Shown one piece after another: positions 1-64,000 of a stretch of 64,000 nt of DNA (position 1 is the first letter of the stretch; each line of letters starts with the position of its first letter). The DNA is from Plantactinospora soyae (GTDB lineage: Bacteria; Actinomycetota; Actinomycetes; Mycobacteriales; Micromonosporaceae). Below the pieces are notes generated by a model that saw only the letters and a list, made by a program, of their open reading frames with translations, searched no databases and had not been told where the DNA came from. Location: NCBI RefSeq assembly GCF_014874095.1, contig NZ_JADBEB010000001.1, positions 6,634,001-6,698,000 of the forward strand, given 5' to 3'. Made by a program: the position numbers and the translations under genes.

Positions 1-1
1 C

Positions 2-253
2 TCCAAGGGTGACGCCGGCCAGGCAGTCCGCGTTCTCGACAGCGCGTTGGCTCGCCCGCAGGCCGACGACGACCCCGTCACACACGTAGAGGTTCTGGTG
101 TACCGCGCAGAACTGGCGATGGCACTCCATGACCGGGACACCGCAACGGAGATGCTGGCCCGCGTCGAGCACATCGCGCTGAACCCAGACGAGACCGCAA
201 GGGCGGCACCGACCTTCGAGATCGCTGCCGACCTCACAGCGGCGCTGCGATGA
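2..253 (+). CDS. TPR-like protein, C-terminal fragment
   Basis: The reading frame is already open at the left edge and ends at TGA 251-253, giving the last 83 residues of a protein whose start lies outside the window. The visible part is helical and alternates small and charged residues in a way that resembles tetratricopeptide repeats (GQAVRVLDSAL, then YRAELAMALHDRD, then TATEMLARVE). Such C-termini are common in actinobacterial XRE- or SARP-type regulators, but no DNA-binding domain is visible here, so this identity is a guess. Nothing follows it closely on the same strand. Confidence 0.55.
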   Translation, partial: SKGDAGQAVRVLDSALARPQADDDPVTHVEVLVYRAELAMALHDRDTATEMLARVEHIALNPDETARAAPTFEIAADLTAALR

Positions 254-530
254 GTTCGGGGCGCAGTGGAGGTGTAGGCGATGCTTTCTCTCGGCTAGAA
301 GCGCGCGTCGACGTTTGGTCCAGCATCACGATCGGCGTCTACGCAGGGCGACGTAGCGGCCCTCTCTGTCAAGCTGGCCGCTGACTCCCGATAGTCAAGA
401 AAGTGGCGCTCGTTCTGACGAACATCCGCGGGGACCGGGAGCGCGAGGTGGCGCCGAAGTGGCGAACATCTGGCTCCGGTTCTCGCGGACAAAATCAGGT
501 TGCCCTCTTTCCTCGCGATACGGTGCTGCC
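254..530. other. Intergenic stretch, no gene seen
   Basis: I find no convincing coding frame or RNA gene on either strand. Short open frames here lack ribosome binding sites and show no actinobacterial codon-position GC bias. No clear -10/-35 pair or terminator hairpin was recognised. Confidence 0.4.
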
Positions 531-1187
531 ATGTCTCGATCAGTCGAACCCGGATCAGTCTTGTCTCCCGTCACCGCGGACGACGTCGACCTTGCCGTGC
601 GGCTCGCCGTGGGCATCCTTCGGGACGCACCCCCGCAGGGGTGGGGCGGTAAGGCCGGTTCGCTGGAGTGGGACTGCTGGGAGACCGCCGAGCACCTCGC
701 CAACGACCTGTTCTACTACGCCGTGCAGCTGGGGCCGCAGAGCCCGCCGCTGGACACCCATGTGCCTTTCGCGTTGAGCCAGAAGAGGCCGGCCGCACCC
801 GCGAAGTTCCTCTATGCGGACCGTGCTGCGGGTCCGGCCGGCCTGGTGCAGGTGCTGGAGGCGTGCGGCGCGCTGCTGGTCGCCATGGTGCGTACCACTC
901 CGCCCCGGGTCCGCGCCCACCACGCCGCCGGGGTGTCGGACCCCGAAGGCTTCGCGGCGCTGGGGATGCAAGAGACGCTGGTACACATGCACGATCTGGC
1001 GGAAGGCTTCGGGCTTGCCTGGACCCCGCCCTCCGCTCTCTGCTCGCGGGTGCTCGCCCGCCTGTTTCCAGAGGCTCCGGGCGGCGCGGATCCCTGGCTC
1101 ACCCTGTTGTGGGCCACCGGCCGCGCCGAACTGCCGGGGCACCCTCGTCTCACCACGTGGCGCTCGGACAGCACACCACGGTCATAG
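531..1187 (+). CDS. DinB-fold / maleylpyruvate isomerase-like protein
   Basis: 218 residues. The ATG at 531 is preferred over an in-frame upstream start at 459 because the earlier stretch has no family-like sequence. The N-terminal third carries W-x2-AEHLANDL (about residues 49-58) and a later LVHMHDLAEGFGL (about 150-162), matching the spaced histidines of the DinB/MDMPI four-helix metal-binding fold (mycothiol-dependent maleylpyruvate isomerase and relatives). Actinobacteria have many such proteins, mostly of unknown substrate, often thiol transferases. It stands alone; its TAG stop overlaps a strong AGGAGG sequence that could serve a tiny downstream ORF. The fold is likely, the reaction is not known. 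Confidence 0.6.
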   Translation: MSRSVEPGSVLSPVTADDVDLAVRLAVGILRDAPPQGWGGKAGSLEWDCWETAEHLANDLFYYAVQLGPQSPPLDTHVPFALSQKRPAAPAKFLYADRAAGPAGLVQVLEACGALLVAMVRTTPPRVRAHHAAGVSDPEGFAALGMQETLVHMHDLAEGFGLAWTPPSALCSRVLARLFPEAPGGADPWLTLLWATGRAELPGHPRLTTWRSDSTPRS

Positions 1188-1199
1188 GAGGAGATCGGC

Positions 1200-1316
1200 T
1201 TGACCACGGCCAGGCCGATGATCGTGCCCTTACCGCGGCGAGAGCGGGCCGGGCCACCCGTCCCAACCGGCAACCCGGCGAACCCATGCGGTCACGGCAC
1301 TAGATGGTCGTGCTGA
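1200..1316 (+). CDS. Possible 38-residue Cys-ended peptide
   Basis: A TTG codon at 1200 sits 6 nt after AGGAGGAG (1187-1194), a near-perfect ribosome binding site that overlaps the stop of the upstream gene. The encoded 38-residue peptide is rich in Pro/Arg and ends in PCGHGTRWSC, with its only two cysteines eight residues apart. No membrane segment is present. This could be a small structural or precursor peptide, or chance; the 3' end overlaps the antisense end of a glycosidase remnant. Low confidence. Confidence 0.25.
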   Translation: MTTARPMIVPLPRRERAGPPVPTGNPANPCGHGTRWSC

Positions 1317-1517
1317 CCGGTGTCGGCCGGCCCGTGGCGGCCGCGGTCAGGCGCCAGGCCGCCGAGATCAACCCGATATGCGAGAACGCCTGCGGCAGGT
1401 TCCCCAGTCCACCGAGCCGTCGCGGCTGACCAGGGCCCCGGACCGGCCATCGGCGAGGTAGCCGTAGTCGTCAATCCGGCAGGCGCACACGGCACGCCAT
1501 CCGAGGGCGGTCAGTTC
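1300..1517 (-). pseudogene. GH15 glucoamylase/trehalase-family remnant, internally deleted
   Basis: Read on the minus strand, 1475-1404 encodes IDDYGYLADGRSGALVSRDG followed by SVDW, the hallmark N-terminus of bacterial GH15 enzymes (usual form: IEDYALIGD..TAALV.RDGSIDW). Directly adjoining, in another frame, 1407-1300 encodes LGNLPQAFSHIGLISAAWRL and a short tail ending at TAG, which is the hallmark GH15 C-terminus. About 550 residues in between, including the catalytic domain, are missing, and the two ends join near 1402-1410 with a frameshift. There is no start codon in a good position upstream. This is seen directly; that it is a relic of a once complete ~600-residue gene is inference. 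Confidence 0.75.
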
Positions 1518-1670
1518 TCAGCAGCCGAGCCACCTGGTGATCATCCTTTCGGTGCTTGCCGACGGGCAGCCAGGCGGCGGATCCCGAACAGCGTGACCCG
1601 GGACGCACCGAATCGCCTGGGCGCCCGCTTACCCCGGCCCGGGTGGCTTAACCCGCCGACAGGGCTCGGA

Positions 1671-2336
1671 TCAGGCGTACCGGCCCGGCACGATGCCGGC
1701 GTCGTAGGCGTGGATGATGGCGCCGGCCCGGTCGCGGACGCCCAACTTGAGGAATATCGCCGAGATGTGCCCCTTGACGGTCCGTTCGCTGAGATGGAGC
1801 GACCCGGCGATCTCGGTGTTGTTCGCGCCCGAGGCGACGAGGCGGAGCACCTCCAGCTCACGGTCGGTCAGCGCGTCGACCATCGGCGTCGGCGTGTTCG
1901 CGCGTCGCTGCCGGACCAGTCCCATGACCCGCTGGGCGACCTGAGGATCGAGCCAGGAGCCGCCGCGCGCGGTTACCCGGATGGCGCCGACGAGATCGAC
2001 CGCGGGCGCGTCCTTCAGGACGAAACCGGCCGCGCCGGCCTCGATGACCCCCCACAGCACCTCGTCGTCCTCGAACGTGGTGAGGGCCAGGACGCGCTGC
2101 GGCGTACCCGCGTCGGGGCTGGCCTGGACCAGGCGACGGGTCGCCTCGATCCCGTCGAGGACCGGCATCCGGATGTCCATGAGTACGACATCTGGCTTCA
2201 GCAGCCGCGCGGCGTCGACTCCGGCCTGCCCGTTGGCGGCCTCGCCGACGATGACGAGGTCGTCATGGGCCGACAGGATCAGTCGCAGTCCCGCCCGGAC
2301 GAGTTCCTGGTCGTCGACCAGCACGAGCCGGATCAT
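1671..2336 (-). CDS. NarL/LuxR-family response regulator
   Basis: 221 residues. Receiver domain (about 3-120) with the acidic pocket after VLVDD, phospho-acceptor Asp in VVLMDIRMPVLDG (about residue 54), conserved Thr in ALTTFEDD and Lys in FVLKDAPA. The C-terminal LuxR-type HTH begins at LTDRELEVLRLVASG and includes NTEIAGSLHLSERTVKGHI. The start overlaps the stop of the upstream histidine kinase as ATGA (2333-2336), so the two are translationally coupled and form one two-component system. The divergently encoded MMPL transporter next door is the obvious candidate target; that is inference from position. Confidence 0.93.
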   Translation of the reverse strand: MIRLVLVDDQELVRAGLRLILSAHDDLVIVGEAANGQAGVDAARLLKPDVVLMDIRMPVLDGIEATRRLVQASPDAGTPQRVLALTTFEDDEVLWGVIEAGAAGFVLKDAPAVDLVGAIRVTARGGSWLDPQVAQRVMGLVRQRRANTPTPMVDALTDRELEVLRLVASGANNTEIAGSLHLSERTVKGHISAIFLKLGVRDRAGAIIHAYDAGIVPGRYA

Positions 2337-3490
2337 CGGCCGACCGTCGCGCTGGCGTGCCGCAGCGGGAGCGACGTCTCGACCAGCCAGCCATCGCCGT
2401 CGGGGCCGGCCGACAATGTTCCGCCGAGCGCGGAGACCCGCTGGCGCATGCCGTCGAGGCCGGTTCCGCCGCCACGACCGCGCTGCCGCACGGGGGCCCG
2501 ACGCGCGGCGCCGTTGCGTACCGAGAGAACGAGGTGTTCGGGGTCGTGGACGATGCGCACGACGACCTCGGCGCCCGGGGCGTGGTGCTCCACGTTGCTG
2601 ACCGCCTCCTGCACCACCCGAAAGGCGGCGAGCCCGGTGTACGTGTCGACGGCATCGAGATCGCCGGACACCTCGCTCCGCACCGGCAGGCCCGCCGCCG
2701 CCACCGATTCCAGCAGGTCGACGATGTCCGACGCGCCGGGTATCGGTGGCTGCGCCCCGGTCTCGCCGGGATCCCTGAGCAGGCCGACGATCGCCCGTAC
2801 GGATTGCAGACTGTCCCGTCCCACCTGCTCGGCCCGGTCGAGTGCCTCGGCCGCCGCCGCCGGATCGCGGTCGAGGACCTGTCGGGCACCGACCAGGTTG
2901 AGCAGGACGACGGTGAGGCCGTGCCCGACCGCGTCGTGGACGTCGTGGGCGATCCGTCGCCGCTCGGCCGCCGCGGCGGCGACGTCGAGCCGGTCGTGTG
3001 CCTCGGTCAGTGCCGCGACCAGTTGGCGCTCCCGACGGAGGATGCGGCCGATCAGCCAGCTGAAGAACGCACCCGTACCGAAGAAGACGACGCCGACGTA
3101 GTCCTCCCGCCACTGTCCGAAACGCAAGATGTCCGCCGCCGGGCTGGCCACCGCGCCGACCAGCGCCGCCGTCTCCGCCGGCCACGACTCGCCCATGGCG
3201 GCCAGCCACGCCACAGCGAGCAGGGCCAGGAAGGTGGCACCCGGCGCCCGGTAGGAGAAGCTGACGACCGCCGGAATGCCGACGCCCGCGAGGGCCATCA
3301 CCCACGGCCCGACCCGGACCTGGCCCGCCAGCAGCGCCCAGGGTACGAGCGCGAGCACGAGCGTTCCGACCAGACCGATGGTGATGTCGGTGGTCGCGAA
3401 GACGAGCAGGGCCGCCGCCAGGGCCGCGATCGGAAAGGCCAGTCCGGTGGTGAACGAACCGCCCCATGCCCGTAGCCCCGTCGCTTCCAC
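2333..3490 (-). CDS. NarL-type sensor histidine kinase
   Basis: About 385 residues from GTG 3490 (a GTG at 3547 would add 19). The first ~150 residues contain five or six hydrophobic helices with short loops, so the sensor is membrane-embedded without a large extracellular domain. The HisKA_3 dimerisation box is ERRRIAHDVHDAVGHGLTV (His in RIAHDVHD is the predicted phosphorylation site), followed by a HATPase_c domain with GTGLDGMRQRVSALGG. Partner of the overlapping response regulator. The gene faces away from the MMPL transporter across a 185-bp gap. Confidence 0.92.
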   Translation of the reverse strand: MEATGLRAWGGSFTTGLAFPIAALAAALLVFATTDITIGLVGTLVLALVPWALLAGQVRVGPWVMALAGVGIPAVVSFSYRAPGATFLALLAVAWLAAMGESWPAETAALVGAVASPAADILRFGQWREDYVGVVFFGTGAFFSWLIGRILRRERQLVAALTEAHDRLDVAAAAAERRRIAHDVHDAVGHGLTVVLLNLVGARQVLDRDPAAAAEALDRAEQVGRDSLQSVRAIVGLLRDPGETGAQPPIPGASDIVDLLESVAAAGLPVRSEVSGDLDAVDTYTGLAAFRVVQEAVSNVEHHAPGAEVVVRIVHDPEHLVLSVRNGAARRAPVRQRGRGGGTGLDGMRQRVSALGGTLSAGPDGDGWLVETSLPLRHASATVGR

Positions 3491-3675
3491 GATCGCAGGG
3501 TACCGCCGTCCCGGAGCCGGGCGACCCGTCCTCCGGTACCTGTCCACCCCGGCCTCCGGTACGGCCCCGGGCCCGGCCCTGGACCTGACGGATTGCGGTC
3601 GGCGGTCCGATGTGGGCGGTGGGGCTCCGCACAGAGGATTCAGTCACCTCATTCGCGCGGACATCGGAGCGTCTC

Positions 3676-5799
3676 GTGTTCACTGAAATCGGCCGTTTCA
3701 CCATCCGGTGGCGCCGTCTGGTGCTGGCCCTGACCGTCCTGTTCGTCGTCGCCGCCGGTGCGGCCGGCACCGGCCTGTTCAGCAAGCTCGGCGATGGCGG
3801 TTTCGCCGATCCGGCCGCCGAGTCGACCCGGGCCGGCGCCTTCCTGGCCGAGATCGGCGCCCCCGATCCCGAGATGGTCCTGCTCGTGGAGGCTGTCGGC
3901 GGCAACGGCGTCGACGATCCGGCCGTACGCGCGGCCGGCGACGAGCTGACCAGATCCGTCGCGGGCGAGCCCGCGGTGGCCACCGTGACGTCCTACTGGT
4001 CGACCGGCGGGGAGCGGGCGCTGCGGTCGACCGACGGCCGATCGGCACTGGTGGTGATCGACCTCGCCGGCACCGAGGACCAGGTCGACGACGCGGCCGC
4101 CGCCATCGAGGAGAGCTATGTCGGCAGCCGTGGCCCGCTCACCGTTGAAGTGGGTGGCGGCTACGCGATCGACAACGCCATCGGCGAGCAGCTCAGCGAC
4201 GATCTGGTCAACGCCGAAATCTTGGCGGTTCCCGCGACGTTGGTCCTGCTGCTCCTCGTCTTCGGCGGAATCGTCGCGGCCGGGCTGCCGCTGATCATCG
4301 CGCTGGTCGCGGTCGTCGGCGCACTCCTCGCCCTGTTCGGGATCGCGCAGGTCACCGACGTCTCGGTGTACTCGATCAACCTGATGACCGGGCTCGGGTT
4401 CGGGCTGGCGATCGACTATTCCCTCTTCATCCTCAGCCGGTTCCGGGAGGAGCTGGCCGCCGGCCGTACGACGGAGGCGGCGGTGGTCCGCGCCGTCGAG
4501 ACCGCCGGACGTACGGTCGCGTTCTCGGCCCTCACCGTCGCTGTCTCCCTGTCGGCGCTCCTGGTCTTCCCCCTGTCCTTCCTGCGGTCCTTCGCCTACG
4601 CCGGTGTGGCGGTGGTCGTCTGTGCCGCGGCAGCCTCGCTGCTGACCCTGCCGGCCCTGCTGGCGACCCTGGGGCCCCGGGTGAACACCTGGTCGATCCG
4701 GCTCTTCCCGCGTACCGCCCGGCCGGCGGGGACCGGGTTCTGGCGCCGGCTCGCCACCGTGGTCATGCGCCGGCCCGTGCTGGTCGCGACCGGCGTCATC
4801 GTCTTCCTGCTGGCGCTGGGCAGCCCGTTCCTCGGAGTCAACCCGGGACTGCCGTCGTACCAGGCGCTGCCGCCGGGCAACGAGGCTCGGCAGGTCGCCG
4901 AGTCGATCAGCGCCGGATTCGCCGGGAACCGGACCGCGCAGTTCGGTGTCGTCCTGCCCGGTGTCGAAGCCCAGGGCGCGGACGCCGAGGCGGTGGCGAC
5001 CTTCGCGGGGCAGGTCGGCGCGGTCGACGGGGTCACCGACGTGGCGGTGCACTCGGCGGCGGCGGGCTCGTGGCTGACCGTCGTGCCGTCCGTCGTACTG
5101 CGGTCCGCCGAGGGCGAGCGGCTGGTCAAGGAGATCCGGGCGTTGAATCCGCCGTTCGAGTTCGGCGTGGAGGGTGACGCGGCGGAACTCGTCGACGCCA
5201 AGGCCGCCATCTACAGTCGACTGTTGCCGGCGTTGGCCATCATCGCGGTGGCCACCTCGGTACTGCTGTTCCTCGTGTTCGGCAGCATCCTCGTACCGGT
5301 CAAGGCGATCGTGCTGAACCTGCTGTCGCTCACGGCGACGTTCGGGGCGATGGTCTGGATCTTCCAGGACGGCCATCTGTCCGGGCTGCTCGGCTTCACC
5401 GCCACCGGGCAACTCGACGTGTCGATGCCCATCCTGATGTTCTGCGTCGCCTTCGGCCTGTCGATGGACTACGAGGTGTTCCTGCTGTCCCGGATCAAGG
5501 AGGAGTACGACCGTACCGGCGACAACACCCGGTCGATCGCCGCCGGACTCGAGAAGACGGGCGGGCTCATCACCGCCGCGGCCCTGGTGTTGGCGATCTC
5601 GTTCGTCGCCTTCGGTACGAGCGGCATGAGCTTTCTGAAACTGATGGGGATCGGCCTGGCGCTGGCGATCATCATGGACGCGACCGTCATCCGGGGTCTG
5701 CTCGTCCCGGCCGTCATGCGCCTCGCCGGAAACGCCAACTGGTGGGCACCCGGCCCGCTCCGGCGGCTCCACCAGCGCTGGAATCTCCAGGAGCGCTGA
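3676..5799 (+). CDS. MMPL/RND-family membrane transporter
   Basis: 707 residues from GTG 3676, chosen because GGAG lies 6 nt upstream and the protein then begins with a charged segment followed directly by the first membrane helix. Two homologous halves each hold one hydrophobic helix, a soluble extracytoplasmic domain, and a bundle of five helices. The proton-relay motifs are GFGLAIDYSLFILSRF (about residue 243) and AFGLSMDYEVFLLSRIKEE (about residue 590). Family members export lipids, siderophores or hydrophobic drugs using the proton gradient. Divergent from a two-component system that may control it. A strong hairpin follows the gene. Confidence 0.92.
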   Translation: MFTEIGRFTIRWRRLVLALTVLFVVAAGAAGTGLFSKLGDGGFADPAAESTRAGAFLAEIGAPDPEMVLLVEAVGGNGVDDPAVRAAGDELTRSVAGEPAVATVTSYWSTGGERALRSTDGRSALVVIDLAGTEDQVDDAAAAIEESYVGSRGPLTVEVGGGYAIDNAIGEQLSDDLVNAEILAVPATLVLLLLVFGGIVAAGLPLIIALVAVVGALLALFGIAQVTDVSVYSINLMTGLGFGLAIDYSLFILSRFREELAAGRTTEAAVVRAVETAGRTVAFSALTVAVSLSALLVFPLSFLRSFAYAGVAVVVCAAAASLLTLPALLATLGPRVNTWSIRLFPRTARPAGTGFWRRLATVVMRRPVLVATGVIVFLLALGSPFLGVNPGLPSYQALPPGNEARQVAESISAGFAGNRTAQFGVVLPGVEAQGADAEAVATFAGQVGAVDGVTDVAVHSAAAGSWLTVVPSVVLRSAEGERLVKEIRALNPPFEFGVEGDAAELVDAKAAIYSRLLPALAIIAVATSVLLFLVFGSILVPVKAIVLNLLSLTATFGAMVWIFQDGHLSGLLGFTATGQLDVSMPILMFCVAFGLSMDYEVFLLSRIKEEYDRTGDNTRSIAAGLEKTGGLITAAALVLAISFVAFGTSGMSFLKLMGIGLALAIIMDATVIRGLLVPAVMRLAGNANWWAPGPLRRLHQRWNLQER

Positions 5800-5806
5800 G
5801 CCGGCG

Positions 5807-5853
5807 CACCCCGTCCCGCCCGGGAGCGGCATCTCCCGGGGCGGGACGGGGTG
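5807..5853. terminator. Bidirectional hairpin between MMPL and M28 genes
   Basis: About 20 bp of inverted repeat (CACCCCGTCCCGCCCGGGAG and its near-complement) around a 6-nt loop lies just after the MMPL stop and before the convergent M28 stop. No long T run on either side, which is usual in high-GC genomes. Confidence 0.75.
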
Positions 5854-5869
5854 GCGATCCGGTAGCCGC

Positions 5870-7336
5870 TCAGCTACCGGGGCGGGGGAAGGCCACCGGG
5901 CTGCGGTGCCCGGCCGTGTCGACGGCCCGTACTCCGAAGAAGACGTTGTCCTTGGACAGGTCGATGGTGACCGTGCTGACGTCACCGACCTCGATCACGT
6001 GGGTCCACTCGGGCGAGGTGGTCTCCCGCCAGACGACCTCGTAGCCGGCCAGGTCGGGCTCGGTGCCCCGGGTCCACCGCAGTTCGGTGTCGTTGGTCAG
6101 GTTGCTCGTGACGATGATGGCGCCCTTCGGCGTACCGGGGCCCTGGGCGAGGGACCACAGTGCCGCGCCGTTCACCCTGGCCACCCGGGTGATGTACTCG
6201 AAGTCGCAGAACTCCGGCAGGTCGCCGTACTGCTTGCCGTCGACCACCCGGACGTCCTGGTGCTGGTGCGCGAAGTCCTCGTTCGGCTCGGTGAACCGAC
6301 CCGCCGGATAACCCTGCTCCAGGAACGAGATGTGGTCGCTGCCGCGCAGGTAGCGGTCCCGGCGGTAGATCACCCGGATTCGCATCCCGGTGCTGTCGTT
6401 CTCCGCGACGTCACAGACGAACCGGGCCAACTGGCGGCTCGGCGAGTCGTTCTCGCCGCCCACGGAACGCCGGGTGTTCCCCTCCGCCGGGGTCTCGGCC
6501 GTCGGCACCCCCTCGGCGAAGAGCCGGACGGTCCGCCGGTCCCGGGTACCGTCGTCCGCCGTGCTGCTGCCCACGATGTCGTCGCTGAACATCCCCTGCA
6601 CGTCGGCCCCGGCCGCCTTGTACTGCCGGGCCATGTACCCCGACCCGTACAGGCCCTGTTCCTCGGCGGCCACGGCGGCGAAGACGATGGTCGCCTCGCT
6701 GCGCCGGGTCGCCATCACCCGGGCCAGTTCCATCAGCACCGCCACCCCGGAGGCGTCGTCGTCCGCACCGGGCGAGTCGCTGGTCGCGTCCATCACGTCG
6801 GTGCACCGGGAGTCGTAGTGTCCGGTCACCACGTAGATCCGGTCCGGCGACGACTCTCCGCGCAGGGTGGCCACCACGTTCGTGATCCGGGTCGGCACCG
6901 GGATCCGGGAGGCCGGCTCCTGGACGTACGACTGGAGTTCCACCGTCATCCGCCCACCGGAGCCGGCGGCGTAGCCCTGCATCTGCTGGTGGATCCAGTC
7001 CCGGGCGGCGCCGATCCCGCGCTCCGGGTCGTCCTGGCTGGACAGGGTGTGCCGGGTGCCGAACGCGGCAAGCCGCCGGACGATCGCCTCGATCCGGCGC
7101 TGGTCGACCTCGCGGAGCAGTTCCCGCAGTTCACGATCTGGGGACTGCGGCCGGACCGGTCGACCCGGACCCGAGCCCCCGCTCTGGGCGCTGGCCGCGG
7201 CGGACCCGGCAACGACCACCGGTACGGCGACGGTCGCGGCCGCGGTGACCGTGGCGGCGGACAGGAACGTGCGGCGGCTGGACTTCGTGGGTCCATCGCC
7301 TCGGAGCTCATCGGCTGTCATGCCAGGCATCGTCAT
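5870..7336 (-). CDS. Tat-exported M28 zinc aminopeptidase-like protein
   Basis: 488 residues from ATG 7336 (GGAG 9 nt upstream). Residues 18-50 form a twin-arginine signal (SSRRTFLSA plus an Ala/Val-rich core), predicting folded export by Tat. The peptidase domain carries the M28 zinc ligands: VTGHYDSR (about 172), GADDDASGVAVLMELARV (about 188), AAEEQGLYGSGY (about 225, base and ligand Glu) and GSDHISF (about 335). The last ~90 residues (SNLTNDTELRWTRGTEPDLA onward) look like a fibronectin type III module, plausible for wall or polymer attachment. Likely a secreted aminopeptidase or carboxypeptidase; substrate unknown. Divergent from the NADH dehydrogenase gene. Confidence 0.9.
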   Translation of the reverse strand: MTMPGMTADELRGDGPTKSSRRTFLSAATVTAAATVAVPVVVAGSAAASAQSGGSGPGRPVRPQSPDRELRELLREVDQRRIEAIVRRLAAFGTRHTLSSQDDPERGIGAARDWIHQQMQGYAAGSGGRMTVELQSYVQEPASRIPVPTRITNVVATLRGESSPDRIYVVTGHYDSRCTDVMDATSDSPGADDDASGVAVLMELARVMATRRSEATIVFAAVAAEEQGLYGSGYMARQYKAAGADVQGMFSDDIVGSSTADDGTRDRRTVRLFAEGVPTAETPAEGNTRRSVGGENDSPSRQLARFVCDVAENDSTGMRIRVIYRRDRYLRGSDHISFLEQGYPAGRFTEPNEDFAHQHQDVRVVDGKQYGDLPEFCDFEYITRVARVNGAALWSLAQGPGTPKGAIIVTSNLTNDTELRWTRGTEPDLAGYEVVWRETTSPEWTHVIEVGDVSTVTIDLSKDNVFFGVRAVDTAGHRSPVAFPRPGS

Positions 7337-7494
7337 CAATGTGTGCTCCGGCTGTCAACGGGGCGGGATCACCGCCGCCGCCCGGTTTGCGATCCTCGGG
7401 CCCGTCCTGCCGGTCCCCGCCTCTTTCGCGCCCGTCCCACCGGTTGACGGCCGGACCGTGGTTTGCCGAGCCGATGTCCGGGAACGGCGGGGCC

Positions 7495-8793
7495 ATGACG
7501 AAACCGCGCGTTGTGATCGTCGGGGCCGGGTTCGCTGGCTATCACGCGGCGAAGAACCTGTCCCGGATCGCCCGTGATCAGGCGGAGATCGTGCTACTGA
7601 ACCCCACCGACTACTTCCTGTACCTCCCGCTCCTGCCCGAGGTGGCCGCCGGGATCCTGGAACCCAGCCGGGTCTCGGTATCCCTCGCCGGCACGCTGGA
7701 CGGGGTACGGATCGTCATCGGCGAGGCGAGCCACATCGACCTGAACGCCAAGCGGGTCGACTACACCGGCGCCGAGGGCGAGCCGGGCGGCATCGGTTAC
7801 GACCGGCTGATCGTCGCCGTCGGCAGCGTCAACAAGCTGATGCCGATCCCGGGGGTCACCGAACACGCGCACGGGTTCCGGGGTCTGCCGGAGGCGCTGT
7901 ACCTGCATGACCACGTGGTCTGCCAGATCGAGCTGGCCGAGGCGACCGACGACCCGGCCGAGCGGGACGCGCGTACGACGTTCGTGGTCGTCGGCGCCGG
8001 CTACACCGGTACGGAGGTGGCGGCACACGGCCAGTTGTTCACCGACGCGCTGGCCGCCCAGCATCCCCGACTGGGCGTACGGCCGAAGTGGCTGCTGCTC
8101 GATCTCGCCGAGCGGGTCCTGCCCGAGCTGGACCAGCGGATGTCCGAGACGGCCAAGCGGGTGCTCGACGGCCGGGGCGTCGACGTCCGGATGGGCACCA
8201 CGGTCAAGGAGGCGACGGCCGACGGCGTACGGCTCAGCGACGGCGAGTACGTCGCGACCCGGTCCCTGATCTGGTGCGTCGGGGTGCGCCCCGATCCACT
8301 GGTGGCCGACCTCGGCCTGCGTACCGAGCGGGGGCGGCTCGTGGTCGACGAGTTCCTCGGGGTGCCCGGGTTCCCGGACGTCTTCGCGTGTGGTGACGCC
8401 GCCGCCGTACCCGACCTGACCCGGCCGGGGGAGGCGACCGCGATGACGGCACAACACGCCCAGCGGCAGGGGAAACTCGCCGCCCACAACGTCGCCGCGT
8501 CGTACGGGCAGGGCCGGCGCCGGCCGTACCGGCACCACGACCTCGGGTTCGTGGTGGATCTCGGTGGCACCGACGCGGCCGCGAACCCGTTGCACGTGCC
8601 GCTGGCCGGGCTGCCGGCGAAGGCGGTCACCCGGGGCTACCACCTGTTGGCGTTGCCGGGCAACCGGGCCCGGGTCAGCGCCGACTGGCTGCTCGACGCG
8701 GCGCTGACCCGGCAGGCCGTACAGCTCGGTCTGGTGCCGGCGAACGCCGTACCCCTGGAGAGCGCGTCCCCGGAGCTGCCGGCCCGACACTAG
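7495..8793 (+). CDS. ndh: Type II NADH dehydrogenase (NDH-2)-like FAD oxidoreductase
   Basis: 432 residues from ATG 7495. An FAD-binding Rossmann motif opens the protein (VVIVGAGFAGYHAAK), a second dinucleotide fold for NAD(P)H begins at VVVGAGYTGTEVAAH (about residue 162), and the FAD-closing motif FACGDAAAVPD is near 297, followed by TAQHAQRQGK. This order is that of single-subunit NDH-2 enzymes, which pass electrons from NADH to quinone at the inner membrane face without pumping protons. The C-terminus is less hydrophobic than in classical NDH-2, so a soluble disulfide-reductase-like role is possible. An ATG at 7474 is an alternative start. Confidence 0.85.
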   Translation: MTKPRVVIVGAGFAGYHAAKNLSRIARDQAEIVLLNPTDYFLYLPLLPEVAAGILEPSRVSVSLAGTLDGVRIVIGEASHIDLNAKRVDYTGAEGEPGGIGYDRLIVAVGSVNKLMPIPGVTEHAHGFRGLPEALYLHDHVVCQIELAEATDDPAERDARTTFVVVGAGYTGTEVAAHGQLFTDALAAQHPRLGVRPKWLLLDLAERVLPELDQRMSETAKRVLDGRGVDVRMGTTVKEATADGVRLSDGEYVATRSLIWCVGVRPDPLVADLGLRTERGRLVVDEFLGVPGFPDVFACGDAAAVPDLTRPGEATAMTAQHAQRQGKLAAHNVAASYGQGRRRPYRHHDLGFVVDLGGTDAAANPLHVPLAGLPAKAVTRGYHLLALPGNRARVSADWLLDAALTRQAVQLGLVPANAVPLESASPELPARH

Positions 8794-8802
8794 AAGCCGT
8801 GC

Positions 8803-9822
8803 TCACGGGCCCGGTCGTGGCCGGCGTGATCGTTCCGCTCCAGTGGCCATGCCGCCGCCGACCTCGTCGATCGCGTCGTCGATCTGGTGCGCGAGTGCCA
8901 CGTCGAGCGCGCTGACCGCGTCCAGGGACCGGGTCCGGACGGTGAGCACGGCGGTGTCCGGCGTCTCCCGGCCCACCATCGGGCCCCGCCCGGTGTCCGG
9001 GCGCAGCCGGGCCAGCCGGCCCAGCACCCGGTCCAGGTTCTCCGCCGGCAGTTCGATGGTGCGGGTCAGCCGGCCTCGATCAGCGGACCAGTACGGCAGC
9101 GTGGCGAGCGCGTCGCGCAGCTCCTCGTCGGTCAGCGCAGCGGCGCCGCCGGTCGGATCGACGAGACCTCCGCCGGCCGGTGGCGGCCCGAGCAGGTCGC
9201 GGAGATACTCCGGCAGGTCGAGCGACTCGACCAGACCCTGGTCCTGCTCGGCGAGCGCGCTCAGGGTCGCCTGTGCCTGGTAGCGGGCCTGCTCCGGGCT
9301 GCGGTGGCTGAGCCGGGCGACCTCCTCGAGGAAACCCGCCAGGTCCCGGCGCCGGTCTGCGGAGGCCAGCGACCGTTCGTCACACAGCTGACCGGGTACG
9401 GCGTCGAGCAGGCGCTGCCGGTCGGCCTCCTCCAACGCTCGGGCCAGCGCGGTCACCGTGGCTCCGGCGGCGGCACGGGCCTGTTCGAAGTCCACGCCGG
9501 CCCGCCGCCCGACATCGGAGACGAGATCCCGGTACGCGATGACGGCGACGTCCGTGCCGACGGTGCCGCCGATGTCGTCGGGCAGCGGCATGGGACGCCC
9601 GCCCGGTGCGGGCGCCGGGGTGACCGGCCCGGCCCGCTCGGCGTTCGGCTTGCGGCTGCCGGCCGGCGGCGGCCCGTTCCGGCGGCCCCGGTCCAGGCTT
9701 TCGAGCTGCTTGTCGGCCCCGAGGGTGGCCCCGACCTCGCTCGGCCGCCGACCCTGCTCGCGGGCCTGCCGGGCCAACGCACGACGTCGTTGATTGTCAC
9801 CCTCCATCTGCTTCCCGCTCAT
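8803..9822 (-). CDS. DUF2267 protein with degenerate pterin-dehydratase-like domain
   Basis: 339 residues. A basic, disordered head (to about 85) leads into a DUF2267 four-helix module (about 92-225: DLVSDVGRRAGVDFEQARAA onward). A C-terminal module (about 236-325: LTDEELRDALATLPYWSAD) matches the opening of pterin-4a-carbinolamine dehydratase (PCD/DCoH). The catalytic region of true PCD has an EHHP-type His pair and a later THxxxG; here the aligned stretch reads GRETPDTAVLTVRTRSLDAV, without those histidines, so dehydratase activity is unlikely. The start at 9822 has GAGGAG 5 nt upstream, and this ribosome binding site lies inside a tandemly repeated element. Function unknown. Confidence 0.75.
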   Translation of the reverse strand: MSGKQMEGDNQRRRALARQAREQGRRPSEVGATLGADKQLESLDRGRRNGPPPAGSRKPNAERAGPVTPAPAPGGRPMPLPDDIGGTVGTDVAVIAYRDLVSDVGRRAGVDFEQARAAAGATVTALARALEEADRQRLLDAVPGQLCDERSLASADRRRDLAGFLEEVARLSHRSPEQARYQAQATLSALAEQDQGLVESLDLPEYLRDLLGPPPAGGGLVDPTGGAAALTDEELRDALATLPYWSADRGRLTRTIELPAENLDRVLGRLARLRPDTGRGPMVGRETPDTAVLTVRTRSLDAVSALDVALAHQIDDAIDEVGGGMATGAERSRRPRPGP

Positions 9823-9989
9823 GCCGTCTCCTCGCTGCGCTCGTCATCGTCATGAGTTTCAACCTGGGCTTGCTGGTTCACTCGCTGCGCTCGCTTACGC
9901 CGTCTCCTCGCTGCGCTCGTCATCGTCATGAGTTTCAACCTGGGCTTGCTGGTTCACTCGCTGCGCTCGCTTACGCCGTCTCCTCGCTG
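9823..9989. repeat. 76-bp tandem direct repeats
   Basis: Two identical 76-bp units (9823-9898 and 9899-9974) followed by the first 15 bp of a third (9975-9989). Each unit holds two copies of the submotif CTCGCTGCGCTCG. Further diverged pieces of the submotif continue to about 10021. On the minus strand each unit carries a GAGGAG ribosome-binding-like sequence, and the unit next to the DUF2267 gene supplies that gene's actual leader. The repeats are adjacent, without unique spacers. Confidence 0.9.
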
Positions 9990-10226
9990 CTCGCTCACGC
10001 CGTTTCCTTGCTGCGCTCGTCACGGGCAAGAGCCAGATCAACCGCCTTCCCGTGCGGCGATCCCCGAAACTCGCGGGTGAGCCGGCCCAGATCGACCGGC
10101 TCGCTGTCCCGTCGGGGCCCGGACGGCGGCAGGTCTCATCTCCGCGGGGTGAGGAGCGCTCACCCCACCGCCGTCCACGATCAGTTCGACCGGTGAGACC
10201 TCCGTGCTTTCGGAAGGGACGTCGCC
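9990..10226. promoter_or_regulatory. Intergenic region with hairpin, upstream of 103-aa gene
   Basis: Together with the tandem repeats this makes a 404-bp stretch without a gene. It contains a small perfect hairpin, GGGGTGAG-GAGCG-CTCACCCC (10145-10165), about 60 bp upstream of the 103-residue gene. It may be a leader structure or a terminator; there is no T run. No promoter was recognised. Confidence 0.4.
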
Positions 10227-10538
10227 ATGAAGAGGATCGTCGAGATCGTCCCCGCCCGACCCGGCTGGTACGCCCGCTGGCGTCTCGACCCGGACACCAC
10301 CCGTTCGTACCCGGTTTCGGTGTGGGCGTTGCTGGAGGAGACCGACGAAGGCGGCCGAGAGGTCATCGGGGTCGATTCCGTCGGCCAGTGGCCGGGTTCG
10401 GAGCAGAACGAGGCGGGCGGGGACTTCGTCCGGTACCTCTTCCAGCCGCCGGACAGCGGAACTCCGGAGGACGCGGCCCGACCGGAGGAACTGGGTGCCG
10501 AACCCACGAACCGGCCGGCGCGGCTCGAACCGGCCTGA
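10227..10538 (+). CDS. Small hypothetical protein, 103 aa
   Basis: The ATG at 10227 follows GGAAGGGA with good spacing. The product is soluble and acidic, with a compact first part (MKRIVEIVPARPGWYARWRL, then a beta-rich stretch SYPVSVWALLEE) and a disordered Pro/Glu-rich C-terminal tail. No catalytic motif or transmembrane segment. I do not recognise the family. It is convergent with the aldo/keto reductase, 26 bp away. Confidence 0.7.
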   Translation: MKRIVEIVPARPGWYARWRLDPDTTRSYPVSVWALLEETDEGGREVIGVDSVGQWPGSEQNEAGGDFVRYLFQPPDSGTPEDAARPEELGAEPTNRPARLEPA

Positions 10539-10564
10539 TCCGCCGGGAGCGCGGTCGTACGCGG

Positions 10565-11413
10565 TCAGAGCAGTTCCAGCGGCCTCGGTCCGCTCGGCGG
10601 CGGGAACGCCCGGTCGAGTTCGGCGAGATCGTCGTCGGTGAGGGTCAGCTCGATGGCGGCCCGGTTCTCCAACACCCGGGCCGGGGAACTCGCCTTGGTC
10701 ACCGTGCAGACTCCCGGCTGAGCCAGCAGCCAGGCGAGCCCCACCTGCCCGGGGGTGGCGCCGTGCCGCTGCGCCACGGCGGCCAGCGCCGGATGGTCGA
10801 GCATCCGGCCCCGTTCCAGCGGCGAGTACGCCATCACGGGCAGGCCCGCCGCGCGGCAGCGGGGGAGCAGGTCCCACTCGATGCCCCGCCGGGTCAGGTT
10901 GTACGGGATCTGATCGGTCTCGACCGCCGTACCGCCGGGGATGCCGGTCAGTTCGACCACCTCGGGGACGTCGAAGTTGCTCACGCCCCAGTGCCGGATC
11001 AGCCCCTGGGTCATCAGATTGGTGAACGCCTCGACCGTCTCCGCTAGCGGCGCGGACCCCCGCTGGTGCAGGAGGTACAGGTCGATGCGATCGGTGCCCA
11101 GCCGTTCCAGGCTCCGTTCGCAGGCCGCGGCGGTGCCGGTTCCGGTCGCGTGCTCCGAGGAGATCTTGCTGATCAGGAAGATCTCCTCGCGTCGGTCGCC
11201 GAGCGCCTCACCGACCAGTTTCTCGGCTGCGCCGTCGGCGTACACCTCGGCGGTGTCGATGACGGTAAGCCCGACGTCCACTCCCGCGCGAAGTGCCGCG
11301 ATCTCGGCGTCCCGCCGTCCAGGGTCCTCCGCCATTCCCCAGGTGCCCTGGCCGAGGGCCGGGATCGCCTCGCCGGATGGGAGTGTCACCACCGGAACCT
11401 GCTGTTTCGTCAT
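10565..11413 (-). CDS. Aldo/keto reductase
   Basis: 282 residues from ATG 11413, preceded by AGAAAGAGG. NADPH-dependent carbonyl reductase of the AKR TIM-barrel fold. The catalytic tetrad is visible: Asp and Tyr in DTAEVYADG, Lys in LISKISSEH, and His in LYLLHQRG. Typical strand/phosphate-binding motifs GVSNFDVPEV, AYSPLERGR and TKASSPARVLENR follow. It resembles the short AKR5-type reductases (YeaE/DkgA-like) that reduce keto-gulonate or methylglyoxal; the physiological substrate is unknown. It faces away from a STAS gene across a region containing a perfect inverted repeat that probably binds a regulator. Confidence 0.92.
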   Translation of the reverse strand: MTKQQVPVVTLPSGEAIPALGQGTWGMAEDPGRRDAEIAALRAGVDVGLTVIDTAEVYADGAAEKLVGEALGDRREEIFLISKISSEHATGTGTAAACERSLERLGTDRIDLYLLHQRGSAPLAETVEAFTNLMTQGLIRHWGVSNFDVPEVVELTGIPGGTAVETDQIPYNLTRRGIEWDLLPRCRAAGLPVMAYSPLERGRMLDHPALAAVAQRHGATPGQVGLAWLLAQPGVCTVTKASSPARVLENRAAIELTLTDDDLAELDRAFPPPSGPRPLELL

Positions 11414-11518
11414 GGCCAACCTCTTTCTGACCGGTCCGTGCTGGGCACCTTCCCGTGCCCCTGTCCGACAAACCGCAGCCTCGGTGCCGGCCTCTCGATG
11501 TCGATCTAGGGGTTGCGT

Positions 11519-11540
11519 ATACTTGCCTGACTGCAAGTAT
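11519..11540. promoter_or_regulatory. Perfect palindromic operator in AKR/STAS divergent region
   Basis: ATACTTGC-CTGACT-GCAAGTAT, 8-bp perfect arms and a 6-bp spacer. It is centred between the divergent aldo/keto reductase and STAS starts. The size and spacing fit a dimeric TetR/MarR/HxlR-type repressor. No regulator gene is adjacent. Confidence 0.6.
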
Positions 11541-11571
11541 CGGCCGGTCAGGGGTGCGGAGGGGGCGGGAC

Positions 11572-11922
11572 GTGGCGTTCTCCGTCAGTTGTACGCAGCA
11601 TGCCGACTTCGTACGGCTGCACCTGAATGGTGAACTGGACATCGTGACGGTGCCCGACCTCCACGCGGCTCTCGACCGGTTACTCGAGGACGGTCAGCGA
11701 CGTTTGCTGGTAGACCTGACGGAGCTGACCTTCTGCGACTCCAGTGGTTTGGCCGCGTTCGTCCGGGGGGATGACGAGGCCGGTTCTCGGGGCGGCTGGC
11801 TGCGGCTGACCGGCGCGACCGGCCGGGTCGACCGGGTGCTGCGGATCAGCGGACTGGCCGAGTTGTTCCGGTACGACCAGGAACACGACCGACATGACCC
11901 CGCGCCCCTTAGTGACCGCTGA
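11572..11922 (+). CDS. STAS-domain anti-sigma factor antagonist
   Basis: 116 residues from GTG 11572 (GGAGGGGG upstream). A single STAS domain: LHLNGELDIVTVPDLHAALD, then LLVDLTELTFCDSSGLAAFV, where DSSG holds the conserved serine that an SpoIIAB/RsbW-type kinase phosphorylates. In the partner-switching scheme the unphosphorylated form binds the anti-sigma factor and frees a SigB/F-type sigma factor. No anti-sigma kinase is encoded in this window. A sigma factor of the right class is encoded at 49.2 kb, but a link is only inference. Followed by a receiver-domain gene and a DivIVA-like gene on the same strand. Confidence 0.88.
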   Translation: MAFSVSCTQHADFVRLHLNGELDIVTVPDLHAALDRLLEDGQRRLLVDLTELTFCDSSGLAAFVRGDDEAGSRGGWLRLTGATGRVDRVLRISGLAELFRYDQEHDRHDPAPLSDR

Positions 11923-12035
11923 TCGGCTACAGTTCCCTCGCCCGTTGACGGTCGACTGATCCCGAACCAGCTTGCCCTCGCCTGCTGACGCCGGTGGCGG
12001 CCATCCCATCCCAACCGACCCGAGGCAGGTCTCCG

Positions 12036-12482
12036 ATGGACGCAGCCGAGTCGAAGCCCGTGCGGATCCTGGTCGTCGACGATGATCCGGGCGACGTGCT
12101 GATGATCGAGGAAGCGTTGGCCCATTCTGGCGTGCCGAAGTCGATCGACGTGGTCGGCGACGGCCAGGAGGCGATGGAGTTCCTGTACCAGGAGGGTCGG
12201 CACGAGACCGCGCCCAGGCCGGACATGATCCTGTTGGATCTCAACATGCCCCGGATGGACGGTCGGCAGGTGTTGACCAAGGTCAAGAGTGACGACAGCC
12301 TGCGTACGATCCCGATCGTCGTGCTGACCACGTCGAACGCGGACACCGACATCATCGGCAGCTACAACTTGCGCGCCAACGCGTACGTCACCAAGCCCAT
12401 CGGCCTCGACGACTTCAACGACGTCATCCGGCGGATCGACGAGTTCTTCGGTCAGATCGTGGTGCTGCCCCGGCGGGCCTGA
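12036..12482 (+). CDS. Single-domain CheY/Rcp1-like response regulator
   Basis: 148 residues, only a receiver domain. Acidic pocket in ILVVDDDPGDVLMIEEAL, phospho-acceptor Asp in MILLDLNMPRMDGRQVL, conserved Thr in VVLTTSNADTD, Lys in AYVTKPIGLDDF. The insertion YQEGRHETAPRPD before the acceptor strand is typical of the Rcp1 subfamily that pairs with phytochrome or GAF-containing kinases. With no output domain it acts by protein contact, for example as a phosphorelay carrier. No kinase gene lies next to it. It is followed by a conspicuous hairpin. Confidence 0.9.
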   Translation: MDAAESKPVRILVVDDDPGDVLMIEEALAHSGVPKSIDVVGDGQEAMEFLYQEGRHETAPRPDMILLDLNMPRMDGRQVLTKVKSDDSLRTIPIVVLTTSNADTDIIGSYNLRANAYVTKPIGLDDFNDVIRRIDEFFGQIVVLPRRA

Positions 12483-12503
12483 CCGTTCCCCGGTGCCCGA
12501 TCG

Positions 12504-12550
12504 ACCAAGGGGCCCGGATGCTGAACAATTTTTCCGATTTGCCCCTTGGT
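12504..12550. terminator. Perfect 10-bp hairpin with AT-rich loop
   Basis: ACCAAGGGGC (12504-12513) and GCCCCTTGGT (12541-12550) are exact complements separated by 27 nt that include AATTTTTCC, unusually AT-rich here. It lies 22 bp after the receiver gene and 61 bp before the DivIVA-like gene, so it may terminate the first or structure the leader of the second. Confidence 0.5.
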
Positions 12551-12611
12551 AGGTCTACCGACTGACGAGGATTTCAGGTGGCAAGAGACAACGGCTGCCT
12601 GGGGGCGAAGC

Positions 12612-13112
12612 ATGGAATTCTCCGTCGTGGAAATCGGCTATGACCAGAAGCAGGTCGACCGCTGCCTGGAGCATCTGGGTGAGCGACTGGGCCGGTTGGC
12701 GGTGCGGACGGACGCCGTCGCGAAGAACGATCCCGAACTCGCCCAGATCCGGGCGGAAATCGATCGAATGAGCGGCCTGCTGGCCGCGCCGCCACCGTCG
12801 CACGACACGTCGGACCGGGTCCGGCAGTTGTTGCTGACGGCCGAGCGTGAGGCGGCCGAGATCCTGGCCCGGGCCCGAGCCGACCTGGCGGCGGCGCGCG
12901 AGGAGGCCCGGCAGGTACGCGACCAGGTCTACGCCGAGGCGGTGCAGGCCCGCCGTGAATTCGAGGCGGCCCTGCAGGCGCGTCGGATCCGGGCCGAGCA
13001 GGTGGACGAGATCCTCCGGGACGTCGTGATCAGTCGGATGCCGCGTCCCGACGCGGATCGACAGGACCATGCCGACCCGGTCGACGAGGTCGTTCCGGCC
13101 TCAGCCTCCTGA
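12612..13112 (+). CDS. DivIVA-like coiled-coil protein
   Basis: 166 residues from ATG 12612. The opening FSVVEIGYDQKQVDRCLEHL resembles the short N-terminal DivIVA module (usually F..V..GYD..QVD.FL). Residues about 75-145 form a continuous, highly charged Ala/Glu/Arg coiled coil (AEREAAEILARARADLAAAR onward). Actinobacterial proteins of this type act in polar growth, cell division or cytoskeletal scaffolding, but they are too diverse to assign a role. No transmembrane segment. The position after the STAS and receiver genes may be chance; spacing and the hairpin between argue for its own promoter. Confidence 0.75.
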   Translation: MEFSVVEIGYDQKQVDRCLEHLGERLGRLAVRTDAVAKNDPELAQIRAEIDRMSGLLAAPPPSHDTSDRVRQLLLTAEREAAEILARARADLAAAREEARQVRDQVYAEAVQARREFEAALQARRIRAEQVDEILRDVVISRMPRPDADRQDHADPVDEVVPASAS

Positions 13113-13175
13113 CTGGGCGAACCTCCTCCGAGCCAGCGTCCTCCGAGCGAACCTCCTCGGAAGCTGATCTTCCGG

Positions 13176-13221
13176 CGGCGGCGACGGACGACCGATCGGA
13201 GGTGATCGTCCGTCGCCGCCG
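13176..13221. terminator. Strong bidirectional terminator hairpin
   Basis: 16-bp perfect stem (CGGCGGCGACGGACGA and its complement) with a 14-nt loop between the end of the DivIVA-like gene and the end of the convergent lysozyme-like gene. Confidence 0.75.
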
Positions 13222-13342
13222 GTCCCACTTCCGATCACGAGCTATCGGCGGCGTGCACCTGCTTGTTACCGTCGGCGCCCAACGGGATCGAATGGCGCCG
13301 GTAATGAGCCGGGGAGACCGGTCGGCTCGACGGCCCGACGGC

Positions 13343-14209
13343 TCAGACGAGAGCGCCGACCACGGTGGTGGCCCGGTCCTCGTGCTGGGCGTAGGCGTCG
13401 GGGAACGCGGAGATCTGCACCGCCTGTGCCGCCCCGGTCACGCTCATCTCCTGCCAGCCGGGGACGGCGAGCAGCGCCTCGTAGAAGCGCTCGGCCGCGT
13501 AGGCCGGTCGCATCAGGTCGGCGACGGTGCCCCAGCCGGAGCTGGGCCGCTGCTGGAAGAGCCCGACCGAGTCGTGGTCGTACCCGACGCCCTGGTTCGG
13601 CAGGTCCAGCGATTCCGGCAGTACGCCGCTGGCCAGGTTGTAGAGGTTGCTCTCCTGCATCGAGGTGGCGATCGCGACCACCAGTCCCCGGCGTGGGACG
13701 TCCATCTTCACACCGACCTGGACGATCGTGTGCGCGTTGTCCATCTGGGCCTGGGTGAGGCCGGCGACCGGACTCGGCCGGACCGGCCGCTTGGTCGCCC
13801 GGGTTACCTGGGTACGGGCGACGATGGGGCGGGCGGTCGACGGGCTGGGGGCCGGGGTGGCGGTGACCGGGGGCGTCGGAGCGGGCGTCCGCTCGTGCGC
13901 CCGGGACGCCGGGTCGCGCTCGACCTCGGCGGCGCGCTCGGCCAGCAGGCTCGCCGAGGGGGCCGGCTCGGCCGGGGTGGTGGCCGCCCGCGACTCGACG
14001 AAGACGGCGACGCCGAGGCAGCAGGCGAGCGCGGCGACCGACCCGAACCGGACCGGGCCGGATGCGAGCAGCGATCGGATCCGCCCTGGCCGGGGTACGG
14101 CCCGAGCTCGGTGACGGCCGACCGGCGGGTCGACCGATCCGGGATCCTCCGAATGGCCAGCCTGCGTTCCGGTGTCCACTTCCTGATCCGCTTGTTCCTT
14201 GTGAGGCAC
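13343..14209 (-). CDS. Membrane-anchored/secreted lysozyme-like transglycosylase
   Basis: 288 residues. A basic cytoplasmic head, one hydrophobic helix (about 53-72, VRFGSVAALACCLGVAVFVE), a Pro/Thr/Ala-rich linker (about 75-145), then a lysozyme-fold domain. Its core reads AIATSMQESNLYNLASG with the likely catalytic Glu (about 185) and GYDHDSVGLFQQRPSSGWG, the signature of the actinobacterial SLT-like family found near resuscitation-promoting and peptidoglycan-remodelling proteins. It should cleave or bind peptidoglycan outside the membrane. Convergent with the DivIVA-like gene; no operon partner. Confidence 0.85.
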   Translation of the reverse strand: MPHKEQADQEVDTGTQAGHSEDPGSVDPPVGRHRARAVPRPGRIRSLLASGPVRFGSVAALACCLGVAVFVESRAATTPAEPAPSASLLAERAAEVERDPASRAHERTPAPTPPVTATPAPSPSTARPIVARTQVTRATKRPVRPSPVAGLTQAQMDNAHTIVQVGVKMDVPRRGLVVAIATSMQESNLYNLASGVLPESLDLPNQGVGYDHDSVGLFQQRPSSGWGTVADLMRPAYAAERFYEALLAVPGWQEMSVTGAAQAVQISAFPDAYAQHEDRATTVVGALV

Positions 14210-14569
14210 CCGCCGAGGTTAGGTAAAGCCGAGTCGAATGGGGCGGGTCGAACAGGTGGCCTGCGCCACACTTTTGCCTGGTCAACCGGGCAGTCGTCGA
14301 CAGTCGCGGGCGGCATTGCCGGGACCCGGCAATGCCGACATGTCCGTCTTGTCTGGCAGGTGGTGGCGACGGGTGACGTCGCGCCCCGCTCGTCCCGGTC
14401 CAAGGTGGAGATCATCCGGTTGGGTCGTTCGGCCCAGCTCGACTGGCCCGGAAGGCTATGCCCGGACCTGGTCCGAATGGTCCGTCGTCGGAACCGGCCC
14501 GTTCCGGACCCGGGTACCGGCGTCGCGGTCTCACCGGTCCTGGAACCCGTCGTTGGCTGCTTCGATAGG
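14210..14569. other. 360-bp divergent intergenic region
   Basis: Separates the divergent lysozyme-like and endonuclease/phosphatase-fold genes. I looked for a c-di-AMP (ydaO-type) riboswitch, which often precedes actinobacterial wall hydrolases, and did not recognise its conserved elements on the minus strand. The open plus-strand frame continuous with the downstream gene shows no protein-like composition. Nothing else is identified. Confidence 0.35.
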
Positions 14570-15529
14570 ATGCCTTCGGTGGCCGAAAGCAAGATCGAGC
14601 CGGCGGGCGGCGGGTCGGCGGGTCGAAGGCGGCGTCGCCGCGACACGCTGATCCTGATCACGGCTGCCCTGCTGACCGGGCTGATGGCCGGCCACCGCCT
14701 GATCCCCAACGTCCGAGGTCTGGGCAGTCTGCTGGACAGCGGCGTCCCGTTCCTCGGTCTCGGCGTGCCGCTGCTCGCGGTCGCCGCCCTGCTGGTCCGG
14801 ACCCGGATCGCGCTCGCCGCCGTGCTGGTGCCGGCGGTCGTCTGGGCGGTGCTGTTCGGCACGGCGTGGGTACCCGGCGGGAGCGGCGGCCCGGTGCAGT
14901 TGCGGGTGGCCAGCCAGAACCTGCGGGAGGGAAATCCCGACCCGACCGCCACGGTGCGCACTCTGGCCGACACCGAGGCCGACCTGATCGGCCTACAGGA
15001 GCTGTCCGGGGACACCGACGGGTCGGTGACCAGAACGCTGCGGGAGCGGTATCCGCACCGGGCCCTCGTCACCACGGTCGGGCTCTGGAGCAGGTTCCCG
15101 ATCCGGGACGTCGTCGGCGTCGACACCGGGCTCGCCTGGACCCGGGCCCTGCGGGCGGTGGTGGCCGCCCCCGGCGGCGACGTCGTCGTCTACGTCGTGC
15201 ACCTCGGCTCGGTCAGGGCCGGCGACACCGGTACCCGGGACCGGACGGTCTCCGCGCTCGCCGACCAGATCCGTCAGGACTCCGCCGAACGGCTGATCGT
15301 GCTCGGCGATCTCAACACCGCGACCACCGACCGGAAGATCGAACCGCTGACCGAGCTGCTCAACGACGCCCAGGCCGACGCGGGCCGGGGACCGGGTTTC
15401 ACCTGGCCGGCCGCGTTGCCACTGACCCGCCCCGACCACGTGCTGTACCGGGGGCTGACGGCGGCGTACGCCAAGGTCGTCCGGACGCCGGCCAGCGACC
15501 ACCGTGCGGTGACGGCAGGCTTCCGCTAG
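14570..15529 (+). CDS. Membrane endonuclease/exonuclease/phosphatase-family protein
   Basis: 319 residues from ATG 14570 (GTG 14579 is an alternative). Three hydrophobic helices occupy about residues 25-105, after a basic Arg run. The EEP hydrolase domain follows outside the membrane: VASQNLREGNPD, ADLIGLQEL (metal-binding Glu), YVVHLGS, LIVLGDLNTATTDRKI (Asp/Asn catalytic pair), RPDHVLY and the terminal SDHRAVTAGF (Asp-His). This Mg-dependent fold includes DNase I, sphingomyelinases and inositol phosphatases; extracellular placement suggests a phosphodiesterase acting on nucleic acid or phospholipid head groups. Substrate unknown. Confidence 0.88.
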   Translation: MPSVAESKIEPAGGGSAGRRRRRRDTLILITAALLTGLMAGHRLIPNVRGLGSLLDSGVPFLGLGVPLLAVAALLVRTRIALAAVLVPAVVWAVLFGTAWVPGGSGGPVQLRVASQNLREGNPDPTATVRTLADTEADLIGLQELSGDTDGSVTRTLRERYPHRALVTTVGLWSRFPIRDVVGVDTGLAWTRALRAVVAAPGGDVVVYVVHLGSVRAGDTGTRDRTVSALADQIRQDSAERLIVLGDLNTATTDRKIEPLTELLNDAQADAGRGPGFTWPAALPLTRPDHVLYRGLTAAYAKVVRTPASDHRAVTAGFR

Positions 15530-15647
15530 ATGGGTACGGGCGTCCGGACCGTCAGCCAGTCAGGTACGGCGTCCCGGACCGTGCCGTCGGTCGGCTTCCG
15601 GTGCCGGCCACGTCCTTAACGGCTGGCGGCGGGTGGCCGCGCCGTGA

Positions 15648-16070
15648 TCAGCGTCGGCGCGGTTCGGCCGGACCGACGGTGAGGGTGTGCCGGCCGCTGC
15701 CGCTGGAGAACGGCCAGAGCTGGTCGGCGTACCGGGCCAGGTCGGTCAGCTGGTCCCGGTTCAGGCCGACCGACGCGATGCTGGCGCGTACGTCGGCCCG
15801 GTAGAGACCGTCGGAGTCCCGGGCGAGCCGGGCCTGGGCGCGTACCTGCACGGTGTGTGCCTCGTCGGTGATGCCGGTGGCCGCCTCGACCGCCGCGTGG
15901 TGCAGGCAGGAGGCGAACGCGGCGGCGAGCAGCTGTTCCGGGGCGAGCCCGGTGCAGTGCGGCGCCAGCGGCGAGGCCAGGCTGGTCGACAGTTCCCCGT
16001 CGTCCGTATGCAGGTGACCTCCTTCAGCGGTAGCGGTGGCCTCGTGCACCCAGGAATCCGAATCCGGCAT
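15648..16070 (-). CDS. Ohr/OsmC-family peroxide-defence-like protein
   Basis: 140 residues. Matches the Ohr subgroup: GLAPEQLLAAAFASCLHHAA holds the peroxidatic Cys (about 55). In classical Ohr a resolving Cys occurs in a VCPYS-type motif near the C-terminus; here the aligned segment is ADQLWPFSSGSGRHTLTV, with Trp in place of Cys. The protein therefore cannot form the usual intramolecular disulfide, and may work as a 1-Cys enzyme or have another role. Preceded by a perfect SigB/F-type promoter, so it is probably a general-stress gene. Confidence 0.85.
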   Translation of the reverse strand: MPDSDSWVHEATATAEGGHLHTDDGELSTSLASPLAPHCTGLAPEQLLAAAFASCLHHAAVEAATGITDEAHTVQVRAQARLARDSDGLYRADVRASIASVGLNRDQLTDLARYADQLWPFSSGSGRHTLTVGPAEPRRR

Positions 16071-16405
16071 TGCTTACCCCCCGTGTGGCTCTGCGGCGGG
16101 CTACCCGGCGGGCCGGTCGTGAAACCCGGAACGACGTCCCGGAGCCGATCGGCTCGCCGGAAACCGCGCCGGAGTGGCGCCCGACCGGGTAGGTTACGAC
16201 GGTTCGGCCTCCCAAACGCGACAAACAGCCCACAATGTCGCCCGCTCGGTGTGTCCCTTCCGGAGCCGTCAAGCCGACGTCAAGAACGAGATGCCCGGCG
16301 TAGCCGAAACGTCAGAACGCTGCATGCCCGTCCGGCAACCGGGCTTTCATGGTCCTGACGGCCGAAGACGGTCGTGAAGAACGCGCGTGCTGGAGAGGAC
16401 GTTCG
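16071..16405 (+). promoter_or_regulatory. kdp upstream region with direct repeats (candidate KdpE site)
   Basis: Apart from the minus-strand promoter of the Ohr-like gene, this 335-bp region should hold the kdp control site. Two copies of CGTCAAG begin 11 bp apart (16267-16273 and 16278-16284), one helical turn, the usual spacing of sites for OmpR/PhoB-type regulators such as KdpE. A related CGTCAGA begins at 16310. A small hairpin GCCCG-N9-CGGGC lies at about 16326-16344. The assignment to KdpE is inference. Confidence 0.4.
16101..16125 (-). promoter_or_regulatory. SigB/F-type promoter of the Ohr-like gene
   Basis: On the minus strand: GTTT (16125-16122), 15-nt spacer, GGGTAG (16106-16101). 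The -10 lies 31 bp upstream of the ATG at 16070. Matches the GTTT-N15-GGGTA(T/G) form of SigB/SigF promoters in actinobacteria. Confidence 0.7.
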
Positions 16406-16489
16406 GTGATCGACGTCGTGTTCGTGCTGCTGACGCTGGGGCTCTTCGCGGCCCTCGCCCTGGTCGCCCGGGCGGTGGAACGGCTGTGA
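16406..16489 (+). CDS. 27-residue single-helix membrane microprotein ahead of kdpF
   Basis: GTG at 16406 is preceded by GGAGAGG (16392-16398) with 7-nt spacing, the best ribosome binding site in the kdp leader. The product is almost entirely one hydrophobic helix (VIDVVFVLLTLGLFAALALV) with a short charged end ARAVERL. Its TGA overlaps the GTG of kdpF (GTGA at 16486-16489), so kdpF translation is coupled to it. It may be a second KdpF-like peptide that sits in the Kdp complex, or a leader that sets translation of the operon. Not a named Kdp subunit that I know. Confidence 0.65.
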   Translation: MIDVVFVLLTLGLFAALALVARAVERL

Positions 16490-16575
16490 ACCCAGTCAAC
16501 CTGATCGGCCTGGTCGTCGCGGCTGGGCTGGCCGTCTTCCTGCTGTTCGCACTCCTGTTCCCGGAGCGTTTCTAG
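16486..16575 (+). CDS. kdpF: K(+)-transporting ATPase subunit KdpF
   Basis: 29 residues: one transmembrane helix (NLIGLVVAAGLAVFLLFALL) ending in the conserved FPERF. KdpF stabilises the KdpABC potassium pump in the membrane. GTG start overlaps the preceding microprotein stop; its own TAG is directly followed by the kdpA ATG without a gap, so the three are translationally linked. Confidence 0.9.
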   Translation: MNPVNLIGLVVAAGLAVFLLFALLFPERF

Positions 16576-18231
16576 ATGAGTACGACGACCGCGGGCATCA
16601 TCCTCATCGTCTCCCTCGTGGTGGCGCTGGTGGCGGTGTACAAACCGTTCGGCAACTACATGTACCGGGTGGTGTCCGGCGACCGGCACTCCCGGGTCGA
16701 GCGCGTCATCTTCCGACTGATCGGCGTGGACACCAGGGCCGAGCAGTCCTGGGGCACGTACGCGCGCAGCGTCCTGGCGTTCTCCCTGCTCTCACTGCTC
16801 TTCCTGTACGGCTTCCTTCGCCTGCAGGACAAGCTGTGGCTCTCGCTCGGGTTCGACCCGGTGACCAACCACATCGCCTGGAACACCGCGGTCAGCTTCG
16901 TGACCAACACGAACTGGCAGGCGTACTCGGGTGAGTCGACGATGGGCCACCTGGTGCAGATGGCCGGGCTGGCCGTCCAGAACTTCGTCTCCGCCTCGGT
17001 CGGCATCGCCGTGGCGGTGGCCCTGATCCGGGGCTTCGCCCGGAGCCGGTCGGAGCAACTGGGCAACTTCTGGGTCGACCTGGTCCGGATCACGCTGCGG
17101 ATCCTGCTGCCCATCGCGGTGCTCGGCGCGATCGTGCTGATGATCGGCGGGGTGGTGCAGAACCTGTCCGGCGGCACCGACGTCGGCACGGTGGCCGGTG
17201 GAGCCCAGACGATCACCGGTGGCCCGGTCGCCTCGCAGGAGGTGATCAAGGAACTCGGCACCAACGGCGGCGGCTTCTACAACGTCAACAGCGCGCACCC
17301 GTTCGAGAACCCGACCACCTGGACCAACTGGATCGAGATGTTCCTAATCCTGCTGATCCCGTTCAGCCTGCCCCGGGTCTTCGGCCGGATGGTCGGGCAG
17401 AACCGGCAGGGCTACGCCATCGTCGCGGTGATGGCGATCCTGGCGATCGCCAGCGTGACCCTGACCAACGTCTTCGAACTGACCGGCGACGGCACCGTGC
17501 CGCAGGCGGTCGGCGCGGCGATGGAGGGCAAGGAGGCCCGGTTCGGGGTCTCCAACTCGTCGACCTTCGCCGCGGTCACCACCCTCACCTCGACCGGTGC
17601 GGTGAACTCGTTCCACGACTCGTTCACCCCGCTCGGCGGGATGATGCCGCTGGTCAACATGATGTTGGGCGAGGTGGCGCCGGGTGGTGTCGGCGCCGGC
17701 CTGTACGGCCTGCTGATCCTCGCCGTGATCACGGTCTTCGTGGCCGGGCTGATGGTCGGGCGGACCCCCGAGTACCTGGGCAAGAAGATCGGTGCCAGGG
17801 AGATCAAGTTTGCCTCGCTGTACTTCCTGATCACCCCGATGCTGGTGCTGATCGGCACGGCGGCGGCGTTCGCCACCGGCAACAACGGCACGGCGCTCAA
17901 CGTCGGACCACACGGCCTGACCGAGGTGCTGTACGCCTTCACCTCGGCGAGCAACAACAACGGATCGGCGTTCGCCGGGATCACGGTGAACACGCCCTGG
18001 TGGGACACGGCTCTCGGGCTGTGCATGCTGCTCGGCCGGTTCCTGCCGATCATCTTCGTGCTCGGCCTGGCGGGTTCGTTGGCCCGGCAGAAACCCGTAC
18101 CGGCCTCCGAGGGGACGCTGCCGACGCACCGGCCGTTGTTCGTCGGAATGCTCGTCGGCGTGACGGTGGTGCTGGTGGCGCTGACCTTCCTGCCCGCGTT
18201 GGCGCTCGGCCCGCTGGCCGAAGGGTTGTGA
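16576..18231 (+). CDS. kdpA: Potassium-transporting ATPase subunit A
   Basis: 551 residues, the usual length, with ten or so membrane helices. KdpA is the potassium channel-like subunit of the high-affinity Kdp pump. The four pore-loop regions are visible: [53 protein letters not shown] and [14 protein letters not shown]. It starts directly at the kdpF stop. The downstream kdpB could begin at a GTG overlapping the kdpA stop or at an ATG 42 bp later. Confidence 0.97.
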
Positions 18232-18272
18232 GCGCGGTGAGAGTCCTGAACGACATGGTGAGGAAAGGGAAA

Positions 18273-20477
18273 ATGACTGTCAGCCCGGTGGTGCCCGCCC
18301 CCTCTGGTGGGCTGCCGTCCTCCGGCTCCGCCAGTGGCGGCCGGGTCGGTGGTGGGCTGTTGGATCCCCGGCAACTGTTCCGCTCGCTGCCGGACGCGGC
18401 CCGCAAGTTGAATCCGGTGACCCTGTGGCGCAACCCGGTGATGCTGATCGTGGAGATCGGCGCGGTCTTCACCACGGTGCTGGCCATCGCCGACCCGTCC
18501 GGCTTCGCCTGGGCGATCACCGTCTGGCTGTGGCTCACGGTGGTCTTCGCCAACCTGGCCGAGGCGGTCGCCGAGGGCCGGGGAAAGGCGCAGGCGGCGA
18601 CGCTGCGGCAGGCCAAACGGGACACCGTCGCGACCCGGCTGACCGGCTGGTCGCCCGGTGCCGCACCGAACGCGTACCGCGACGAGGCGGTCGCCGCCAC
18701 CGAACTGCGGCATGGCGACGTCGTGCTGGTCGAGGCCGGACAGATCATCCCCGGCGACGGTGACGTCGTCGAGGGGATCGCCAGCGTGGACGAGTCGGCC
18801 ATCACCGGTGAGTCCGCGCCGGTGATCCGGGAGTCCGGCGGTGACCGCAGCGCGGTGACCGGCGGCACCAAGGTGCTCTCCGACCGGATCGTCGTGCGGA
18901 TCACCCAACAGCCGGGGCAGAGCTTCATCGACCGGATGATCGCCCTGGTGGAGGGCGCCAACCGGCAGAAGACCCCGAACGAGATCGCCCTCAACATCCT
19001 GCTCGCGGCGCTGACCGTCATCTTCCTGATGGCGGTCGTCACGCTCCAGCCGCTGGCGATCTTCAGCAAGGCGTTCCAGGCGGCGGCGCCGGACACCGCC
19101 GCGATCAACTCCGACGGGGTCACCGGGATCGTGCTGGTCTCCCTGCTGGTCTGCCTGATCCCGACCACGATCGGGGCACTGCTCTCCGCGATCGGCATCG
19201 CCGGGATGGACCGGCTGGTGCAGCGCAACGTGCTCGCGATGAGCGGCCGGGCGGTCGAGGCCGCCGGGGACGTCAACACCCTGCTGCTGGACAAGACCGG
19301 CACGATCACCCTCGGCAACCGGCAGGCGGCGGAGTTCGTACCGGTCGACGGGGTCACCGCCGAACAGGTCGCCGACGCCGCCCAGCTCTCCAGCCTGGCC
19401 GACGAGACCCCGGAGGGCCGCTCGGTGGTGGTACTGGCGAAGAACGCGTACGGGCTGCGGGAGCGGGAGCCGGGCCTGATGCCGCACGCCACCTTCGTAC
19501 CGTTCACCGCGCAGACCCGGATGAGCGGGATCGACCTGACCCCGGACGCCACGGTCGACGGGGGAGCCAGCGGCCCGACCCGACGGATCCGCAAGGGCGC
19601 CGCCTCGGCGGTGATGAAGTGGGTCCGGGACAACGGTGGGCATCCGACCGAGCAGGTCGGGGACATCGTCGACGGGATCAGCGGCGGTGGCGGCACCCCG
19701 CTGGTGGTGGCCGAGCACGTCGACGGCGCACCGGCCCGGACGCTCGGGGTGATCCACCTCAAGGACGTGGTCAAGTCCGGCATGCGGGAGCGGTTCGACG
19801 AGATGCGCCGGATGGGCATCCGGACCGTGATGATCACCGGTGACAACCCGCGTACCGCCAAGGCGATCGCGGACGAGGCCGGGGTCGACGACTTCCTGGC
19901 CGAGGCCACCCCGGAGGACAAGCTCGCGCTGATCAAGCGCGAGCAGGAGGGCGGCCGACTGGTCGCGATGACCGGAGACGGCACGAACGACGCGCCGGCG
20001 CTGGCCCAGGCCGACGTCGGGGTGGCGATGAACACCGGTACCACCGCGGCCAAAGAGGCCGGCAACATGGTCGACCTCGACTCCGACCCGACCAAGCTGA
20101 TCGAGATCGTCGAGATCGGCAAGCAGTTGCTGATCACCCGGGGCGCGTTGACGACCTTCTCGATCGCCAACGACATCGCCAAGTACTTCGCGATCATCCC
20201 GGCCATGTTCGCCGGGATCTACCCCAGCCTGGACACCCTCAACATCATGCGGCTGTCCAGCCCGGAGTCCGCGATCCTCTCGGCGGTGGTGTTCAACGCG
20301 ATCATCATCGTGGTGCTGATCCCGCTCGCCCTGCGTGGCGTCCGGTACCGGCCCAGCAGCGCCAGCAAGCTGCTGACCCGCAACCTGTGGGTCTACGGCC
20401 TCGGCGGCATCGTCGCCCCGTTCATCGGCATCAAAATCATCGATCTCATCATCTCGCTCATCCCAGGGATCTCGTGA
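18273..20477 (+). CDS. kdpB: Potassium-transporting ATPase subunit B (P-type ATPase)
   Basis: 734 residues from ATG 18273, chosen for the AGGAAAGGGA just upstream; a GTG at 18228 overlapping the kdpA stop would add 15 residues. P-type ATPase that energises potassium uptake. Seen: phosphatase loop ITGES, phosphorylation site [13 protein letters not shown], nucleotide-binding stretch ending in [11 protein letters not shown], hinge [20 protein letters not shown], and membrane helices before and after. Ends in TGATG overlapping the kdpC start. Confidence 0.97.
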
Positions 20478-21382
20478 TGCGCCTACCTACCTGGCTCGCC
20501 CAACACCTGGCCGCGCTGCGGGCCGTACTGGTCTTCACCGCGCTGCTCGGGCTGGCCTACCCACTGGTTCTGGTCGGGGTCGGCCAGATACCCGGCCTGG
20601 ACGGCCGGGCCGAAGGCTCGCTGGTCCGCGACGCCGGCGGCACCGTCGTCGGCAGCCGGCTGATCGGCCAGCTCTTCACCGACACGGACGGCAACCCCAT
20701 CCCGCGCTACTTCCAGTCCCGTCCGTCGGCGGCCGGCGACGGCTACGACCCGACCTCCACCTCGGCCAGCAACCTCGGCCCGGAGAGCGTCGAGGACACC
20801 CTGCCGGTGCCCGGCGCGGTCGACCCCGAAGGCAACCCCGACGAGGGTACGCAGAGCCTGCTGACCCAGGTCTGCACCCGCAGCAAGGACGTCGGCGCCC
20901 TCGACGGCGTCGACGGGCGGCGCCCGTTCTGCACCCCGGACGGCCTCGGCGCGGTGCTCCGGGTCTTCCACCGCGACGGCCTGACCGGGCCGGTGACCCG
21001 GGCGGTCAGCGTCAACCAGGCCTGCCCGGCCACCCCGTTCGTCGCCAGCTTCGGCGGGGTGCCGGTGGAGTGCGCCAAGCCGGGCGAGGACTACTCGGGC
21101 GGACTGGTCACCCCGATCCGGGGCGACGCGCCGGACGAGCCGGCCGTACCGGCCGACGCGGTCACCGCCAGCGGCAGCGGGCTCGACCCGAACATCAGCC
21201 CGGCGTACGCCGAGTTGCAGGTGAACCGGATCGCCCGGGAGCGGAGCGTGTCCCCGGCCGACGTGAGGCGGCTCGTGGCGGAGCACACCAGCGGGCGGGA
21301 CCTCGGCTTCCTCGGCGAGCCCCGGGTCAACGTGCTGGAACTCAACCTCGCCCTGGACCGCGCGTTGCCGGCGAGCGGCTGA
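20477..21382 (+). CDS. kdpC: Potassium-transporting ATPase subunit C, enlarged
   Basis: 301 residues, against about 190-200 in most bacteria. One N-terminal helix (VLVFTALLGLAYPLVLVGVG) anchors an extracytoplasmic domain. Family features: GSRLIGQLF, YFQSRPSAAGDGYD, ASNLGP, and the C-terminal SGSGLDPNISPAYAELQVNR and FLGEPRVNVLELNLALD. About 100 extra residues in the middle carry four cysteines (QVCTRS, PFCTPD, NQACPA, VECAKP), which could form two disulfides outside the membrane. KdpC is thought to raise KdpB affinity for ATP and to stabilise the complex. Start overlaps the kdpB stop by one base. Confidence 0.94.
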   Translation: MRLPTWLAQHLAALRAVLVFTALLGLAYPLVLVGVGQIPGLDGRAEGSLVRDAGGTVVGSRLIGQLFTDTDGNPIPRYFQSRPSAAGDGYDPTSTSASNLGPESVEDTLPVPGAVDPEGNPDEGTQSLLTQVCTRSKDVGALDGVDGRRPFCTPDGLGAVLRVFHRDGLTGPVTRAVSVNQACPATPFVASFGGVPVECAKPGEDYSGGLVTPIRGDAPDEPAVPADAVTASGSGLDPNISPAYAELQVNRIARERSVSPADVRRLVAEHTSGRDLGFLGEPRVNVLELNLALDRALPASG

Positions 21383-21422
21383 GGCGGACGGCGGCCCCGA
21401 GAGGATGAGGCAGGATCAACAG

Positions 21423-23966
21423 GTGACACGCGGTCAACTGCGCATCTATCTCGGGGCCGCCCCCGGTGTCGGCAAGACGTACGCGATGTTGGAGGAGGCG
21501 CACCGGCGGGCCGCGCGCGGTACGGACGTGGTCGTGGGTCTCGTCGAGACCCACGGCCGCCGGCACACCGCGGCCATGCTCGGCGACCTGCCCGCGGTAC
21601 CACGCCGGACGATGCGCTACCGGGACGCCGACTTCACCGAGATGGACACCGACGCGGTACTCGCCCGCCGGCCCGAGGTGGCGGTGGTGGACGAACTGGC
21701 CCACACCAACGTGCCGGGGTCGCGCAACGCCAAGCGCTGGCAGGACATCCAGGAACTGCTGGACGCCGGGATCGACGTGCTGTCGACGGTGAACGTCCAG
21801 CACCTGGAGTCGCTCAACGACGTGGTCGAACAGATCACCGGGGTCACCCAGCGGGAGACCGTGCCGGACGGGGTGGTCCGCGCCGCCGAGCAGGTCGAAC
21901 TCGTCGACATGACGCCGGAGGCGCTGCGCCGGCGGATGGCGCACGGCAACATCTACCATCCGGACAAGGTCGACGCCGCCCTCGCCAACTACTTCCGGAT
22001 CGGCAACCTCACCGCACTGCGGGAACTCGCCCTGCTCTGGCTCGCCGACAAGGTCGAGGACCAGCTCGACCGCTACCGGGCCGACCAGGGCATCGCCACC
22101 GTGTGGGAGACCCGGGAACGGGTGGTGGTCGGGCTCACCGGCGGGCCGGAGGGCGACACCCTGATCCGCCGGGCCGCCCGGGTCGCCGCCCGGAGCAAGG
22201 GCGCCGAGCTGATGGCCGTACACGTCGCCCGCAGCGACGGGCTCGTCGGCGCCGACCCGGCGGCGCTGACCCGGCAGCGGGTACTGGTGGAGCGGCTGGG
22301 CGGTACCTACCACCAGGCGATCGGCGCCGACATCCCGGCGGCGCTGCTCGACTTCGCCCGGGGCGTCAACGCCACCCAGATCGTGCTCGGAGCCAGCCGT
22401 CGGGGCCGGTTCGCCCGGATCATGTCCCGGGGGGTCGGTGCGACCACGGCCGCACTCTCCGGCCCGATCGACGTACACCTGGTGACGCACGAACAGGCCG
22501 GACTGGGCCGTCGGCTCGGGACCGCTCCGGCGGCACTCTCGGCACGGCGCCGGCTGATCGGTCTCGGCCTGAGCGTGGCCGGTATTCCGCTGCTGACGTA
22601 CGTGCTCTGGCTGCTCGCCGACGAACTGTCGCTCACCAGCGACCTGCTGCTCTTTCTCGGCGCGGTGGTCGGGGTGGCGCTGGTCGGCGGGTGGTGGCCG
22701 GCCCTGCTCGCCGCCGTACTCAGCTCGGTTCTGATCAACTTCTTCTTCACCCCGCCGCTGCGGCAGTTCACCATCGCCGAGACCGAGAATCTGTTGGCGC
22801 TGGTGGTCTTCCTACTGGTCGCGGCGGCGGTCAGCGGAGTGGTGGACCTGGCTGCCCGGCGTACCCGGGAGGCGGCCCGGGCGAGCGCGGAGGCCCAGTT
22901 GCTCGCCGCGGTCGCCGGCAGTGTGCTGCGCGGGGCCCGGCCGCTGACGGCGCTGCTGGAACGCCTGCTGGAGACGTTCGGGCTGAGCACGGTCAGCCTG
23001 CTGGAACGCCTGCCGGGGTCACCGGACCGGCCCGACCAGCAGCGTGATCCGCGCGCCTGGCGGGTGGCCGCCAACGTCGGTGCCGAACCGTGTGCCACCC
23101 CGGCCGCCGGAGACGCGGAGGTACGCCTCGACGACGACCTGACGCTGGTACTGCGCGGTCGGGTGCTGCCGGCGGCCGACCGGCGGATCGTGGAGGCGTT
23201 CGCCGCCCAGGCCGCCGTCGCGCTGCGGCAGGAGCGGCTCTCCGAGGAGGCTGCCGCCGCCAAGCCGATCGCCGAGGCGGACCGGCTGCGTACCGCGTTG
23301 TTGGCTGCGGTCAGCCACGACCTGCGTACCCCGCTCGCCTCCGCGATGGCGGCGGTGACCAGCCTGCGCAGTGCGGACGTGGAGTTCGACGAGGCGGACC
23401 AGGAGGAGCTGCTGGCCACCGCCGAGGAGTCGTTGGACCGGCTCGGTCGGCTGGTGGCGAACCTGCTGGACATGAGCCGGCTCCAGGCCGGCGCGCTGGG
23501 CCTGCGACCGGCCTCGCTCGGGCTGGAGGACGTGGTGCCGTCGGCCCTCGACGAGTTGGGCGAGCCGGCCGAGCGGGTCCGGGTCAGCCTGCCCGCGCAC
23601 CTGCCGGCGGTCCGGTCCGATCCGGGCCTGCTGGAGCGGGTGCTGGTGAACCTCGTCGCCAACGCGCTGCGGTTCAGTCCACCGGACCAGCCACCCACGG
23701 TCAGCGCCAGCGAGCACGGCGGATTCGTCGAGCTGCGGGTCACCGACCGGGGCCCCGGCCTGCCCCGGGACCAGTGGGAGCGGGCGTTTCTGCCGTTCCA
23801 GCGGCAGGGCGACCGGGACAATCATGCCGGGGTCGGTCTCGGCCTGGCACTGTCCCGAGGGCTGGCCGAGGCGATGGGCGGCAACCTGGAGCCGGAGGAG
23901 ACCCCGGGCGGCGGCCTGACCATGGTGCTGCGGCTCCCCGTGGCGGACGAGAGGGGTGCCGGATGA
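21423..23966 (+). CDS. kdpD: Osmosensitive potassium sensor histidine kinase KdpD
   Basis: 847 residues from GTG 21423 (GGCAGGA upstream); ATG 21405 is an alternative. Order of domains: KdpD sensor with Walker-like GAAPGVGKT (about 11-19) and VVDELAHTNVPGSRN, a universal-stress-protein-like domain (about 225-350), four membrane helices of DUF4118 (about 375-480), a GAF-like region, HisKA with AAVSHDLRTPLASAM (about 629), and HATPase_c with NLVANALRFSPP and GLGLALSRGLAEAMGG. Senses potassium limitation/osmotic stress and signals to KdpE. Overlaps kdpE as ATGA. Confidence 0.96.
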   Translation: MTRGQLRIYLGAAPGVGKTYAMLEEAHRRAARGTDVVVGLVETHGRRHTAAMLGDLPAVPRRTMRYRDADFTEMDTDAVLARRPEVAVVDELAHTNVPGSRNAKRWQDIQELLDAGIDVLSTVNVQHLESLNDVVEQITGVTQRETVPDGVVRAAEQVELVDMTPEALRRRMAHGNIYHPDKVDAALANYFRIGNLTALRELALLWLADKVEDQLDRYRADQGIATVWETRERVVVGLTGGPEGDTLIRRAARVAARSKGAELMAVHVARSDGLVGADPAALTRQRVLVERLGGTYHQAIGADIPAALLDFARGVNATQIVLGASRRGRFARIMSRGVGATTAALSGPIDVHLVTHEQAGLGRRLGTAPAALSARRRLIGLGLSVAGIPLLTYVLWLLADELSLTSDLLLFLGAVVGVALVGGWWPALLAAVLSSVLINFFFTPPLRQFTIAETENLLALVVFLLVAAAVSGVVDLAARRTREAARASAEAQLLAAVAGSVLRGARPLTALLERLLETFGLSTVSLLERLPGSPDRPDQQRDPRAWRVAANVGAEPCATPAAGDAEVRLDDDLTLVLRGRVLPAADRRIVEAFAAQAAVALRQERLSEEAAAAKPIAEADRLRTALLAAVSHDLRTPLASAMAAVTSLRSADVEFDEADQEELLATAEESLDRLGRLVANLLDMSRLQAGALGLRPASLGLEDVVPSALDELGEPAERVRVSLPAHLPAVRSDPGLLERVLVNLVANALRFSPPDQPPTVSASEHGGFVELRVTDRGPGLPRDQWERAFLPFQRQGDRDNHAGVGLGLALSRGLAEAMGGNLEPEETPGGGLTMVLRLPVADERGAG

Positions 23967-24643
23967 CCCGGGTGCTGGTGGTCGACGACGAGCCGCAGAT
24001 CCTCCGTGCGCTGCGGATCAACCTGCGGGCCCGGCGGTACGACGTGGAGGTCGCCGGGGACGGCGCCGCCGCGCTGCGGCTGGCGGCCAGCCACCGACCC
24101 GACATCGTGGTACTCGACCTCGGCCTGCCGGACATGGACGGAGTGCAGGTGATCCGGGGGCTGCGCGGCTGGACCAACGTGCCGATCATCGTGCTCTCCG
24201 GGCGGGCCGGCAGCCAGGACAAGGTCGCCGCGCTGGACGCGGGCGCGGACGACTACGTGACCAAGCCGTTCGGGGTGGACGAGTTGCTGGCCCGGGTCCG
24301 GGCGGTGACCCGCCGGGCGGCCGGAGCCGGCGAGGAGGTGCCGGCGGTCGGGATCGGTCGGCACACCGTGGACCTGGCCGCGCATGCCGTCCGGACCGGC
24401 GACGGCGACGAGGTCCGGCTCACCCCGACCGAGTGGCACCTGCTGGAGATCCTGGTACGCAATCCGGGTCGACTGGTCAGCCAGCGCCAACTGTTACAGG
24501 AGGTGTGGGGTCCGCAGTACCAGTCGGAGACGAACTACCTGCGGCAGTACCTGGCACAACTGCGCCGGAAGCTGGAGGACGACCCGGCCCGGCCCCGGCA
24601 CCTGTTGACCGAGCCGGGAATGGGCTACCGCTTCCAGCCCTGA
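23963..24643 (+). CDS. kdpE: KDP operon response regulator KdpE
   Basis: 226 residues, OmpR/PhoB family. Receiver: VLVVDDEPQILRALRINL, phospho-acceptor Asp in VVLDLGLPDMDG (about 52), IIVLSGRAG, YVTKPFGVDEL. Winged-helix output domain: VRLTPTEWHLLEILVRNPGR, ending ETNYLRQYLAQLRRKLEDD and MGYRFQP. It should activate kdp in response to KdpD, probably at the direct repeats upstream of the operon. One leucine (codon 178, 24494-24496) is the rare TTA, which in streptomycete-like organisms can make translation depend on the bldA tRNA. Confidence 0.96.
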   Translation: MTRVLVVDDEPQILRALRINLRARRYDVEVAGDGAAALRLAASHRPDIVVLDLGLPDMDGVQVIRGLRGWTNVPIIVLSGRAGSQDKVAALDAGADDYVTKPFGVDELLARVRAVTRRAAGAGEEVPAVGIGRHTVDLAAHAVRTGDGDEVRLTPTEWHLLEILVRNPGRLVSQRQLLQEVWGPQYQSETNYLRQYLAQLRRKLEDDPARPRHLLTEPGMGYRFQP

Positions 24644-24722
24644 GGTCGGGCGCGGGGAGAACTGCTGGCTGCGGTCGGCGACCCCACAGCACCAGCGCTG
24701 CCGAGGCTGACTTGTATTCACT

Positions 24723-24732
24723 AGACCGGTCT
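24723..24732. promoter_or_regulatory. AGACCGGTCT operator of the TetR gene
   Basis: A perfect 10-bp palindrome lies 15 bp before the TetR start, in the form TAGACCGGTCTG. The sequence TAGACCGGTCTA is the site I associate with LmrA/YxaF-type TetR regulators, so autoregulation is likely. Confidence 0.6.
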
Positions 24733-24747
24733 GCATATTCTTTGCTC

Positions 24748-25329
24748 ATGGCGAAGGGACAGGAGACGCGGCAGCGGATGGTGCGTACGGCGGCCGAGCT
24801 GTTCCCGCGGCAGGGCTACCACGCGACCGGGCTCAACCAGTTGCTCAGTGAGGCCAGGGCGCCGAAGGGATCGCTGTACTTCCACTTTCCCGGTGGCAAG
24901 GAGCAGGTGGCCGTTGAGGCGATCGGCATGTCCGGCGTGAACCTGCTCGCCGACCTGCGTGACGCGCTGGACGAGGCGGCGGATCCGGCCGAGGGGATCG
25001 TCCGCGTCGTCGAGTTACTTGCCGCCCGGCTGGCCGCCTCCGGATACCTCGACGGCTGCCCGGTCGCCTCTGTCGCACTGGACGCGGCCGGCAGCAGCGA
25101 AGCGATCCGCGTCGCCTGCACCGAGGCGTACGACGGGTGGTTGGGTGTGATCGAGGCTGCGCTGCGCCGATGGGGTGTTCCCGCCGCCCGGTCCGGGGTC
25201 TTGGCGACGGTGTTGCTGTCCGCAGTGGAGGGCGCGCTGCTGCTTGCCCGGGTGCGGCGTGACACCCGCCCGCTGCACGCCGTCGCCGACGAACTGGAGC
25301 CCCTCGTTTCGTCAGCCGTGCCGGCCTGA
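24748..25329 (+). CDS. TetR-family regulator (LmrA/YxaF-like)
   Basis: 193 residues. HTH in the first 50 residues: RQRMVRTAAELFPRQGYHAT then LNQLLSEARAPKGSLYFHFPGGKEQ, whose GSLYFHFPGGKE recognition region is typical of the LmrA/YxaF subgroup. The ligand domain includes LDGCPVASVALDAA, also characteristic. A rare TTA leucine is codon 90 (25015-25017). An AGACCGGTCT palindrome sits directly upstream. The next gene, a metallo-beta-lactamase-fold enzyme, starts 17 bp downstream and is probably co-regulated. Confidence 0.92.
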   Translation: MAKGQETRQRMVRTAAELFPRQGYHATGLNQLLSEARAPKGSLYFHFPGGKEQVAVEAIGMSGVNLLADLRDALDEAADPAEGIVRVVELLAARLAASGYLDGCPVASVALDAAGSSEAIRVACTEAYDGWLGVIEAALRRWGVPAARSGVLATVLLSAVEGALLLARVRRDTRPLHAVADELEPLVSSAVPA

Positions 25330-25346
25330 ACCATCGGGAGACTCTC

Positions 25347-26168
25347 GTGCGGGTACACCACCTCAACTGCGCCACCATGCGGCCGGCGAGCCGCCGACTG
25401 ATCAACGGTACCGGTGGGCTGTTCGAGCCAGGCCTGCTGGTATGCCACTGCCTGCTCGTCGAGACCGAGCAGGGGCTGGTGCTCATCGATTCCGGAATCG
25501 GATCGGCCGACATCCGCGATCCGGTCGCTGCCCTGGGCGAGCAGTGGCTCCGCCGTACCAGGCCGCGACTCGAACTCGACGAAACAGCGGTACGGCAGGT
25601 TGCGCGGCTCGGATACCGGCCGCAGGACGTACGGCACATCGTGCTGACCCACCTGCACCGCGACCACGCCGGCGGAATCAGCGACTTCCCGTGGGCCACG
25701 GTGCACGTTCTCGCCAGCGAGCACGAGGCAGCCCTGCACCCGGGCACCCCCGCGCAGCGCCTCCGGTACCGCCCGAGTCAGTGGGCACACCAGCCGACCT
25801 GGGCGACGTACGCCAACACCGGCGAGCGTTGGTTCGGCTTCGACGCCGTACGCCAGCTCGACGGGCTACCACCCGAGATCCTGCTGGTGCCGCTGCCCGG
25901 GCACAGCCCCGGGCACACCGGGGTGGCGGTGGACACCGGGGCGAGGTGGCTCCTGCACGCCGGCGACGCGTACTTCTTCCATCGGGAGACCGATCCAGAG
26001 GGACCGCGCTCGACGCTCGGCCTTCGGCTGTTCCAGCGCAAGGTACAGGTTGACGGCTCGGCTCGCCGCCACAACCAGGTACGGCTGCTCCAGCTACGCG
26101 CCGCGCACGGCGAGCGGATCGATATCTTCTCAGCTCACGATCCCGTGGAGCTGGAGCGCCACCGGTAG
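25347..26168 (+). CDS. Metallo-beta-lactamase-fold hydrolase
   Basis: 273 residues from GTG 25347. The zinc motif HLHRDHAGG (about 99-107) is intact, with the further ligands HSPGHTGV (about 192) and HAGDAYF (about 211), and a final SAHDP. Preceding VLIDSGIGSADI is the usual beta-hairpin Asp motif. Such proteins include lactonases (quorum-quenching type), glyoxalase II and others; the length and GHSPGHTG pattern suit an N-acyl homoserine lactonase-like or arylsulfatase-like subgroup, unproven. Cotranscribed with the TetR gene, suggesting it degrades or modifies the compound that TetR senses. Confidence 0.88.
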   Translation: MRVHHLNCATMRPASRRLINGTGGLFEPGLLVCHCLLVETEQGLVLIDSGIGSADIRDPVAALGEQWLRRTRPRLELDETAVRQVARLGYRPQDVRHIVLTHLHRDHAGGISDFPWATVHVLASEHEAALHPGTPAQRLRYRPSQWAHQPTWATYANTGERWFGFDAVRQLDGLPPEILLVPLPGHSPGHTGVAVDTGARWLLHAGDAYFFHRETDPEGPRSTLGLRLFQRKVQVDGSARRHNQVRLLQLRAAHGERIDIFSAHDPVELERHR

Positions 26169-26204
26169 CGCCGGTCCGCCGATCCCGCGAGGTCCGCGTT
26201 CGGC

Positions 26205-27146
26205 TCATGAGTGACGTGCAGCGGCGGAGACCGATGCCGTGACGGCATCGTTGCCGGTCGGATCGGGCGTCGGCGCCGTGGCGGCGTCCCGGCGACCCGG
26301 GGTACGCACCACCAGCACCAGCCCGACCAGGACGACAGCGCCGGCCACGATCTCCGTACCGGTGATCGGCTCGCCCAGCAGCAGCGCGGCGGCGGTCAGC
26401 CCGAAGATCGGCACGAGCAGGCTGAACGGGGCGACCCGGGCCACCGAGTAGATGCCGATGAGCCGATTCCAGATGCCCCAACCGACCAGCGTGGAGAGAT
26501 AGCCGACGTAACCCACTGCCAGCAGGGCGGTCCAGGACATCCCGGTGATCGTGTCGAGCACCACCCGGGGGCCGTCCACGACACCGGCCAGGCCCAGCAG
26601 CGGAATCGGCGGTACCAGGCTCGACCAGACCAGCAGTGAGAGCGGCCGGGTCTCGCCGCTGGCCCGGACCACCACGTTCGCCACCGCCCAACTGCCGGCG
26701 GCGGCGAGGGTGAGCGCGAAGCCGACGGCGGTGGCGTGCCCGCCGGCGCCGATCGCGAGCAGGGCGATTCCGGCCGAGCCGGTGAGCACGCCGGCGAGTT
26801 GGGTACCGCTCGGCCGCTCGCCGAGGAGGGCGGTGGCCAGGATGACCGAGACCAGCGCCTGGGTCTGCAACACCAGCGAGGCGAGTCCGGGCGGCATTCC
26901 GGCGTCGATGGCGACGAACAGGACGCCGAACTTGAACACGCCGAGGATCACCCCGTAGCCGAGGACGTACCGGAGCCGGGCGGTCGGGCGGGGGACCAGG
27001 AAGACCAGCGGCAGCGCCGCGGCCACGAACCGGAGCGCGGTCAGCACCAGCGGGGGCAGATCGCGGAGGCCGACCTCGATGACGACGAAGTTGAGCCCCC
27101 AGAGGGCGGCGACGAGGACGGCCTGCATCCGGTGCGGGAATCTCAT
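26205..27146 (-). CDS. EamA-family DMT exporter
   Basis: 313 residues with ten hydrophobic helices in two EamA repeats (ALWGLNFVVIEVGLRDLPPL in the first; SLLVPIFGLTAAALLLGEPI in the second). The subgroup is similar to O-acetylserine/cysteine or amino-acid exporters. The C-terminal tail is Ala/Thr-rich and disordered. Divergent from a LysR gene across 71 bp, the classic layout in which the LysR protein controls the exporter. Confidence 0.9.
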   Translation of the reverse strand: MRFPHRMQAVLVAALWGLNFVVIEVGLRDLPPLVLTALRFVAAALPLVFLVPRPTARLRYVLGYGVILGVFKFGVLFVAIDAGMPPGLASLVLQTQALVSVILATALLGERPSGTQLAGVLTGSAGIALLAIGAGGHATAVGFALTLAAAGSWAVANVVVRASGETRPLSLLVWSSLVPPIPLLGLAGVVDGPRVVLDTITGMSWTALLAVGYVGYLSTLVGWGIWNRLIGIYSVARVAPFSLLVPIFGLTAAALLLGEPITGTEIVAGAVVLVGLVLVVRTPGRRDAATAPTPDPTGNDAVTASVSAAARHS

Positions 27147-27203
27147 CCGGTAACCGTGTCAACCTGTTGGTTTAAGGTCCAGTTCAAGATTCTTAAGTAC
27201 TCG

Positions 27204-27218
27204 TGTAGCGTTGCTACA
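27204..27218. promoter_or_regulatory. Palindrome abutting the LysR start
   Basis: TGTAGC-GTT-GCTACA, perfect 6-bp arms, with the final A being the first base of the LysR ATG. A protein bound here would block LysR initiation, fitting negative autoregulation. The rest of the 71-bp gap is unusually AT-rich (TTCTTAAGTACT). Confidence 0.5.
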
Positions 27219-28210
27219 TGGACCTGGACGTCCGGCGGCTACGCGTACTGCACGAGGTGGCCCTGCGCGGCGGAGTCACCGCTGCGGCGGCAGCCCTGCA
27301 CGTCACCCCGTCGGCCGTCTCCCAGCAACTCGGCCAGCTCGCCAAGGAGGCCGGCTACCCGTTGGTCGAGCGCTCCGGCCGGGGCGTGGTGCTCACCGCG
27401 GCCGGGCAGATTCTCGCCACCCACGCGGAGCGCATTCTCGGCGCCGTCGAGCAGGCGGTGACCGGGCTGGCCGTGGCGCACCGGCAGGTCGCCGGAACCG
27501 TCCGGATCGGCGCCTTCCCGTCGGCGGCCGGCGCGCTGGTGGTGCCGGCGGCGGCCCGGGCGATGGCGGCCCATCCGGGCCTCGACGTCCGGGTGGTGGA
27601 GGCCGAGGACGAGCAGAGTCGGCTGGACCTGCGGTCCGCCACGCTCGACATCGTGGTGCTCCAGGAGTACGACCACGTGCCCGGCACCGTCACCGCCGAA
27701 CTGGACCGGCATCCGATCACCACCGACCCGATGCACCTGATCACCCCGGTCGGCTGGGGGCGCCACTCGGGACGGCTCGCCGACCTCGCCGACGTGCCCT
27801 GGGTGACCAGCGCCGTGCACACCCCGTGCGGGCGGTCGACCCTGCGCGCCTGCCATCTGGCCGGCTTCGAGCCCGACATCCGGCACCGGGCGATCGACTT
27901 CGCCCTCACCCTGGACATGGTGGCGGCCGGGCTCGGCGCCGCGCTGGTACCCGGGATGGCGCTGCGCAACGTACCGCCCGGCGTACACATCGAGCCGCTG
28001 GTCCGGCCGGTCACCGGTCGCCGGATCTTCGCGGTGACCCGCCCGCGCGGCGCCGGCCCGGTCCATCCGGCGGTCGCCGCGGTGTTGACCGCGCTGGCCG
28101 AGGTGCGGCCGCCAGCGGAAGCACCTGCCCGAGTTGGCGGCGGCTTGCTCGGCCACGAGGCCGGTCAGGCACCGGCGGACGATCAGCGGCGGGACGCCTT
28201 CGCCGTCTGA
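27218..28210 (+). CDS. LysR-family transcriptional regulator
   Basis: 330 residues. N-terminal HTH: LRVLHEVALRGGVTAAAAAL and HVTPSAVSQQLGQLAKEAGY. The substrate-binding domain starts at VRIGAFPSAAGALVVPAA. Divergent from the EamA exporter, which is its probable target. The last ~35 residues (after EVRPPAEAP) look unstructured and may result from read-through of an older stop. Confidence 0.92.
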   Translation: MDLDVRRLRVLHEVALRGGVTAAAAALHVTPSAVSQQLGQLAKEAGYPLVERSGRGVVLTAAGQILATHAERILGAVEQAVTGLAVAHRQVAGTVRIGAFPSAAGALVVPAAARAMAAHPGLDVRVVEAEDEQSRLDLRSATLDIVVLQEYDHVPGTVTAELDRHPITTDPMHLITPVGWGRHSGRLADLADVPWVTSAVHTPCGRSTLRACHLAGFEPDIRHRAIDFALTLDMVAAGLGAALVPGMALRNVPPGVHIEPLVRPVTGRRIFAVTRPRGAGPVHPAVAAVLTALAEVRPPAEAPARVGGGLLGHEAGQAPADDQRRDAFAV

Positions 28211-28301
28211 TCCCACGCCCGGCCGTCTGGTCGGCGTGGATCGCGAGACGCTGCTTCATTCCAAGATCTGTCGATCGGCCGGCGCCCCGGGCCGCGCCGT
28301 G

Positions 28302-29456
28302 CTAGCGCCGACCGCTGAACCGCTGGCCGGCGACCTCGATCCGCTCGATCTCGGCCCGGAAGAAGGCGCTGATCTCGGCACACCGACCGAGGTTGGTCGG
28401 TCCGCCCTCCCGGCGCGACAGATCGGCGTACGGGCTGCCGATCACGAAGATGTTCTCGTCGTTGTACTGGTTGGCCGGCGCCGTGTAGTTGAACGAGCCG
28501 GCGATCACCACCGCCTCGTCGACCACCATCAGCTTGTGGTGCAGCTTGCCGAAGGCGGGGGAGCGGACCGGGACGTACAGGGCGATGTTGGCGCGGTCGA
28601 GTTCGTGCGTGGCGGCCCACTTCTGCACGCCCTGTCCGGGATCCACCGCCCCGGTCACGGTACGTCCGGCGGCGGCCAGCGCGATCATCGCGTCGTCGAT
28701 CCCGGACGAGCCGGAGAAGGTGAAGATGGCGAAGTCGACCCGGGCGGTCGCCTTCAACATCTGCTTCATGATCTCCAACTCCGGGGTGTGGTCCGGCGCG
28801 AACAGCACCTTCACCGGCACACCCCCGACGCTGTACGCGTTCGGGACCCGGCCGTGCTCGCCGCGCCCGAACCGGCCCTGCCGGATCCGGCCGAACTCGT
28901 CGGCGTACTCCTGGCAGATCCGGGCGTCGTGGAAGACCACGACGTGGTTCAGGTTGCGGTGGCAGTCGGTGTCGGTGAAGTTCGCCGACCCGGACAGCAC
29001 CGCCGCCCGGGCCCCGGCCCGCTGCCGGTAGTCGCGGACCGCGAACTTCTGGTGGAAGATCGCCGGGTTGTAGTCGGCCTTGACGTCGACGTTGCAGCGC
29101 AGCAGGGCGGCCACGATCCGACGGTTGGGCTCCAGGCTCCGGGTGCCGGGCTCGGGCTCCCACTGGACCCGGTGCCGCGCGTCCGCCTCCGGCTCGCCCG
29201 CGCGGGCGGTCACCCGGGGCAGCTTCGCGGTCCGCAGGTAGTCCTGCTCCAGCACCATCCGTACGTCCACGCCCCGGAACCGGGCATCGAGGATGGCCTG
29301 GGCGATCGGCTCGGAGTCGAGTTCCTGTACGGCGATGTCCAGGCTCTCCCGGGCGCCGCCGATGAAGTCGACCACGACCTGTTCGAGATCGTCGGACGCA
29401 CCGAGTTCCCGGGGTCCGACAAAGGCGTCGATCTTGTTGCCGGCGAAGCTCGCCAT
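28302..29456 (-). CDS. Phospholipase D-like protein with two HKD motifs
   Basis: 384 residues. Two HxKxxxxD signatures are intact: FHQKFAVRD (about 133) and HHKLMVVDE (about 306), each followed by the strand with GSANF or GSFNY. The two half-domains together form one active site that attacks a phosphodiester. No signal peptide, so it is probably cytoplasmic; members include nucleases and phospholipases, and the bacterial subgroup with this layout is often nuclease-like. It stands alone between a LysR gene and an AraC gene. Confidence 0.88.
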   Translation of the reverse strand: MASFAGNKIDAFVGPRELGASDDLEQVVVDFIGGARESLDIAVQELDSEPIAQAILDARFRGVDVRMVLEQDYLRTAKLPRVTARAGEPEADARHRVQWEPEPGTRSLEPNRRIVAALLRCNVDVKADYNPAIFHQKFAVRDYRQRAGARAAVLSGSANFTDTDCHRNLNHVVVFHDARICQEYADEFGRIRQGRFGRGEHGRVPNAYSVGGVPVKVLFAPDHTPELEIMKQMLKATARVDFAIFTFSGSSGIDDAMIALAAAGRTVTGAVDPGQGVQKWAATHELDRANIALYVPVRSPAFGKLHHKLMVVDEAVVIAGSFNYTAPANQYNDENIFVIGSPYADLSRREGGPTNLGRCAEISAFFRAEIERIEVAGQRFSGRR

Positions 29457-29558
29457 GCCGGACAGGCTCGCACCTCACAGCCCGGCAGGGTGTCGGCTTG
29501 GCTACATCCCGACCGGCCCCCGGGCAGTCGTGCCCGTTCGGCTGGCACCCTGGTAGCC

Positions 29559-30248
29559 GTGTATCGGGAGCGGATGTCCGGGCTGACCGGAGCCACGGTC
29601 TGGACGGTCACCCGGGCGGCCGGCGCGAAGCCGGGCCGGGTGCTGCCGGACGGCTGCATGGACCTGATCTGGTCCAGCCGGAGCGGCCTGCTGGTGGCCG
29701 GCCCGGACACGGTGGCGCAGGTCGCGGCCGACCCGGACGAGGTGCGGTACGTGGGCCTGCGGTTCCCGCCGGGGACCGGGCCGGCGGTATTCGGCCTGCC
29801 GGCGTACGAGCTGCGGGACCGGCGGGTTCCGCTGGCGGACCTCTGGCCCGGCGCGACGGTGACCGAGCTGACCGAGCGGATGGCGTCGCACGAACATCCG
29901 GGCCGGCTGCTGGAGTCGCTGGCCTCCGCCCGACTCGCGTTCTCGGGCGGCCCGGATCCGATCGCCGCGGACGTGGTCGCCGGGTTCGTCGCCGGGCGGG
30001 ACGTCGCGGACACCGCCGACGCGGTAGGCCTCGGCACCCGGCAACTGCACCGGCGCAGCCTGGCGCTGTTCGGCTACGGCCCGAAGACGTTGGCCCGGAT
30101 CCTGCGGATGCGCCAGGCGCTGGCGCTGGCCCGGGCCGGCACGCCGGCCGCCGAGGTGGCCTTCCGGACCGGGTACGCCGACCAGGCGCACCTGTCCCGT
30201 GAGGTCAAGAGCCTGGCCGGCGTACCGCTACGCGGCCTGGTCGGCTGA
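29559..30248 (+). CDS. AraC-family transcriptional regulator
   Basis: 229 residues from GTG 29559. The N-terminal half (DUF6597-type) has VLPDGCMDLIWSS and VGLRFPPGTGPAVFGLPA, typical of the group of small AraC regulators with a beta-sandwich sensor. The C-terminal AraC HTH contains GTRQLHRRSLALFGYGPKTL and EVAFRTGYADQAHLSREVKS. The target is unknown. Convergent with the VOC gene. Confidence 0.9.
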   Translation: MYRERMSGLTGATVWTVTRAAGAKPGRVLPDGCMDLIWSSRSGLLVAGPDTVAQVAADPDEVRYVGLRFPPGTGPAVFGLPAYELRDRRVPLADLWPGATVTELTERMASHEHPGRLLESLASARLAFSGGPDPIAADVVAGFVAGRDVADTADAVGLGTRQLHRRSLALFGYGPKTLARILRMRQALALARAGTPAAEVAFRTGYADQAHLSREVKSLAGVPLRGLVG

Positions 30249-30271
30249 CCGGGGTAGCTGGCCCGCTCGGG

Positions 30272-30676
30272 TCAACTGGGCTGCTCGCCCAGCGGTGCGA
30301 AGAGGTCCACGCCGTTGCCGTCCGGATCGAGCAGCGCCGCGTACCGCTGGCCCCAGAACGCGTCCCACGGCCCCAGATGTCCCTCGTACCCGGCCTCGGT
30401 CAGCGCCGCGTACGTGGCGTCCACCTCCGCCGGGTCGGCGCAGAGGAACGCGAGGCCGGTCCGGCCGGGTCCGGTGGGATGGGTGTAGCTCGGGTCGAAC
30501 GAACGGATCGTCTCGACCGTGTCCCAGGCCAGGCGGAGGCCGCCGGGCAGCGTGCACTCCACATGCGGCTCCGTGTCCGCCTCTGCAGGGATCTCCAGCC
30601 CGAGCCGTCGGTAGAAGGCGAGCGTGCGGGCCATGTCGGCGACGACCATGCCGAAGACGTCCAATCTCGGTGTCAT
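30272..30676 (-). CDS. VOC-family protein
   Basis: 134 residues, two beta-alpha-beta-beta-beta repeats of the glyoxalase/bleomycin-resistance fold. First repeat opens DVFGMVVADMARTLAFYRRL, second holds WDAFWGQRYAALLDPDGNGV. The His/Glu metal ligands of true glyoxalases are only partly evident (VECTLPGG, ending NGVDLF). Role unknown; such proteins often bind or modify small toxic molecules. Confidence 0.88.
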   Translation of the reverse strand: MTPRLDVFGMVVADMARTLAFYRRLGLEIPAEADTEPHVECTLPGGLRLAWDTVETIRSFDPSYTHPTGPGRTGLAFLCADPAEVDATYAALTEAGYEGHLGPWDAFWGQRYAALLDPDGNGVDLFAPLGEQPS

Positions 30677-30940
30677 TGCGCCAGGCTAGGTGGCGGGCCC
30701 GGTGGGAGTCTTGAAGGAATCGGACCTGTCCGGCCGGGGTCGCAGGTGCCCATGCGATTAGCCGATCATCGGCGTACGGTGTACTTAACGGCAGCTGAAC
30801 CTCCGCTTTCCGCCGATTGACTAGCGGACTACGGAGTTCTGGCGTGTCGTGTGGCGTACGGTCCGGCGGTCGGTGTGTGCGGCTGGACACGGCGCTCTTT
30901 TTTCGGGCGCGGGGGCTAGAGAGAAGGGAGGAGGCCGGCG
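30677..30940 (+). promoter_or_regulatory. Upstream region of the microprotein operon
   Basis: 264 bp between the divergent VOC gene and the 49-residue gene. It presumably carries the promoter for the three-gene operon. I see no SigB/F-type motif and no clear inverted repeat. Confidence 0.3.
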
Positions 30941-31090
30941 ATGAAGGACCTGGCCTACCTGGATGCGGGATCTGGCAGCCTGATCGTGCAGGCGGTGGTC
31001 GGTGGCGTGGCGGGCGTCGCGGTGGCCGCGAAGCTCTACTGGCGCAGACTGACGAGCCGCTTCCGCAAGCAGCCCTCTGAGCAGGACTGA
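30941..31090 (+). CDS. Conserved YLDxGSGS membrane microprotein, 49 aa
   Basis: ATG 30941 follows GGGAGGAGG. The product opens with AYLDAGSGSLIVQAVVGG, continues as one hydrophobic helix (VAGVAVAAKLYWRRL) and ends in a basic tail. The YLDPGSGS...GG.AG....K.YWRR pattern is a widespread but, to my knowledge, unnamed small membrane-protein family that often sits beside methyltransferase and alkaline-phosphatase-superfamily genes, as here. The methyltransferase start lies 16 bp downstream, so they form an operon. It may anchor or regulate the partner enzymes; this is inference. Confidence 0.8.
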   Translation: MKDLAYLDAGSGSLIVQAVVGGVAGVAVAAKLYWRRLTSRFRKQPSEQD

Positions 31091-31106
31091 GGGCGGTCCA
31101 CAACCG

Positions 31107-32576
31107 ATGGTTCCACCGTCTTCCGTTCCGGCACCGTCCACCACCCCCGACACCGATCTCCGAGCCGATCCCGGCTCCTTCCGTGACCCGGCCAACCGCG
31201 TCCTCTACGCCGACGGACAGGTGCTGCGCGGGCTCGGCCCCCAGGCCGCCGAGGACTGGCAGGCCCTCATCGGAACCGAGTTCTTCCCCCGGCTGATCGC
31301 CGAGGGCAAGGTCTGCGGCACCGAGGCACTCGACCCGCAGGCGGTTCCGGCGAGCCAGACCGGACAGTGGAGCACGGTGCTCCGGCACGAGCGCATCCCC
31401 TTCGTGTCGTACCCGTACGAGTGGTCGTTCGCGATGTTGCGCGACGCCGCACTGCTGCACCTGGAGATCCTCCGTACCGCCGTACCGGCGGGGTTCACCA
31501 CCAAGGACGGTTCGGCGTACAACCTCCAGTGGCGGGGCGCCGAGCCGGTCTTCATCGACATCGGTTCCTTCGAGCCGGCCCGGGACGGGGAGCCCTGGGC
31601 CGGCTATCGGCAGTTCTGCCAGACGATGCTCTATCCGTTGCTGATGCAGGCACACCTCGAGCTGGACTTCCAACCCTGGCTGCGGTCCCGGATCGACGGT
31701 CTGGAGGCGGGACAGCTGCGCAAGCTGTTCGGCGGGACCCGACGCTTCCGGGCCGGGGTGCTCAAACACGTCCACCTGCACGACGCGATGCAGAACAGGT
31801 ACGCCGGTGCCAGCAGCGGCGCGGTGCGGGAGCAGCTCCGGGACGCCGGCTTCTCCCGGGAGCTGGTGCTGGCCACCCTCCGGGCGATCGACAAGCTGGT
31901 CCGGCGGCTGGACTGGCAGCCTCCGCAGAGCCACTGGTCGGGATACCGGGAGACCTGTACCTACTCGGACGCCGACCGGGAGCAGAAGGAGCGGTTCGTC
32001 GCCACGGCACTCGACGAGGCGGGACGGCCGAAACTGGTGCTCGACCTCGGGGCCAACGACGGTACGTACTCGCGGCTCGCCGCCCGGCACGCCGACTACG
32101 TGGTGGCGGTGGAGAGCGACCCGGCCGTGGTCGACCGGCTCTACCGCCAGCTGTCGGCCGAGGGGGAGCGGCGGATCCTGCCGTTGGTGATGGACCTGGC
32201 GGATCCCTCGCCGGGTGGCGGCTGGCGCGGTGTGGAGCGGGCCTCCTTCGCCGCCCGGGCCGACGCGGACGCGGTGCTCGCGCTGGCGGTCGTCCACCAT
32301 CTCGCCATCGGGCGCAACGTGCCGTTGCCGGAGATCATCGACTGGCTGGTCGGGCTGATGCCGACGGCCGGTCCGGACGGTCGGCTCGTGGTCGAGTTCG
32401 TCCACCCCGACGACCCGATGGCGGTACGCCTGCTGGCCAACAAGCCGGCCGGTCTCTTCCCCGACTACCACCGGGACGAGTTCGAGCGGCTGCTGGCGCA
32501 GCGGTGCACGATCGTGCGGCGGACGGAGTTGCCGTCGGGTACCCGGACCCTCTACGTCGGGACGCCGCGTGGCTGA
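31107..32576 (+). CDS. Two-part protein with class I SAM methyltransferase domain
   Basis: 489 residues. The C-terminal part (from about 300) is a class I SAM methyltransferase: motif I LVLDLGANDGTYSRLAA (about 310), acidic motif VVAVESDPAVVDRLYRQL, then ALAVVHHLAIGRNV. The N-terminal ~230 residues are different: FTTKDGSAYNLQWRGAEPVF then IDIGSFEPARDGEPW resembles the Asn/Asp Mg-binding loops of lipid or LPS kinases, but this is weak. Overall it resembles NoeA/nodulation-type methyltransferases acting on surface glycans. Its stop overlaps the start of the transferase gene by 8 bp. Confidence 0.8.
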   Translation: MVPPSSVPAPSTTPDTDLRADPGSFRDPANRVLYADGQVLRGLGPQAAEDWQALIGTEFFPRLIAEGKVCGTEALDPQAVPASQTGQWSTVLRHERIPFVSYPYEWSFAMLRDAALLHLEILRTAVPAGFTTKDGSAYNLQWRGAEPVFIDIGSFEPARDGEPWAGYRQFCQTMLYPLLMQAHLELDFQPWLRSRIDGLEAGQLRKLFGGTRRFRAGVLKHVHLHDAMQNRYAGASSGAVREQLRDAGFSRELVLATLRAIDKLVRRLDWQPPQSHWSGYRETCTYSDADREQKERFVATALDEAGRPKLVLDLGANDGTYSRLAARHADYVVAVESDPAVVDRLYRQLSAEGERRILPLVMDLADPSPGGGWRGVERASFAARADADAVLALAVVHHLAIGRNVPLPEIIDWLVGLMPTAGPDGRLVVEFVHPDDPMAVRLLANKPAGLFPDYHRDEFERLLAQRCTIVRRTELPSGTRTLYVGTPRG

Positions 32577-34758
32577 GGCTGAACCCGGCGCAGCCCTGAC
32601 GGACGACCCCGCCTCGACCGACGGCGCCTCGACCGACCCCGCCTCGACCGACGGTGCCGCGTCGACACAACCCGGCGAAGGGGGTACGTCGGAGCCGGGC
32701 GTTGCGTCGTACGGACGGACGGAGTTGCGGGCGTTGGTGGAGGTGCTGGCGCTCTGCGGCCTCGTCATCACCCAACCGCTGCTCGACGTCACCGGAAAGA
32801 GTCCCGACTTCTTCCTCTTCCACGGTGCCGGCAGGGTGGACATCCTGCTGCTGGTCGCGGTCTACACCCTGGTACCGCCGCTGCTGCTCTGGGGCGTCGG
32901 CGCGGTGACCGGGCTGCTGGTCCGCCGGATCGCCGGTGCGGTACCCGGCCGGGTGGTCCGAACCGGGGTGCACACGGTGACCCTGGCGCTGCTGCTCGCC
33001 GCGTTGGCGATCCAGGTGGGCAAGCAGCTGTCCGGCCTGCGGGGACTGCCACTGGTGCTGATCGCGGTGGCGGTCGGCGCCGCCGGGGCGTACGTCTACC
33101 GGCGCTGGCAGGTGACCGGTCAGGTGCTCCGGGTCGCCGCGGTCGGGCCGCTGGTCTTCGTACTGCTCTTCGTCTTCGCCTCGCCGGCCTCGGCGGTGGT
33201 GCTGCCGGGCGCCCGCTCGACGGCCGGGCCGGGCGGTGCCGGGGCCGCGAACGCCCACCCGCCGGTGGTGATGATAATCCTGGACGAGTTCCCACTGGTC
33301 TCATTGCTGGACGCCGACGGTGCGATCGACGCCCGCCGGTACCCGAACTTCGCCAGGCTGGCCGGGGAGTCGACCTGGTACCGGAACGCGACCGGGGTGA
33401 GCGGCTACACCCCGTACGCGCTGCCGGCGATGTTGACCGGTCGGTACCCGGCGGAGAAGCAGGCGCCACACCACTCGAGGTACCCGGACAACCTGTTCAC
33501 CGCCTTCGGCGGCCCATACGAGATCCAGGCGCAGGAGAGCATCACCCAGCTCTGCCCGCCGAGGCAGTGCCCGGACCGGGACGGCTCGGCCCGAGGCGGC
33601 CTGCCGACGCTGCTCCGGGAGAGCGCCACCCTGCTGGAACAGATCGTCTCGCCGAGCGAGGTCGGTCAACGTGACCCGGAGGATTCGTACCGGGAGGTCA
33701 CCCGACGGGAGGTCGGCGCGGACGACAGGCCGGTCGCCCCGACGGACCCGCAGTTCCGGTGGGGCGCCCTGGACGAGAACCAGCCGGCCCGGTTCGCCGA
33801 CTTCCTCGACACCCTCCGCCCCGCGCAGCGGCCGACGCTGCACTTCCTGCACCTGCTGCTGCCGCACTCGCCGTGGAACTACCTGCCGTCGGGAATCCGG
33901 TACGAGTCCCCGGACGGGATGCCCAACGACGGTCAGGGCTGGGTCGAACTGGCCCACCGGCGGCACCTGCTCCAACTGGAGTACACCGACCGGCTGCTCG
34001 GCGAGACGCTGCGCCGACTCGACGACACCGGCCTGTACGACGACGCCCTGGTGGTGCTCACCGCCGATCACGGTGTCAGCTTCACCCCGGGGTCGCAGGG
34101 GCGCGGTCTCGGCGCGGTGAACCGGGCGCCGGGCGAGGTGCTCTGGGTTCCCATGTTCGTCAAGCGGCCGGGTCAGCGGGCCGGTGCGGTCGACGACCGG
34201 AGCTGGGAGCACGTCGACCTGCTGCCGACCGTGGCCGACATCGCCGGGGTCGAGGTGCCGTGGCGTACCGACGGGATCTCGGCGCTGCGGACCACCCGGG
34301 AGCCGGGCGACAAGCACTATTACGACCAGCCGGGCGATCCGCAGCTGGTACCCGGCGGCGTCTTCGCGGACGTGGTCGGCGGGCGGGCGCGACCGGTCCT
34401 GCCGGCACAGCCGCTGCCCGAACTGATCGGTCGGAACGTCGCCGAACTGTCCGTCGGTCCGGCGGCCGGATCGGTGACGGTGCGGAACCGGACCGATTTC
34501 GATCAGATCGAGCAGGGCGGCGGACGGTTGCCGGCGCTGGTCTACGGCACGGTGCCGGACGCGGTGCCCAACGGCACCCTGCTCGCGGTCGCGGTCAACG
34601 GCCGGATCGGCGCGGTCGCGCCGGTGGTCGCCCCGGACCCGGGCGGGCAGCGGTTCGCGGCCCTGTTGCCGGACGAGTCGCTGTTCACCCCGGGCCGGAA
34701 CACCCTGCAGGTGTTCCAGGCCGCCGAGGGATCCGTGCTGCGCCCGCTGCGCTTCTGA
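32569..34758 (+). CDS. Membrane sulfatase/phosphotransferase-like protein
   Basis: 729 residues from GTG 32569, overlapping the methyltransferase stop. An acidic head with repeats of ASTDG/ASTDP leads to five or so membrane helices (about 50-215). The extracytoplasmic domain has the alkaline-phosphatase-superfamily metal sites: VVMIILDEFP (about 234), GYTPYALPAMLTGRYPAE (about 278, with Thr as the likely nucleophile, as in phosphoglycerol or phosphoethanolamine transferases), FLHLLLPHSPWNYLP and VVLTADHGVSF (about 497). Predicted to transfer or remove phospho/sulfo groups on a surface lipid or glycan. Substrate unknown. Confidence 0.88.
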   Translation: MAEAEPGAALTDDPASTDGASTDPASTDGAASTQPGEGGTSEPGVASYGRTELRALVEVLALCGLVITQPLLDVTGKSPDFFLFHGAGRVDILLLVAVYTLVPPLLLWGVGAVTGLLVRRIAGAVPGRVVRTGVHTVTLALLLAALAIQVGKQLSGLRGLPLVLIAVAVGAAGAYVYRRWQVTGQVLRVAAVGPLVFVLLFVFASPASAVVLPGARSTAGPGGAGAANAHPPVVMIILDEFPLVSLLDADGAIDARRYPNFARLAGESTWYRNATGVSGYTPYALPAMLTGRYPAEKQAPHHSRYPDNLFTAFGGPYEIQAQESITQLCPPRQCPDRDGSARGGLPTLLRESATLLEQIVSPSEVGQRDPEDSYREVTRREVGADDRPVAPTDPQFRWGALDENQPARFADFLDTLRPAQRPTLHFLHLLLPHSPWNYLPSGIRYESPDGMPNDGQGWVELAHRRHLLQLEYTDRLLGETLRRLDDTGLYDDALVVLTADHGVSFTPGSQGRGLGAVNRAPGEVLWVPMFVKRPGQRAGAVDDRSWEHVDLLPTVADIAGVEVPWRTDGISALRTTREPGDKHYYDQPGDPQLVPGGVFADVVGGRARPVLPAQPLPELIGRNVAELSVGPAAGSVTVRNRTDFDQIEQGGGRLPALVYGTVPDAVPNGTLLAVAVNGRIGAVAPVVAPDPGGQRFAALLPDESLFTPGRNTLQVFQAAEGSVLRPLRF

Positions 34759-35051
34759 CGTCGACGAGCCGAGCCGCCGGGACCGCAGGAGGTTCCGGCG
34801 GTGCCGGGTGCCGGGTGCCGGCCCTGCCCGCCCGCGCCCGTTGCTTCCGGTCCGTTCGTGGGAAGACCAGATTCGGGTACGCGCCCGGCTGGTTGATGCC
34901 CCGACTAGCAGGTTGCGGCGAGGTCGCAAACCTGTGTCCGGCGTGATGCATCACTCACCGGACGACCACCCCGGGTGCTCCGCTACCCTGCACGATTACC
35001 GTAAAAAGTGAAGGCAATTCAGCGTAGATTCGCCGGCGAAGCGAGGATCAC
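34759..35051 (+). promoter_or_regulatory. Upstream region of citrate synthase
   Basis: 293 bp. Holds a short GGTGCCGGGTGCCGG tandem (about 34800-34819) and, near the gene, an AT-richer leader ATTACCGTAAAAAGTGAAGG whose AAGTGAAGG resembles a ribosome binding site but lies 40 bp from the start. No open frame here looks like a protein. A promoter is expected but not pinned down. Confidence 0.3.
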
Positions 35052-36335
<1,284 letters not shown>

Positions 36336-36366
36336 TCTGATCCGGGCCCGTTCGGGTCTGGCCGTC

Positions 36367-36407
36367 CGCCGGCCGTCGACGCGTATCGCGCGTCGGCGGC
36401 CGGCGGT
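36367..36407 (+). terminator. Rho-independent-like terminator of gltA
   Basis: CCGCCGGCCGTCGACGCG / CGCGTCGGCGGCCGGCGG stem (one bulge) with a short loop followed by TTTTGTT. The clearest intrinsic terminator in the window. Confidence 0.85.
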
Positions 36408-36477
36408 TTTGTTGTGCCAGGTGACCGGTGCCGCGCTCTGGGTCGGACGGGCCGACGTGGGCGATGAATCGCTTTCC

Positions 36478-36502
36478 GTGTAATGGCGCTCACCTTGGGT
36501 AG
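36478..36502 (+). promoter_or_regulatory. Near-consensus SigB/F-type promoter ahead of SatP-like gene
   Basis: GTGT (36478-36481), 15-nt spacer, GGGTAG (36497-36502), one mismatch in the -35. It lies 74 bp upstream of the start. Confidence 0.4.
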
Positions 36503-36575
36503 TCGGCGGCTACGTGTCAGACCGCGTCGACGCGGTGCGAAGGCGGTGGAAACCGCCGCGTAGAAGGAGCCTGTG

Positions 36576-37304
36576 ATGACCCAAATGTCACGATCGGCAC
36601 AACCCAGCCACGACGGCGAGTTCGAATTCTGGCGCAATCACGCACAGATTTCGCTCCAGCCGGTGGCCGCGCCATCAATTCTGGGACTCTTCGGCTACGC
36701 GGGAGCCACCTTCGTCGTCGCCACGAACCTCGCCGGCTGGTACGGCGACGTCGGCACCCAGACGTTCCTGTTTCCGTTCGCCGCGCTGCTGGGCGGACTC
36801 GCGCAGTTCCTCGCCGGGATGTGGGCGTACCGGGCCCGGGACGGGCTGGCCACGGCCATGCACGGCATCTGGGGCGCGTTCTGGCTCGCCTACGGGCTGC
36901 TCTACCTGCTGATCGCCATCGGCGTACTGGTCCAACCGACGCCGTTCGTGGCGCTCGGCTTCTGGTTCGCCGCGCTCGCCGCGATCACCTGGTCGGGGGC
37001 ATTCGCCGCGTTGGCGGAGAACATCGGCCTGACCCTTGTGCTGGCGACGCTCGCCGCCGGATCCACCTGCCTGGCGGTCGGCCAGATCGCCGACATCTCC
37101 GCCTGGCGGACGGCCGGTGCCTACATCTTCATCGCCTCCTCGGTGATCGCCTGGTACACCGCCACGGCGATGATGCTGGAGGGCACCTTCCGCCGGGTCA
37201 TCCTGCCGATCGGCAAGATGCGCGGCCCGAACGTGCCGGGCCGGGAACCGCGCCAGGTCATTCAGTTCACCGCCGGCGAGCCGGGCATCAAGGTCGGCCA
37301 GTAG
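36576..37304 (+). CDS. GPR1/FUN34/YaaH (SatP)-family acetate transporter
   Basis: 242 residues from ATG 36576 (AAGGAG 6 nt before it; a GTG at 36573 is possible). Six hydrophobic helices. The family's first-helix region reads QPVAAPSILGLFGYAGATFV; the canonical NPAPLGL-type signature is altered to QPVAAPSILGL, and FLAGMWAYRARDGLATAMHG gives the second conserved region. Family members carry acetate, succinate or ammonium with protons. A GGCGGT-GGAA-ACCGCC hairpin with a GNRA loop (36542-36557) lies just before the ribosome binding site and could modulate translation. Confidence 0.85.
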   Translation: MTQMSRSAQPSHDGEFEFWRNHAQISLQPVAAPSILGLFGYAGATFVVATNLAGWYGDVGTQTFLFPFAALLGGLAQFLAGMWAYRARDGLATAMHGIWGAFWLAYGLLYLLIAIGVLVQPTPFVALGFWFAALAAITWSGAFAALAENIGLTLVLATLAAGSTCLAVGQIADISAWRTAGAYIFIASSVIAWYTATAMMLEGTFRRVILPIGKMRGPNVPGREPRQVIQFTAGEPGIKVGQ

Positions 37305-37482
37305 CCGGTCCGGCCGTGGGCGGCACGGGTTCCGGGCCATCCCGGCCCGAGCCCGGCCCGTCCCGGCCGGTGGCATCCGGGACCACGGGCCCCGGCGCTT
37401 TGAATGCGTCTTGTGTTCGTCTCGATACGGTGAGTCTGGATGGCGTCCGCGACGGGACCAGGCGAGGGCGACGGTGAGGACA

Positions 37483-38430
37483 ATGCGTGGAACACCGATG
37501 GAAATCCCCGACGAGAATGGTCGTCGCCTTCTGCCACGGTCGCTCGGCCTGCTGAGTCTCGGACTCGGTGTCGCCGCGATCGGCGCGCCGTCCCGGCTGA
37601 GCCGCCTGATCGGGATGGACGACTCGGTGGCCGCCCGGACCGTCGTACTCCCCGCCGTCGGCGCCCACGAACTGCTCTCCGCCGTCGGGCTCCTGGCCAG
37701 TCGCCATCCGTCCGGCTGGGTCTGGACCCGGGTCGCCGGGGACGCCATGGACCTGGCCGCGCTCGCCAGGGCTCTGCGGGACGGGCGGGGGCAGCGGCGG
37801 CAACGGATCGGGGCCACCATGGCGGTCGTCGCCGGCATCACGGCGATCGACGTACTGGCAGGGGTGCTGAGCAGTCGGGCCGCCGGGGCGCGGCGCCGGG
37901 CCGTACGGGCCAGTGCGACGGTGACGATCAACCGGCCGGCGGACGAGGTCTACCGGTTCTGGCGGGACTTCGAGAACCTGCCCCGATTCATGTACCACCT
38001 GGAGTCGGTCCGCTCCGACGGGGACGGGCGATCGCACTGGGCCGTCAAGGCTCCGGGGGGCCGGCGGGTCGAATGGGACGCCGAGATCCTGGAGGACCAC
38101 CTCAGCGAGATGATCACCTGGCGTTCGGTCCGGGGCGCCCGGGTGCCCAACGCGGGACGGGTGCGGTTCGCCCGCGCGGCGGGCGGCCGGGGAACCGAGG
38201 TCCGGGTGGAACTGGTGTACGCCCCGCCGGGCGGCGCGGTCGGCCGGGTCATCGCGAAGCTCTTCGGCGAGGAGCCCGAGCAGCAGATCCGGGACGACCT
38301 GCGCCGGTTCAAACAGGTGATGGAGACGGGCGAGGTGGTCCGGTCGGACGGCAGCCCGGAGGGGATCTCCACCCGAGGGCAGGTGCTCCAGAAGCCGGCG
38401 CGCCCACCGGCCGCGGGGCAGCTCCGTTGA
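37483..38430 (+). CDS. SRPBCC-family protein with N-terminal membrane part
   Basis: 315 residues from ATG 37483 (GGTGAGGA upstream). Residues about 20-145 hold four weak hydrophobic helices resembling a DUF4267-type membrane module. A START/SRPBCC (cyclase/dehydrase-like) domain follows from about 147: ASATVTINRPADEVYRFWRD and FENLPRFMYHLESVRSDGDG. This ligand-binding fold with FENLPRFM is common in stress-related membrane proteins of actinobacteria. The tail is disordered. The zinc dehydrogenase begins 57 bp downstream, a frequent pairing, so they are probably cotranscribed. Confidence 0.85.
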   Translation: MRGTPMEIPDENGRRLLPRSLGLLSLGLGVAAIGAPSRLSRLIGMDDSVAARTVVLPAVGAHELLSAVGLLASRHPSGWVWTRVAGDAMDLAALARALRDGRGQRRQRIGATMAVVAGITAIDVLAGVLSSRAAGARRRAVRASATVTINRPADEVYRFWRDFENLPRFMYHLESVRSDGDGRSHWAVKAPGGRRVEWDAEILEDHLSEMITWRSVRGARVPNAGRVRFARAAGGRGTEVRVELVYAPPGGAVGRVIAKLFGEEPEQQIRDDLRRFKQVMETGEVVRSDGSPEGISTRGQVLQKPARPPAAGQLR

Positions 38431-38487
38431 TCCCACCCTCACCGTGCGCGACCTCGCGGTCCGGGCCTGACATCCCTGGAGGAGACG

Positions 38488-39660
38488 ATGAAGGCGAACT
38501 GCTGGCAGGGCCGGGAGAGCCTCGCGGTGCGGGAGGTGCCCGATCCGAAGATCATGAACGCCCGGGACGCCGTCGTACGGGTCACCAGCTCCGCCATCTG
38601 CGGCTCCGACCTGCACCTGTTCCACGGATACATCCCCACCATGAAGAAGGGCGACGTGCTCGGGCACGAGTTCATGGGCGAGGTCGTCGAGGTCGGGCCG
38701 GAGGTGCACAACCTGCGGATCGGTGACCGGGTGGTGGTGCCGTTCCCGATCGCCTGCGGCAACTGTGCCGCCTGCCAGTCCGGCCTCTACTCGGTCTGCG
38801 AGAACTCCAATCCCAATGCCGGGATCGCCGAGCGGCTGCTGGGGCACGCGCCGGGCGGCATCTACGGCTACTCGCACATGCTCGGCGGGTACGCCGGCGG
38901 TCAGGCGGAGTACGCCCGGGTGCCGTTCGCCGACATCGGCCCGATCAAGGTCGAGGACGACCTGCCGGACGAGAAGGTGCTCCTCCTCTCCGACATCTTC
39001 CCGACCGGGTACATGGGCGCCGAGATGTGCGGGATCTCCGGCGGCGAGATCATCGCGGTCTGGGGCGCGGGTGCGGTGGGCCAGTTGGCGATGCGCAGCG
39101 CGTACCTGCTCGGTGCCGAGCGGGTGATCGCGATCGACCGGATCCCGTACCGGCTGCGGATGGCCCAGGAACGGGCCGGTGCGGAGCCGTTGAACTACGA
39201 GGAGGTCGACGTCATCGAGGCGCTCCGGGAGATGACCGGCGGTCGGGGGCCGGACGCCTGCATCGACGCGGTCGGGATGGAGGGGCACCACTCGTCGGCG
39301 GTGCTGCACGGCTACGACCGGGCCAAGCAGTCCCTCCGGCTGGAGACGGACCGGCCGCACGCGCTCCGCGAGGCGATCATGAGTTGCCGCAACGGTGGAA
39401 CGGTTTCGATCATCGGCGGGTACGGCGGGTTCGTGGACAAGTTTCCGATCGGGTCGCTGATGAACCGGTCCCTGACCCTGCGCGCCGGGCAGTGCCACGT
39501 CCAGCGCTACAGCCGGATGCTGTTGGACCGGATCCGCCGGGGCGAGATCGATCCGAGCTTCGTCATCACGCACCGGCTGCGGCTCGAGGACGCGCCGATC
39601 GGGTACGAGATGTTCCGGCAGAAGCAGGACGACTGCACCAAGGTGGTGCTGAAGCTCTGA
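38488..39660 (+). CDS. Zinc-dependent alcohol/formaldehyde dehydrogenase
   Basis: 390 residues; ATG follows GGAGGAG. Medium-chain dehydrogenase. Catalytic zinc ligands: Cys in ICGSDLH (about 38), His-Glu in [12 protein letters not shown] (about 60), and structural zinc cysteines [15 protein letters not shown] (about 90-104). NAD-binding motif [12 protein letters not shown] (about 191). The insertion [20 protein letters not shown] and the long region [20 protein letters not shown] resemble glutathione-independent formaldehyde dehydrogenases. Likely detoxifies an aldehyde or alcohol; exact substrate unknown. Confidence 0.92.
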
Positions 39661-39678
39661 GTCCGGCCCTGTCGGACC

Positions 39679-40056
39679 TCAGCCGGGGCGCCGGGACGGC
39701 GGGTCCGGGCCGTCCGCCCCGGGCGCCGGCACCGGGTCGGCGGTGGCACCGAGCCCGGCCGGGCGGGCCCGGGCCACGATCTGGTTCAGCGCGGCGACGT
39801 GTCCGTCGAACGCGGTCAGGCCGGCGTCGGTGAGCACGACCCAGGTGCGCCGGATGCCCCGCCCCCGGTTCTCCTTGTGCACGTTGACGTAACCCGCCGC
39901 GCCCAGGGCGCTGATCTGCTTGGACAGGGCCGAGTCGCTGAGCCCGAGTTGTTCGCGCAGGTAACCGAACTCCACGGCGTCGGCGGGTGCGAGCAGGGCG
40001 ACGAGGGAGAGCCGGGTCGGTGCGTGGATCAACTCGTCGAACCGGGGCTCGGTCAT
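39679..40056 (-). CDS. Winged-helix (MarR-like) transcriptional regulator
   Basis: 125 residues. DELIHAPTRLSLVALLAPAD then FGYLREQLGLSDSALSKQIS and GYVNVHKENRGRGIRRTW form a winged helix of the HTH_34 type, small dimeric repressors. The C-terminal 30 residues are Pro-rich and disordered. Its ATG overlaps the stop of the upstream membrane-protein gene (40053-40056), so the two are translated together, the membrane protein first. Two inverted repeats just upstream of the operon are likely its binding sites. Confidence 0.88.
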   Translation of the reverse strand: MTEPRFDELIHAPTRLSLVALLAPADAVEFGYLREQLGLSDSALSKQISALGAAGYVNVHKENRGRGIRRTWVVLTDAGLTAFDGHVAALNQIVARARPAGLGATADPVPAPGADGPDPPSRRPG

Positions 40057-40604
40057 CGGGTCCCGGTCTGCGGAGGGGGCATGGTCCCGCCGGTATCGGT
40101 CCGGGCCGGAGCCGGTCCCGGACCGGTCTGCGCCGAGACCGCACCGGCGGCCGGGGGCGCTCCGTAGACCGTGCGGTACTGCCAGCGAATCATGGCGGCG
40201 AGGACCAGGGTGGACGGAACGGCGGCGAGGACCGAGGTCATCCCCTCCGCGACCACGGGTCGGAGCAGCAGCCGGGTCACGGCGAACACGGCCGCCAGGG
40301 CGACCAGCCAGGCGGCGGTGCGCAGCAGGTTGCCGGGCCGCCAGGACTCCCGGCGGTACCGGACGTTGTCGCCGACCGACCTCCTCGAGATGACGACGTG
40401 GCCGGCGATGAAGAGTGCGGCGCCGACCGCGAAGGTGAGGGGCACGGGGAACGGGAAGTCCAACCCGGCCATCGCGAGGTAGTAGCCGGCGAGCATCATC
40501 AGGGTCGCCGACCGGCCGGGGCGCTGCCGCGCCAACTCGACCCGGACCTGTCGGTCGCGGTCACGGATCTCGTCGAGCGCGATCCGGGCGTCGTCGGGTT
40601 CCAC
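40053..40604 (-). CDS. Membrane protein paired with winged-helix regulator
   Basis: 183 residues from GTG 40604 (GAGGAGG upstream). A charged head (DARIALDEIRDRDRQVRVEL) is followed by four hydrophobic helices (LMMLAGYYLAMAGL; FAVGAALFIAGHVVISRR; LLRTAAWLVALAAVFAV; LAAVPSTLVLAAMIRW) and a Pro/Gly-rich tail. I do not recognise a named family. Membrane proteins of this shape coupled to HTH_34 regulators are common in actinobacteria and of unknown function. The operon has tandem operators at 40652-40700. Confidence 0.8.
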   Translation of the reverse strand: MEPDDARIALDEIRDRDRQVRVELARQRPGRSATLMMLAGYYLAMAGLDFPFPVPLTFAVGAALFIAGHVVISRRSVGDNVRYRRESWRPGNLLRTAAWLVALAAVFAVTRLLLRPVVAEGMTSVLAAVPSTLVLAAMIRWQYRTVYGAPPAAGAVSAQTGPGPAPARTDTGGTMPPPQTGTR

Positions 40605-40651
40605 GGTCTCGTCCTCCTCGTCCGTCGACCGGTGCGGGCAGTTGACCGCAC

Positions 40652-40700
40652 CTACTTTCCAGATAAGAAAGTAGCACCTGCTTTCCATCAAGGAAAGTAG
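40652..40700. promoter_or_regulatory. Two tandem CTACTTTC/GAAAGTAG operators
   Basis: Site 1: CTACTTTC-N7-GAAAGTAG (40652-40674), perfect. Site 2: CTGCTTTCC-N5-GGAAAGTAG (40678-40700), one mismatch. Centres are 26 bp apart, so both dimers could sit on nearly the same face. They lie 48 bp upstream of the membrane protein's start. ACTTTC..GAAAGT sites are typical for HTH_34 winged-helix repressors. Confidence 0.75.
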
Positions 40701-40762
40701 CTCCGGCGGCGGATACCCGCACTCGTGGCCGGGCCCGGACGGCCGGCGGCGGGCGGCGGCAC

Positions 40763-40787
40763 GTTCGACCGCACCGGCAACGGGTAC
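40763..40787 (+). promoter_or_regulatory. Near-consensus SigB/F-type promoter ahead of prsW
   Basis: GTTC (40763-40766), 15-nt spacer, GGGTAC (40782-40787). One mismatch in each element; 40 bp upstream of the ATG. Confidence 0.4.
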
Positions 40788-40826
40788 GCGCGGAGCCCGG
40801 ACCCCGATCGATGCGGCGGAGGTGTG

Positions 40827-41792
40827 ATGGACGGCGTCGGCAGGCAGTGGACGGCGGCGGTCCCGGTCACTCCGCGCCGGCAGTGGCTGCGGATCTTCCT
40901 CGGCGGTCTGGGGCTCTGGCTCGCCACGGTCGGGGCCATCTTCCTGACCGGGAACCCGACGCTGCTACCCACGCTGGTACTGCTGGGCAGCTTCCTGGTT
41001 CCGGTGACCTTCGTGGCCTGGGCCTTCCAGCGGCGGGACACCGGCGAGGTCACCGTCTCGCTGGTCTTCGGCACCTTCCTCGCCGGCGGGGTGCTCGGGG
41101 TACTCGCCTCCGCCGTGCTGGAGTCGTACCTGCTGCGCCCGTCGGTGCTGCTGTTCCTGGGCGTCGGCCTGATCGAGGAAGCCGCCAAACTGGCCGCCCT
41201 GGCCCTGCTGACCCGGCACCTGGCAGCCAAGACCGTACGGGACGGCATGATCCTCGGCGCCGCCGTCGGCTTCGGCTTCTCGGCGCTGGAGTCGGCCGGG
41301 TACGCCTTCATCGCGCTCTTCACCGTGCAGGGGCTCTCGGTGGTGCAGGTGGTGCAGACCGAGATTCTCCGGGGCCTGGTGGCGCCGGTCGGGCACGGGC
41401 TGTGGACCGCGATCCTCGGCGGCGTGCTCTTCTCCGCGAGCAGCCGGGACCACTTCGTGGTCGGGATCCGGCTCCTGTTCGCCTATCTGGGGGTGGCGGC
41501 GCTGCACGCGCTCTGGGACGCGATGCACGTCATCGCCCTGTTCCTGACCCTGTTCCTGACCGGGACCCGGGACAACCGGGTCACCCTGGACGGTTCCCTG
41601 GGGGAGCCGACCCCGACCCAGGGGGCTTTGATGCCGGCGTTGGAAGGGCTGGGCATGGCGATCGTCGCCGTGATCGGCGTCGTCTGGCTGGTGGCGCTGT
41701 GGCGATCCGCCCAGCACGGGTCGGGGAAACCGAGGACCGGATGGCGGGTGCCGACCGGTTCCTCGTCCAGGGAAGCCGTACTGCGCCCCTGA
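40827..41792 (+). CDS. PrsW-family intramembrane metalloprotease
   Basis: 321 residues from ATG 40827 (GGAGGTG upstream). Eight or so membrane helices. PrsW motifs: GLIEEAAKLAAL (EExxK, about 117), GFGFSALESAGYAF, and later His residues in APVGHGLW and AALHALWDAMH. PrsW-type proteases can cut anti-sigma factors inside the membrane in envelope stress; no membrane anti-sigma gene is adjacent. The C-terminal ~70 codons overlap the antisense end of the DMT gene. Confidence 0.88.
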   Translation: MDGVGRQWTAAVPVTPRRQWLRIFLGGLGLWLATVGAIFLTGNPTLLPTLVLLGSFLVPVTFVAWAFQRRDTGEVTVSLVFGTFLAGGVLGVLASAVLESYLLRPSVLLFLGVGLIEEAAKLAALALLTRHLAAKTVRDGMILGAAVGFGFSALESAGYAFIALFTVQGLSVVQVVQTEILRGLVAPVGHGLWTAILGGVLFSASSRDHFVVGIRLLFAYLGVAALHALWDAMHVIALFLTLFLTGTRDNRVTLDGSLGEPTPTQGALMPALEGLGMAIVAVIGVVWLVALWRSAQHGSGKPRTGWRVPTGSSSREAVLRP

Positions 41793-42699
41793 ACCGTGCC
41801 CCGGCCCGGGCGGCCCGACGCCGGGCCCGGCCTCGGCGGCCGGTCGGGGTCGCCCGGTCGGCGGCGGCGAGCAGCAGTACGCCCCAGGCGGCGAGGCCGG
41901 CCCCGGCGAGCGCCGCGAGCGCGCCCAGGCCGCCGCCGGCGGTCCGCTCGCCGAGCAGCAGCATCGCGATCGCCGCCGAGGCGACCGGGTTGGCCAGGGT
42001 GACCGTGGCCAGCGGCGCGCCGAGACCCGCGCCCCGGTAGGCGACCTGGGACAGCAGCAGCCCGGCCGTTGCCATGCCGGCCAGCGCCACCATCAGACCG
42101 GCGGTCGACCAGAGCGGCCCGGCCCCGCCGACGAGCTGGGACACGAGCTGGGTGAGCGCGGAGGCGACCGCGAAGGCGATCCCGGCCGCAGTCGCGGTGA
42201 GCAGGCTGCGCGGCAGTGCGGACCGGCGCGTCCGCCCGGCCAGCACCAGCCCGGCGACCAGGACGGTCGCCACGCCGGTCAGGAGCCAGCCATGGCCGGT
42301 CGCGAGTTCGTGGTCGCCGGCCCCGGGCAGGGTCAACGCCAGCAGCAGGGCCAGGCCGGCGACGGTCGCGCCGGCACCGAGCCACTGCCGGCCGGTGGCC
42401 CGCCGGCCGATCGCCGCCGCCCCGATCGGCAGTGCGAGGACCAGGGTGAGGACGCCCAGCGGCTGCACCACGGAGAGCGGACCGTAGGCCAGCGCGGCCA
42501 CGTGCAGGGCCGCACCGGTGCCGTTCAGGGCCACCGAACCCCACCAGCCGGCGCGACCGAGAACGGTGGCGAGGTAGCCCCGTCCGGCGGTCGTCGTCGA
42601 CCCCGCCTGTGCGGCGAGTCGTTCCTGTAGCACCGCGGCGGCCGCGTAGGCCGCGGCCGAGGCCACCGACAAGGCAATCGCCAGTACCAGCGCGATCAC
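41581..42699 (-). CDS. DMT-superfamily transporter with long antisense-overlapping tail
   Basis: 372 residues. Ten hydrophobic helices to about residue 285 in the DMT/EamA pattern (AAYAAAAVLQERLAAQAG at the start, GPLSVVQPLGVLTLVLALPI in the first half), similar to NIPA-like or multidrug exporters. Beyond that, an Arg/Pro/Ser-rich tail of about 85 residues, most of it encoded antisense to the 3' end of prsW (212 bp overlap). The tail has no hydrophobic or structured feature and may exist only because the antisense strand constrains stops. Confidence 0.8.
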   Translation of the reverse strand: MIALVLAIALSVASAAAYAAAAVLQERLAAQAGSTTTAGRGYLATVLGRAGWWGSVALNGTGAALHVAALAYGPLSVVQPLGVLTLVLALPIGAAAIGRRATGRQWLGAGATVAGLALLLALTLPGAGDHELATGHGWLLTGVATVLVAGLVLAGRTRRSALPRSLLTATAAGIAFAVASALTQLVSQLVGGAGPLWSTAGLMVALAGMATAGLLLSQVAYRGAGLGAPLATVTLANPVASAAIAMLLLGERTAGGGLGALAALAGAGLAAWGVLLLAAADRATPTGRRGRARRRAARAGARFRGAVRLPWTRNRSAPAIRSSVSPTRAGRIATAPPARRRRSRRRSPCPALPTPASKPPGSGSAPPGNRPG

Positions 42700-42851
42700 G
42701 GTCGGCCCCCGAGACCATGAACCGTCATGACATCCATGATCCGCCCCAAATGCCGTTCTGACGTCACCCGGTGGTCGGCATCACCTGTACTCCTCCAGGC
42801 GTAGACCAGCCCCTTCCGCTTCCCCCGGAAGAGTTAGTCCCTCCGGCCATC

Positions 42852-42884
42852 GACCCCGGTCCGTCCGGCCGGCGGACCGGGGTC
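42852..42884. terminator. 12-bp hairpin upstream of DUF3817 gene
   Basis: GACCCCGGTCCG and its exact complement around a 9-nt loop, between divergent genes. As there is no convergent gene end here, it is more likely a leader structure of the DUF3817 gene than a terminator. Confidence 0.4.
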
Positions 42885-42961
42885 GCCTAAGCTGTCAGCC
42901 GGAATGCCGGCTGTTCCGGACGGCCAGTGCCGACCCAGCCGGACCTGCGGAAGGGACGCGG

Positions 42962-43351
42962 ATGCACCGTACGGCGGCGAGACTCTTCGTCCTGGCGGCG
43001 ATCGCCGAGGCGATCTCCTGGTTGGCGCTGCTGATCGGGATGGCGGTCAAGTACGGCCCGCCCGGCAACGAGATCGGGGTGCAGATCTTCGGGCCGGTGC
43101 ACGGCGGCCTTTTCGTCGCCTACGTCGTACTGGTCCTGCTGGTCTCCCGGTTGTACCGCTGGAGCTGGCTCACCGTCCTGGCCGCGTTGGTCTGCGCCGT
43201 ACCGCCGTTCGCCACGGTGGGCTTCGAGCGGTGGGCCCACCGTCGCGGCCTGCTGGGCCGGCCGTTCGGTGTACCGGTCCCGGCGGGTGCGGATGCCGGT
43301 GCGGTCCAGGCCGAGGCCGATCCGGTCCTGCCCGGCTCCGTCCGGCGCTGA
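42962..43351 (+). CDS. DUF3817 membrane protein
   Basis: 129 residues. Three helices in the DUF3817 pattern: RLFVLAAIAEAISWLALLIG, then GPVHGGLFVAYVVLVLLVSR with the conserved His, then VLAALVCAVPPFATVGFERW. The tail is disordered. Members occur singly throughout actinobacteria and are often induced by stress; function unknown. It starts 9 bp after AAGGGACG. Confidence 0.88.
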   Translation: MHRTAARLFVLAAIAEAISWLALLIGMAVKYGPPGNEIGVQIFGPVHGGLFVAYVVLVLLVSRLYRWSWLTVLAALVCAVPPFATVGFERWAHRRGLLGRPFGVPVPAGADAGAVQAEADPVLPGSVRR

Positions 43352-43389
43352 CGCCCGGCGCCGACGGATCGCACCGGCACCCGGCGGCG

Positions 43390-43935
43390 CTACCGCGTGA
43401 TCAGCACCCAGGCGATGATCCCGCCGAGCAGCAGCACCCCGAGTCCGGCCTGGAGCAGCAGCGCGGGCCCGAGATGCGACCAGAGGGTCGGGGTACGCGG
43501 CGTGAGCAGCTGCCCGGTGGTGAGGTTGACGATCCGCTCGACCCGGGGCGCCAGGCCCTCGGCCTGCTGCGACCGTACGGTCACCTGGACGTGGTCGGCC
43601 GGCTCGAGGGCGCTCTGCGGCAGGTGCCCGTGGATCTCCATCTCACACAGCAGGCCGCCGCCGTCGCGCAGTCGCAGCGGGGTCACCAGGAACTCGGGAC
43701 CCTTGCGCAGTTCCCTCCACCGCCTGCGGGCACCGCCGGCGGCACCGGCCCGGAGCACCGATGCCAGCAGCAGTAGCACCACCTTCACCAGTGCCGCCGT
43801 ACTGAGAACGGCGACGAGGATCGGCTGCCCGATCCGCACCTCCCGGGAGTAGCCCTCCATCAGTCGTACGACGTGACCGGTAATGATCGGGCCGCTCCGC
43901 CAGGCGACCCGCTCGGGAAACAGTTCACCATCCAT
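43390..43935 (-). CDS. Hypothetical membrane protein, 181 aa
   Basis: From ATG 43935 (GTGGTGAG upstream; the frame is open for another 16 codons). Two membrane helices enclose a soluble domain: ILVAVLSTAALVKVVLLLLA near 40-60 and LLLQAGLGVLLLGGIIAWVL at the very C-terminus. The domain between, LVTPLRLRDGGGLLCEMEIH then GHLPQSALEPADHVQVTVRS, is beta-rich. I do not recognise a family. Convergent with the DUF3817 gene; divergent from the baeRF gene. Confidence 0.75.
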   Translation of the reverse strand: MDGELFPERVAWRSGPIITGHVVRLMEGYSREVRIGQPILVAVLSTAALVKVVLLLLASVLRAGAAGGARRRWRELRKGPEFLVTPLRLRDGGGLLCEMEIHGHLPQSALEPADHVQVTVRSQQAEGLAPRVERIVNLTTGQLLTPRTPTLWSHLGPALLLQAGLGVLLLGGIIAWVLITR

Positions 43936-44108
43936 GCGCTCACCACCGAGAGTCGGCCCCCCGTGACGAAGTGTATCGATCATGGCTGATGAAAGCGGAG
44001 TGAGTGAATCGGTTCACCACAGCGTGACGATCGGCCTACCGCCGGAGGCCGAGGTGACAAGCCGATCGGCGTGGGTATGCCCGGGACGACTTGGAGAGGG
44101 GACGACCC

Positions 44109-45233
44109 ATGCAGCTGTCCTTCCTGCGTCCGATCTGTGCCCATTCCGGCCCGTGGACGTCGGTCTACCTGGACGCTTCCCGGGACACCCACGACGCCCA
44201 TCCCGCGCTGGAGTTGCGCTGGCGCGCCCTACAGGAGCGCCTCGCGGAGCAGCGGGCCGATCCGCGTACCGTGGCGGCCCTCGACGACGTGGTACGCGGG
44301 CACGAGCCGATGCCCGGCGACTACGGCCTCGCGGCGTTCGCCACCGGGGGCGAGGTGGTACTGACCGAGTACCTCTCCGCGCCGCCGATGAAGGACCTCG
44401 CCGCGCACGGGCCGCTGCCACACACGATGCCGCTGGTCGCCCAGCGCCGTGAGCAGGTGCCCTGGGTACGGGTGCTGGCCAGTCGTACCGGCGCCGACGT
44501 GGACGGGGTGAGCGCCGGAGGCGTACCCCGGCACGCGCACGTCAAGGGCGGCAACCAGTACCCGCTGCGGCGGGTCCAGGCGGGTGGCTGGTCCCACTCG
44601 CACTGGCAGCGGGACGCGCTGGTGTCCTGGCGGCGTAACGCGGGCGACGCCGCGGCGGCCACCGCAGACCTGGCCGACCGGGTCGGCGCGGAGGTGATCG
44701 TGGTGGCCGGCGAGACCCGGGCCCGGCAGTTGCTCGCCGCCCAGTTGCCGGCGTTCTGGCAGGACCGGGTGGTCCAGACCGACGCCGGGTTCCCCGCGGC
44801 CGGGGCCAAGCAGTTCGCCTTCGACGACGTCACCGTGCAGGCCATCGCCGAGGTCGCCGCCGCGCACACCGACGAGGCGTTGGACCGGTTCGGCGCGCAG
44901 CAGCAGGTCGGTGAGGGACTGGACGCCGTGGTGACGGCGCTGCAACGCGGTCAGGTCGACACGATGCTTCTGGTGGACGATCCGTCGTCGACCGAGCGGC
45001 TGTGGATCGGCCCGGAGCCGACCGAGATCGCCACCGGGCCGGAGGAACTCGTCGCGATGTCCGTCACGCGGCCACAGCAGGTACGCGCCGACGCCGCGCT
45101 GGTCCGGGCGCTGGTCGGCACCGACGCGGCGCTGACCGTACTCGATTCCGACCAGGCGCCGGACCTTTCCGACGGGGTCGGCGCGGTCCTGCGGTACACC
45201 GACGCCAGCACCCCGGCACGCGGCGATGGCTGA
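44109..45233 (+). CDS. baeRF-family (Rv2629-like) protein
   Basis: 374 residues from ATG 44109 (GGAGAGGGG upstream). Resembles the bacterial archaeo-eukaryotic release-factor family seen in mycobacterial Rv2629: TSVYLDASRDTHDA near the start, a central HAHVKGGNQYPLRRVQ plus GGWSHSHWQRDAL (about 145-170) where release factors have the GGQ loop, and a C-terminal eRF1 domain-3-like part (VGEGLDAVVTALQRGQVDTM, LLVDDPSS). These proteins are predicted to act on stalled ribosomes or in dormancy; activity is not established. The TPP enzyme gene overlaps its stop by 8 bp. A weak SigB/F-like motif (GTGA-N15-GGGTAT, 44054-44078) lies 30 bp upstream. Confidence 0.83.
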   Translation: MQLSFLRPICAHSGPWTSVYLDASRDTHDAHPALELRWRALQERLAEQRADPRTVAALDDVVRGHEPMPGDYGLAAFATGGEVVLTEYLSAPPMKDLAAHGPLPHTMPLVAQRREQVPWVRVLASRTGADVDGVSAGGVPRHAHVKGGNQYPLRRVQAGGWSHSHWQRDALVSWRRNAGDAAAATADLADRVGAEVIVVAGETRARQLLAAQLPAFWQDRVVQTDAGFPAAGAKQFAFDDVTVQAIAEVAAAHTDEALDRFGAQQQVGEGLDAVVTALQRGQVDTMLLVDDPSSTERLWIGPEPTEIATGPEELVAMSVTRPQQVRADAALVRALVGTDAALTVLDSDQAPDLSDGVGAVLRYTDASTPARGDG

Positions 45234-47127
45234 GCCGGGGCGGGCCGGGACGGGACCGGGCGGGATGGCGCGGGCCGGGTCGGACCGGACGGTCGCCGAT
45301 CTCGTGGTCGAGCGGCTGCGGGCCTGGGGGGTGCCCCGGGTCTTCGGCCATCCCGGCGAGGGGGTGGCGCTGATCGTCGAGGCACTGCGCCGAGCCGGCG
45401 GCGATCCCGCCTTCGTACCGTCCCGGCAGGAGGAGGCGGCCGGGTTCATGGCGTCGGGGCACGCCCGGTACACCGGAGGTGTCGGGGTCTGCCTGGCGAC
45501 CCAGGGACCGGGCGCCCTGCACCTGCTGGGCGGCCTGTACGACGCCAAGCTCGACGGCAAGCCGGTGGTCGCGATCATCGGGCAGCAGACGTTCAGCGCG
45601 CTGGGCAGCGCGTACCAGGAGATCGAACTGCCCCGGCTGTTCGGCGACGTGTGCGCGCAGTTCCTGCGTACGGCGGCGGTGCCGGAGCAGGTGCCGTACC
45701 TGGTCGACCAGGCGATCCGTACCGCCGTGTCGACCCGGAGCCCGACCTGCCTGGTGGTGCCGCACGACCTGCTCGACCAGGCCGTACCCGACGGCCTGCC
45801 GCACCCCGACGGCGGTGCCGTCATCGCGGCCGCGCCCGGACTGCCGCCGGCCCGGGTCGTGCCGCACGACCAGGACCTCGGCGCGGCGGCCCAGCTGCTC
45901 AGCGCCGGCCGGCGGGTCGCGATCCTGGTCGGCCAGGGCGGGTACGGCGCCGAGAACGAGATCATGGAGTTGGCCGACCGGCTCGACGCCGGAGTGGCGA
46001 CGTCGCTGCTGGGCAAGCCGGTGCTGGACGAGCGGCTGCCCTACCACACGGGGGTGCTGGGCCAGGTCGGCACGGCGGCGAGCGCGCAGTTGATGGCCGG
46101 CTGCGACACGCTGCTGATGATCGGCACCAACGACCCGTGGACCGGCTACTACCCGATGCCCGGTCAGGCCACCGCCGTCCAGATCGACATCGACGGCAGC
46201 CGGCTGGCCAGCCGGTACCCGATCGACATTCCGCTGATCGGCGACGCCCGGGAGACCCTGCGCGCCCTGCTGGCCCAGGTGCCGCAGCGCCGCAACCGGG
46301 ACTGGCGCGACATGATCGAGGCGGCCGTGGACCGGGCCCGGATCGAGTGCGACGCCCGGGCCGAGGCGCCGGGCGAGCGGCTCAACCCCCGGCTGGTGCT
46401 GCGGGAACTCTCGTCCCGGCTGCCGCAGTACGCCTCGGTGGCGGTCGACGTCGGCTCGGTGACCTACTGGTACGCCCGGCACCTGCAACTGCCGCCGGGC
46501 GTACGGGCCCATCTGTGCGGAACCCTGGCCTCGGCCGGCTCCGCGGTGCCGTACGCCATCGCCGCCAAGCTGGCCCGTCCGGGCGAGCCGGTGTTCGCCC
46601 TGCTCGGCGACGGCGCGATGCAGGCCGGCGGACTGGCCGAACTGATCACCGTGGCTCAGCACTGGCCGGAGTGGCCGGATCCGCGTTTCGTGGTGCTGGT
46701 GCTCAACAACGCCGACCGGGGTGGCCGGGGTGGTGAGCCGGAACGGGGGCCCGCCACGGAGCCGGTCCGGGCGGTGGGTGCCGAGCCGGACCGTCCGGCG
46801 GGTTCGGGGCTGCCGTCACCGGAAGAGGTCCGGGCCGGCAACATCCCGTACGCCGGCTGGGCCCGGCTGCTCGGCATGCACGGCATCCGGATCGACCGGC
46901 CCGAGCAGGTCGGTGCGGCCTGGGAGGAGGCGATCGCCGCCGATCGGCCGACCCTGATCGAGGCGCTGGTCGACCCGGCGATTCCGCTGGATCCGCCGGA
47001 GCAGCCCTTCGCCGACCTGCGCGGGCTCTCGGCGGACGGGGTCGCGGCGGGCACCGGCACGGCGGCAGTGCGCGGCCGGGCCCAGACCCTGCGGGAACAC
47101 GCCGCCCAGGGCGCCGACCTGGTCTGA
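45226..47127 (+). CDS. Thiamine-pyrophosphate enzyme (PoxB/acetolactate-synthase-like)
   Basis: 633 residues. Three-domain TPP fold: PYR domain with VFGHPGEGVALIVEAL and catalytic Glu in PSRQEEAAGFMASGHARYTG (about 64), central domain from about 205, and PP domain with LLGDGAMQAGGLAELITVAQ (about 461) and VLNNADRGG, the GDG...NN metal/TPP motif. Between NN and NIPYAGWARLLGM there is a Gly/Pro/Glu-rich insertion of about 35 residues. Likely a pyruvate:quinone oxidoreductase or related 2-oxo-acid decarboxylase; annotated as acetolactate synthase would be too specific. Start overlaps the baeRF stop. Confidence 0.88.
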   Translation: MAEPGRAGTGPGGMARAGSDRTVADLVVERLRAWGVPRVFGHPGEGVALIVEALRRAGGDPAFVPSRQEEAAGFMASGHARYTGGVGVCLATQGPGALHLLGGLYDAKLDGKPVVAIIGQQTFSALGSAYQEIELPRLFGDVCAQFLRTAAVPEQVPYLVDQAIRTAVSTRSPTCLVVPHDLLDQAVPDGLPHPDGGAVIAAAPGLPPARVVPHDQDLGAAAQLLSAGRRVAILVGQGGYGAENEIMELADRLDAGVATSLLGKPVLDERLPYHTGVLGQVGTAASAQLMAGCDTLLMIGTNDPWTGYYPMPGQATAVQIDIDGSRLASRYPIDIPLIGDARETLRALLAQVPQRRNRDWRDMIEAAVDRARIECDARAEAPGERLNPRLVLRELSSRLPQYASVAVDVGSVTYWYARHLQLPPGVRAHLCGTLASAGSAVPYAIAAKLARPGEPVFALLGDGAMQAGGLAELITVAQHWPEWPDPRFVVLVLNNADRGGRGGEPERGPATEPVRAVGAEPDRPAGSGLPSPEEVRAGNIPYAGWARLLGMHGIRIDRPEQVGAAWEEAIAADRPTLIEALVDPAIPLDPPEQPFADLRGLSADGVAAGTGTAAVRGRAQTLREHAAQGADLV

Positions 47128-47466
47128 CCTCCTGGCCGGGCCGTTCGACGCTTACCCTCGGCTCCCGCCGTCGCCCCGAGCATCTCGGTGGCGAGTTCGG
47201 TGCCTTCCTGCGCCACTATGGACAGCCCAGGGCCGCAACCAGAGCGACGGCTGGGGCCTGGCGCTACCGGCCGCCCGTGCGCTCCGGCCGCTCGACGCGG
47301 CTCCGCCGGTGCGGATACCCGCCGTGTTGCGACGACCAGCGGGAACGGCACCGTTTCACCCGGTGGGGAGATTGGTGGTCGGTACCCCGGATTGGCCCTG
47401 CGACGTTGCTGACCGCCCGTTTGAACCCGATTCGGACGGGAACGCCGGGGCAGCGATCGAGGGAAG
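47128..47466 (+). promoter_or_regulatory. 339-bp region with a weak SigB/F-type promoter
   Basis: No gene is evident. Near its end is GTTT (47419-47422), 15 nt, GGGAAC (47438-47443), a weaker version of the SigB/F promoter form, 24 bp before the next GTG. The rest shows no structure I recognise. Confidence 0.35.
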
Positions 47467-48888
47467 GTGGGCCCCGTGCGGGAGATGCAGGAGTGGCTGG
47501 CCGCGGGCGGGCCAGGACTTCCCGGACCGGACCGGATCGTGTCACCGGAGAGCGCCGGTCGGGTACTGCTGGCGGTGGCGTCCCGAGCGGTCCGGGGTCG
47601 CGACTGCGCCGACCTCGGATACCACCCGCTGCTGTCCAGGTTCCGGGGTGCCCCGGAGACCGTCCGACGCACCGCGCTGGCCCGAGCCGGTGCCCGCGCC
47701 GCGGTCACCGCCGAGCAGGCCGGCACGCTCGACGCGGACCAGGTCGCCCGGTGGATGGTGGAGCACTATCCGGCGGACCGGTACCCCGGCATCGTGCTCG
47801 GCTCACCTCACGGCGGGGCGGTGCACCTGGCCACCGCGATGGGGGTGCCCTGGCTACCTACCGCGTTCGACGTGGCGGTGCAGTGGCCGGGCGGCGCCGT
47901 GACCGACCCGGCCGGCGCGTTGGCGTACGGCGCGCGGGTGGCCGGGCGGCTGCTCGGCGCCAATCCGGCCGTCCGGGTACGCCAGGTGCACGATCCGGCC
48001 GGACGGGGCGTACTGGCCGGTTCGACCGTCTCGCTGGTGGTGCGCTGGCACCGGCTGTCCGACCCGTACCGGGAGTTCCTCGGCAACCGGCTCGAGCCCG
48101 GAGCGCCGGTACTGCTGCTTCGTGACGTTCGGGGCTGGCCGGTCCTGGAGTACGCCGACGGGCACAGTTTCCAGGTCGGTGGGCCGACCAGCGGGTTGGA
48201 GCCGGCCGACTTCCGGCCGGACAGCGAGGTCCTCGGACAGGTTCTGCGCGGTGCCGGCGGGGACGGGGCCAGTTGGGACGCCCCCGATCCCGGCCTGCCC
48301 GGGTACGCCGAACACGGCGTCGAACCGGGCTTCGAGGCGGGCCTGCTCGACTGGGCCGAGGCCGCCGGCAGTCCGGTGCACCGGGTGCTGTTTCCCGGGC
48401 CGCACGCGCTCAGCGCCGCCGCCGCCGACGTGTACCGGAACTGGTTGCGGGCGGCCGGGAAGACCGGGGACCGGTGCGTGGTGGAGTGCGGCCGGCTGAT
48501 CGACCCCTGGCAGGTGGTCCGGGCCGGTCTGGTGCCGTACTGGTGCGAGAGCGCGACCGAGCGCAGCGTGACCGGTGCCGAGTGGTGGCTCGCCGGCAGT
48601 ACGCCGTTCAGCTCGCTCGACGTCCTGCCCGAGCCTCCGGGGCTGCGGTCACCGGCGCTCGCCGGGCTGCCGCAGTGGCTCGCGGTCGCCTCGTTCGGTC
48701 GACGTCGGCGGGCGGTGGACCGGATGGCGGCCCGGGGCTATCCGGTGACCTCGGTGGCCACCCGACACGCCACCGAGGTGCTCCGCGGGCAGCCGTACGA
48801 CCTGCCGGCACCCGCGCCGCTGCGGGTGGTCGAGGCACTGGCCGGACTGCGGGCCAGCGGTACGCCCCAGGGCCTGCTCGTCTGTTGA
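47467..48888 (+). CDS. Hypothetical protein, 473 aa
   Basis: Starts at GTG 47467 or at GTG 47476. Soluble, no signal or membrane helix. Visible landmarks: YPGIVLGSPHGGAVHLATAM with GVPWLPTAFDVAVQWPGG (about 113-145), VRQVHDPAGRGVLAGSTVSL, and YRNWLRAAGKTGDRCVVECG near 330. GSPHGG recalls nucleophile-elbow loops of alpha/beta hydrolases but lacks a convincing Ser-Asp-His order. I do not recognise the family. A weak SigB/F-like promoter precedes it and the sigma factor gene follows. Confidence 0.75.
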   Translation: MGPVREMQEWLAAGGPGLPGPDRIVSPESAGRVLLAVASRAVRGRDCADLGYHPLLSRFRGAPETVRRTALARAGARAAVTAEQAGTLDADQVARWMVEHYPADRYPGIVLGSPHGGAVHLATAMGVPWLPTAFDVAVQWPGGAVTDPAGALAYGARVAGRLLGANPAVRVRQVHDPAGRGVLAGSTVSLVVRWHRLSDPYREFLGNRLEPGAPVLLLRDVRGWPVLEYADGHSFQVGGPTSGLEPADFRPDSEVLGQVLRGAGGDGASWDAPDPGLPGYAEHGVEPGFEAGLLDWAEAAGSPVHRVLFPGPHALSAAAADVYRNWLRAAGKTGDRCVVECGRLIDPWQVVRAGLVPYWCESATERSVTGAEWWLAGSTPFSSLDVLPEPPGLRSPALAGLPQWLAVASFGRRRRAVDRMAARGYPVTSVATRHATEVLRGQPYDLPAPAPLRVVEALAGLRASGTPQGLLVC

Positions 48889-49202
48889 TCGGTGCTCCGG
48901 AGCTGAGCCATCGCTCCGGAATCGCCGATTGCGGCGCGGTGCCGGAATCGGGCCGGGCCGGCAGCTCCGGCCGGCCAGCCGGGCGCCGCCAAAACTCCTC
49001 GAAGAAGTCACGTCCCGTGGTTGAGTACCTACAGGGCGGGAAGAAACGCTGACTGCAACTGGCCAACAACGCTGCATTACCTGCGGTGGGCGTTCGCTCG
49101 CCAACATTCGGCTACGTGTTCGCTTCCGGCTTGGTTGCCGTCGATGGGCACCGATGACCGGATACGCATTCCGGGCGGGGGACCTTCCTGAGGGAGGCGC
49201 GG
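48889..49202 (+). promoter_or_regulatory. 314-bp upstream region of the sigma-STAS gene
   Basis: Holds no gene. GTTG (49020-49023), 14 nt, GGGAAG (49038-49043) is a degenerate match to the SigB/F promoter form and lies 160 bp before the sigma ATG; autoregulation is possible but weakly supported. Confidence 0.3.
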
Positions 49203-50339
49203 ATGTTCGGACAGACCACCACTACAGCACCGGCGGAACGTGGACTGGAAGACCTGGACGCGGCCGCACTGGCGTACGCGGCCAGGATCGCCGGCCTGCC
49301 ACCGGAGCGTCGGCAGGAGGCGCGCGACGACCTCGTACGGTTCGCGCTGCCGTTCGCCGGCCGGCTGGCGCGGCGCTACCGAGGCCGTGGTGAACCCCTC
49401 GAGGACCTCGAACAGGTCGCCCGACTGGGCCTGGTCAACGCGGTCGACCGGTACGACCCGGAACGGGGTTCGTTCACCGCGTACGCCGCGATCACCATCG
49501 TGGGGGAGATAAAGCGCCACTTCCGGGACCGCACCTGGGGGGTGCACGTGCCGCGCCGGCTGCGGGACCTGATCCTGGAGGTCGGGCAGGCCACGGCGGC
49601 GCTGACCAGTGAGCTGTCCCGCTCGCCCAGCGTGGCGGAACTCGCGGCCCGGCTGGAGACGCCGGAGGAGGAGATCCTCGCGGCGCTCGAATCGGCGGCC
49701 GGCTACAGCCCGGCGTCGCTCAACGCGCCGGTCGGCGGGGAGAGTTCGGCGGAGTTCGGTGACCTCGTCGGCGAGTCCGACTCGGACCTGGAGTCGGTCG
49801 ACGACCGGGTGACGGTCAGCGGACTGCTCGGTCGGCTGCCGTGGCGGGAACGGCGGATCCTCGCGATGCGGTTCTACGGCAACCAGACCCAGGCCGAGAT
49901 CGCCGCCAGGTTCGGCATCTCGCAGATGCACGTCTCCCGGCTGCTCTCCCGGGCGCTCATCTGGCTGCGGCAGGCGATGCTCGCCGACACACCCGCGCCG
50001 TGGCAGACCGGCGGCGCCGACTCGGCGGGTCAACCGGCCCGGCTCTCGGTGCGCGAGGTGGGCGACCGGGTCGTGGTCGAGGTGACCGGGGAGGTCGACC
50101 GGGACACCGCCGAGCAGCTGCGCCAGGCGGTCGTGGAGGCGGTCTCCTCCGGGCATCCGGCGGAGGTGGCGATCGACCTGACCGACGTCGCGAGGCTCGA
50201 CGGCCCCGCCCTGGCCGCGCTGGTCGCGGGTCGGGACGCGGCGCATCGCACCGGCGTACGGTGGCGGCTGGCCCGGGCTCAACCGGAGGTCCAGCATTCG
50301 CTCAGCTCCGCGGGTCTGGTGGCGCTGCCGGCGGACTGA
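49203..50339 (+). CDS. SigB/F/G-type sigma factor fused to a STAS domain
   Basis: 378 residues; ATG follows GGGAGGCGCGG. Sigma part: region 2 with EPLEDLEQVARLGLVNAVDR and SFTAYAAITIVGEIKRHFRD (about 60-108), region 3 with ELSRSPSVAELAARLETPEE, region 4 with RFYGNQTQAEIAARFGISQM and HVSRLLSRALIWLR (about 222-258). This is the SigB/F/G class of group 3 sigma factors. Residues about 278-375 form a STAS domain (VVEVTGEVDRDTAEQLRQAV, VAIDLTDVARLDGPALAALV). Canonical STAS antagonists have D-S-S/T-G at the phosphorylation site; here it is LDGPALAAL with no serine. Sigma and anti-anti-sigma functions on one chain is unusual. Gene neighbours carry matching promoters. Confidence 0.9.
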   Translation: MFGQTTTTAPAERGLEDLDAAALAYAARIAGLPPERRQEARDDLVRFALPFAGRLARRYRGRGEPLEDLEQVARLGLVNAVDRYDPERGSFTAYAAITIVGEIKRHFRDRTWGVHVPRRLRDLILEVGQATAALTSELSRSPSVAELAARLETPEEEILAALESAAGYSPASLNAPVGGESSAEFGDLVGESDSDLESVDDRVTVSGLLGRLPWRERRILAMRFYGNQTQAEIAARFGISQMHVSRLLSRALIWLRQAMLADTPAPWQTGGADSAGQPARLSVREVGDRVVVEVTGEVDRDTAEQLRQAVVEAVSSGHPAEVAIDLTDVARLDGPALAALVAGRDAAHRTGVRWRLARAQPEVQHSLSSAGLVALPAD

Positions 50340-50370
50340 CCCGCCGGTCGCCATCCGCGTCCGGTCGTTC

Positions 50371-52383
50371 TCATCGTTGTTCCTCGTCGTCGTCCCCGGA
50401 CGACCGGCCGGTCCGCCAGCGACGGCTCCGTTCCGGTCCACCCCGGTCCTCGCTGGAGATGTTCTCGTCCGGCTGGCTCGGCGGGAAGTGCGGCCGGAGT
50501 ACGTCGTCCGGCTCCGGGACCTCAATCGGGCGGGCACCGGACTGCGCCGGTGGATGGTGCGCGACGGCCGCGTCGGCACCGTGTGCCCCCTCGGCGGTGG
50601 GAACCTCCTCGTGGAAAGGGGCCGGCTGGTGCAGTTCGTCGCGGATCAGCTGCGGCGGCAGGGTGGAGCGCTGCGGCAGGTCGCGGCCGAGGTCGGCGAC
50701 GAGTGGGCCGTACTTGTCGTCGAAGGCGGGCCGCTCGGAGCGGATCCGGGGCATCCGGTCGAAGTTGCGTAGCGGTGGCGGGCAGGTCGTCGACCACTCC
50801 AGCGAGTTCCCGAAGCCCCACGGGTCGTAGACCTCCACCGACCGGCCGAATCGCCAGGACTTCCAGACGTTGTAGATGAAGAACAGGGTCGACGCGCCGA
50901 GCACGAACGAGCCGATCGTGGAGATGGTGTTCAGCACGGTGAAGCCGTCCGTGGGCAGGTAGTCGACGTACCGGCGGGGGAATCCCTCGTTGCCCAACCA
51001 GTGCTGGACCAGAAAGGTGGTGTGGAAGCCGAGGAACATGGTCCAGAAGTGGACCTTGCCGAGTCGTTCGTCCAACAGTCGGCCGGTCATCTTGGGAAAC
51101 CAGAAGTACACCCCGCCGAAGGCGGCGAAGACGATGGTGCCGAAGAGTACGTAGTGGAAGTGGGCGACCACGAAATAGGTGTCGGTGGTGTGGAAGTCGA
51201 CCGGCGGGCTGGCCAGCAGGACGCCGGTGAGGCCACCGAAGAGGAAGGTGACCAGGAAGCCGACGGAGAACAGCATCGGGGTCTCGAAGGTCAGCTGTCC
51301 CTTCCACATCGTGCCGATCCAGTTGAAGAACTTCACCCCGGTCGGCACCGCGATCAGATAACTGAGCCAACTGAAGAACGGCAGCAGCACCTGTCCGGTG
51401 CCGAACATGTGGTGCGCCCAGACCGTCATCGAGAGAATCGTGATCGCGATCGTCGCGGCGACCAGCCCCTTGTAACCGAAGATCGGCTTTCGGGAGAAGA
51501 CCGGAATGATCTCGGTGATGATGCCGAAGAACGGCAGCGCGACGATGTACACCTCGGGATGGCCGAAGAACCAGAACAGGTGCTGCCAGAGCAGCGGTCC
51601 CCCGTTCGCGGGATCGTAGACGTGGGCGTTGAGTCTTCGGTCGGCGTAGAGCGCGAGCAGGGCGGCGGCCAGCAGCGGGAAGACCAGGATTATCAACAGT
51701 GCGGTGAAGAGCATGTTCCAGGTGAAGATCGGCATCCGGAACATGGTCATGCCGGGCGCCCGCAGGGTCAGGATCGTGGTGATCAGGTTGACCGCGCCGA
51801 GGATCGTGCCGAGCCCGGAGAGGACCAGCCCGATCACCCACATGTCCGGGCCGATGCCGGGGGAGTGCTGGTCCCGGCTCAGCGGCGCGTAGGCCGTCCA
51901 GCCGAAGTCGGCGGAGCCGTTGGGGGTGAGGAATCCGAGCAGCACCAGCGAGCCGCCGAGCAGGTACAGCCAGTACGCCAGCGCGTTGAGCCGGGGGAAC
52001 GAGACGTCGGGAGCGCCGATCTGCAACGGCACCACGAAGTTGCCGAAGGCGAGCGCCAGCGGCGTGGCGAAGAGCAGCAACATGATCGTGCCGTGCGCCG
52101 TGAACAGCTGGTTGTACTGCTCGTTCGAGAGGAACTGCAGTCCCGGACGGCCCAGTTCGGCGCGCATCAGCATCGCCATCGCGCCGCCGACGAGGAAGAA
52201 GCCGAAGGCGGTGCTCAGGTACATCAGGCCGATCTGCTTGGCATCGGTGGTGCCGAGCATCTTGATCAGCCTGCTGCCCCGGATCGCCTGCCGGATCGGT
52301 CCCGGATATCCACCGGAGCGGGCGGGGGCGAGGATCAGCGGCCCGCGCTCCTGCCCCGGTTCGGTAACCACCCGTTTCGGCAT
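50371..52383 (-). CDS. ctaD: Cytochrome c oxidase subunit I, orphan copy
   Basis: 670 residues from ATG 52383 (a GTG at 52392 adds three). Twelve membrane helices. Heme/copper ligands: [12 protein letters not shown] (about 92), [17 protein letters not shown] (about 272, the His-Tyr pair), WAHHMFGTG (CuB His pair), HFHYVLFGT (about 405). K-channel region [16 protein letters not shown] is conserved. A cytoplasmic tail of about 110 residues, acidic and disordered, is much longer than usual. No subunit II, III or heme-copper assembly gene is nearby. Preceded by a perfect SigB/F-type promoter, suggesting a stress- or starvation-specific subunit. Confidence 0.94.
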
Positions 52384-52425
52384 TCCACTCACCCCGCATA
52401 CGACCCAACTAGGACGAGCGGGTGG

Positions 52426-52450
52426 CTACCCGGGATCTCAGTGACAAAAC
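52426..52450 (-). promoter_or_regulatory. SigB/F-type promoter of ctaD
   Basis: Minus strand: GTTT (52450-52447), 15-nt spacer, GGGTAG (52431-52426), 43 bp upstream of the ATG. Perfect match to the shared motif. Confidence 0.7.
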
Positions 52451-52512
52451 ACGGCAGCTACGGAAAATCCGGTTTTCTTGCCCCGAAAAGGTGAAACCGG
52501 GCGATCGGCGGC

Positions 52513-52959
52513 CTACCGGCGTCGACTGGCGAGTACGCCGAGTCCGATCATGGCGATGCCGAGCCCGAGGTGCAGCCAGTTGTCGGCATCGTTGACCGGA
52601 AGGAAGTTCGCCGCGCTGTCCTGCTCGATCGCCAGGCCGTACACCCAGAGCACCAGGTAGACCGCGCCGCCGCCGATCAGGAAGGTCCGCGCCCCGGTCG
52701 CCGTACGGGCCAGCGCCAGCCCGGCCACCCCCGACACCAGGTGTACGAGGTTGTGCAGCACCGACACCTCGAAGACGCCGAACAGCCGGGCACCGGAATG
52801 CTGCCCGGCCAGACCCAGGTCGTCGTATCGGGAGGTGACGTCCGGGATGAAGCCCAGCACGCCGAGCGCCAGGAAGACGACGGCGACCGCGACCGCGGCG
52901 CCGCTCACCGGCCCCCGCCCGGTTACCGGCCGGCTGACCGTGGAACTGGATCTGTGCAC
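52513..52959 (-). CDS. DUF4383 membrane protein
   Basis: 148 residues. Four hydrophobic helices in the DUF4383 order: AAVAVAVVFLALGVLGFIPD, FGVFEVSVLHNLVHLVSGVA (conserved His residues), FLIGGGAVYLVLWVYGLAIE, and NWLHLGLGIAMIGLGVLASR. Function unknown; members are small membrane proteins common in actinobacteria. It has its own SigB/F-type promoter and lies directly upstream of ctaD, which has another. Confidence 0.88.
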   Translation of the reverse strand: MHRSSSTVSRPVTGRGPVSGAAVAVAVVFLALGVLGFIPDVTSRYDDLGLAGQHSGARLFGVFEVSVLHNLVHLVSGVAGLALARTATGARTFLIGGGAVYLVLWVYGLAIEQDSAANFLPVNDADNWLHLGLGIAMIGLGVLASRRR

Positions 52960-52998
52960 TGCGGCACCACCTCAACGACGCTGGACGGACCTGGGCGG

Positions 52999-53023
52999 CT
53001 ACCCGGCGACCACTCCGGCAAAC
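52999..53023 (-). promoter_or_regulatory. SigB/F-type promoter of the DUF4383 gene
   Basis: Minus strand: GTTT (53023-53020), 15-nt spacer, GGGTAG (53004-52999), 40 bp upstream of the start at 52959. Perfect match to the shared motif. Confidence 0.7.
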
Positions 53024-53078
53024 GCACCGACTTCCGGCCGGAACGAACGGGAACGGTCAGCTCGCGCTGGCCGGATGA

Positions 53079-54227
53079 TCAGCTGGCGCTGGCGACGGCC
53101 GCTCGGCGTACCTGCTCGTACAGGTCCACGTACCGCTGCGCCATGGTCGCCGGAGTGAACCGCCGGGCGGCCTCCTGCCGGCACTCCCGCTCGTCCAGCC
53201 CGGACGCCTCCGGCACCAGGTCGGCCAGCCCGTCCTCGTCGTCGGAGAGCAGCCCGGTACGGCCGTGCTCGATCAACTCCGGCAGGCAGCCCCGGCCGAT
53301 CGCCACCACCGGGGTACCGACGGCCAGCGACTCGATCACCGCCGTGCCGCCCGGCTCCTCCCAGCAGAGCGGAAAGAGCGTCGCCCGGGCGCTCGCCACC
53401 AGATCGTCGCGGGCGGCTCCGGCCACCATCCCGACCCAGCGCACCCGTACGCCGTCCACCAGCGGCGCCACCTGCTCCCGCCAGTACCGTACGTCCGGGT
53501 TCTGCCCCGCCTCCGGTCCGGCCGCCGCGAGGTCCTCGGGACGGCGGTACGGCCCGACCGGCCCGGCCAGGACCAGGTCGAACCCGGCCTGGTGGGCGAG
53601 CCGGGCCCCGAGGTGCTGGCCCTTGCCGGGCGTGATCCGTCCCATGATCACCAGGTGGTCGGACTTCTCGACCGGCGGTCGCAGGTCCGCGTCGACGGCC
53701 AGCGGGGTGGCGAGGTGGACGTGCCCGACCGAATGGTCCCGGAGCGCCTGTGGTGCCCGGGCGAGCTGCGAGGCCGACACGCCGTTGACCCGGACCCGGT
53801 CGCCACCGTCGACGTATCCGTAGAGATCGGGATGCTTGCCGAGGTCCCAGTGCAGGGTGTGCAACGCCGGACCGGCGCCCGGGCCCATCGCGGTGAGCAC
53901 GGCCAGCCCGACCGCCTCCACGTGGTCGTGCACGAGATCGATGTCGTCGCGCTCCCGCAGCGCCCGGACCACTCCGTTCAGGTGCGCGTGGGAGATCCCG
54001 CACACCTGGTTGTACGGCCGTTGCAGGGCGCCGAACTGCCCGTCGGGAAAGACCGACAGCAGTTCGTCGACCGGGAGCGTGCTGTCGGCCGTCGAGGCGA
54101 GCACCACCCGTACGCCGAGTCGCCGCAGTTCGGGCACCAACGTGGCGACGACGTTCTCGATCCCGCCGTAGCCCGGTGGCGGCACCGGCAGCCAGGGGCC
54201 GGCGTTCATCAGCACGGTGAGGCTCAT
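53079..54227 (-). CDS. GT4-family glycosyltransferase
   Basis: 382 residues. GT-B fold: N-terminal PVPPPGYGGIENVVATLVPE (acceptor side, Gly-rich loop), DLVHDHVEAVGL, then LVIMGRITPGKGQHLGARLA and the donor-site FPLCWEEPGGTAVIESLAVG with EPGG-T-ESLA (about 290), ending GTPVVAIGRGCLPELIEHGR. Likely uses an NDP-sugar, retaining mechanism. It lies 46 bp downstream of gpgS in the same direction and probably shares its operon, suggesting it extends or modifies a glucosylglycerate-type product; acceptor unknown. Confidence 0.9.
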   Translation of the reverse strand: MSLTVLMNAGPWLPVPPPGYGGIENVVATLVPELRRLGVRVVLASTADSTLPVDELLSVFPDGQFGALQRPYNQVCGISHAHLNGVVRALRERDDIDLVHDHVEAVGLAVLTAMGPGAGPALHTLHWDLGKHPDLYGYVDGGDRVRVNGVSASQLARAPQALRDHSVGHVHLATPLAVDADLRPPVEKSDHLVIMGRITPGKGQHLGARLAHQAGFDLVLAGPVGPYRRPEDLAAAGPEAGQNPDVRYWREQVAPLVDGVRVRWVGMVAGAARDDLVASARATLFPLCWEEPGGTAVIESLAVGTPVVAIGRGCLPELIEHGRTGLLSDDEDGLADLVPEASGLDERECRQEAARRFTPATMAQRYVDLYEQVRRAAVASAS

Positions 54228-54273
54228 CGGTCCCTCCGGCCCCGCTCGGCGATCCGTCCGCTCGCGACGGCGG

Positions 54274-55281
54274 TCATACCGGCGCCCCGCGCAACGACTC
54301 GCGGAGTTCGACCAGTGGCGGCCGCTCCCGGACCGAGACGTCACTGACCACGATCTCCCGGTCGAGGTTCGGCAGGGCGGTGTTGCCGTCCCGGCGGAAC
54401 TGTACGAGCAGGTTCCCCGGAGGTTCGGTCTCGTCGACCAGGCCCCGCCGGCACAGCCGCTGCCACACCGTGTGCAGGATCTGTCCCGACATCCGGCCGA
54501 GCGCCTCGGTGTCCTGGTGCCGGTGCAGGCGCTCACCCAGGTCGACCTGGGCCAGGGCGTCCAGGCCGCACATCTCCAGCAGGTCGATCAGCATGGCCGT
54601 CTCGACCCCGTACCCGGAGACGAAGGGGACCCGTTCCAGCACGTCCCGCCGGCCGGCGTACTCACCGGCCAGGGGCTGGACGAAGCCGGCCAGCTCGGGC
54701 CAGAAGAGGTTGAACAGGGGGCGGGCGACCAGTTCGGTGACCCGGCCACCGCCCTCCACCTCGACGCCGGTGGAACCGACCAACGGCCGGTGGTAGAAGC
54801 CCTTGACGAAGGCGATGGACGGATCGGTGAGCAGCGGCCCGAGCAGGCCGGTGACGAAATGCGGCTGGAACTCCCGCAGGTCGGCGTCGATGAAGGCGAC
54901 GATGTCCCCGTCGGATCCGGCGAGTCCCGCCCAGAGCGCGTCACCCTTGCCGTCCAGCCGGGGGAGTCCGCGGGTCATCTCGTCCTGACTGATCACCCGG
55001 GCGCCGGCCGCCGCCGCGACCGAGGCGGTCCGGTCCGAGGACCGCGAGTCGACGACCACCAGCTCGTCGACCAGGGCGACCTGCTCGACCAGGCAGGCCC
55101 GGATCGCCGCCACGATCGCACCGACGGTGGCCTCCTCGTCCCGGGCCGGGATGACGACGCTGATTCTGCGGCCCCGCTTGGCGTGGGCCAGCTGCCGGGC
55201 GGTCCACTGGTCGGCCACGCCGCTACGGTGGGTGGACCACGCCTCCAGCGCAGGTGACACGGCCGATCGCGAGCGCCGCAT
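54274..55281 (-). CDS. gpgS: Glucosyl-3-phosphoglycerate synthase
   Basis: 335 residues, GT81 family. Transfers glucose from an NDP-glucose to 3-phosphoglycerate, first step to glucosylglycerate and, in mycobacteria, methylglucose lipopolysaccharide. Motifs: ISVVIPARDEEATVGAIVAA (nucleotide site), DELVVVDSRSSDRTASVA, GKGDALWAGL, metal-binding DxD in AFIDADLREFQPHFV (about 128), and VSGYGVETAMLIDLLEM. The phosphatase GpgP is not in the window. Followed by a GT4 gene. Confidence 0.93.
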   Translation of the reverse strand: MRRSRSAVSPALEAWSTHRSGVADQWTARQLAHAKRGRRISVVIPARDEEATVGAIVAAIRACLVEQVALVDELVVVDSRSSDRTASVAAAAGARVISQDEMTRGLPRLDGKGDALWAGLAGSDGDIVAFIDADLREFQPHFVTGLLGPLLTDPSIAFVKGFYHRPLVGSTGVEVEGGGRVTELVARPLFNLFWPELAGFVQPLAGEYAGRRDVLERVPFVSGYGVETAMLIDLLEMCGLDALAQVDLGERLHRHQDTEALGRMSGQILHTVWQRLCRRGLVDETEPPGNLLVQFRRDGNTALPNLDREIVVSDVSVRERPPLVELRESLRGAPV

Positions 55282-55392
55282 GGAACCAACCTCCCCGGAT
55301 GCCTCCGCCCAGAGCCCTCGACGGTCTCCGGTGCAGTCCCACGGCTTTCCCCGCCCGCCCCGGTCTAACCGGTACCAGCATCCGGACAGATG

Positions 55393-55446
55393 GTTAGGAA
55401 GGGCCCCTTCCTATCGCTTTCTGTATAAGAAGGGGCCCTTCCTAAC
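55393..55446. repeat. 18-bp perfect inverted repeat (Micromonospora-type palindromic element)
   Basis: GTTAGGAAGGGCCCCTTC (55393-55410) and its exact reverse complement (55429-55446) flank an 18-nt loop containing CTATCGCTTTCTGTATAA. The loop is AT-rich relative to the region. I recall near-identical elements scattered between genes in Micromonospora and related genomes, so it is probably a dispersed extragenic palindrome rather than an operator. It lies 63 bp before secA2. Confidence 0.75.
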
Positions 55447-55508
55447 CTGGCGTCCCACCGGCCGGGCGGGCAGCACTTTGTGGGTGAGTTCGCGTACCGT
55501 TGCGCGTC

Positions 55509-57803
55509 ATGGGTGTGTCGCAACGGTTGAAGACAAGGGTCCGGCGTTTCCTCCAACGGCCGGGCACCACAGTTGATCTGGCGCCGCTGGAGAAGCTGCT
55601 GCCCACGATCGAGGCGCGCGAGGAGGAACTCACCGAACTCGACGACGCCGAGCTGACCGAGGCGGCCGGCCGGGCCGAGGAATTCGTGGAGATCTGCGCG
55701 GTGGGTCGTGAGGCCGCCCGGCGCGGGCTCGACCAGCGGCCGTACGACGTCCAGCTGCTGGGCGTCATGTCGCTGCTGGCCGGCAAGGTCGCCGAGATGG
55801 CCACCGGTGAGGGCAAGACGCTGACCGCGGCGATCGCCGCGTACGGGCACGTCCGGCGTGGCAACGGGCCGGTGCACGTACTGACCGTCAACGACTACCT
55901 GGCCCGCCGGGACGCCGAGTGGATGAAGCCGGTCTACCAGTTGCTGGGCCTGAGTGTCGGCTGGGTGACCGAGGCCTCCACCCGGGACGAGCGGCAGGAG
56001 GCGTACGCCTGCGACGTCACCTACGTCTCGGTCAGCGAGGGTGGCTTCGACTTCCTCCGGGACCAGTTGGTCACCGACATCGACGACCGGGTGCAGCCGC
56101 CACTGACCACGGCGATCGTGGACGAGGCCGACTCCATCCTGATCGACGAGGCGCGGGTGCCGATGGTGCTGGCCGGCGCGGTCCCCGGCGAGCAGGACCC
56201 GGTGCACGCCGCCGCGGCGGTGGTCCGTGGGCTGCGCCCCGGGCGGCACTACCTGGTGGCCGACGACGGTCGCAGCGTCGCCTTCACCGACGCCGGGCTG
56301 GTCGAGGTCGAGACCCGGCTCGGCGGGGTCGACCTGTACGACGACGAGCACGTCGAGCAGCTCTCGGCGGTCAACGTCGCCCTGCACGCGCACGCCCTGC
56401 TGCACCGCGACGTCGACTACATCGTCCGCAACGACGGGGTCGAGCTGATCGACGAGATGCGCGGCCGGGTCGCGCAGCGCCGCCGCTGGCCCGACGGCCT
56501 ACAGGCGGCCGTGGAGGCGAAGGAGGGCCTGGACGCCACCGCCGAGGGCGAGGTGCTCGGCACCATCACCGTCCAGGCGTACGTCGCGCTCTACGGCACG
56601 GTGTGCGGAATGACCGCCACGGCCGTGCTGGTCGGTGAGCAACTACGCGAGTTCTTCTCCCTCGAGGTCGCGGTGATCCCGCCGAACACCCCGTGTGTAC
56701 GGGTCGACGACCCCGACCGGATCTACGCCACCCGGGCGGAGAAGGAAGAGGCGCTGATCCAGGAGATCCAGGAGCAGCATGAGACCGGCCGGCCGGTGCT
56801 GATCGGCACGCTGGACGTGAAGGAGTCGGAGCGCCTCGCCGAGGCCCTCCAGGACGCCGGAGTGCCGTGCACGGTGCTGAACGCGAAGAACGACGCCGAG
56901 GAGGCGGCGATCATCGCCGAGGCCGGCGCGCACGGAGCGGTCACCGTTTCCACCCAGATGGCCGGCCGAGGCGTCGACATCCGGCTGGGCGGCAGTGAGG
57001 GGACCGATCGGGACCAGGTGGCCGACCTCGGTGGCCTGTTCGTGATCGGCAGCGGCCGGCACGACAGCCGGCGGGTCGACGACCAGTTGCGTGGTCGCGC
57101 CGGGCGTCAGGGCGACCCGGGCCGGTCCGTCTTCGTCGTAAGCCTGGAGGACAACCTGGTCATCCGGCACGCCCCGGACGCCATCCCGGCCTCGCCGAGG
57201 ATGAACGCCGACGGGTTGGTCACCGACGAGCAGGTGGACTTCGCCGTCGAGCACGCCCAGCGGATCGCGGAGGGCGTCAACCACGAGATCCACCGCAACA
57301 CCTGGCGGTACAGCGTGGTGATCGAGCAGCAGCGCAAGGCGCTCGCCGAGCGCCGGGAGCGTCTGCTCACCACCGAGGTCGCCGCGCAGATGCTGACCGA
57401 GCGGTTCCCGGACCGGGCCAAGGAGATGGACGAGGACCTCCTCTCCCGGGTGGGCCGCTCGATCGCCCTCTACCACCTCGACCAGCTCTGGGCGCACCAC
57501 CTGGCCGAGCTCTCCGAGGTACGTGAGGGCGTACACCTGCGGGCGCTGGGCCGGCTCGATCCGCTGGACGAGTTCCACCGGTCCGCGGTGCCGGCGTTCA
57601 ACGCGCTGGTACCGGAGATCGAGACCCGGACGGTGGAGACCTTCGACGAGGCCGAGTTCACCGACGACTGGGAGCCGGACGCGTCCGAGCTGGCGCGGCC
57701 GAGTGCCACCTGGACCTATCTGGTCCACGACAACCCGTTCGGTTCCGAACTCGACCGGTTGATCGCGGCGGTCGGACGGAGGCTCAGTTCGGCTCCGCGC
57801 TGA
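55509..57803 (+). CDS. secA2: Accessory Sec translocase ATPase SecA2
   Basis: 764 residues, shorter than housekeeping SecA (about 900-950). Walker A MATGEGKTLTAAIAA (about 98), Walker B VDEADSILIDEARVP (about 204), TLDVKESERLAEAL, QMAGRGVDIRLGGSEGTD (about 485) and LRGRAGRQGDPGRSVFV (about 529). The C-terminal zinc-binding tail of SecA1 is absent, as in SecA2 paralogues, which export a small set of proteins. The ATG 55509 is preferred; the frame opens earlier at a TTG. A palindromic repeat sits upstream and a 16-bp terminator hairpin follows. Confidence 0.93.
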   Translation: MGVSQRLKTRVRRFLQRPGTTVDLAPLEKLLPTIEAREEELTELDDAELTEAAGRAEEFVEICAVGREAARRGLDQRPYDVQLLGVMSLLAGKVAEMATGEGKTLTAAIAAYGHVRRGNGPVHVLTVNDYLARRDAEWMKPVYQLLGLSVGWVTEASTRDERQEAYACDVTYVSVSEGGFDFLRDQLVTDIDDRVQPPLTTAIVDEADSILIDEARVPMVLAGAVPGEQDPVHAAAAVVRGLRPGRHYLVADDGRSVAFTDAGLVEVETRLGGVDLYDDEHVEQLSAVNVALHAHALLHRDVDYIVRNDGVELIDEMRGRVAQRRRWPDGLQAAVEAKEGLDATAEGEVLGTITVQAYVALYGTVCGMTATAVLVGEQLREFFSLEVAVIPPNTPCVRVDDPDRIYATRAEKEEALIQEIQEQHETGRPVLIGTLDVKESERLAEALQDAGVPCTVLNAKNDAEEAAIIAEAGAHGAVTVSTQMAGRGVDIRLGGSEGTDRDQVADLGGLFVIGSGRHDSRRVDDQLRGRAGRQGDPGRSVFVVSLEDNLVIRHAPDAIPASPRMNADGLVTDEQVDFAVEHAQRIAEGVNHEIHRNTWRYSVVIEQQRKALAERRERLLTTEVAAQMLTERFPDRAKEMDEDLLSRVGRSIALYHLDQLWAHHLAELSEVREGVHLRALGRLDPLDEFHRSAVPAFNALVPEIETRTVETFDEAEFTDDWEPDASELARPSATWTYLVHDNPFGSELDRLIAAVGRRLSSAPR

Positions 57804-57820
57804 CAAGTACCACGTTCCGA

Positions 57821-57860
57821 CCACGGGGTTGCCGTCCGGTAGTTGACGGCAACCCCGTGG
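57821..57860 (+). terminator. Terminator hairpin after secA2
   Basis: CCACGGGGTTGCCGTC and its exact complement (16-bp perfect stem) with an 8-nt loop, 18 bp after the secA2 stop. Confidence 0.8.
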
Positions 57861-57893
57861 CGTTCGGGATCGTTCTCTCCTTGGAAACGGGTG

Positions 57894-57918
57894 GTTTGTC
57901 CACCCGGCGCTCGGGTAG
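57894..57918 (+). promoter_or_regulatory. SigB/F-type promoter of the leader-ANTAR pair
   Basis: GTTT (57894-57897), 15-nt spacer, GGGTAG (57913-57918), 53 bp upstream of the leader ATG. Perfect match to the shared motif. Confidence 0.72.
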
Positions 57919-57970
57919 TAGCGCAGGTCCGTACCGGCACGGGATCGGTATCGGCGGGGGAGAGGCGACC

Positions 57971-58045
57971 ATGACACAGGCGACGGCACGAACCGGACGT
58001 ACCGCGGCAGCCGCGGTGGTGGCGGGGGTCCCGGCGCGGTGGTGA
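57971..58045 (+). CDS. 24-residue leader peptide coupled to the ANTAR gene
   Basis: ATG 57971 is preceded by GGGGGAGAGG with good spacing. The peptide is Ala/Thr/Arg-rich (TQATARTGRTAAAAVVAGVP) and ends with a TGA that overlaps the GTG of the next gene (GTGA, 58042-58045). The ANTAR gene has no ribosome binding site of its own, so its translation probably depends on this ORF. No function is suggested for the peptide itself. Confidence 0.55.
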   Translation: MTQATARTGRTAAAAVVAGVPARW

Positions 58046-58779
58046 GACTGGGGACGACGGAGGTAAGGGCCGAGGCCCCGGGCGTGCTGGAAACCGCAGC
58101 CCTGCTCCGCGAGGTGACCGCGGGGCTCATCGCGAGCAGTGACTTCGATACGGCGTTGGACCGGCTGGTGGGTACCGTCCGGGACGCCATTCCGGGAGTG
58201 ACCTGGTGCGGGGTGACCGTGCTGCGGGCCGGGGCGCCGGCCTCGGTCGCCGCCTCCGAGCCGCGGCTCGGCGACCTCGACGACGTCCGGTACGGCGCCG
58301 ACGGTCCGGCGATGGTCGCGATCCGTACCCGGGAACTGGTCTGGTCGGCGGACCTGCGGACCGAGACCCGGTGGCGTCCGTGGACCGGCCGCGCGATGGA
58401 GTTCGGGGTACGCGGGGTGCTGGCGGTGCCGGTGGACATCGACGCACACGTGGTCGGCGCGATCAGCCTGTACGCCCGCGAGCCCGGCGTGCTCACCGCG
58501 AGCCAGCAGCTCACGGCGATGCTCCTCGCCGAGCACGCCGGACTGCTGCTCGGCGCGGTCCGGGACCGTGCCGGGGCCGACCCGACCGGCGAATCCGACG
58601 AGACGCTCTCCGCGGGGCAGGTGATCGACCAGGCCGTCGGGGTTATTATGACCCAACGTGGCTGTCCGGCCACGGAGGCGCTGCGGGTGTTGCGTTCCGC
58701 CTCGGCGGCTCTGGCCATCCCACTCCGGGACGTGGCCGAGCGGCTGGTCACCTCGGTGGCCCGCCCTCGGGACACCTGA
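58042..58779 (+). CDS. GAF-ANTAR protein (RNA-binding antiterminator type)
   Basis: 245 residues from GTG 58042 (or 58039). GAF sensor domain about 20-170 (ALLREVTAGLIASSDFDTAL; FGVRGVLAVPVDIDAHVVGA), then an ANTAR domain about 190-240 (SAGQVIDQAVGVIMTQRGCP then ATEALRVLRSASAA). ANTAR domains bind paired hexaloop hairpins in mRNA and prevent termination. Actinobacterial GAF-ANTAR proteins respond to small ligands or redox state. Probable stress regulon member through the SigB/F-type promoter ahead of the leader peptide. Confidence 0.92.
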   Translation: MRLGTTEVRAEAPGVLETAALLREVTAGLIASSDFDTALDRLVGTVRDAIPGVTWCGVTVLRAGAPASVAASEPRLGDLDDVRYGADGPAMVAIRTRELVWSADLRTETRWRPWTGRAMEFGVRGVLAVPVDIDAHVVGAISLYAREPGVLTASQQLTAMLLAEHAGLLLGAVRDRAGADPTGESDETLSAGQVIDQAVGVIMTQRGCPATEALRVLRSASAALAIPLRDVAERLVTSVARPRDT

Positions 58780-58820
58780 CCACCCGCCGTCGCCGTCCGG
58801 CGCCCGTACGTCGTCGCGTC

Positions 58821-58846
58821 GTTTCGGCGCGGCGGCCCGGGGGTAG
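58821..58846 (+). promoter_or_regulatory. SigB/F-type promoter of the DUF2231 gene
   Basis: GTTT (58821-58824), 16-nt spacer, GGGTAG (58841-58846), 43 bp upstream of the ATG. Matches the shared motif with one extra spacer base. Confidence 0.68.
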
Positions 58847-58888
58847 CAGGCGAGAGCTGGTCGAGGAACGAGCCGGGGAGGCGCCACC

Positions 58889-59395
58889 ATGCAGAGCCGC
58901 CTGCGGGTGCACGGACATCCGATCCAGCCGATGCTCGTCACCTTCCCCTTCGGACTCTTCGTCTGTGCGACGGTCTTCGACCTGACCGACGTCCTCGGTG
59001 GACCGGCGATGCTGGGCCTGGTCGGCTACTGGACGGCGGTGGCCGCACTGTTCGCGGCCGGACTCGCCGTGGTGGCGGGGATGGTCGACCTGTGGGACGT
59101 GCCGGAGGACCGGACCCGTCGGACGGCGGTGACCTTCAACCTGCTGAATGCCTCGGTCGCGGTGCTCTTCGTCTTCGGCTGCCTGATGAGGTCCGGGGTG
59201 CCCGAGCACGGGGCGACGGGCGCGCTGGTGCTGGTCGAGTTGCTGGGCCTGCTGGTCGGCGCGGTGGGCGTACGCCTGGGCGCCAGCCTGGTGCGCCAGT
59301 TCGACCCGCGGAACACCGAGCCGACCAGCTTCGACGGCTTCGGCCCACCGGCCACCTCGGTCGCCGGTGGATTCGGCCGGCGACGGTCCCGCTGA
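58889..59395 (+). CDS. DUF2231 membrane protein
   Basis: 168 residues. Four helices with the family opening VHGHPIQPMLVTFPFGLFVC (His-Pro-x-x-P), GYWTAVAALFAAGLAVVAGM with DLWDVPEDRTRRTA, and a second helical pair. The tail is disordered. DUF2231 proteins are widespread, sometimes suggested to bind heme or participate in redox; function is not established. Own SigB/F-type promoter; ATG preceded by GGGGAGG. Confidence 0.88.
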   Translation: MQSRLRVHGHPIQPMLVTFPFGLFVCATVFDLTDVLGGPAMLGLVGYWTAVAALFAAGLAVVAGMVDLWDVPEDRTRRTAVTFNLLNASVAVLFVFGCLMRSGVPEHGATGALVLVELLGLLVGAVGVRLGASLVRQFDPRNTEPTSFDGFGPPATSVAGGFGRRRSR

Positions 59396-59456
59396 GCCGT
59401 TCCGGCGCAGTCGCGCCGGTGGCCCCCCGCCACCGGTGGATGTCGGCGTTCCGGTG

Positions 59457-60410
59457 TCAGGAGTGGGCGCTCGCCCGGTGCGCGGCGAGCACGTCGTCAC
59501 CGAAGTCGCTGTGCGGACGGCGGAGTACGGAGTGCGCGTGGTTGCCGTCCTCGCTGGTGTTGTCGTACTCGATCAGCAGGTCCTCGCCCTGGATCCGGTA
59601 GTAGTGGCGTCGTCCGGGCACGGTCGGGCCCTCCCAGGCGAAGTGCAGTTCGCCGGTACCGATTCGGGCGGCCTCCTGAGCGGCGAGTTCCGGCGGAAAC
59701 CGGTCGAGGTACAGCGCGACGAGCTGGTCGAGCAGCGCCCGCGGTGTCGGTCCGAGCGTCGCGGCGGTCAGGCCGGCCGGCTCGATCCGACTGGCGAATC
59801 GGGGTCGGGTGCCGCTGCGGATGTCGGCGGGCGCCTGGTCGGAGACGATCGCGGCGGCGCGGCCGCCGGGGCCGAGCGCGTCCAGCAGCGCCCGGGCCAG
59901 GTCCTCCTCGGGTGCGAGTGGACGGCTCACCGCGCGGCCGGCGTAGCTCACCGTGGCCGGGTTCGCGCCGAGGAAGACGGGCGCGGGGGAGACCCGGTCT
60001 CCGGCGACCGTCATGGTCACCGAGAGGTGGTGCCCCTCGAACCGCCACGACCAGGCGTCGTCCCGGGCCGGGTCGCCGAAGACCACGATCCGGTAGTCGT
60101 CGCTGTGCCGGCCCCGCTGCCAGTTCTCCTGCCGGTCGAGCACCTCTTCCAGGGCCATGATCGTGGCGGCCTGGGCGTAGGCGTGCGGGCTCAACGCCGT
60201 CGCCAACAGCCGGTGTGTCACCTTCCGGGCGGTCCGGTCGAGGTCGGCGAGGCAGGCGCCGGGACGGGGCAGCGGGCGGTATTCGATCCAGCGCCGGCCG
60301 GCCTCGTCCGCGAACGGGCGTGCGGCGAGTTCCCGGACCGGGCCGGGTAGCGCGTCCAGCAGAGCGGTGGCTGCGGTCCGCATCTGCCCGGCCAGCGTGG
60401 TGTTTCGCAT
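59457..60410 (-). CDS. DUF3500 protein
   Basis: 317 residues, soluble. Landmarks of DUF3500: WIEYRPLPRPGACLADLDRT, then DYRIVVFGDPARDDAWSWRF followed by EGHHLSVTMTV, and HFAWEGPTVPGRRHYYRIQG followed by EDLLIEYDNTSEDGNHAHSV. The histidine-rich motifs EGHHLS and NHAHS suggest metal binding, not demonstrated. No signal peptide in this copy. Function of the family unknown. Confidence 0.9.
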   Translation of the reverse strand: MRNTTLAGQMRTAATALLDALPGPVRELAARPFADEAGRRWIEYRPLPRPGACLADLDRTARKVTHRLLATALSPHAYAQAATIMALEEVLDRQENWQRGRHSDDYRIVVFGDPARDDAWSWRFEGHHLSVTMTVAGDRVSPAPVFLGANPATVSYAGRAVSRPLAPEEDLARALLDALGPGGRAAAIVSDQAPADIRSGTRPRFASRIEPAGLTAATLGPTPRALLDQLVALYLDRFPPELAAQEAARIGTGELHFAWEGPTVPGRRHYYRIQGEDLLIEYDNTSEDGNHAHSVLRRPHSDFGDDVLAAHRASAHS

Positions 60411-60480
60411 CCTCCCTGTATACCGGCTGGTGATCCGGCCCCGGCGCGGAGGTTTCGGGTGTTCCAGCCAGCGCGACCGG

Positions 60481-60876
60481 CTAGGCTCCGGGCCGGAGCA
60501 GGGCGAGCATGTCGGAGAGGTCGAAGAAGACGGCCGTCTCGATCGCCGACGGGCTGCCGTGGGCGGGGTCCGCCCCGGCGCGTACCAACGCGGTCACCGC
60601 GTCGGTCGAGCTGCGGAACGCGGCGGCGGCGAGCGCGGTCTGCCCCCGGTCATTGGTACGCGCATGGTCGGCGCCCCGGTCGAGCAGGGCCGCCACCGTC
60701 GCCGGGCGCGCGTGGTACGCGGCCAGGATCAGCAACGTGTCGCCCTTGTCGTTGGTCATGTTGACCGGAAGTCCGGCGTCGACGTACCCGATCAGTTCCT
60801 CGGTACGGCCGGCGCGCGCGAGGTCGAACATGCGGTGCGCGAACGCCAGGGTCTCCTCGTCCAGTTCCTCGGCCAC
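60481..60876 (-). CDS. Ankyrin-repeat protein
   Basis: 131 residues from GTG 60876. About three ankyrin repeats: RTEELIGYVDAGLPVNMTND, KGDTLLILAAYHARPATVAA (LLDRGADHARTND), RGQTALAAAAFRSSTDAVTA (LVRAGADPAHGS). A small all-repeat protein that should bind a partner protein; none is evident in the neighbourhood. Similar stand-alone proteins are frequent in actinobacteria. Confidence 0.92.
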   Translation of the reverse strand: MAEELDEETLAFAHRMFDLARAGRTEELIGYVDAGLPVNMTNDKGDTLLILAAYHARPATVAALLDRGADHARTNDRGQTALAAAAFRSSTDAVTALVRAGADPAHGSPSAIETAVFFDLSDMLALLRPGA

Positions 60877-61075
60877 CGAATCAGCCTAGGTCTGCTCATC
60901 GTCGCTGGGTGCGGCTGTTCGGAACCCCGTTGCGGGACGGTCGGTGACGGGCCCGTCGCCGCCGCTTGAAGATCAGTTCCAGGAAGCCCAAAATGTGATC
61001 GGGGTCACATCGACGTCCGCTGAGTCCTAGGTAAGGTCTGCACAACCGTCAACCCCTTTCGAAGGGTGCCGCCAG

Positions 61076-62536
61076 ATGTTCAAACACTCCCCACAAGGGT
61101 CGCGGCGACTCCGGATCGTCGGGCTCGCCGCATCAGCTTTCCTGGTGGTGACCGTTGCCGTAGCTCCGGCAAGCAGCGCCCAGACACCACCGGTCACAAC
61201 GGACCCGACCACAGCGGACGTTGCCGCGTTGCCGGGCGTGGACGAGATCTCCAGCAGTCGCAACCTACGCCAGATCGCCAACGTCCCCAAGCAGGGACCT
61301 TTCGACAACGAGGGTGCGCTCGGCTCCGACCTGGCGTTCCAGGGGCGTTACGCGTTCGTAGGAAACTACGAGGGGTTCGTCATCTACGACATCAAGAACC
61401 CGTCGCGGCCGTCCATCGTGTCCCAGGTGCTCTGCTCGGGCTCGCAGAACGACATCTCCGTCTACGGCGATCTGCTGTTCCTCTCCACCGACTCTCCCCG
61501 CAGCGACGACTCGTGCGCCAGCACGGGCGTGCCGAGCAGCGGGACGGTCTGGGAGGGCATGAAGATCTTCGACATCAAGGACAAGGCCAACCCGAGGTAC
61601 ATCAAGTCGGTCAAGACCGCCTGTGGCTCGCACACCCACACCCTGGTGCCGGCCAAGGACCGCAACTCGGTCTACGTCTACGTGTCGTCGTACGGGCCGT
61701 CGGCCAGTTACGCCGGCTGCGCGCCGCCGCACGACTCGATCTCCATCATCAAGGTTCCGCTGAAGAAGCCGACCCAGGCCGCCGTGGTGGCCGTGCCGAA
61801 CCTCTTCCCGGACGGCGGTAACCCGGGTAGCAACGGCAGCTCGACCACGAGCGGCTGCCACGACATCACCGTCTACCCGAGCAAGGACCTGGCCGCCGGT
61901 GCCTGCATGGGCGACGGCGTCCTGCTCAACATCGCCAACCGGGAGGCGCCGCGGGTGATCAACCGGGTCCGGGACACGGTGAACTTCTCGTTCTGGCACT
62001 CGGCGACGTTCAACAACGACGGCTCGAAGGTGGTCTTCACCGACGAGCTCGGCGGTGGTTCCGGTGCGACCTGTGTCGAGACGGTGGCGCCCACCCGGGG
62101 CGCCAACGCCATCTACGACATCACCGGCCGGGGCGACAGCCGCAGCCTGGTGTTCAAGAGCTACTACAAGATCCCGCGCCTGAACACCACGCTGGAGAAC
62201 TGCGTGGCGCACAACGGCTCGCTGATCCCGGTGCTCGGTCGCGACATCATGGTCCAGGCGTGGTACCAGGGCGGCATCTCGGTCTGGGACTTCACCAACT
62301 CGGCCCGACCGGTCGAGCTGGGCTACTGGGAGCGCGGCCCGCTCTCGGCGGACCGGCGGGTCATCGGCGGCTCGTGGTCGGCGTACTGGTACAACGGCAA
62401 CATCTACTCCAGCGACATCCAGAAGGGTCTGGACGTGCTGGAGATGAACGACTGGCGGATCTGGACGGCGCACCTGACCAAGGTCAAGGAGCTCAACGTG
62501 CAGAGCCAGCCCGGCTACCTGGGCAGCAACTGGTAG
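61076..62536 (+). CDS. Secreted LVIVD-repeat beta-propeller protein
   Basis: 486 residues. Sec signal peptide at about 1-36 (basic start, IVGLAASAFLVVTVAVAPA, cleavage after SSA). Repeats of the LVIVD type follow: GRYAFVGNYEGFVIYDIKNP, YGDLLFLSTDSPRSDDS, MKIFDIKDKANPRYIKSVKT, with a later ISVWDFTNSARPVELGYWER. Six or seven such blades would form a propeller. Four or more cysteines may form disulfides outside the cell (CSGS, SCAST, TACGSHTH, AGCAPP, SGCHD). Role unknown; binding or enzymatic activity is possible. A hairpin terminator follows. Confidence 0.88.
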   Translation: MFKHSPQGSRRLRIVGLAASAFLVVTVAVAPASSAQTPPVTTDPTTADVAALPGVDEISSSRNLRQIANVPKQGPFDNEGALGSDLAFQGRYAFVGNYEGFVIYDIKNPSRPSIVSQVLCSGSQNDISVYGDLLFLSTDSPRSDDSCASTGVPSSGTVWEGMKIFDIKDKANPRYIKSVKTACGSHTHTLVPAKDRNSVYVYVSSYGPSASYAGCAPPHDSISIIKVPLKKPTQAAVVAVPNLFPDGGNPGSNGSSTTSGCHDITVYPSKDLAAGACMGDGVLLNIANREAPRVINRVRDTVNFSFWHSATFNNDGSKVVFTDELGGGSGATCVETVAPTRGANAIYDITGRGDSRSLVFKSYYKIPRLNTTLENCVAHNGSLIPVLGRDIMVQAWYQGGISVWDFTNSARPVELGYWERGPLSADRRVIGGSWSAYWYNGNIYSSDIQKGLDVLEMNDWRIWTAHLTKVKELNVQSQPGYLGSNW

Positions 62537-62554
62537 ACGGACCCGCACCGACGA

Positions 62555-62589
62555 GCGGCCCGGTTTCCCTGGCAGGGGAACCGGGCCGC
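62555..62589 (+). terminator. Terminator hairpin after the LVIVD gene
   Basis: GCGGCCCGGTTTCCC with a near-perfect complement (one G-T pair) and a 5-nt loop, 19 bp after the stop. Confidence 0.75.
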
Positions 62590-62700
62590 CTCGCGTTCGG
62601 CATCAGCAGCGGCTCCCCGAGTCCGGAAGCCCGTTCCCGGGCCGGCCGGCGGGTGTCGACGGGGCGCGTGATAGCTTGCCCGACCGGTGAAGGGAGGGCC

Positions 62701-63072
62701 GTGGACGAGAGTGTCTACGTGGGCAACGCGGGTGTGGACGGCGCGGACAACGGAGGCTGGCTGCTCGGCCACTTCATGCCGCCCGGCCTGGATCCCCGGC
62801 ACAGCGCCGATGTCGAGGTCAAGTGGGGCGTGCACCCGCCCGGTGACACCCGGGCGGAGTGGGTGACCGGCGAACGGCGTACCGCCCTGCTCGTACTGGT
62901 CTCCGGCCGGTTCCACGTCGAGCTGCGGGACCGTACCGTCGTACTGGCCAAGCCCGGTGACTACGTGATCTGGGGGCCCGGCGTGGACCACTCGTGGCTG
63001 GCGCCGGAGGAGGCGGTGGTGTTGACCGTCCGCTGGCCCTCGGTCGCCGGCTACAAGGTCGTACCACGCTGA
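62701..63072 (+). CDS. Cupin-fold small protein
   Basis: 123 residues from GTG 62701 (GAAGGGAGGG upstream). Beta-rich: TALLVLVSGRFHVELRDRTV then VLAKPGDYVIWGPGVDHSWL is the two-motif cupin pattern G-x5-PGD..x-x-H. Only part of the usual metal set is present (one His in DHSW). Such proteins commonly act as signal or sugar binders. Function unknown; it stands alone. Confidence 0.85.
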   Translation: MDESVYVGNAGVDGADNGGWLLGHFMPPGLDPRHSADVEVKWGVHPPGDTRAEWVTGERRTALLVLVSGRFHVELRDRTVVLAKPGDYVIWGPGVDHSWLAPEEAVVLTVRWPSVAGYKVVPR

Positions 63073-63172
63073 TCTCTTGTGGGGTGTCTCCGGACTGCCC
63101 CGGTGGCCGGGCCGACCGCCGTGCCGACGGCGCGGCGGGCCGGTCCCCGGGCACCGGGGCGGACGGCGCTGG

Positions 63173-64000
63173 TCAGCCGAGGGTGCAGCCGACCGTCGGT
63201 GCCGGATTGCTGCCGTTCCAACTGCCGATGAAGCCGAACGTCGCCGAGCCGCCGGGGGCGAGCGCACCGTTCCAGCCCGCGTCGCGGGCGCTGGCGGTGG
63301 CCCCGCTCTGGCTGAGCTGGGCGTTCCAGGCCTGGCTGACCTGCTGGCCGGCGCCGAAGACCAGTTGCGCGGTCCAGGTCCGGCTGGCCGAGGTGCCGTT
63401 GTTCCGGACCGTGACCTCACCCTGGAATCCGCCCTGCCACTCGCCGGCGGACCGGTAGGTGGCCGTACAGCCGCCGGTCGTGGGCGGAGTGGTCGTCGCC
63501 GGTGGGGTGCGGGTCGGGGTAGGGGTGGGAGTCCGGGTCGGGGTGGGCGTGGGGGTGGGAGTCCGGGTCGGAGTCGGAGTCGCGGTCGGGGTGACGCCGT
63601 TCAGGGCCGCGACCAGCGCCGGGTACCACCGGTCGGACATCTTCTGATCCCCGGCGGCGTTCGGGTGTACGCCGTCGTAGGTGTCGCTGCCGGTGCTGAA
63701 GCCCGTCCACTGGTCCACGACCACGACCGGCGACGCGCTGGTGGTCTTCGAGGCTGCCCAGCCGGGTATGGCGTCGTTGAGCGCGACCACCCGCTGGGCA
63801 CACTCGGCACAGGTGCTCGGCGCCATGGGAATGATCTTCGCGACCAGTACCTTCATGCCGGCGTTGCTGGCCCGCATCTGGTCCACCAGTTTCCCGTACG
63901 CGGCCAGGATGGTCGCCGGAGCCCGGTTGCTCCAGACGTCATTGGTGCCGAAGTGCATCAGCACGATGTCCGGGCGGGTGGCTGCCAGCCAGGGCGGCAA
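63173..64000 (-). CDS. SGNH esterase with CBM2 domain, 5' end outside window
   Basis: 275 residues are visible; the frame is open at the right edge. Remaining SGNH hydrolase blocks: VLMHFGTNDVWSN (block III, GTND) and DTYDGVHPNAAGDQKM (block V, Asp and His of the triad); the block I Ser lies outside. A linker made of repeats of PTPTRTP and similar (63477-63596) connects to a CBM2 cellulose-binding module (GCTATYRSAGEWQGGFQGEV ... NPAPTVGCTL with its end cysteines and conserved Trp residues). Resembles CE3-type secreted acetylxylan esterases of plant-biomass degraders. Confidence 0.9.
   Translation of the reverse strand: MPPWLAATRPDIVLMHFGTNDVWSNRAPATILAAYGKLVDQMRASNAGMKVLVAKIIPMAPSTCAECAQRVVALNDAIPGWAASKTTSASPVVVVDQWTGFSTGSDTYDGVHPNAAGDQKMSDRWYPALVAALNGVTPTATPTPTRTPTPTPTPTRTPTPTPTRTPPATTTPPTTGGCTATYRSAGEWQGGFQGEVTVRNNGTSASRTWTAQLVFGAGQQVSQAWNAQLSQSGATASARDAGWNGALAPGGSATFGFIGSWNGSNPAPTVGCTLG

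Follow-up and report, generated by a model that had tools for sequence, protein, structure and literature searches.

A sigma-SsdA orthologue with a serine-less STAS domain in Plantactinospora soyae, linked to ctaD and lacking a neighbouring sipA gene

The ssdA locus

The window, by which we mean the whole 64,000-nucleotide stretch of the Plantactinospora soyae genome analysed here, holds a single uninterrupted frame, free of stop codons, whose 378-residue product joins a sigma factor to a STAS domain. Tezuka et al. (2023, PMC10733313) have described a protein of this kind in Actinoplanes missouriensis, sigma-SsdA (AMIS_54240), together with the STAS-HATPase protein that inhibits it, SipA (AMIS_54230), and we refer to the window gene as ssdA. 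The fusion is accordingly not new as an architecture, the authors of that paper presenting sigma-SsdA as the first instance of a sigma factor bearing such a domain. In a literature search confined to main texts PMC10733313 was the only description of the system found and no account of it in Plantactinospora was found, the genus name having no occurrence in the main text of PMC10733313. The features of the locus are the following.

49203-50339, plus strand: ssdA, sigma-SsdA orthologue (SigB/F/G-type sigma factor, linker and STAS domain), 378 residues
50046-50321, plus strand: fused STAS domain, residues 282-373, from Pfam, AlphaFold2 and HMMER
50199-50210, plus strand: codons of D333-G334-P335-A336, facing D-S-S-G of SpoIIAA in an HMMER alignment
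50371-52392, minus strand: ctaD paralogue linked to ssdA, encoding cytochrome c oxidase subunit I (547.6 bits with COX1); the genome has three such matches
52393-52512, no strand: gap of 120 bp between ctaD and the DUF4383 gene, without room for a sipA gene; the interval that holds sipA in most Micromonospora loci examined
52513-52959, minus strand: gene of a DUF4383 protein, a neighbour kept in many ctaD-linked loci

The original prediction held that a SigB/F/G-class sigma factor is here fused to an antagonist-type STAS domain, and the Pfam search that it proposed bears this out, since Sigma70_r2 (62.7 bits, residues 49-112), Sigma70_r3 (52.3 bits, 124-190), Sigma70_r4 (58.7 bits, 208-256) and STAS (PF01740, 48.3 bits, 282-373) are all matched in one chain. 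The STAS score lies far enough above its cut-off of 22.6 to rule out a chance match, and the sigma part, at about residues 36-259 and separated from the STAS domain by a linker (263-281), is matched by the NCBIfam model TIGR02980 (SigBFG) with 252.5 bits (cut-off 234.35). The STAS domain keeps the GEVD motif and scores 49.5 bits with the anti-sigma antagonist model TIGR00377, under the curated cut-off of 53.45, which the STAS domain of the Micromonospora pattaloongensis protein, from a locus with a SipA-like gene (L105), exceeds with 66.3 bits. In an AlphaFold2 model of the product (33-row alignment; mean pLDDT 72.9, pTM 0.40) residues 281-370 follow the beta-alpha order of a STAS domain with block means of pLDDT between 81 and 88, and the best 50 Foldseek matches of the model are chains of sigma factors or transcription complexes. 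Owing to the low whole-chain pTM and a low-confidence stretch at residues 167-203 the Foldseek TM-scores are low, and no contact between the sigma and STAS domains is claimed.

The ctaD gene is convergent with ssdA, its stop lying 31 nt behind that of ssdA. Directly upstream of ssdA, at 47467-48888, is the gene of a 473-residue protein without any Pfam match at E 0.001 (cluster c6, 11 neighbourhood positions), and farther upstream, at 44109-45233, that of a bacterial archaeo-eukaryotic release factor family 2 protein (baeRF_family2, 130.5 bits; cluster c4, 12 neighbourhoods).

In a quick tree of 66 rows, from which rows with identical sigma stretches had been dropped, the window protein is one of 19 ctaD-linked proteins that form a clade with an SH-aLRT of 100, close to the one holding the Actinoplanes proteins, and gene clusters c2, c10, c7 and c25 are common to the ctaD-linked loci and an Actinoplanes locus (L073). 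Phylogeny and synteny alike thus link the gene to the ssdA of Actinoplanes and Micromonospora, the Actinoplanes rows being species other than A. missouriensis. If the numbering is the same, three of the ssdA suppressor positions reported in PMC10733313 (D68, F91 and L372) are furthermore identical in the window protein, and the fourth, S100, is valine. A sipA gene adjacent to ssdA or one gene (ctaD) away is not found at the window locus, and whether such linkage, itself taken from the text of PMC10733313, is to be required of a sigma-SsdA orthologue is a matter of definition.

A serine-less STAS domain throughout the family

Of 91 genomes from the same family, at least 38 carry full-length fusions (from a search of 151 relatives), a count to which lower-scoring fusions may add and in which two proteins (G077; L056, L057) are poor relatives that group with the outgroup row in the tree. 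Among the matches listed there were none in 60 genomes from other families of the order, and a survey of 396 genomes of the phylum likewise gave, among the matches listed, full-length fusions in two members of the same family only. Relatives retrieved with one peptide pattern (80 of 140) belong to Micromonospora, Plantactinospora, Actinoplanes, Paractinoplanes, Symbioplanes, Phytohabitans, Asanoa and Spirilliplanes, and the sigma-STAS family is somewhat wider than the published statement on it. The survey for the same architecture that had been suggested at the outset is thereby answered, and the alternative raised with it, a sequencing error in a stop codon between two genes, falls, as does any frameshift artefact, given that the same fusion is present in many independent assemblies. 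A gene in another genome (G004, 7235040) was considered as part of a precursor pair, and is merely an ordinary sigma gene. Some genomes carry two or three copies, and paralogues of other genera adjoin, as judged by eye, CheB- and CheR-like genes (clusters c16 and c17), with both near the gene at L049, L071, L072 and L078 and one of the two at L045-L048, L051 and L052, which suggests further signalling inputs for these paralogues.

In SpoIIAA the second serine of the DSSG sequence is the one that becomes phosphorylated. Its position is occupied by P335 in the ssdA product according to the HMMER alignment (E 2e-4), so that the DSxG serine of RsbV/SpoIIAA-type partner switching is absent, and the initial reading that LDGPALAAL replaces the DSSG site is correct, D333, G334, P335 and A336 facing D-S-S-G. 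The fused domain is the only one of eight STAS matches in the genome without Ser or Thr directly after the conserved Asp, the other seven reading DSTG, DSTG, DSSG, DSQG, DTQV, DSVG and DSFV, and the stand-alone STAS gene of the window (ORF 11455-11922) does keep its DSSG, as had been stated. Elsewhere in the same genome (L101, 7940000-7957000; genes 8187-10952) lies a stressosome-like row with an RsbR-like protein bearing a C-terminal STAS domain, a second STAS match, and two HATPase-like proteins that are RsbT- and RsbX-like by eye only.

The loss of the serine is not a feature of the window gene alone. Among 110 distinct sigma-STAS fusions (121 locus rows minus one non-fusion, L058, one short frame, L142, and nine proteins fetched twice) the site reads DAGG in 52, DAAG in 44 and DGPA in six, with eight singletons, and none has serine at position 334 or 335, one threonine occurring at each. 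DGPA is peculiar to the genus of the window. The expectation that kinase control at the usual serine is unlikely is correct, and because no member of the sigma-STAS family has the phosphorylatable serine, the classical phosphorylate-and-release switch cannot act on the fused STAS domain.

The missing sipA gene and selection on the STAS domain

In A. missouriensis the HATPase part of SipA binds the STAS domain of sigma-SsdA and not the sigma part in two-hybrid assays, and on genetic evidence SipA appears to be its inhibitor, deletion of sipA unleashing sigma-SsdA; in Micromonospora, ctaD lies between ssdA and sipA according to the Discussion of the same paper (PMC10733313). Clustering of the genes around 40 sigma-STAS loci and the window, called by a simple codon-GC script that missed the focal gene in two of the 41 stretches (L058 and L063), recovered a recurrent neighbour of about 245 residues whose N-terminal part is STAS-like and whose C-terminal part resembles the HATPase RsbW. 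Three of these neighbours were scanned and gave 28.2, 38.8 and 27.3 bits with HATPase_c_2 (cut-off 27.4), STAS being above its cut-off in two of the three. A SipA-like match of at least 60 bits is found in 100 of 121 loci, in most Micromonospora loci about 2.2 kb downstream of ssdA between ctaD and the DUF4383 gene, and is missing from the fetched stretches of the other 21. At this threshold there is none in the 20-kb stretch around the window locus, none at any of the six distinct Plantactinospora loci examined, and none at the loci of neighbouring genera (G007, G016 and G041). The absence of sipA beside a conserved ssdA, in the window and at all six distinct Plantactinospora loci examined, is new here, and with it the picture goes beyond the original prediction: the architecture is published, is spread over the Micromonosporaceae and is usually accompanied by a neighbouring sipA, which is absent beside the window copy.

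Eight SipA-less rows of the tree form one clade (about 80% SH-aLRT, drawn open), for which a single loss of sipA is the simplest reading, and we infer that the gene was lost here rather than gained elsewhere. Two further loci, L067 and L146, lack a linked sipA separately from this clade. A second sigma-STAS paralogue in another genome of the genus (G001) is accompanied by ctaD and by genes for a SipA-like and a DUF4383 protein (L050, 287000-306000), a module that counts against a genus-wide loss of SipA. In SipA-less lineages the site equivalent to DSSG now reads DGPA, EHGG or HAAA; however, L146 still keeps DAGG, so that a missing sipA is not always accompanied by a drifted site.

We also considered that sipA had moved elsewhere in the genome. 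The sole full-length candidate in the window genome is a remote STAS-HATPase gene (9057300; L095:8780-9622), the other three matches being partial, and it belongs to a separate clade of its own on a long branch (1.96). Full-length homologues from four genus mates, G001, G002, G004 and G006, fall in the same clade, and it is conceivable that this protein has replaced SipA and now docks on the fused STAS domain. Such a replacement is nonetheless improbable, since the remote gene does not lie near ssdA and since G003 and G005 keep ssdA even though their best matches to the SipA model reach just E 6.2e-20 and 1.7e-19.

The fused STAS domain might instead act as a decoy, binding and using up the anti-sigma factor of its own or of other SigF-like sigma factors and thereby protecting its own sigma part or freeing others. 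The closeness of the domain to the antagonist family, with a TIGR00377 score just under the cut-off, GEVD kept and no serine at the usual place, fits such a role, as do the ten matches that the SipA model gives in the window genome, but there is no partner gene beside the window ssdA, and the A. missouriensis results described above run the opposite way, in that binding of SipA to the STAS domain, with no binding to the sigma part, inhibits and loss of SipA unleashes the sigma factor (PMC10733313). We consider a decoy decidedly improbable. The suggestion that the STAS domain sequesters its own anti-sigma factor survives in part: the domain is an anti-sigma binding site, but the outcome of binding reported for A. 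missouriensis is the reverse of a sequestration that would leave the sigma factor free (PMC10733313).

The two parts of the chain differ in how strongly they are conserved. Pairwise pN/pS, counted on related and hence not independent sequences, is 0.014 for the sigma part and 0.288 (95% interval 0.177-0.429) for the STAS domain of seven Plantactinospora genes, 0.045 and 0.219 (0.152-0.306) for a control set of 12 SipA-bearing Micromonospora genes, and 0.050 and 0.540 (0.424-0.678) for a wider, also more divergent, SipA-less set of seven. The fused STAS domain is constrained in all three gene sets. Its evolution is not significantly faster in Plantactinospora than in Micromonospora (bootstrap P 0.126), and constraint is weaker in the wider SipA-less set, none of 2000 bootstraps giving a difference at or below zero.

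This last comparison, together with the drifted site in SipA-less lineages, could be taken to mean that the STAS domain became a functionless, drifting tail once sipA was lost. We find this rather unlikely, since pN/pS is still below 1, no stop codon interrupts any of the seven Plantactinospora matches, and L372 is unchanged in all rows of the three sets, a position at which substitution by proline (L372P) has been reported to abolish sigma activity in A. missouriensis (PMC10733313).

Conserved promoters, proposed function and comparison with known systems

In vitro, A. missouriensis sigma-SsdA transcribes from two promoters of the form GnTT-N14-CGGGTA (PMC10733313). Four perfect copies of the variant GTTT-N14-CGGGTA are present in the window.

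52427-52450, minus strand: 34 nt before the ctaD start
53000-53023, minus strand: 40 nt before the DUF4383 gene
16102-16125, minus strand: 31 nt before an OsmC-family gene (15648-16070, minus strand)
57894-57917, plus strand: 121 nt before a GAF-ANTAR gene (58039-58779)

The number expected in the window is 0.01. The 9.7-Mb genome contains 19 perfect sites, as compared with none for the reversed control; others among them precede genes for MsrB (SelR), a Clp protein, an F420-type oxidoreductase and a DUF2231 protein, and some have no convincing gene behind them. Across the family the motif (GnTT, spacer 13-15) ends between -27 and -38 before the linked ctaD in 53 of 65 loci, where a mononucleotide shuffle predicts 0.05, the 65 being loci with a ctaD match of at least 500 bits in the stretch (in L056 ctaD is 3 kb away). 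Two of nine duplicate pairs fall among these loci, both with the motif, which leaves 51 of 63 without them, and loci of one genus are not independent in any of the promoter counts. Before ctaD copies not linked to ssdA the same motif occurs in only one of 37 (one copy each from 29 hand-picked genomes, two further copies from the window genome and six others), the window's own linked ctaD being a 38th row outside this count. It also lies close to where the best SipA-like gene begins in 53 of 100 loci, mostly with a spacer of 15 and in three cases past the estimated start, no Actinoplanes locus being among these sipA promoters under the strict pattern, and before the DUF4383 gene in 25 of 56; it was found neither before ssdA itself (0 of 121 loci) nor before the upstream gene C6 (0 of 67). 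A promoter of the sigma-SsdA type before the linked ctaD, and often also before sipA and the DUF4383 gene, is a new finding at these loci.

That sigma-SsdA controls ctaD is a prediction of this work, since the A. missouriensis targets named in the text of PMC10733313 include catalase and glutamate-cysteine ligase, and ctaD is not among them. SigB-like sigma factors generally have promoters similar to this type, which could count against assigning the sites to sigma-SsdA, and three other SigF-like sigma factors encoded in the genome could use these promoters. In position and conservation the sites agree with what is expected for sigma-SsdA. It is predicted to use them in P. soyae, and its sigma part is very likely active, as judged by its conservation and by the conserved promoters beside ssdA.

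Taken together, we consider it likely that the window gene encodes a sigma-SsdA orthologue whose serine-less STAS domain is a docking surface for an anti-sigma factor lost at this locus. The sigma part would direct RNA polymerase to GTTT-N14-CGGGTA before the ctaD paralogue, the DUF4383 gene and a small set of oxidative-stress genes (OsmC, MsrB, Clp). In relatives, the HATPase domain of SipA would dock on the fused STAS domain and hold the sigma factor inactive, and in Micromonospora, where sipA appears to be under the same promoter type, mostly with the 15-nt spacer, this would close a negative feedback. In Plantactinospora and close genera sipA seems to have been lost from the locus, leaving a sigma part that is extremely conserved and a STAS domain that appears to be under weaker but real purifying selection. 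By analogy with A. missouriensis, inhibition through SipA-STAS binding may apply to the P. soyae genome as well. Where SipA is missing, the STAS domain is most likely kept because folding or activity of the chain depends on it, control having presumably moved to another level.

The locus accordingly looks like a respiratory and oxidative-stress module with negative feedback whose inhibitor has been lost here. In a bolder form, which we put forward tentatively as a possibility, the sigma factor of Plantactinospora and neighbouring genera has survived the loss of the only inhibitor known for it. Its STAS domain, formerly the handle of that inhibitor, would now be intrinsic, blind to phosphorylation and needed for promoter or core function, and the sigma factor would run, without partner switching, a module for respiratory stress that comprises an additional oxidase subunit I, DUF4383, OsmC and MsrB. 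For the published system (PMC10733313) it matters how binding to the fused STAS domain switches off the sigma factor and why the domain is present at all, and lineages that have kept a sigma-STAS fusion but lost sipA lend themselves to such a comparison. Target genes and a feedback loop can furthermore be predicted from the conserved promoters before ctaD, sipA and the DUF4383 gene, which suggest a link between sigma-SsdA and the terminal oxidase; in Mycobacterium smegmatis, SigF activity has been reported to track the state of the aa3 oxidase (PMC10950880).

The closest described protein, sigma-SsdA of A. missouriensis (PMC10733313), shares its domain order with the window protein and differs from it by one residue in length (379 residues as against 378, with the STAS domain at 282-377 as against 282-373), and the promoter motif published for it is present next door to the window ssdA; the window gene, however, is linked to ctaD and not directly to sipA, which is missing from the locus. 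Proteins from Actinoplanes species other than A. missouriensis share about 55-62% identity with the window protein and have DAAG in place of its DGPA. The Micromonospora locus is more similar still, with the same order of ssdA and ctaD, mostly a DUF4383 gene downstream, the same promoter before ctaD and, in most rows, an SsdA that is about 81-85% identical, but it keeps sipA, usually between ctaD and the DUF4383 gene, and has DAGG at the site. SpoIIAA and RsbV (PDB 1auz, 1th8 and 1til) belong to the same STAS family, their GELD motif being aligned by HMMER (E 2e-4), but they stand alone and carry the serine, whereas the window STAS domain is serine-less and fused to a sigma factor. PhyR of alphaproteobacteria, in which a sigma-like domain is combined with a receiver, likewise unites a sigma-type domain and a domain of anti-sigma control on one chain. 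The sigma part of PhyR is however a mimic that is not known to transcribe. SsdA, as reported for the A. missouriensis protein, does transcribe in vitro (PMC10733313).
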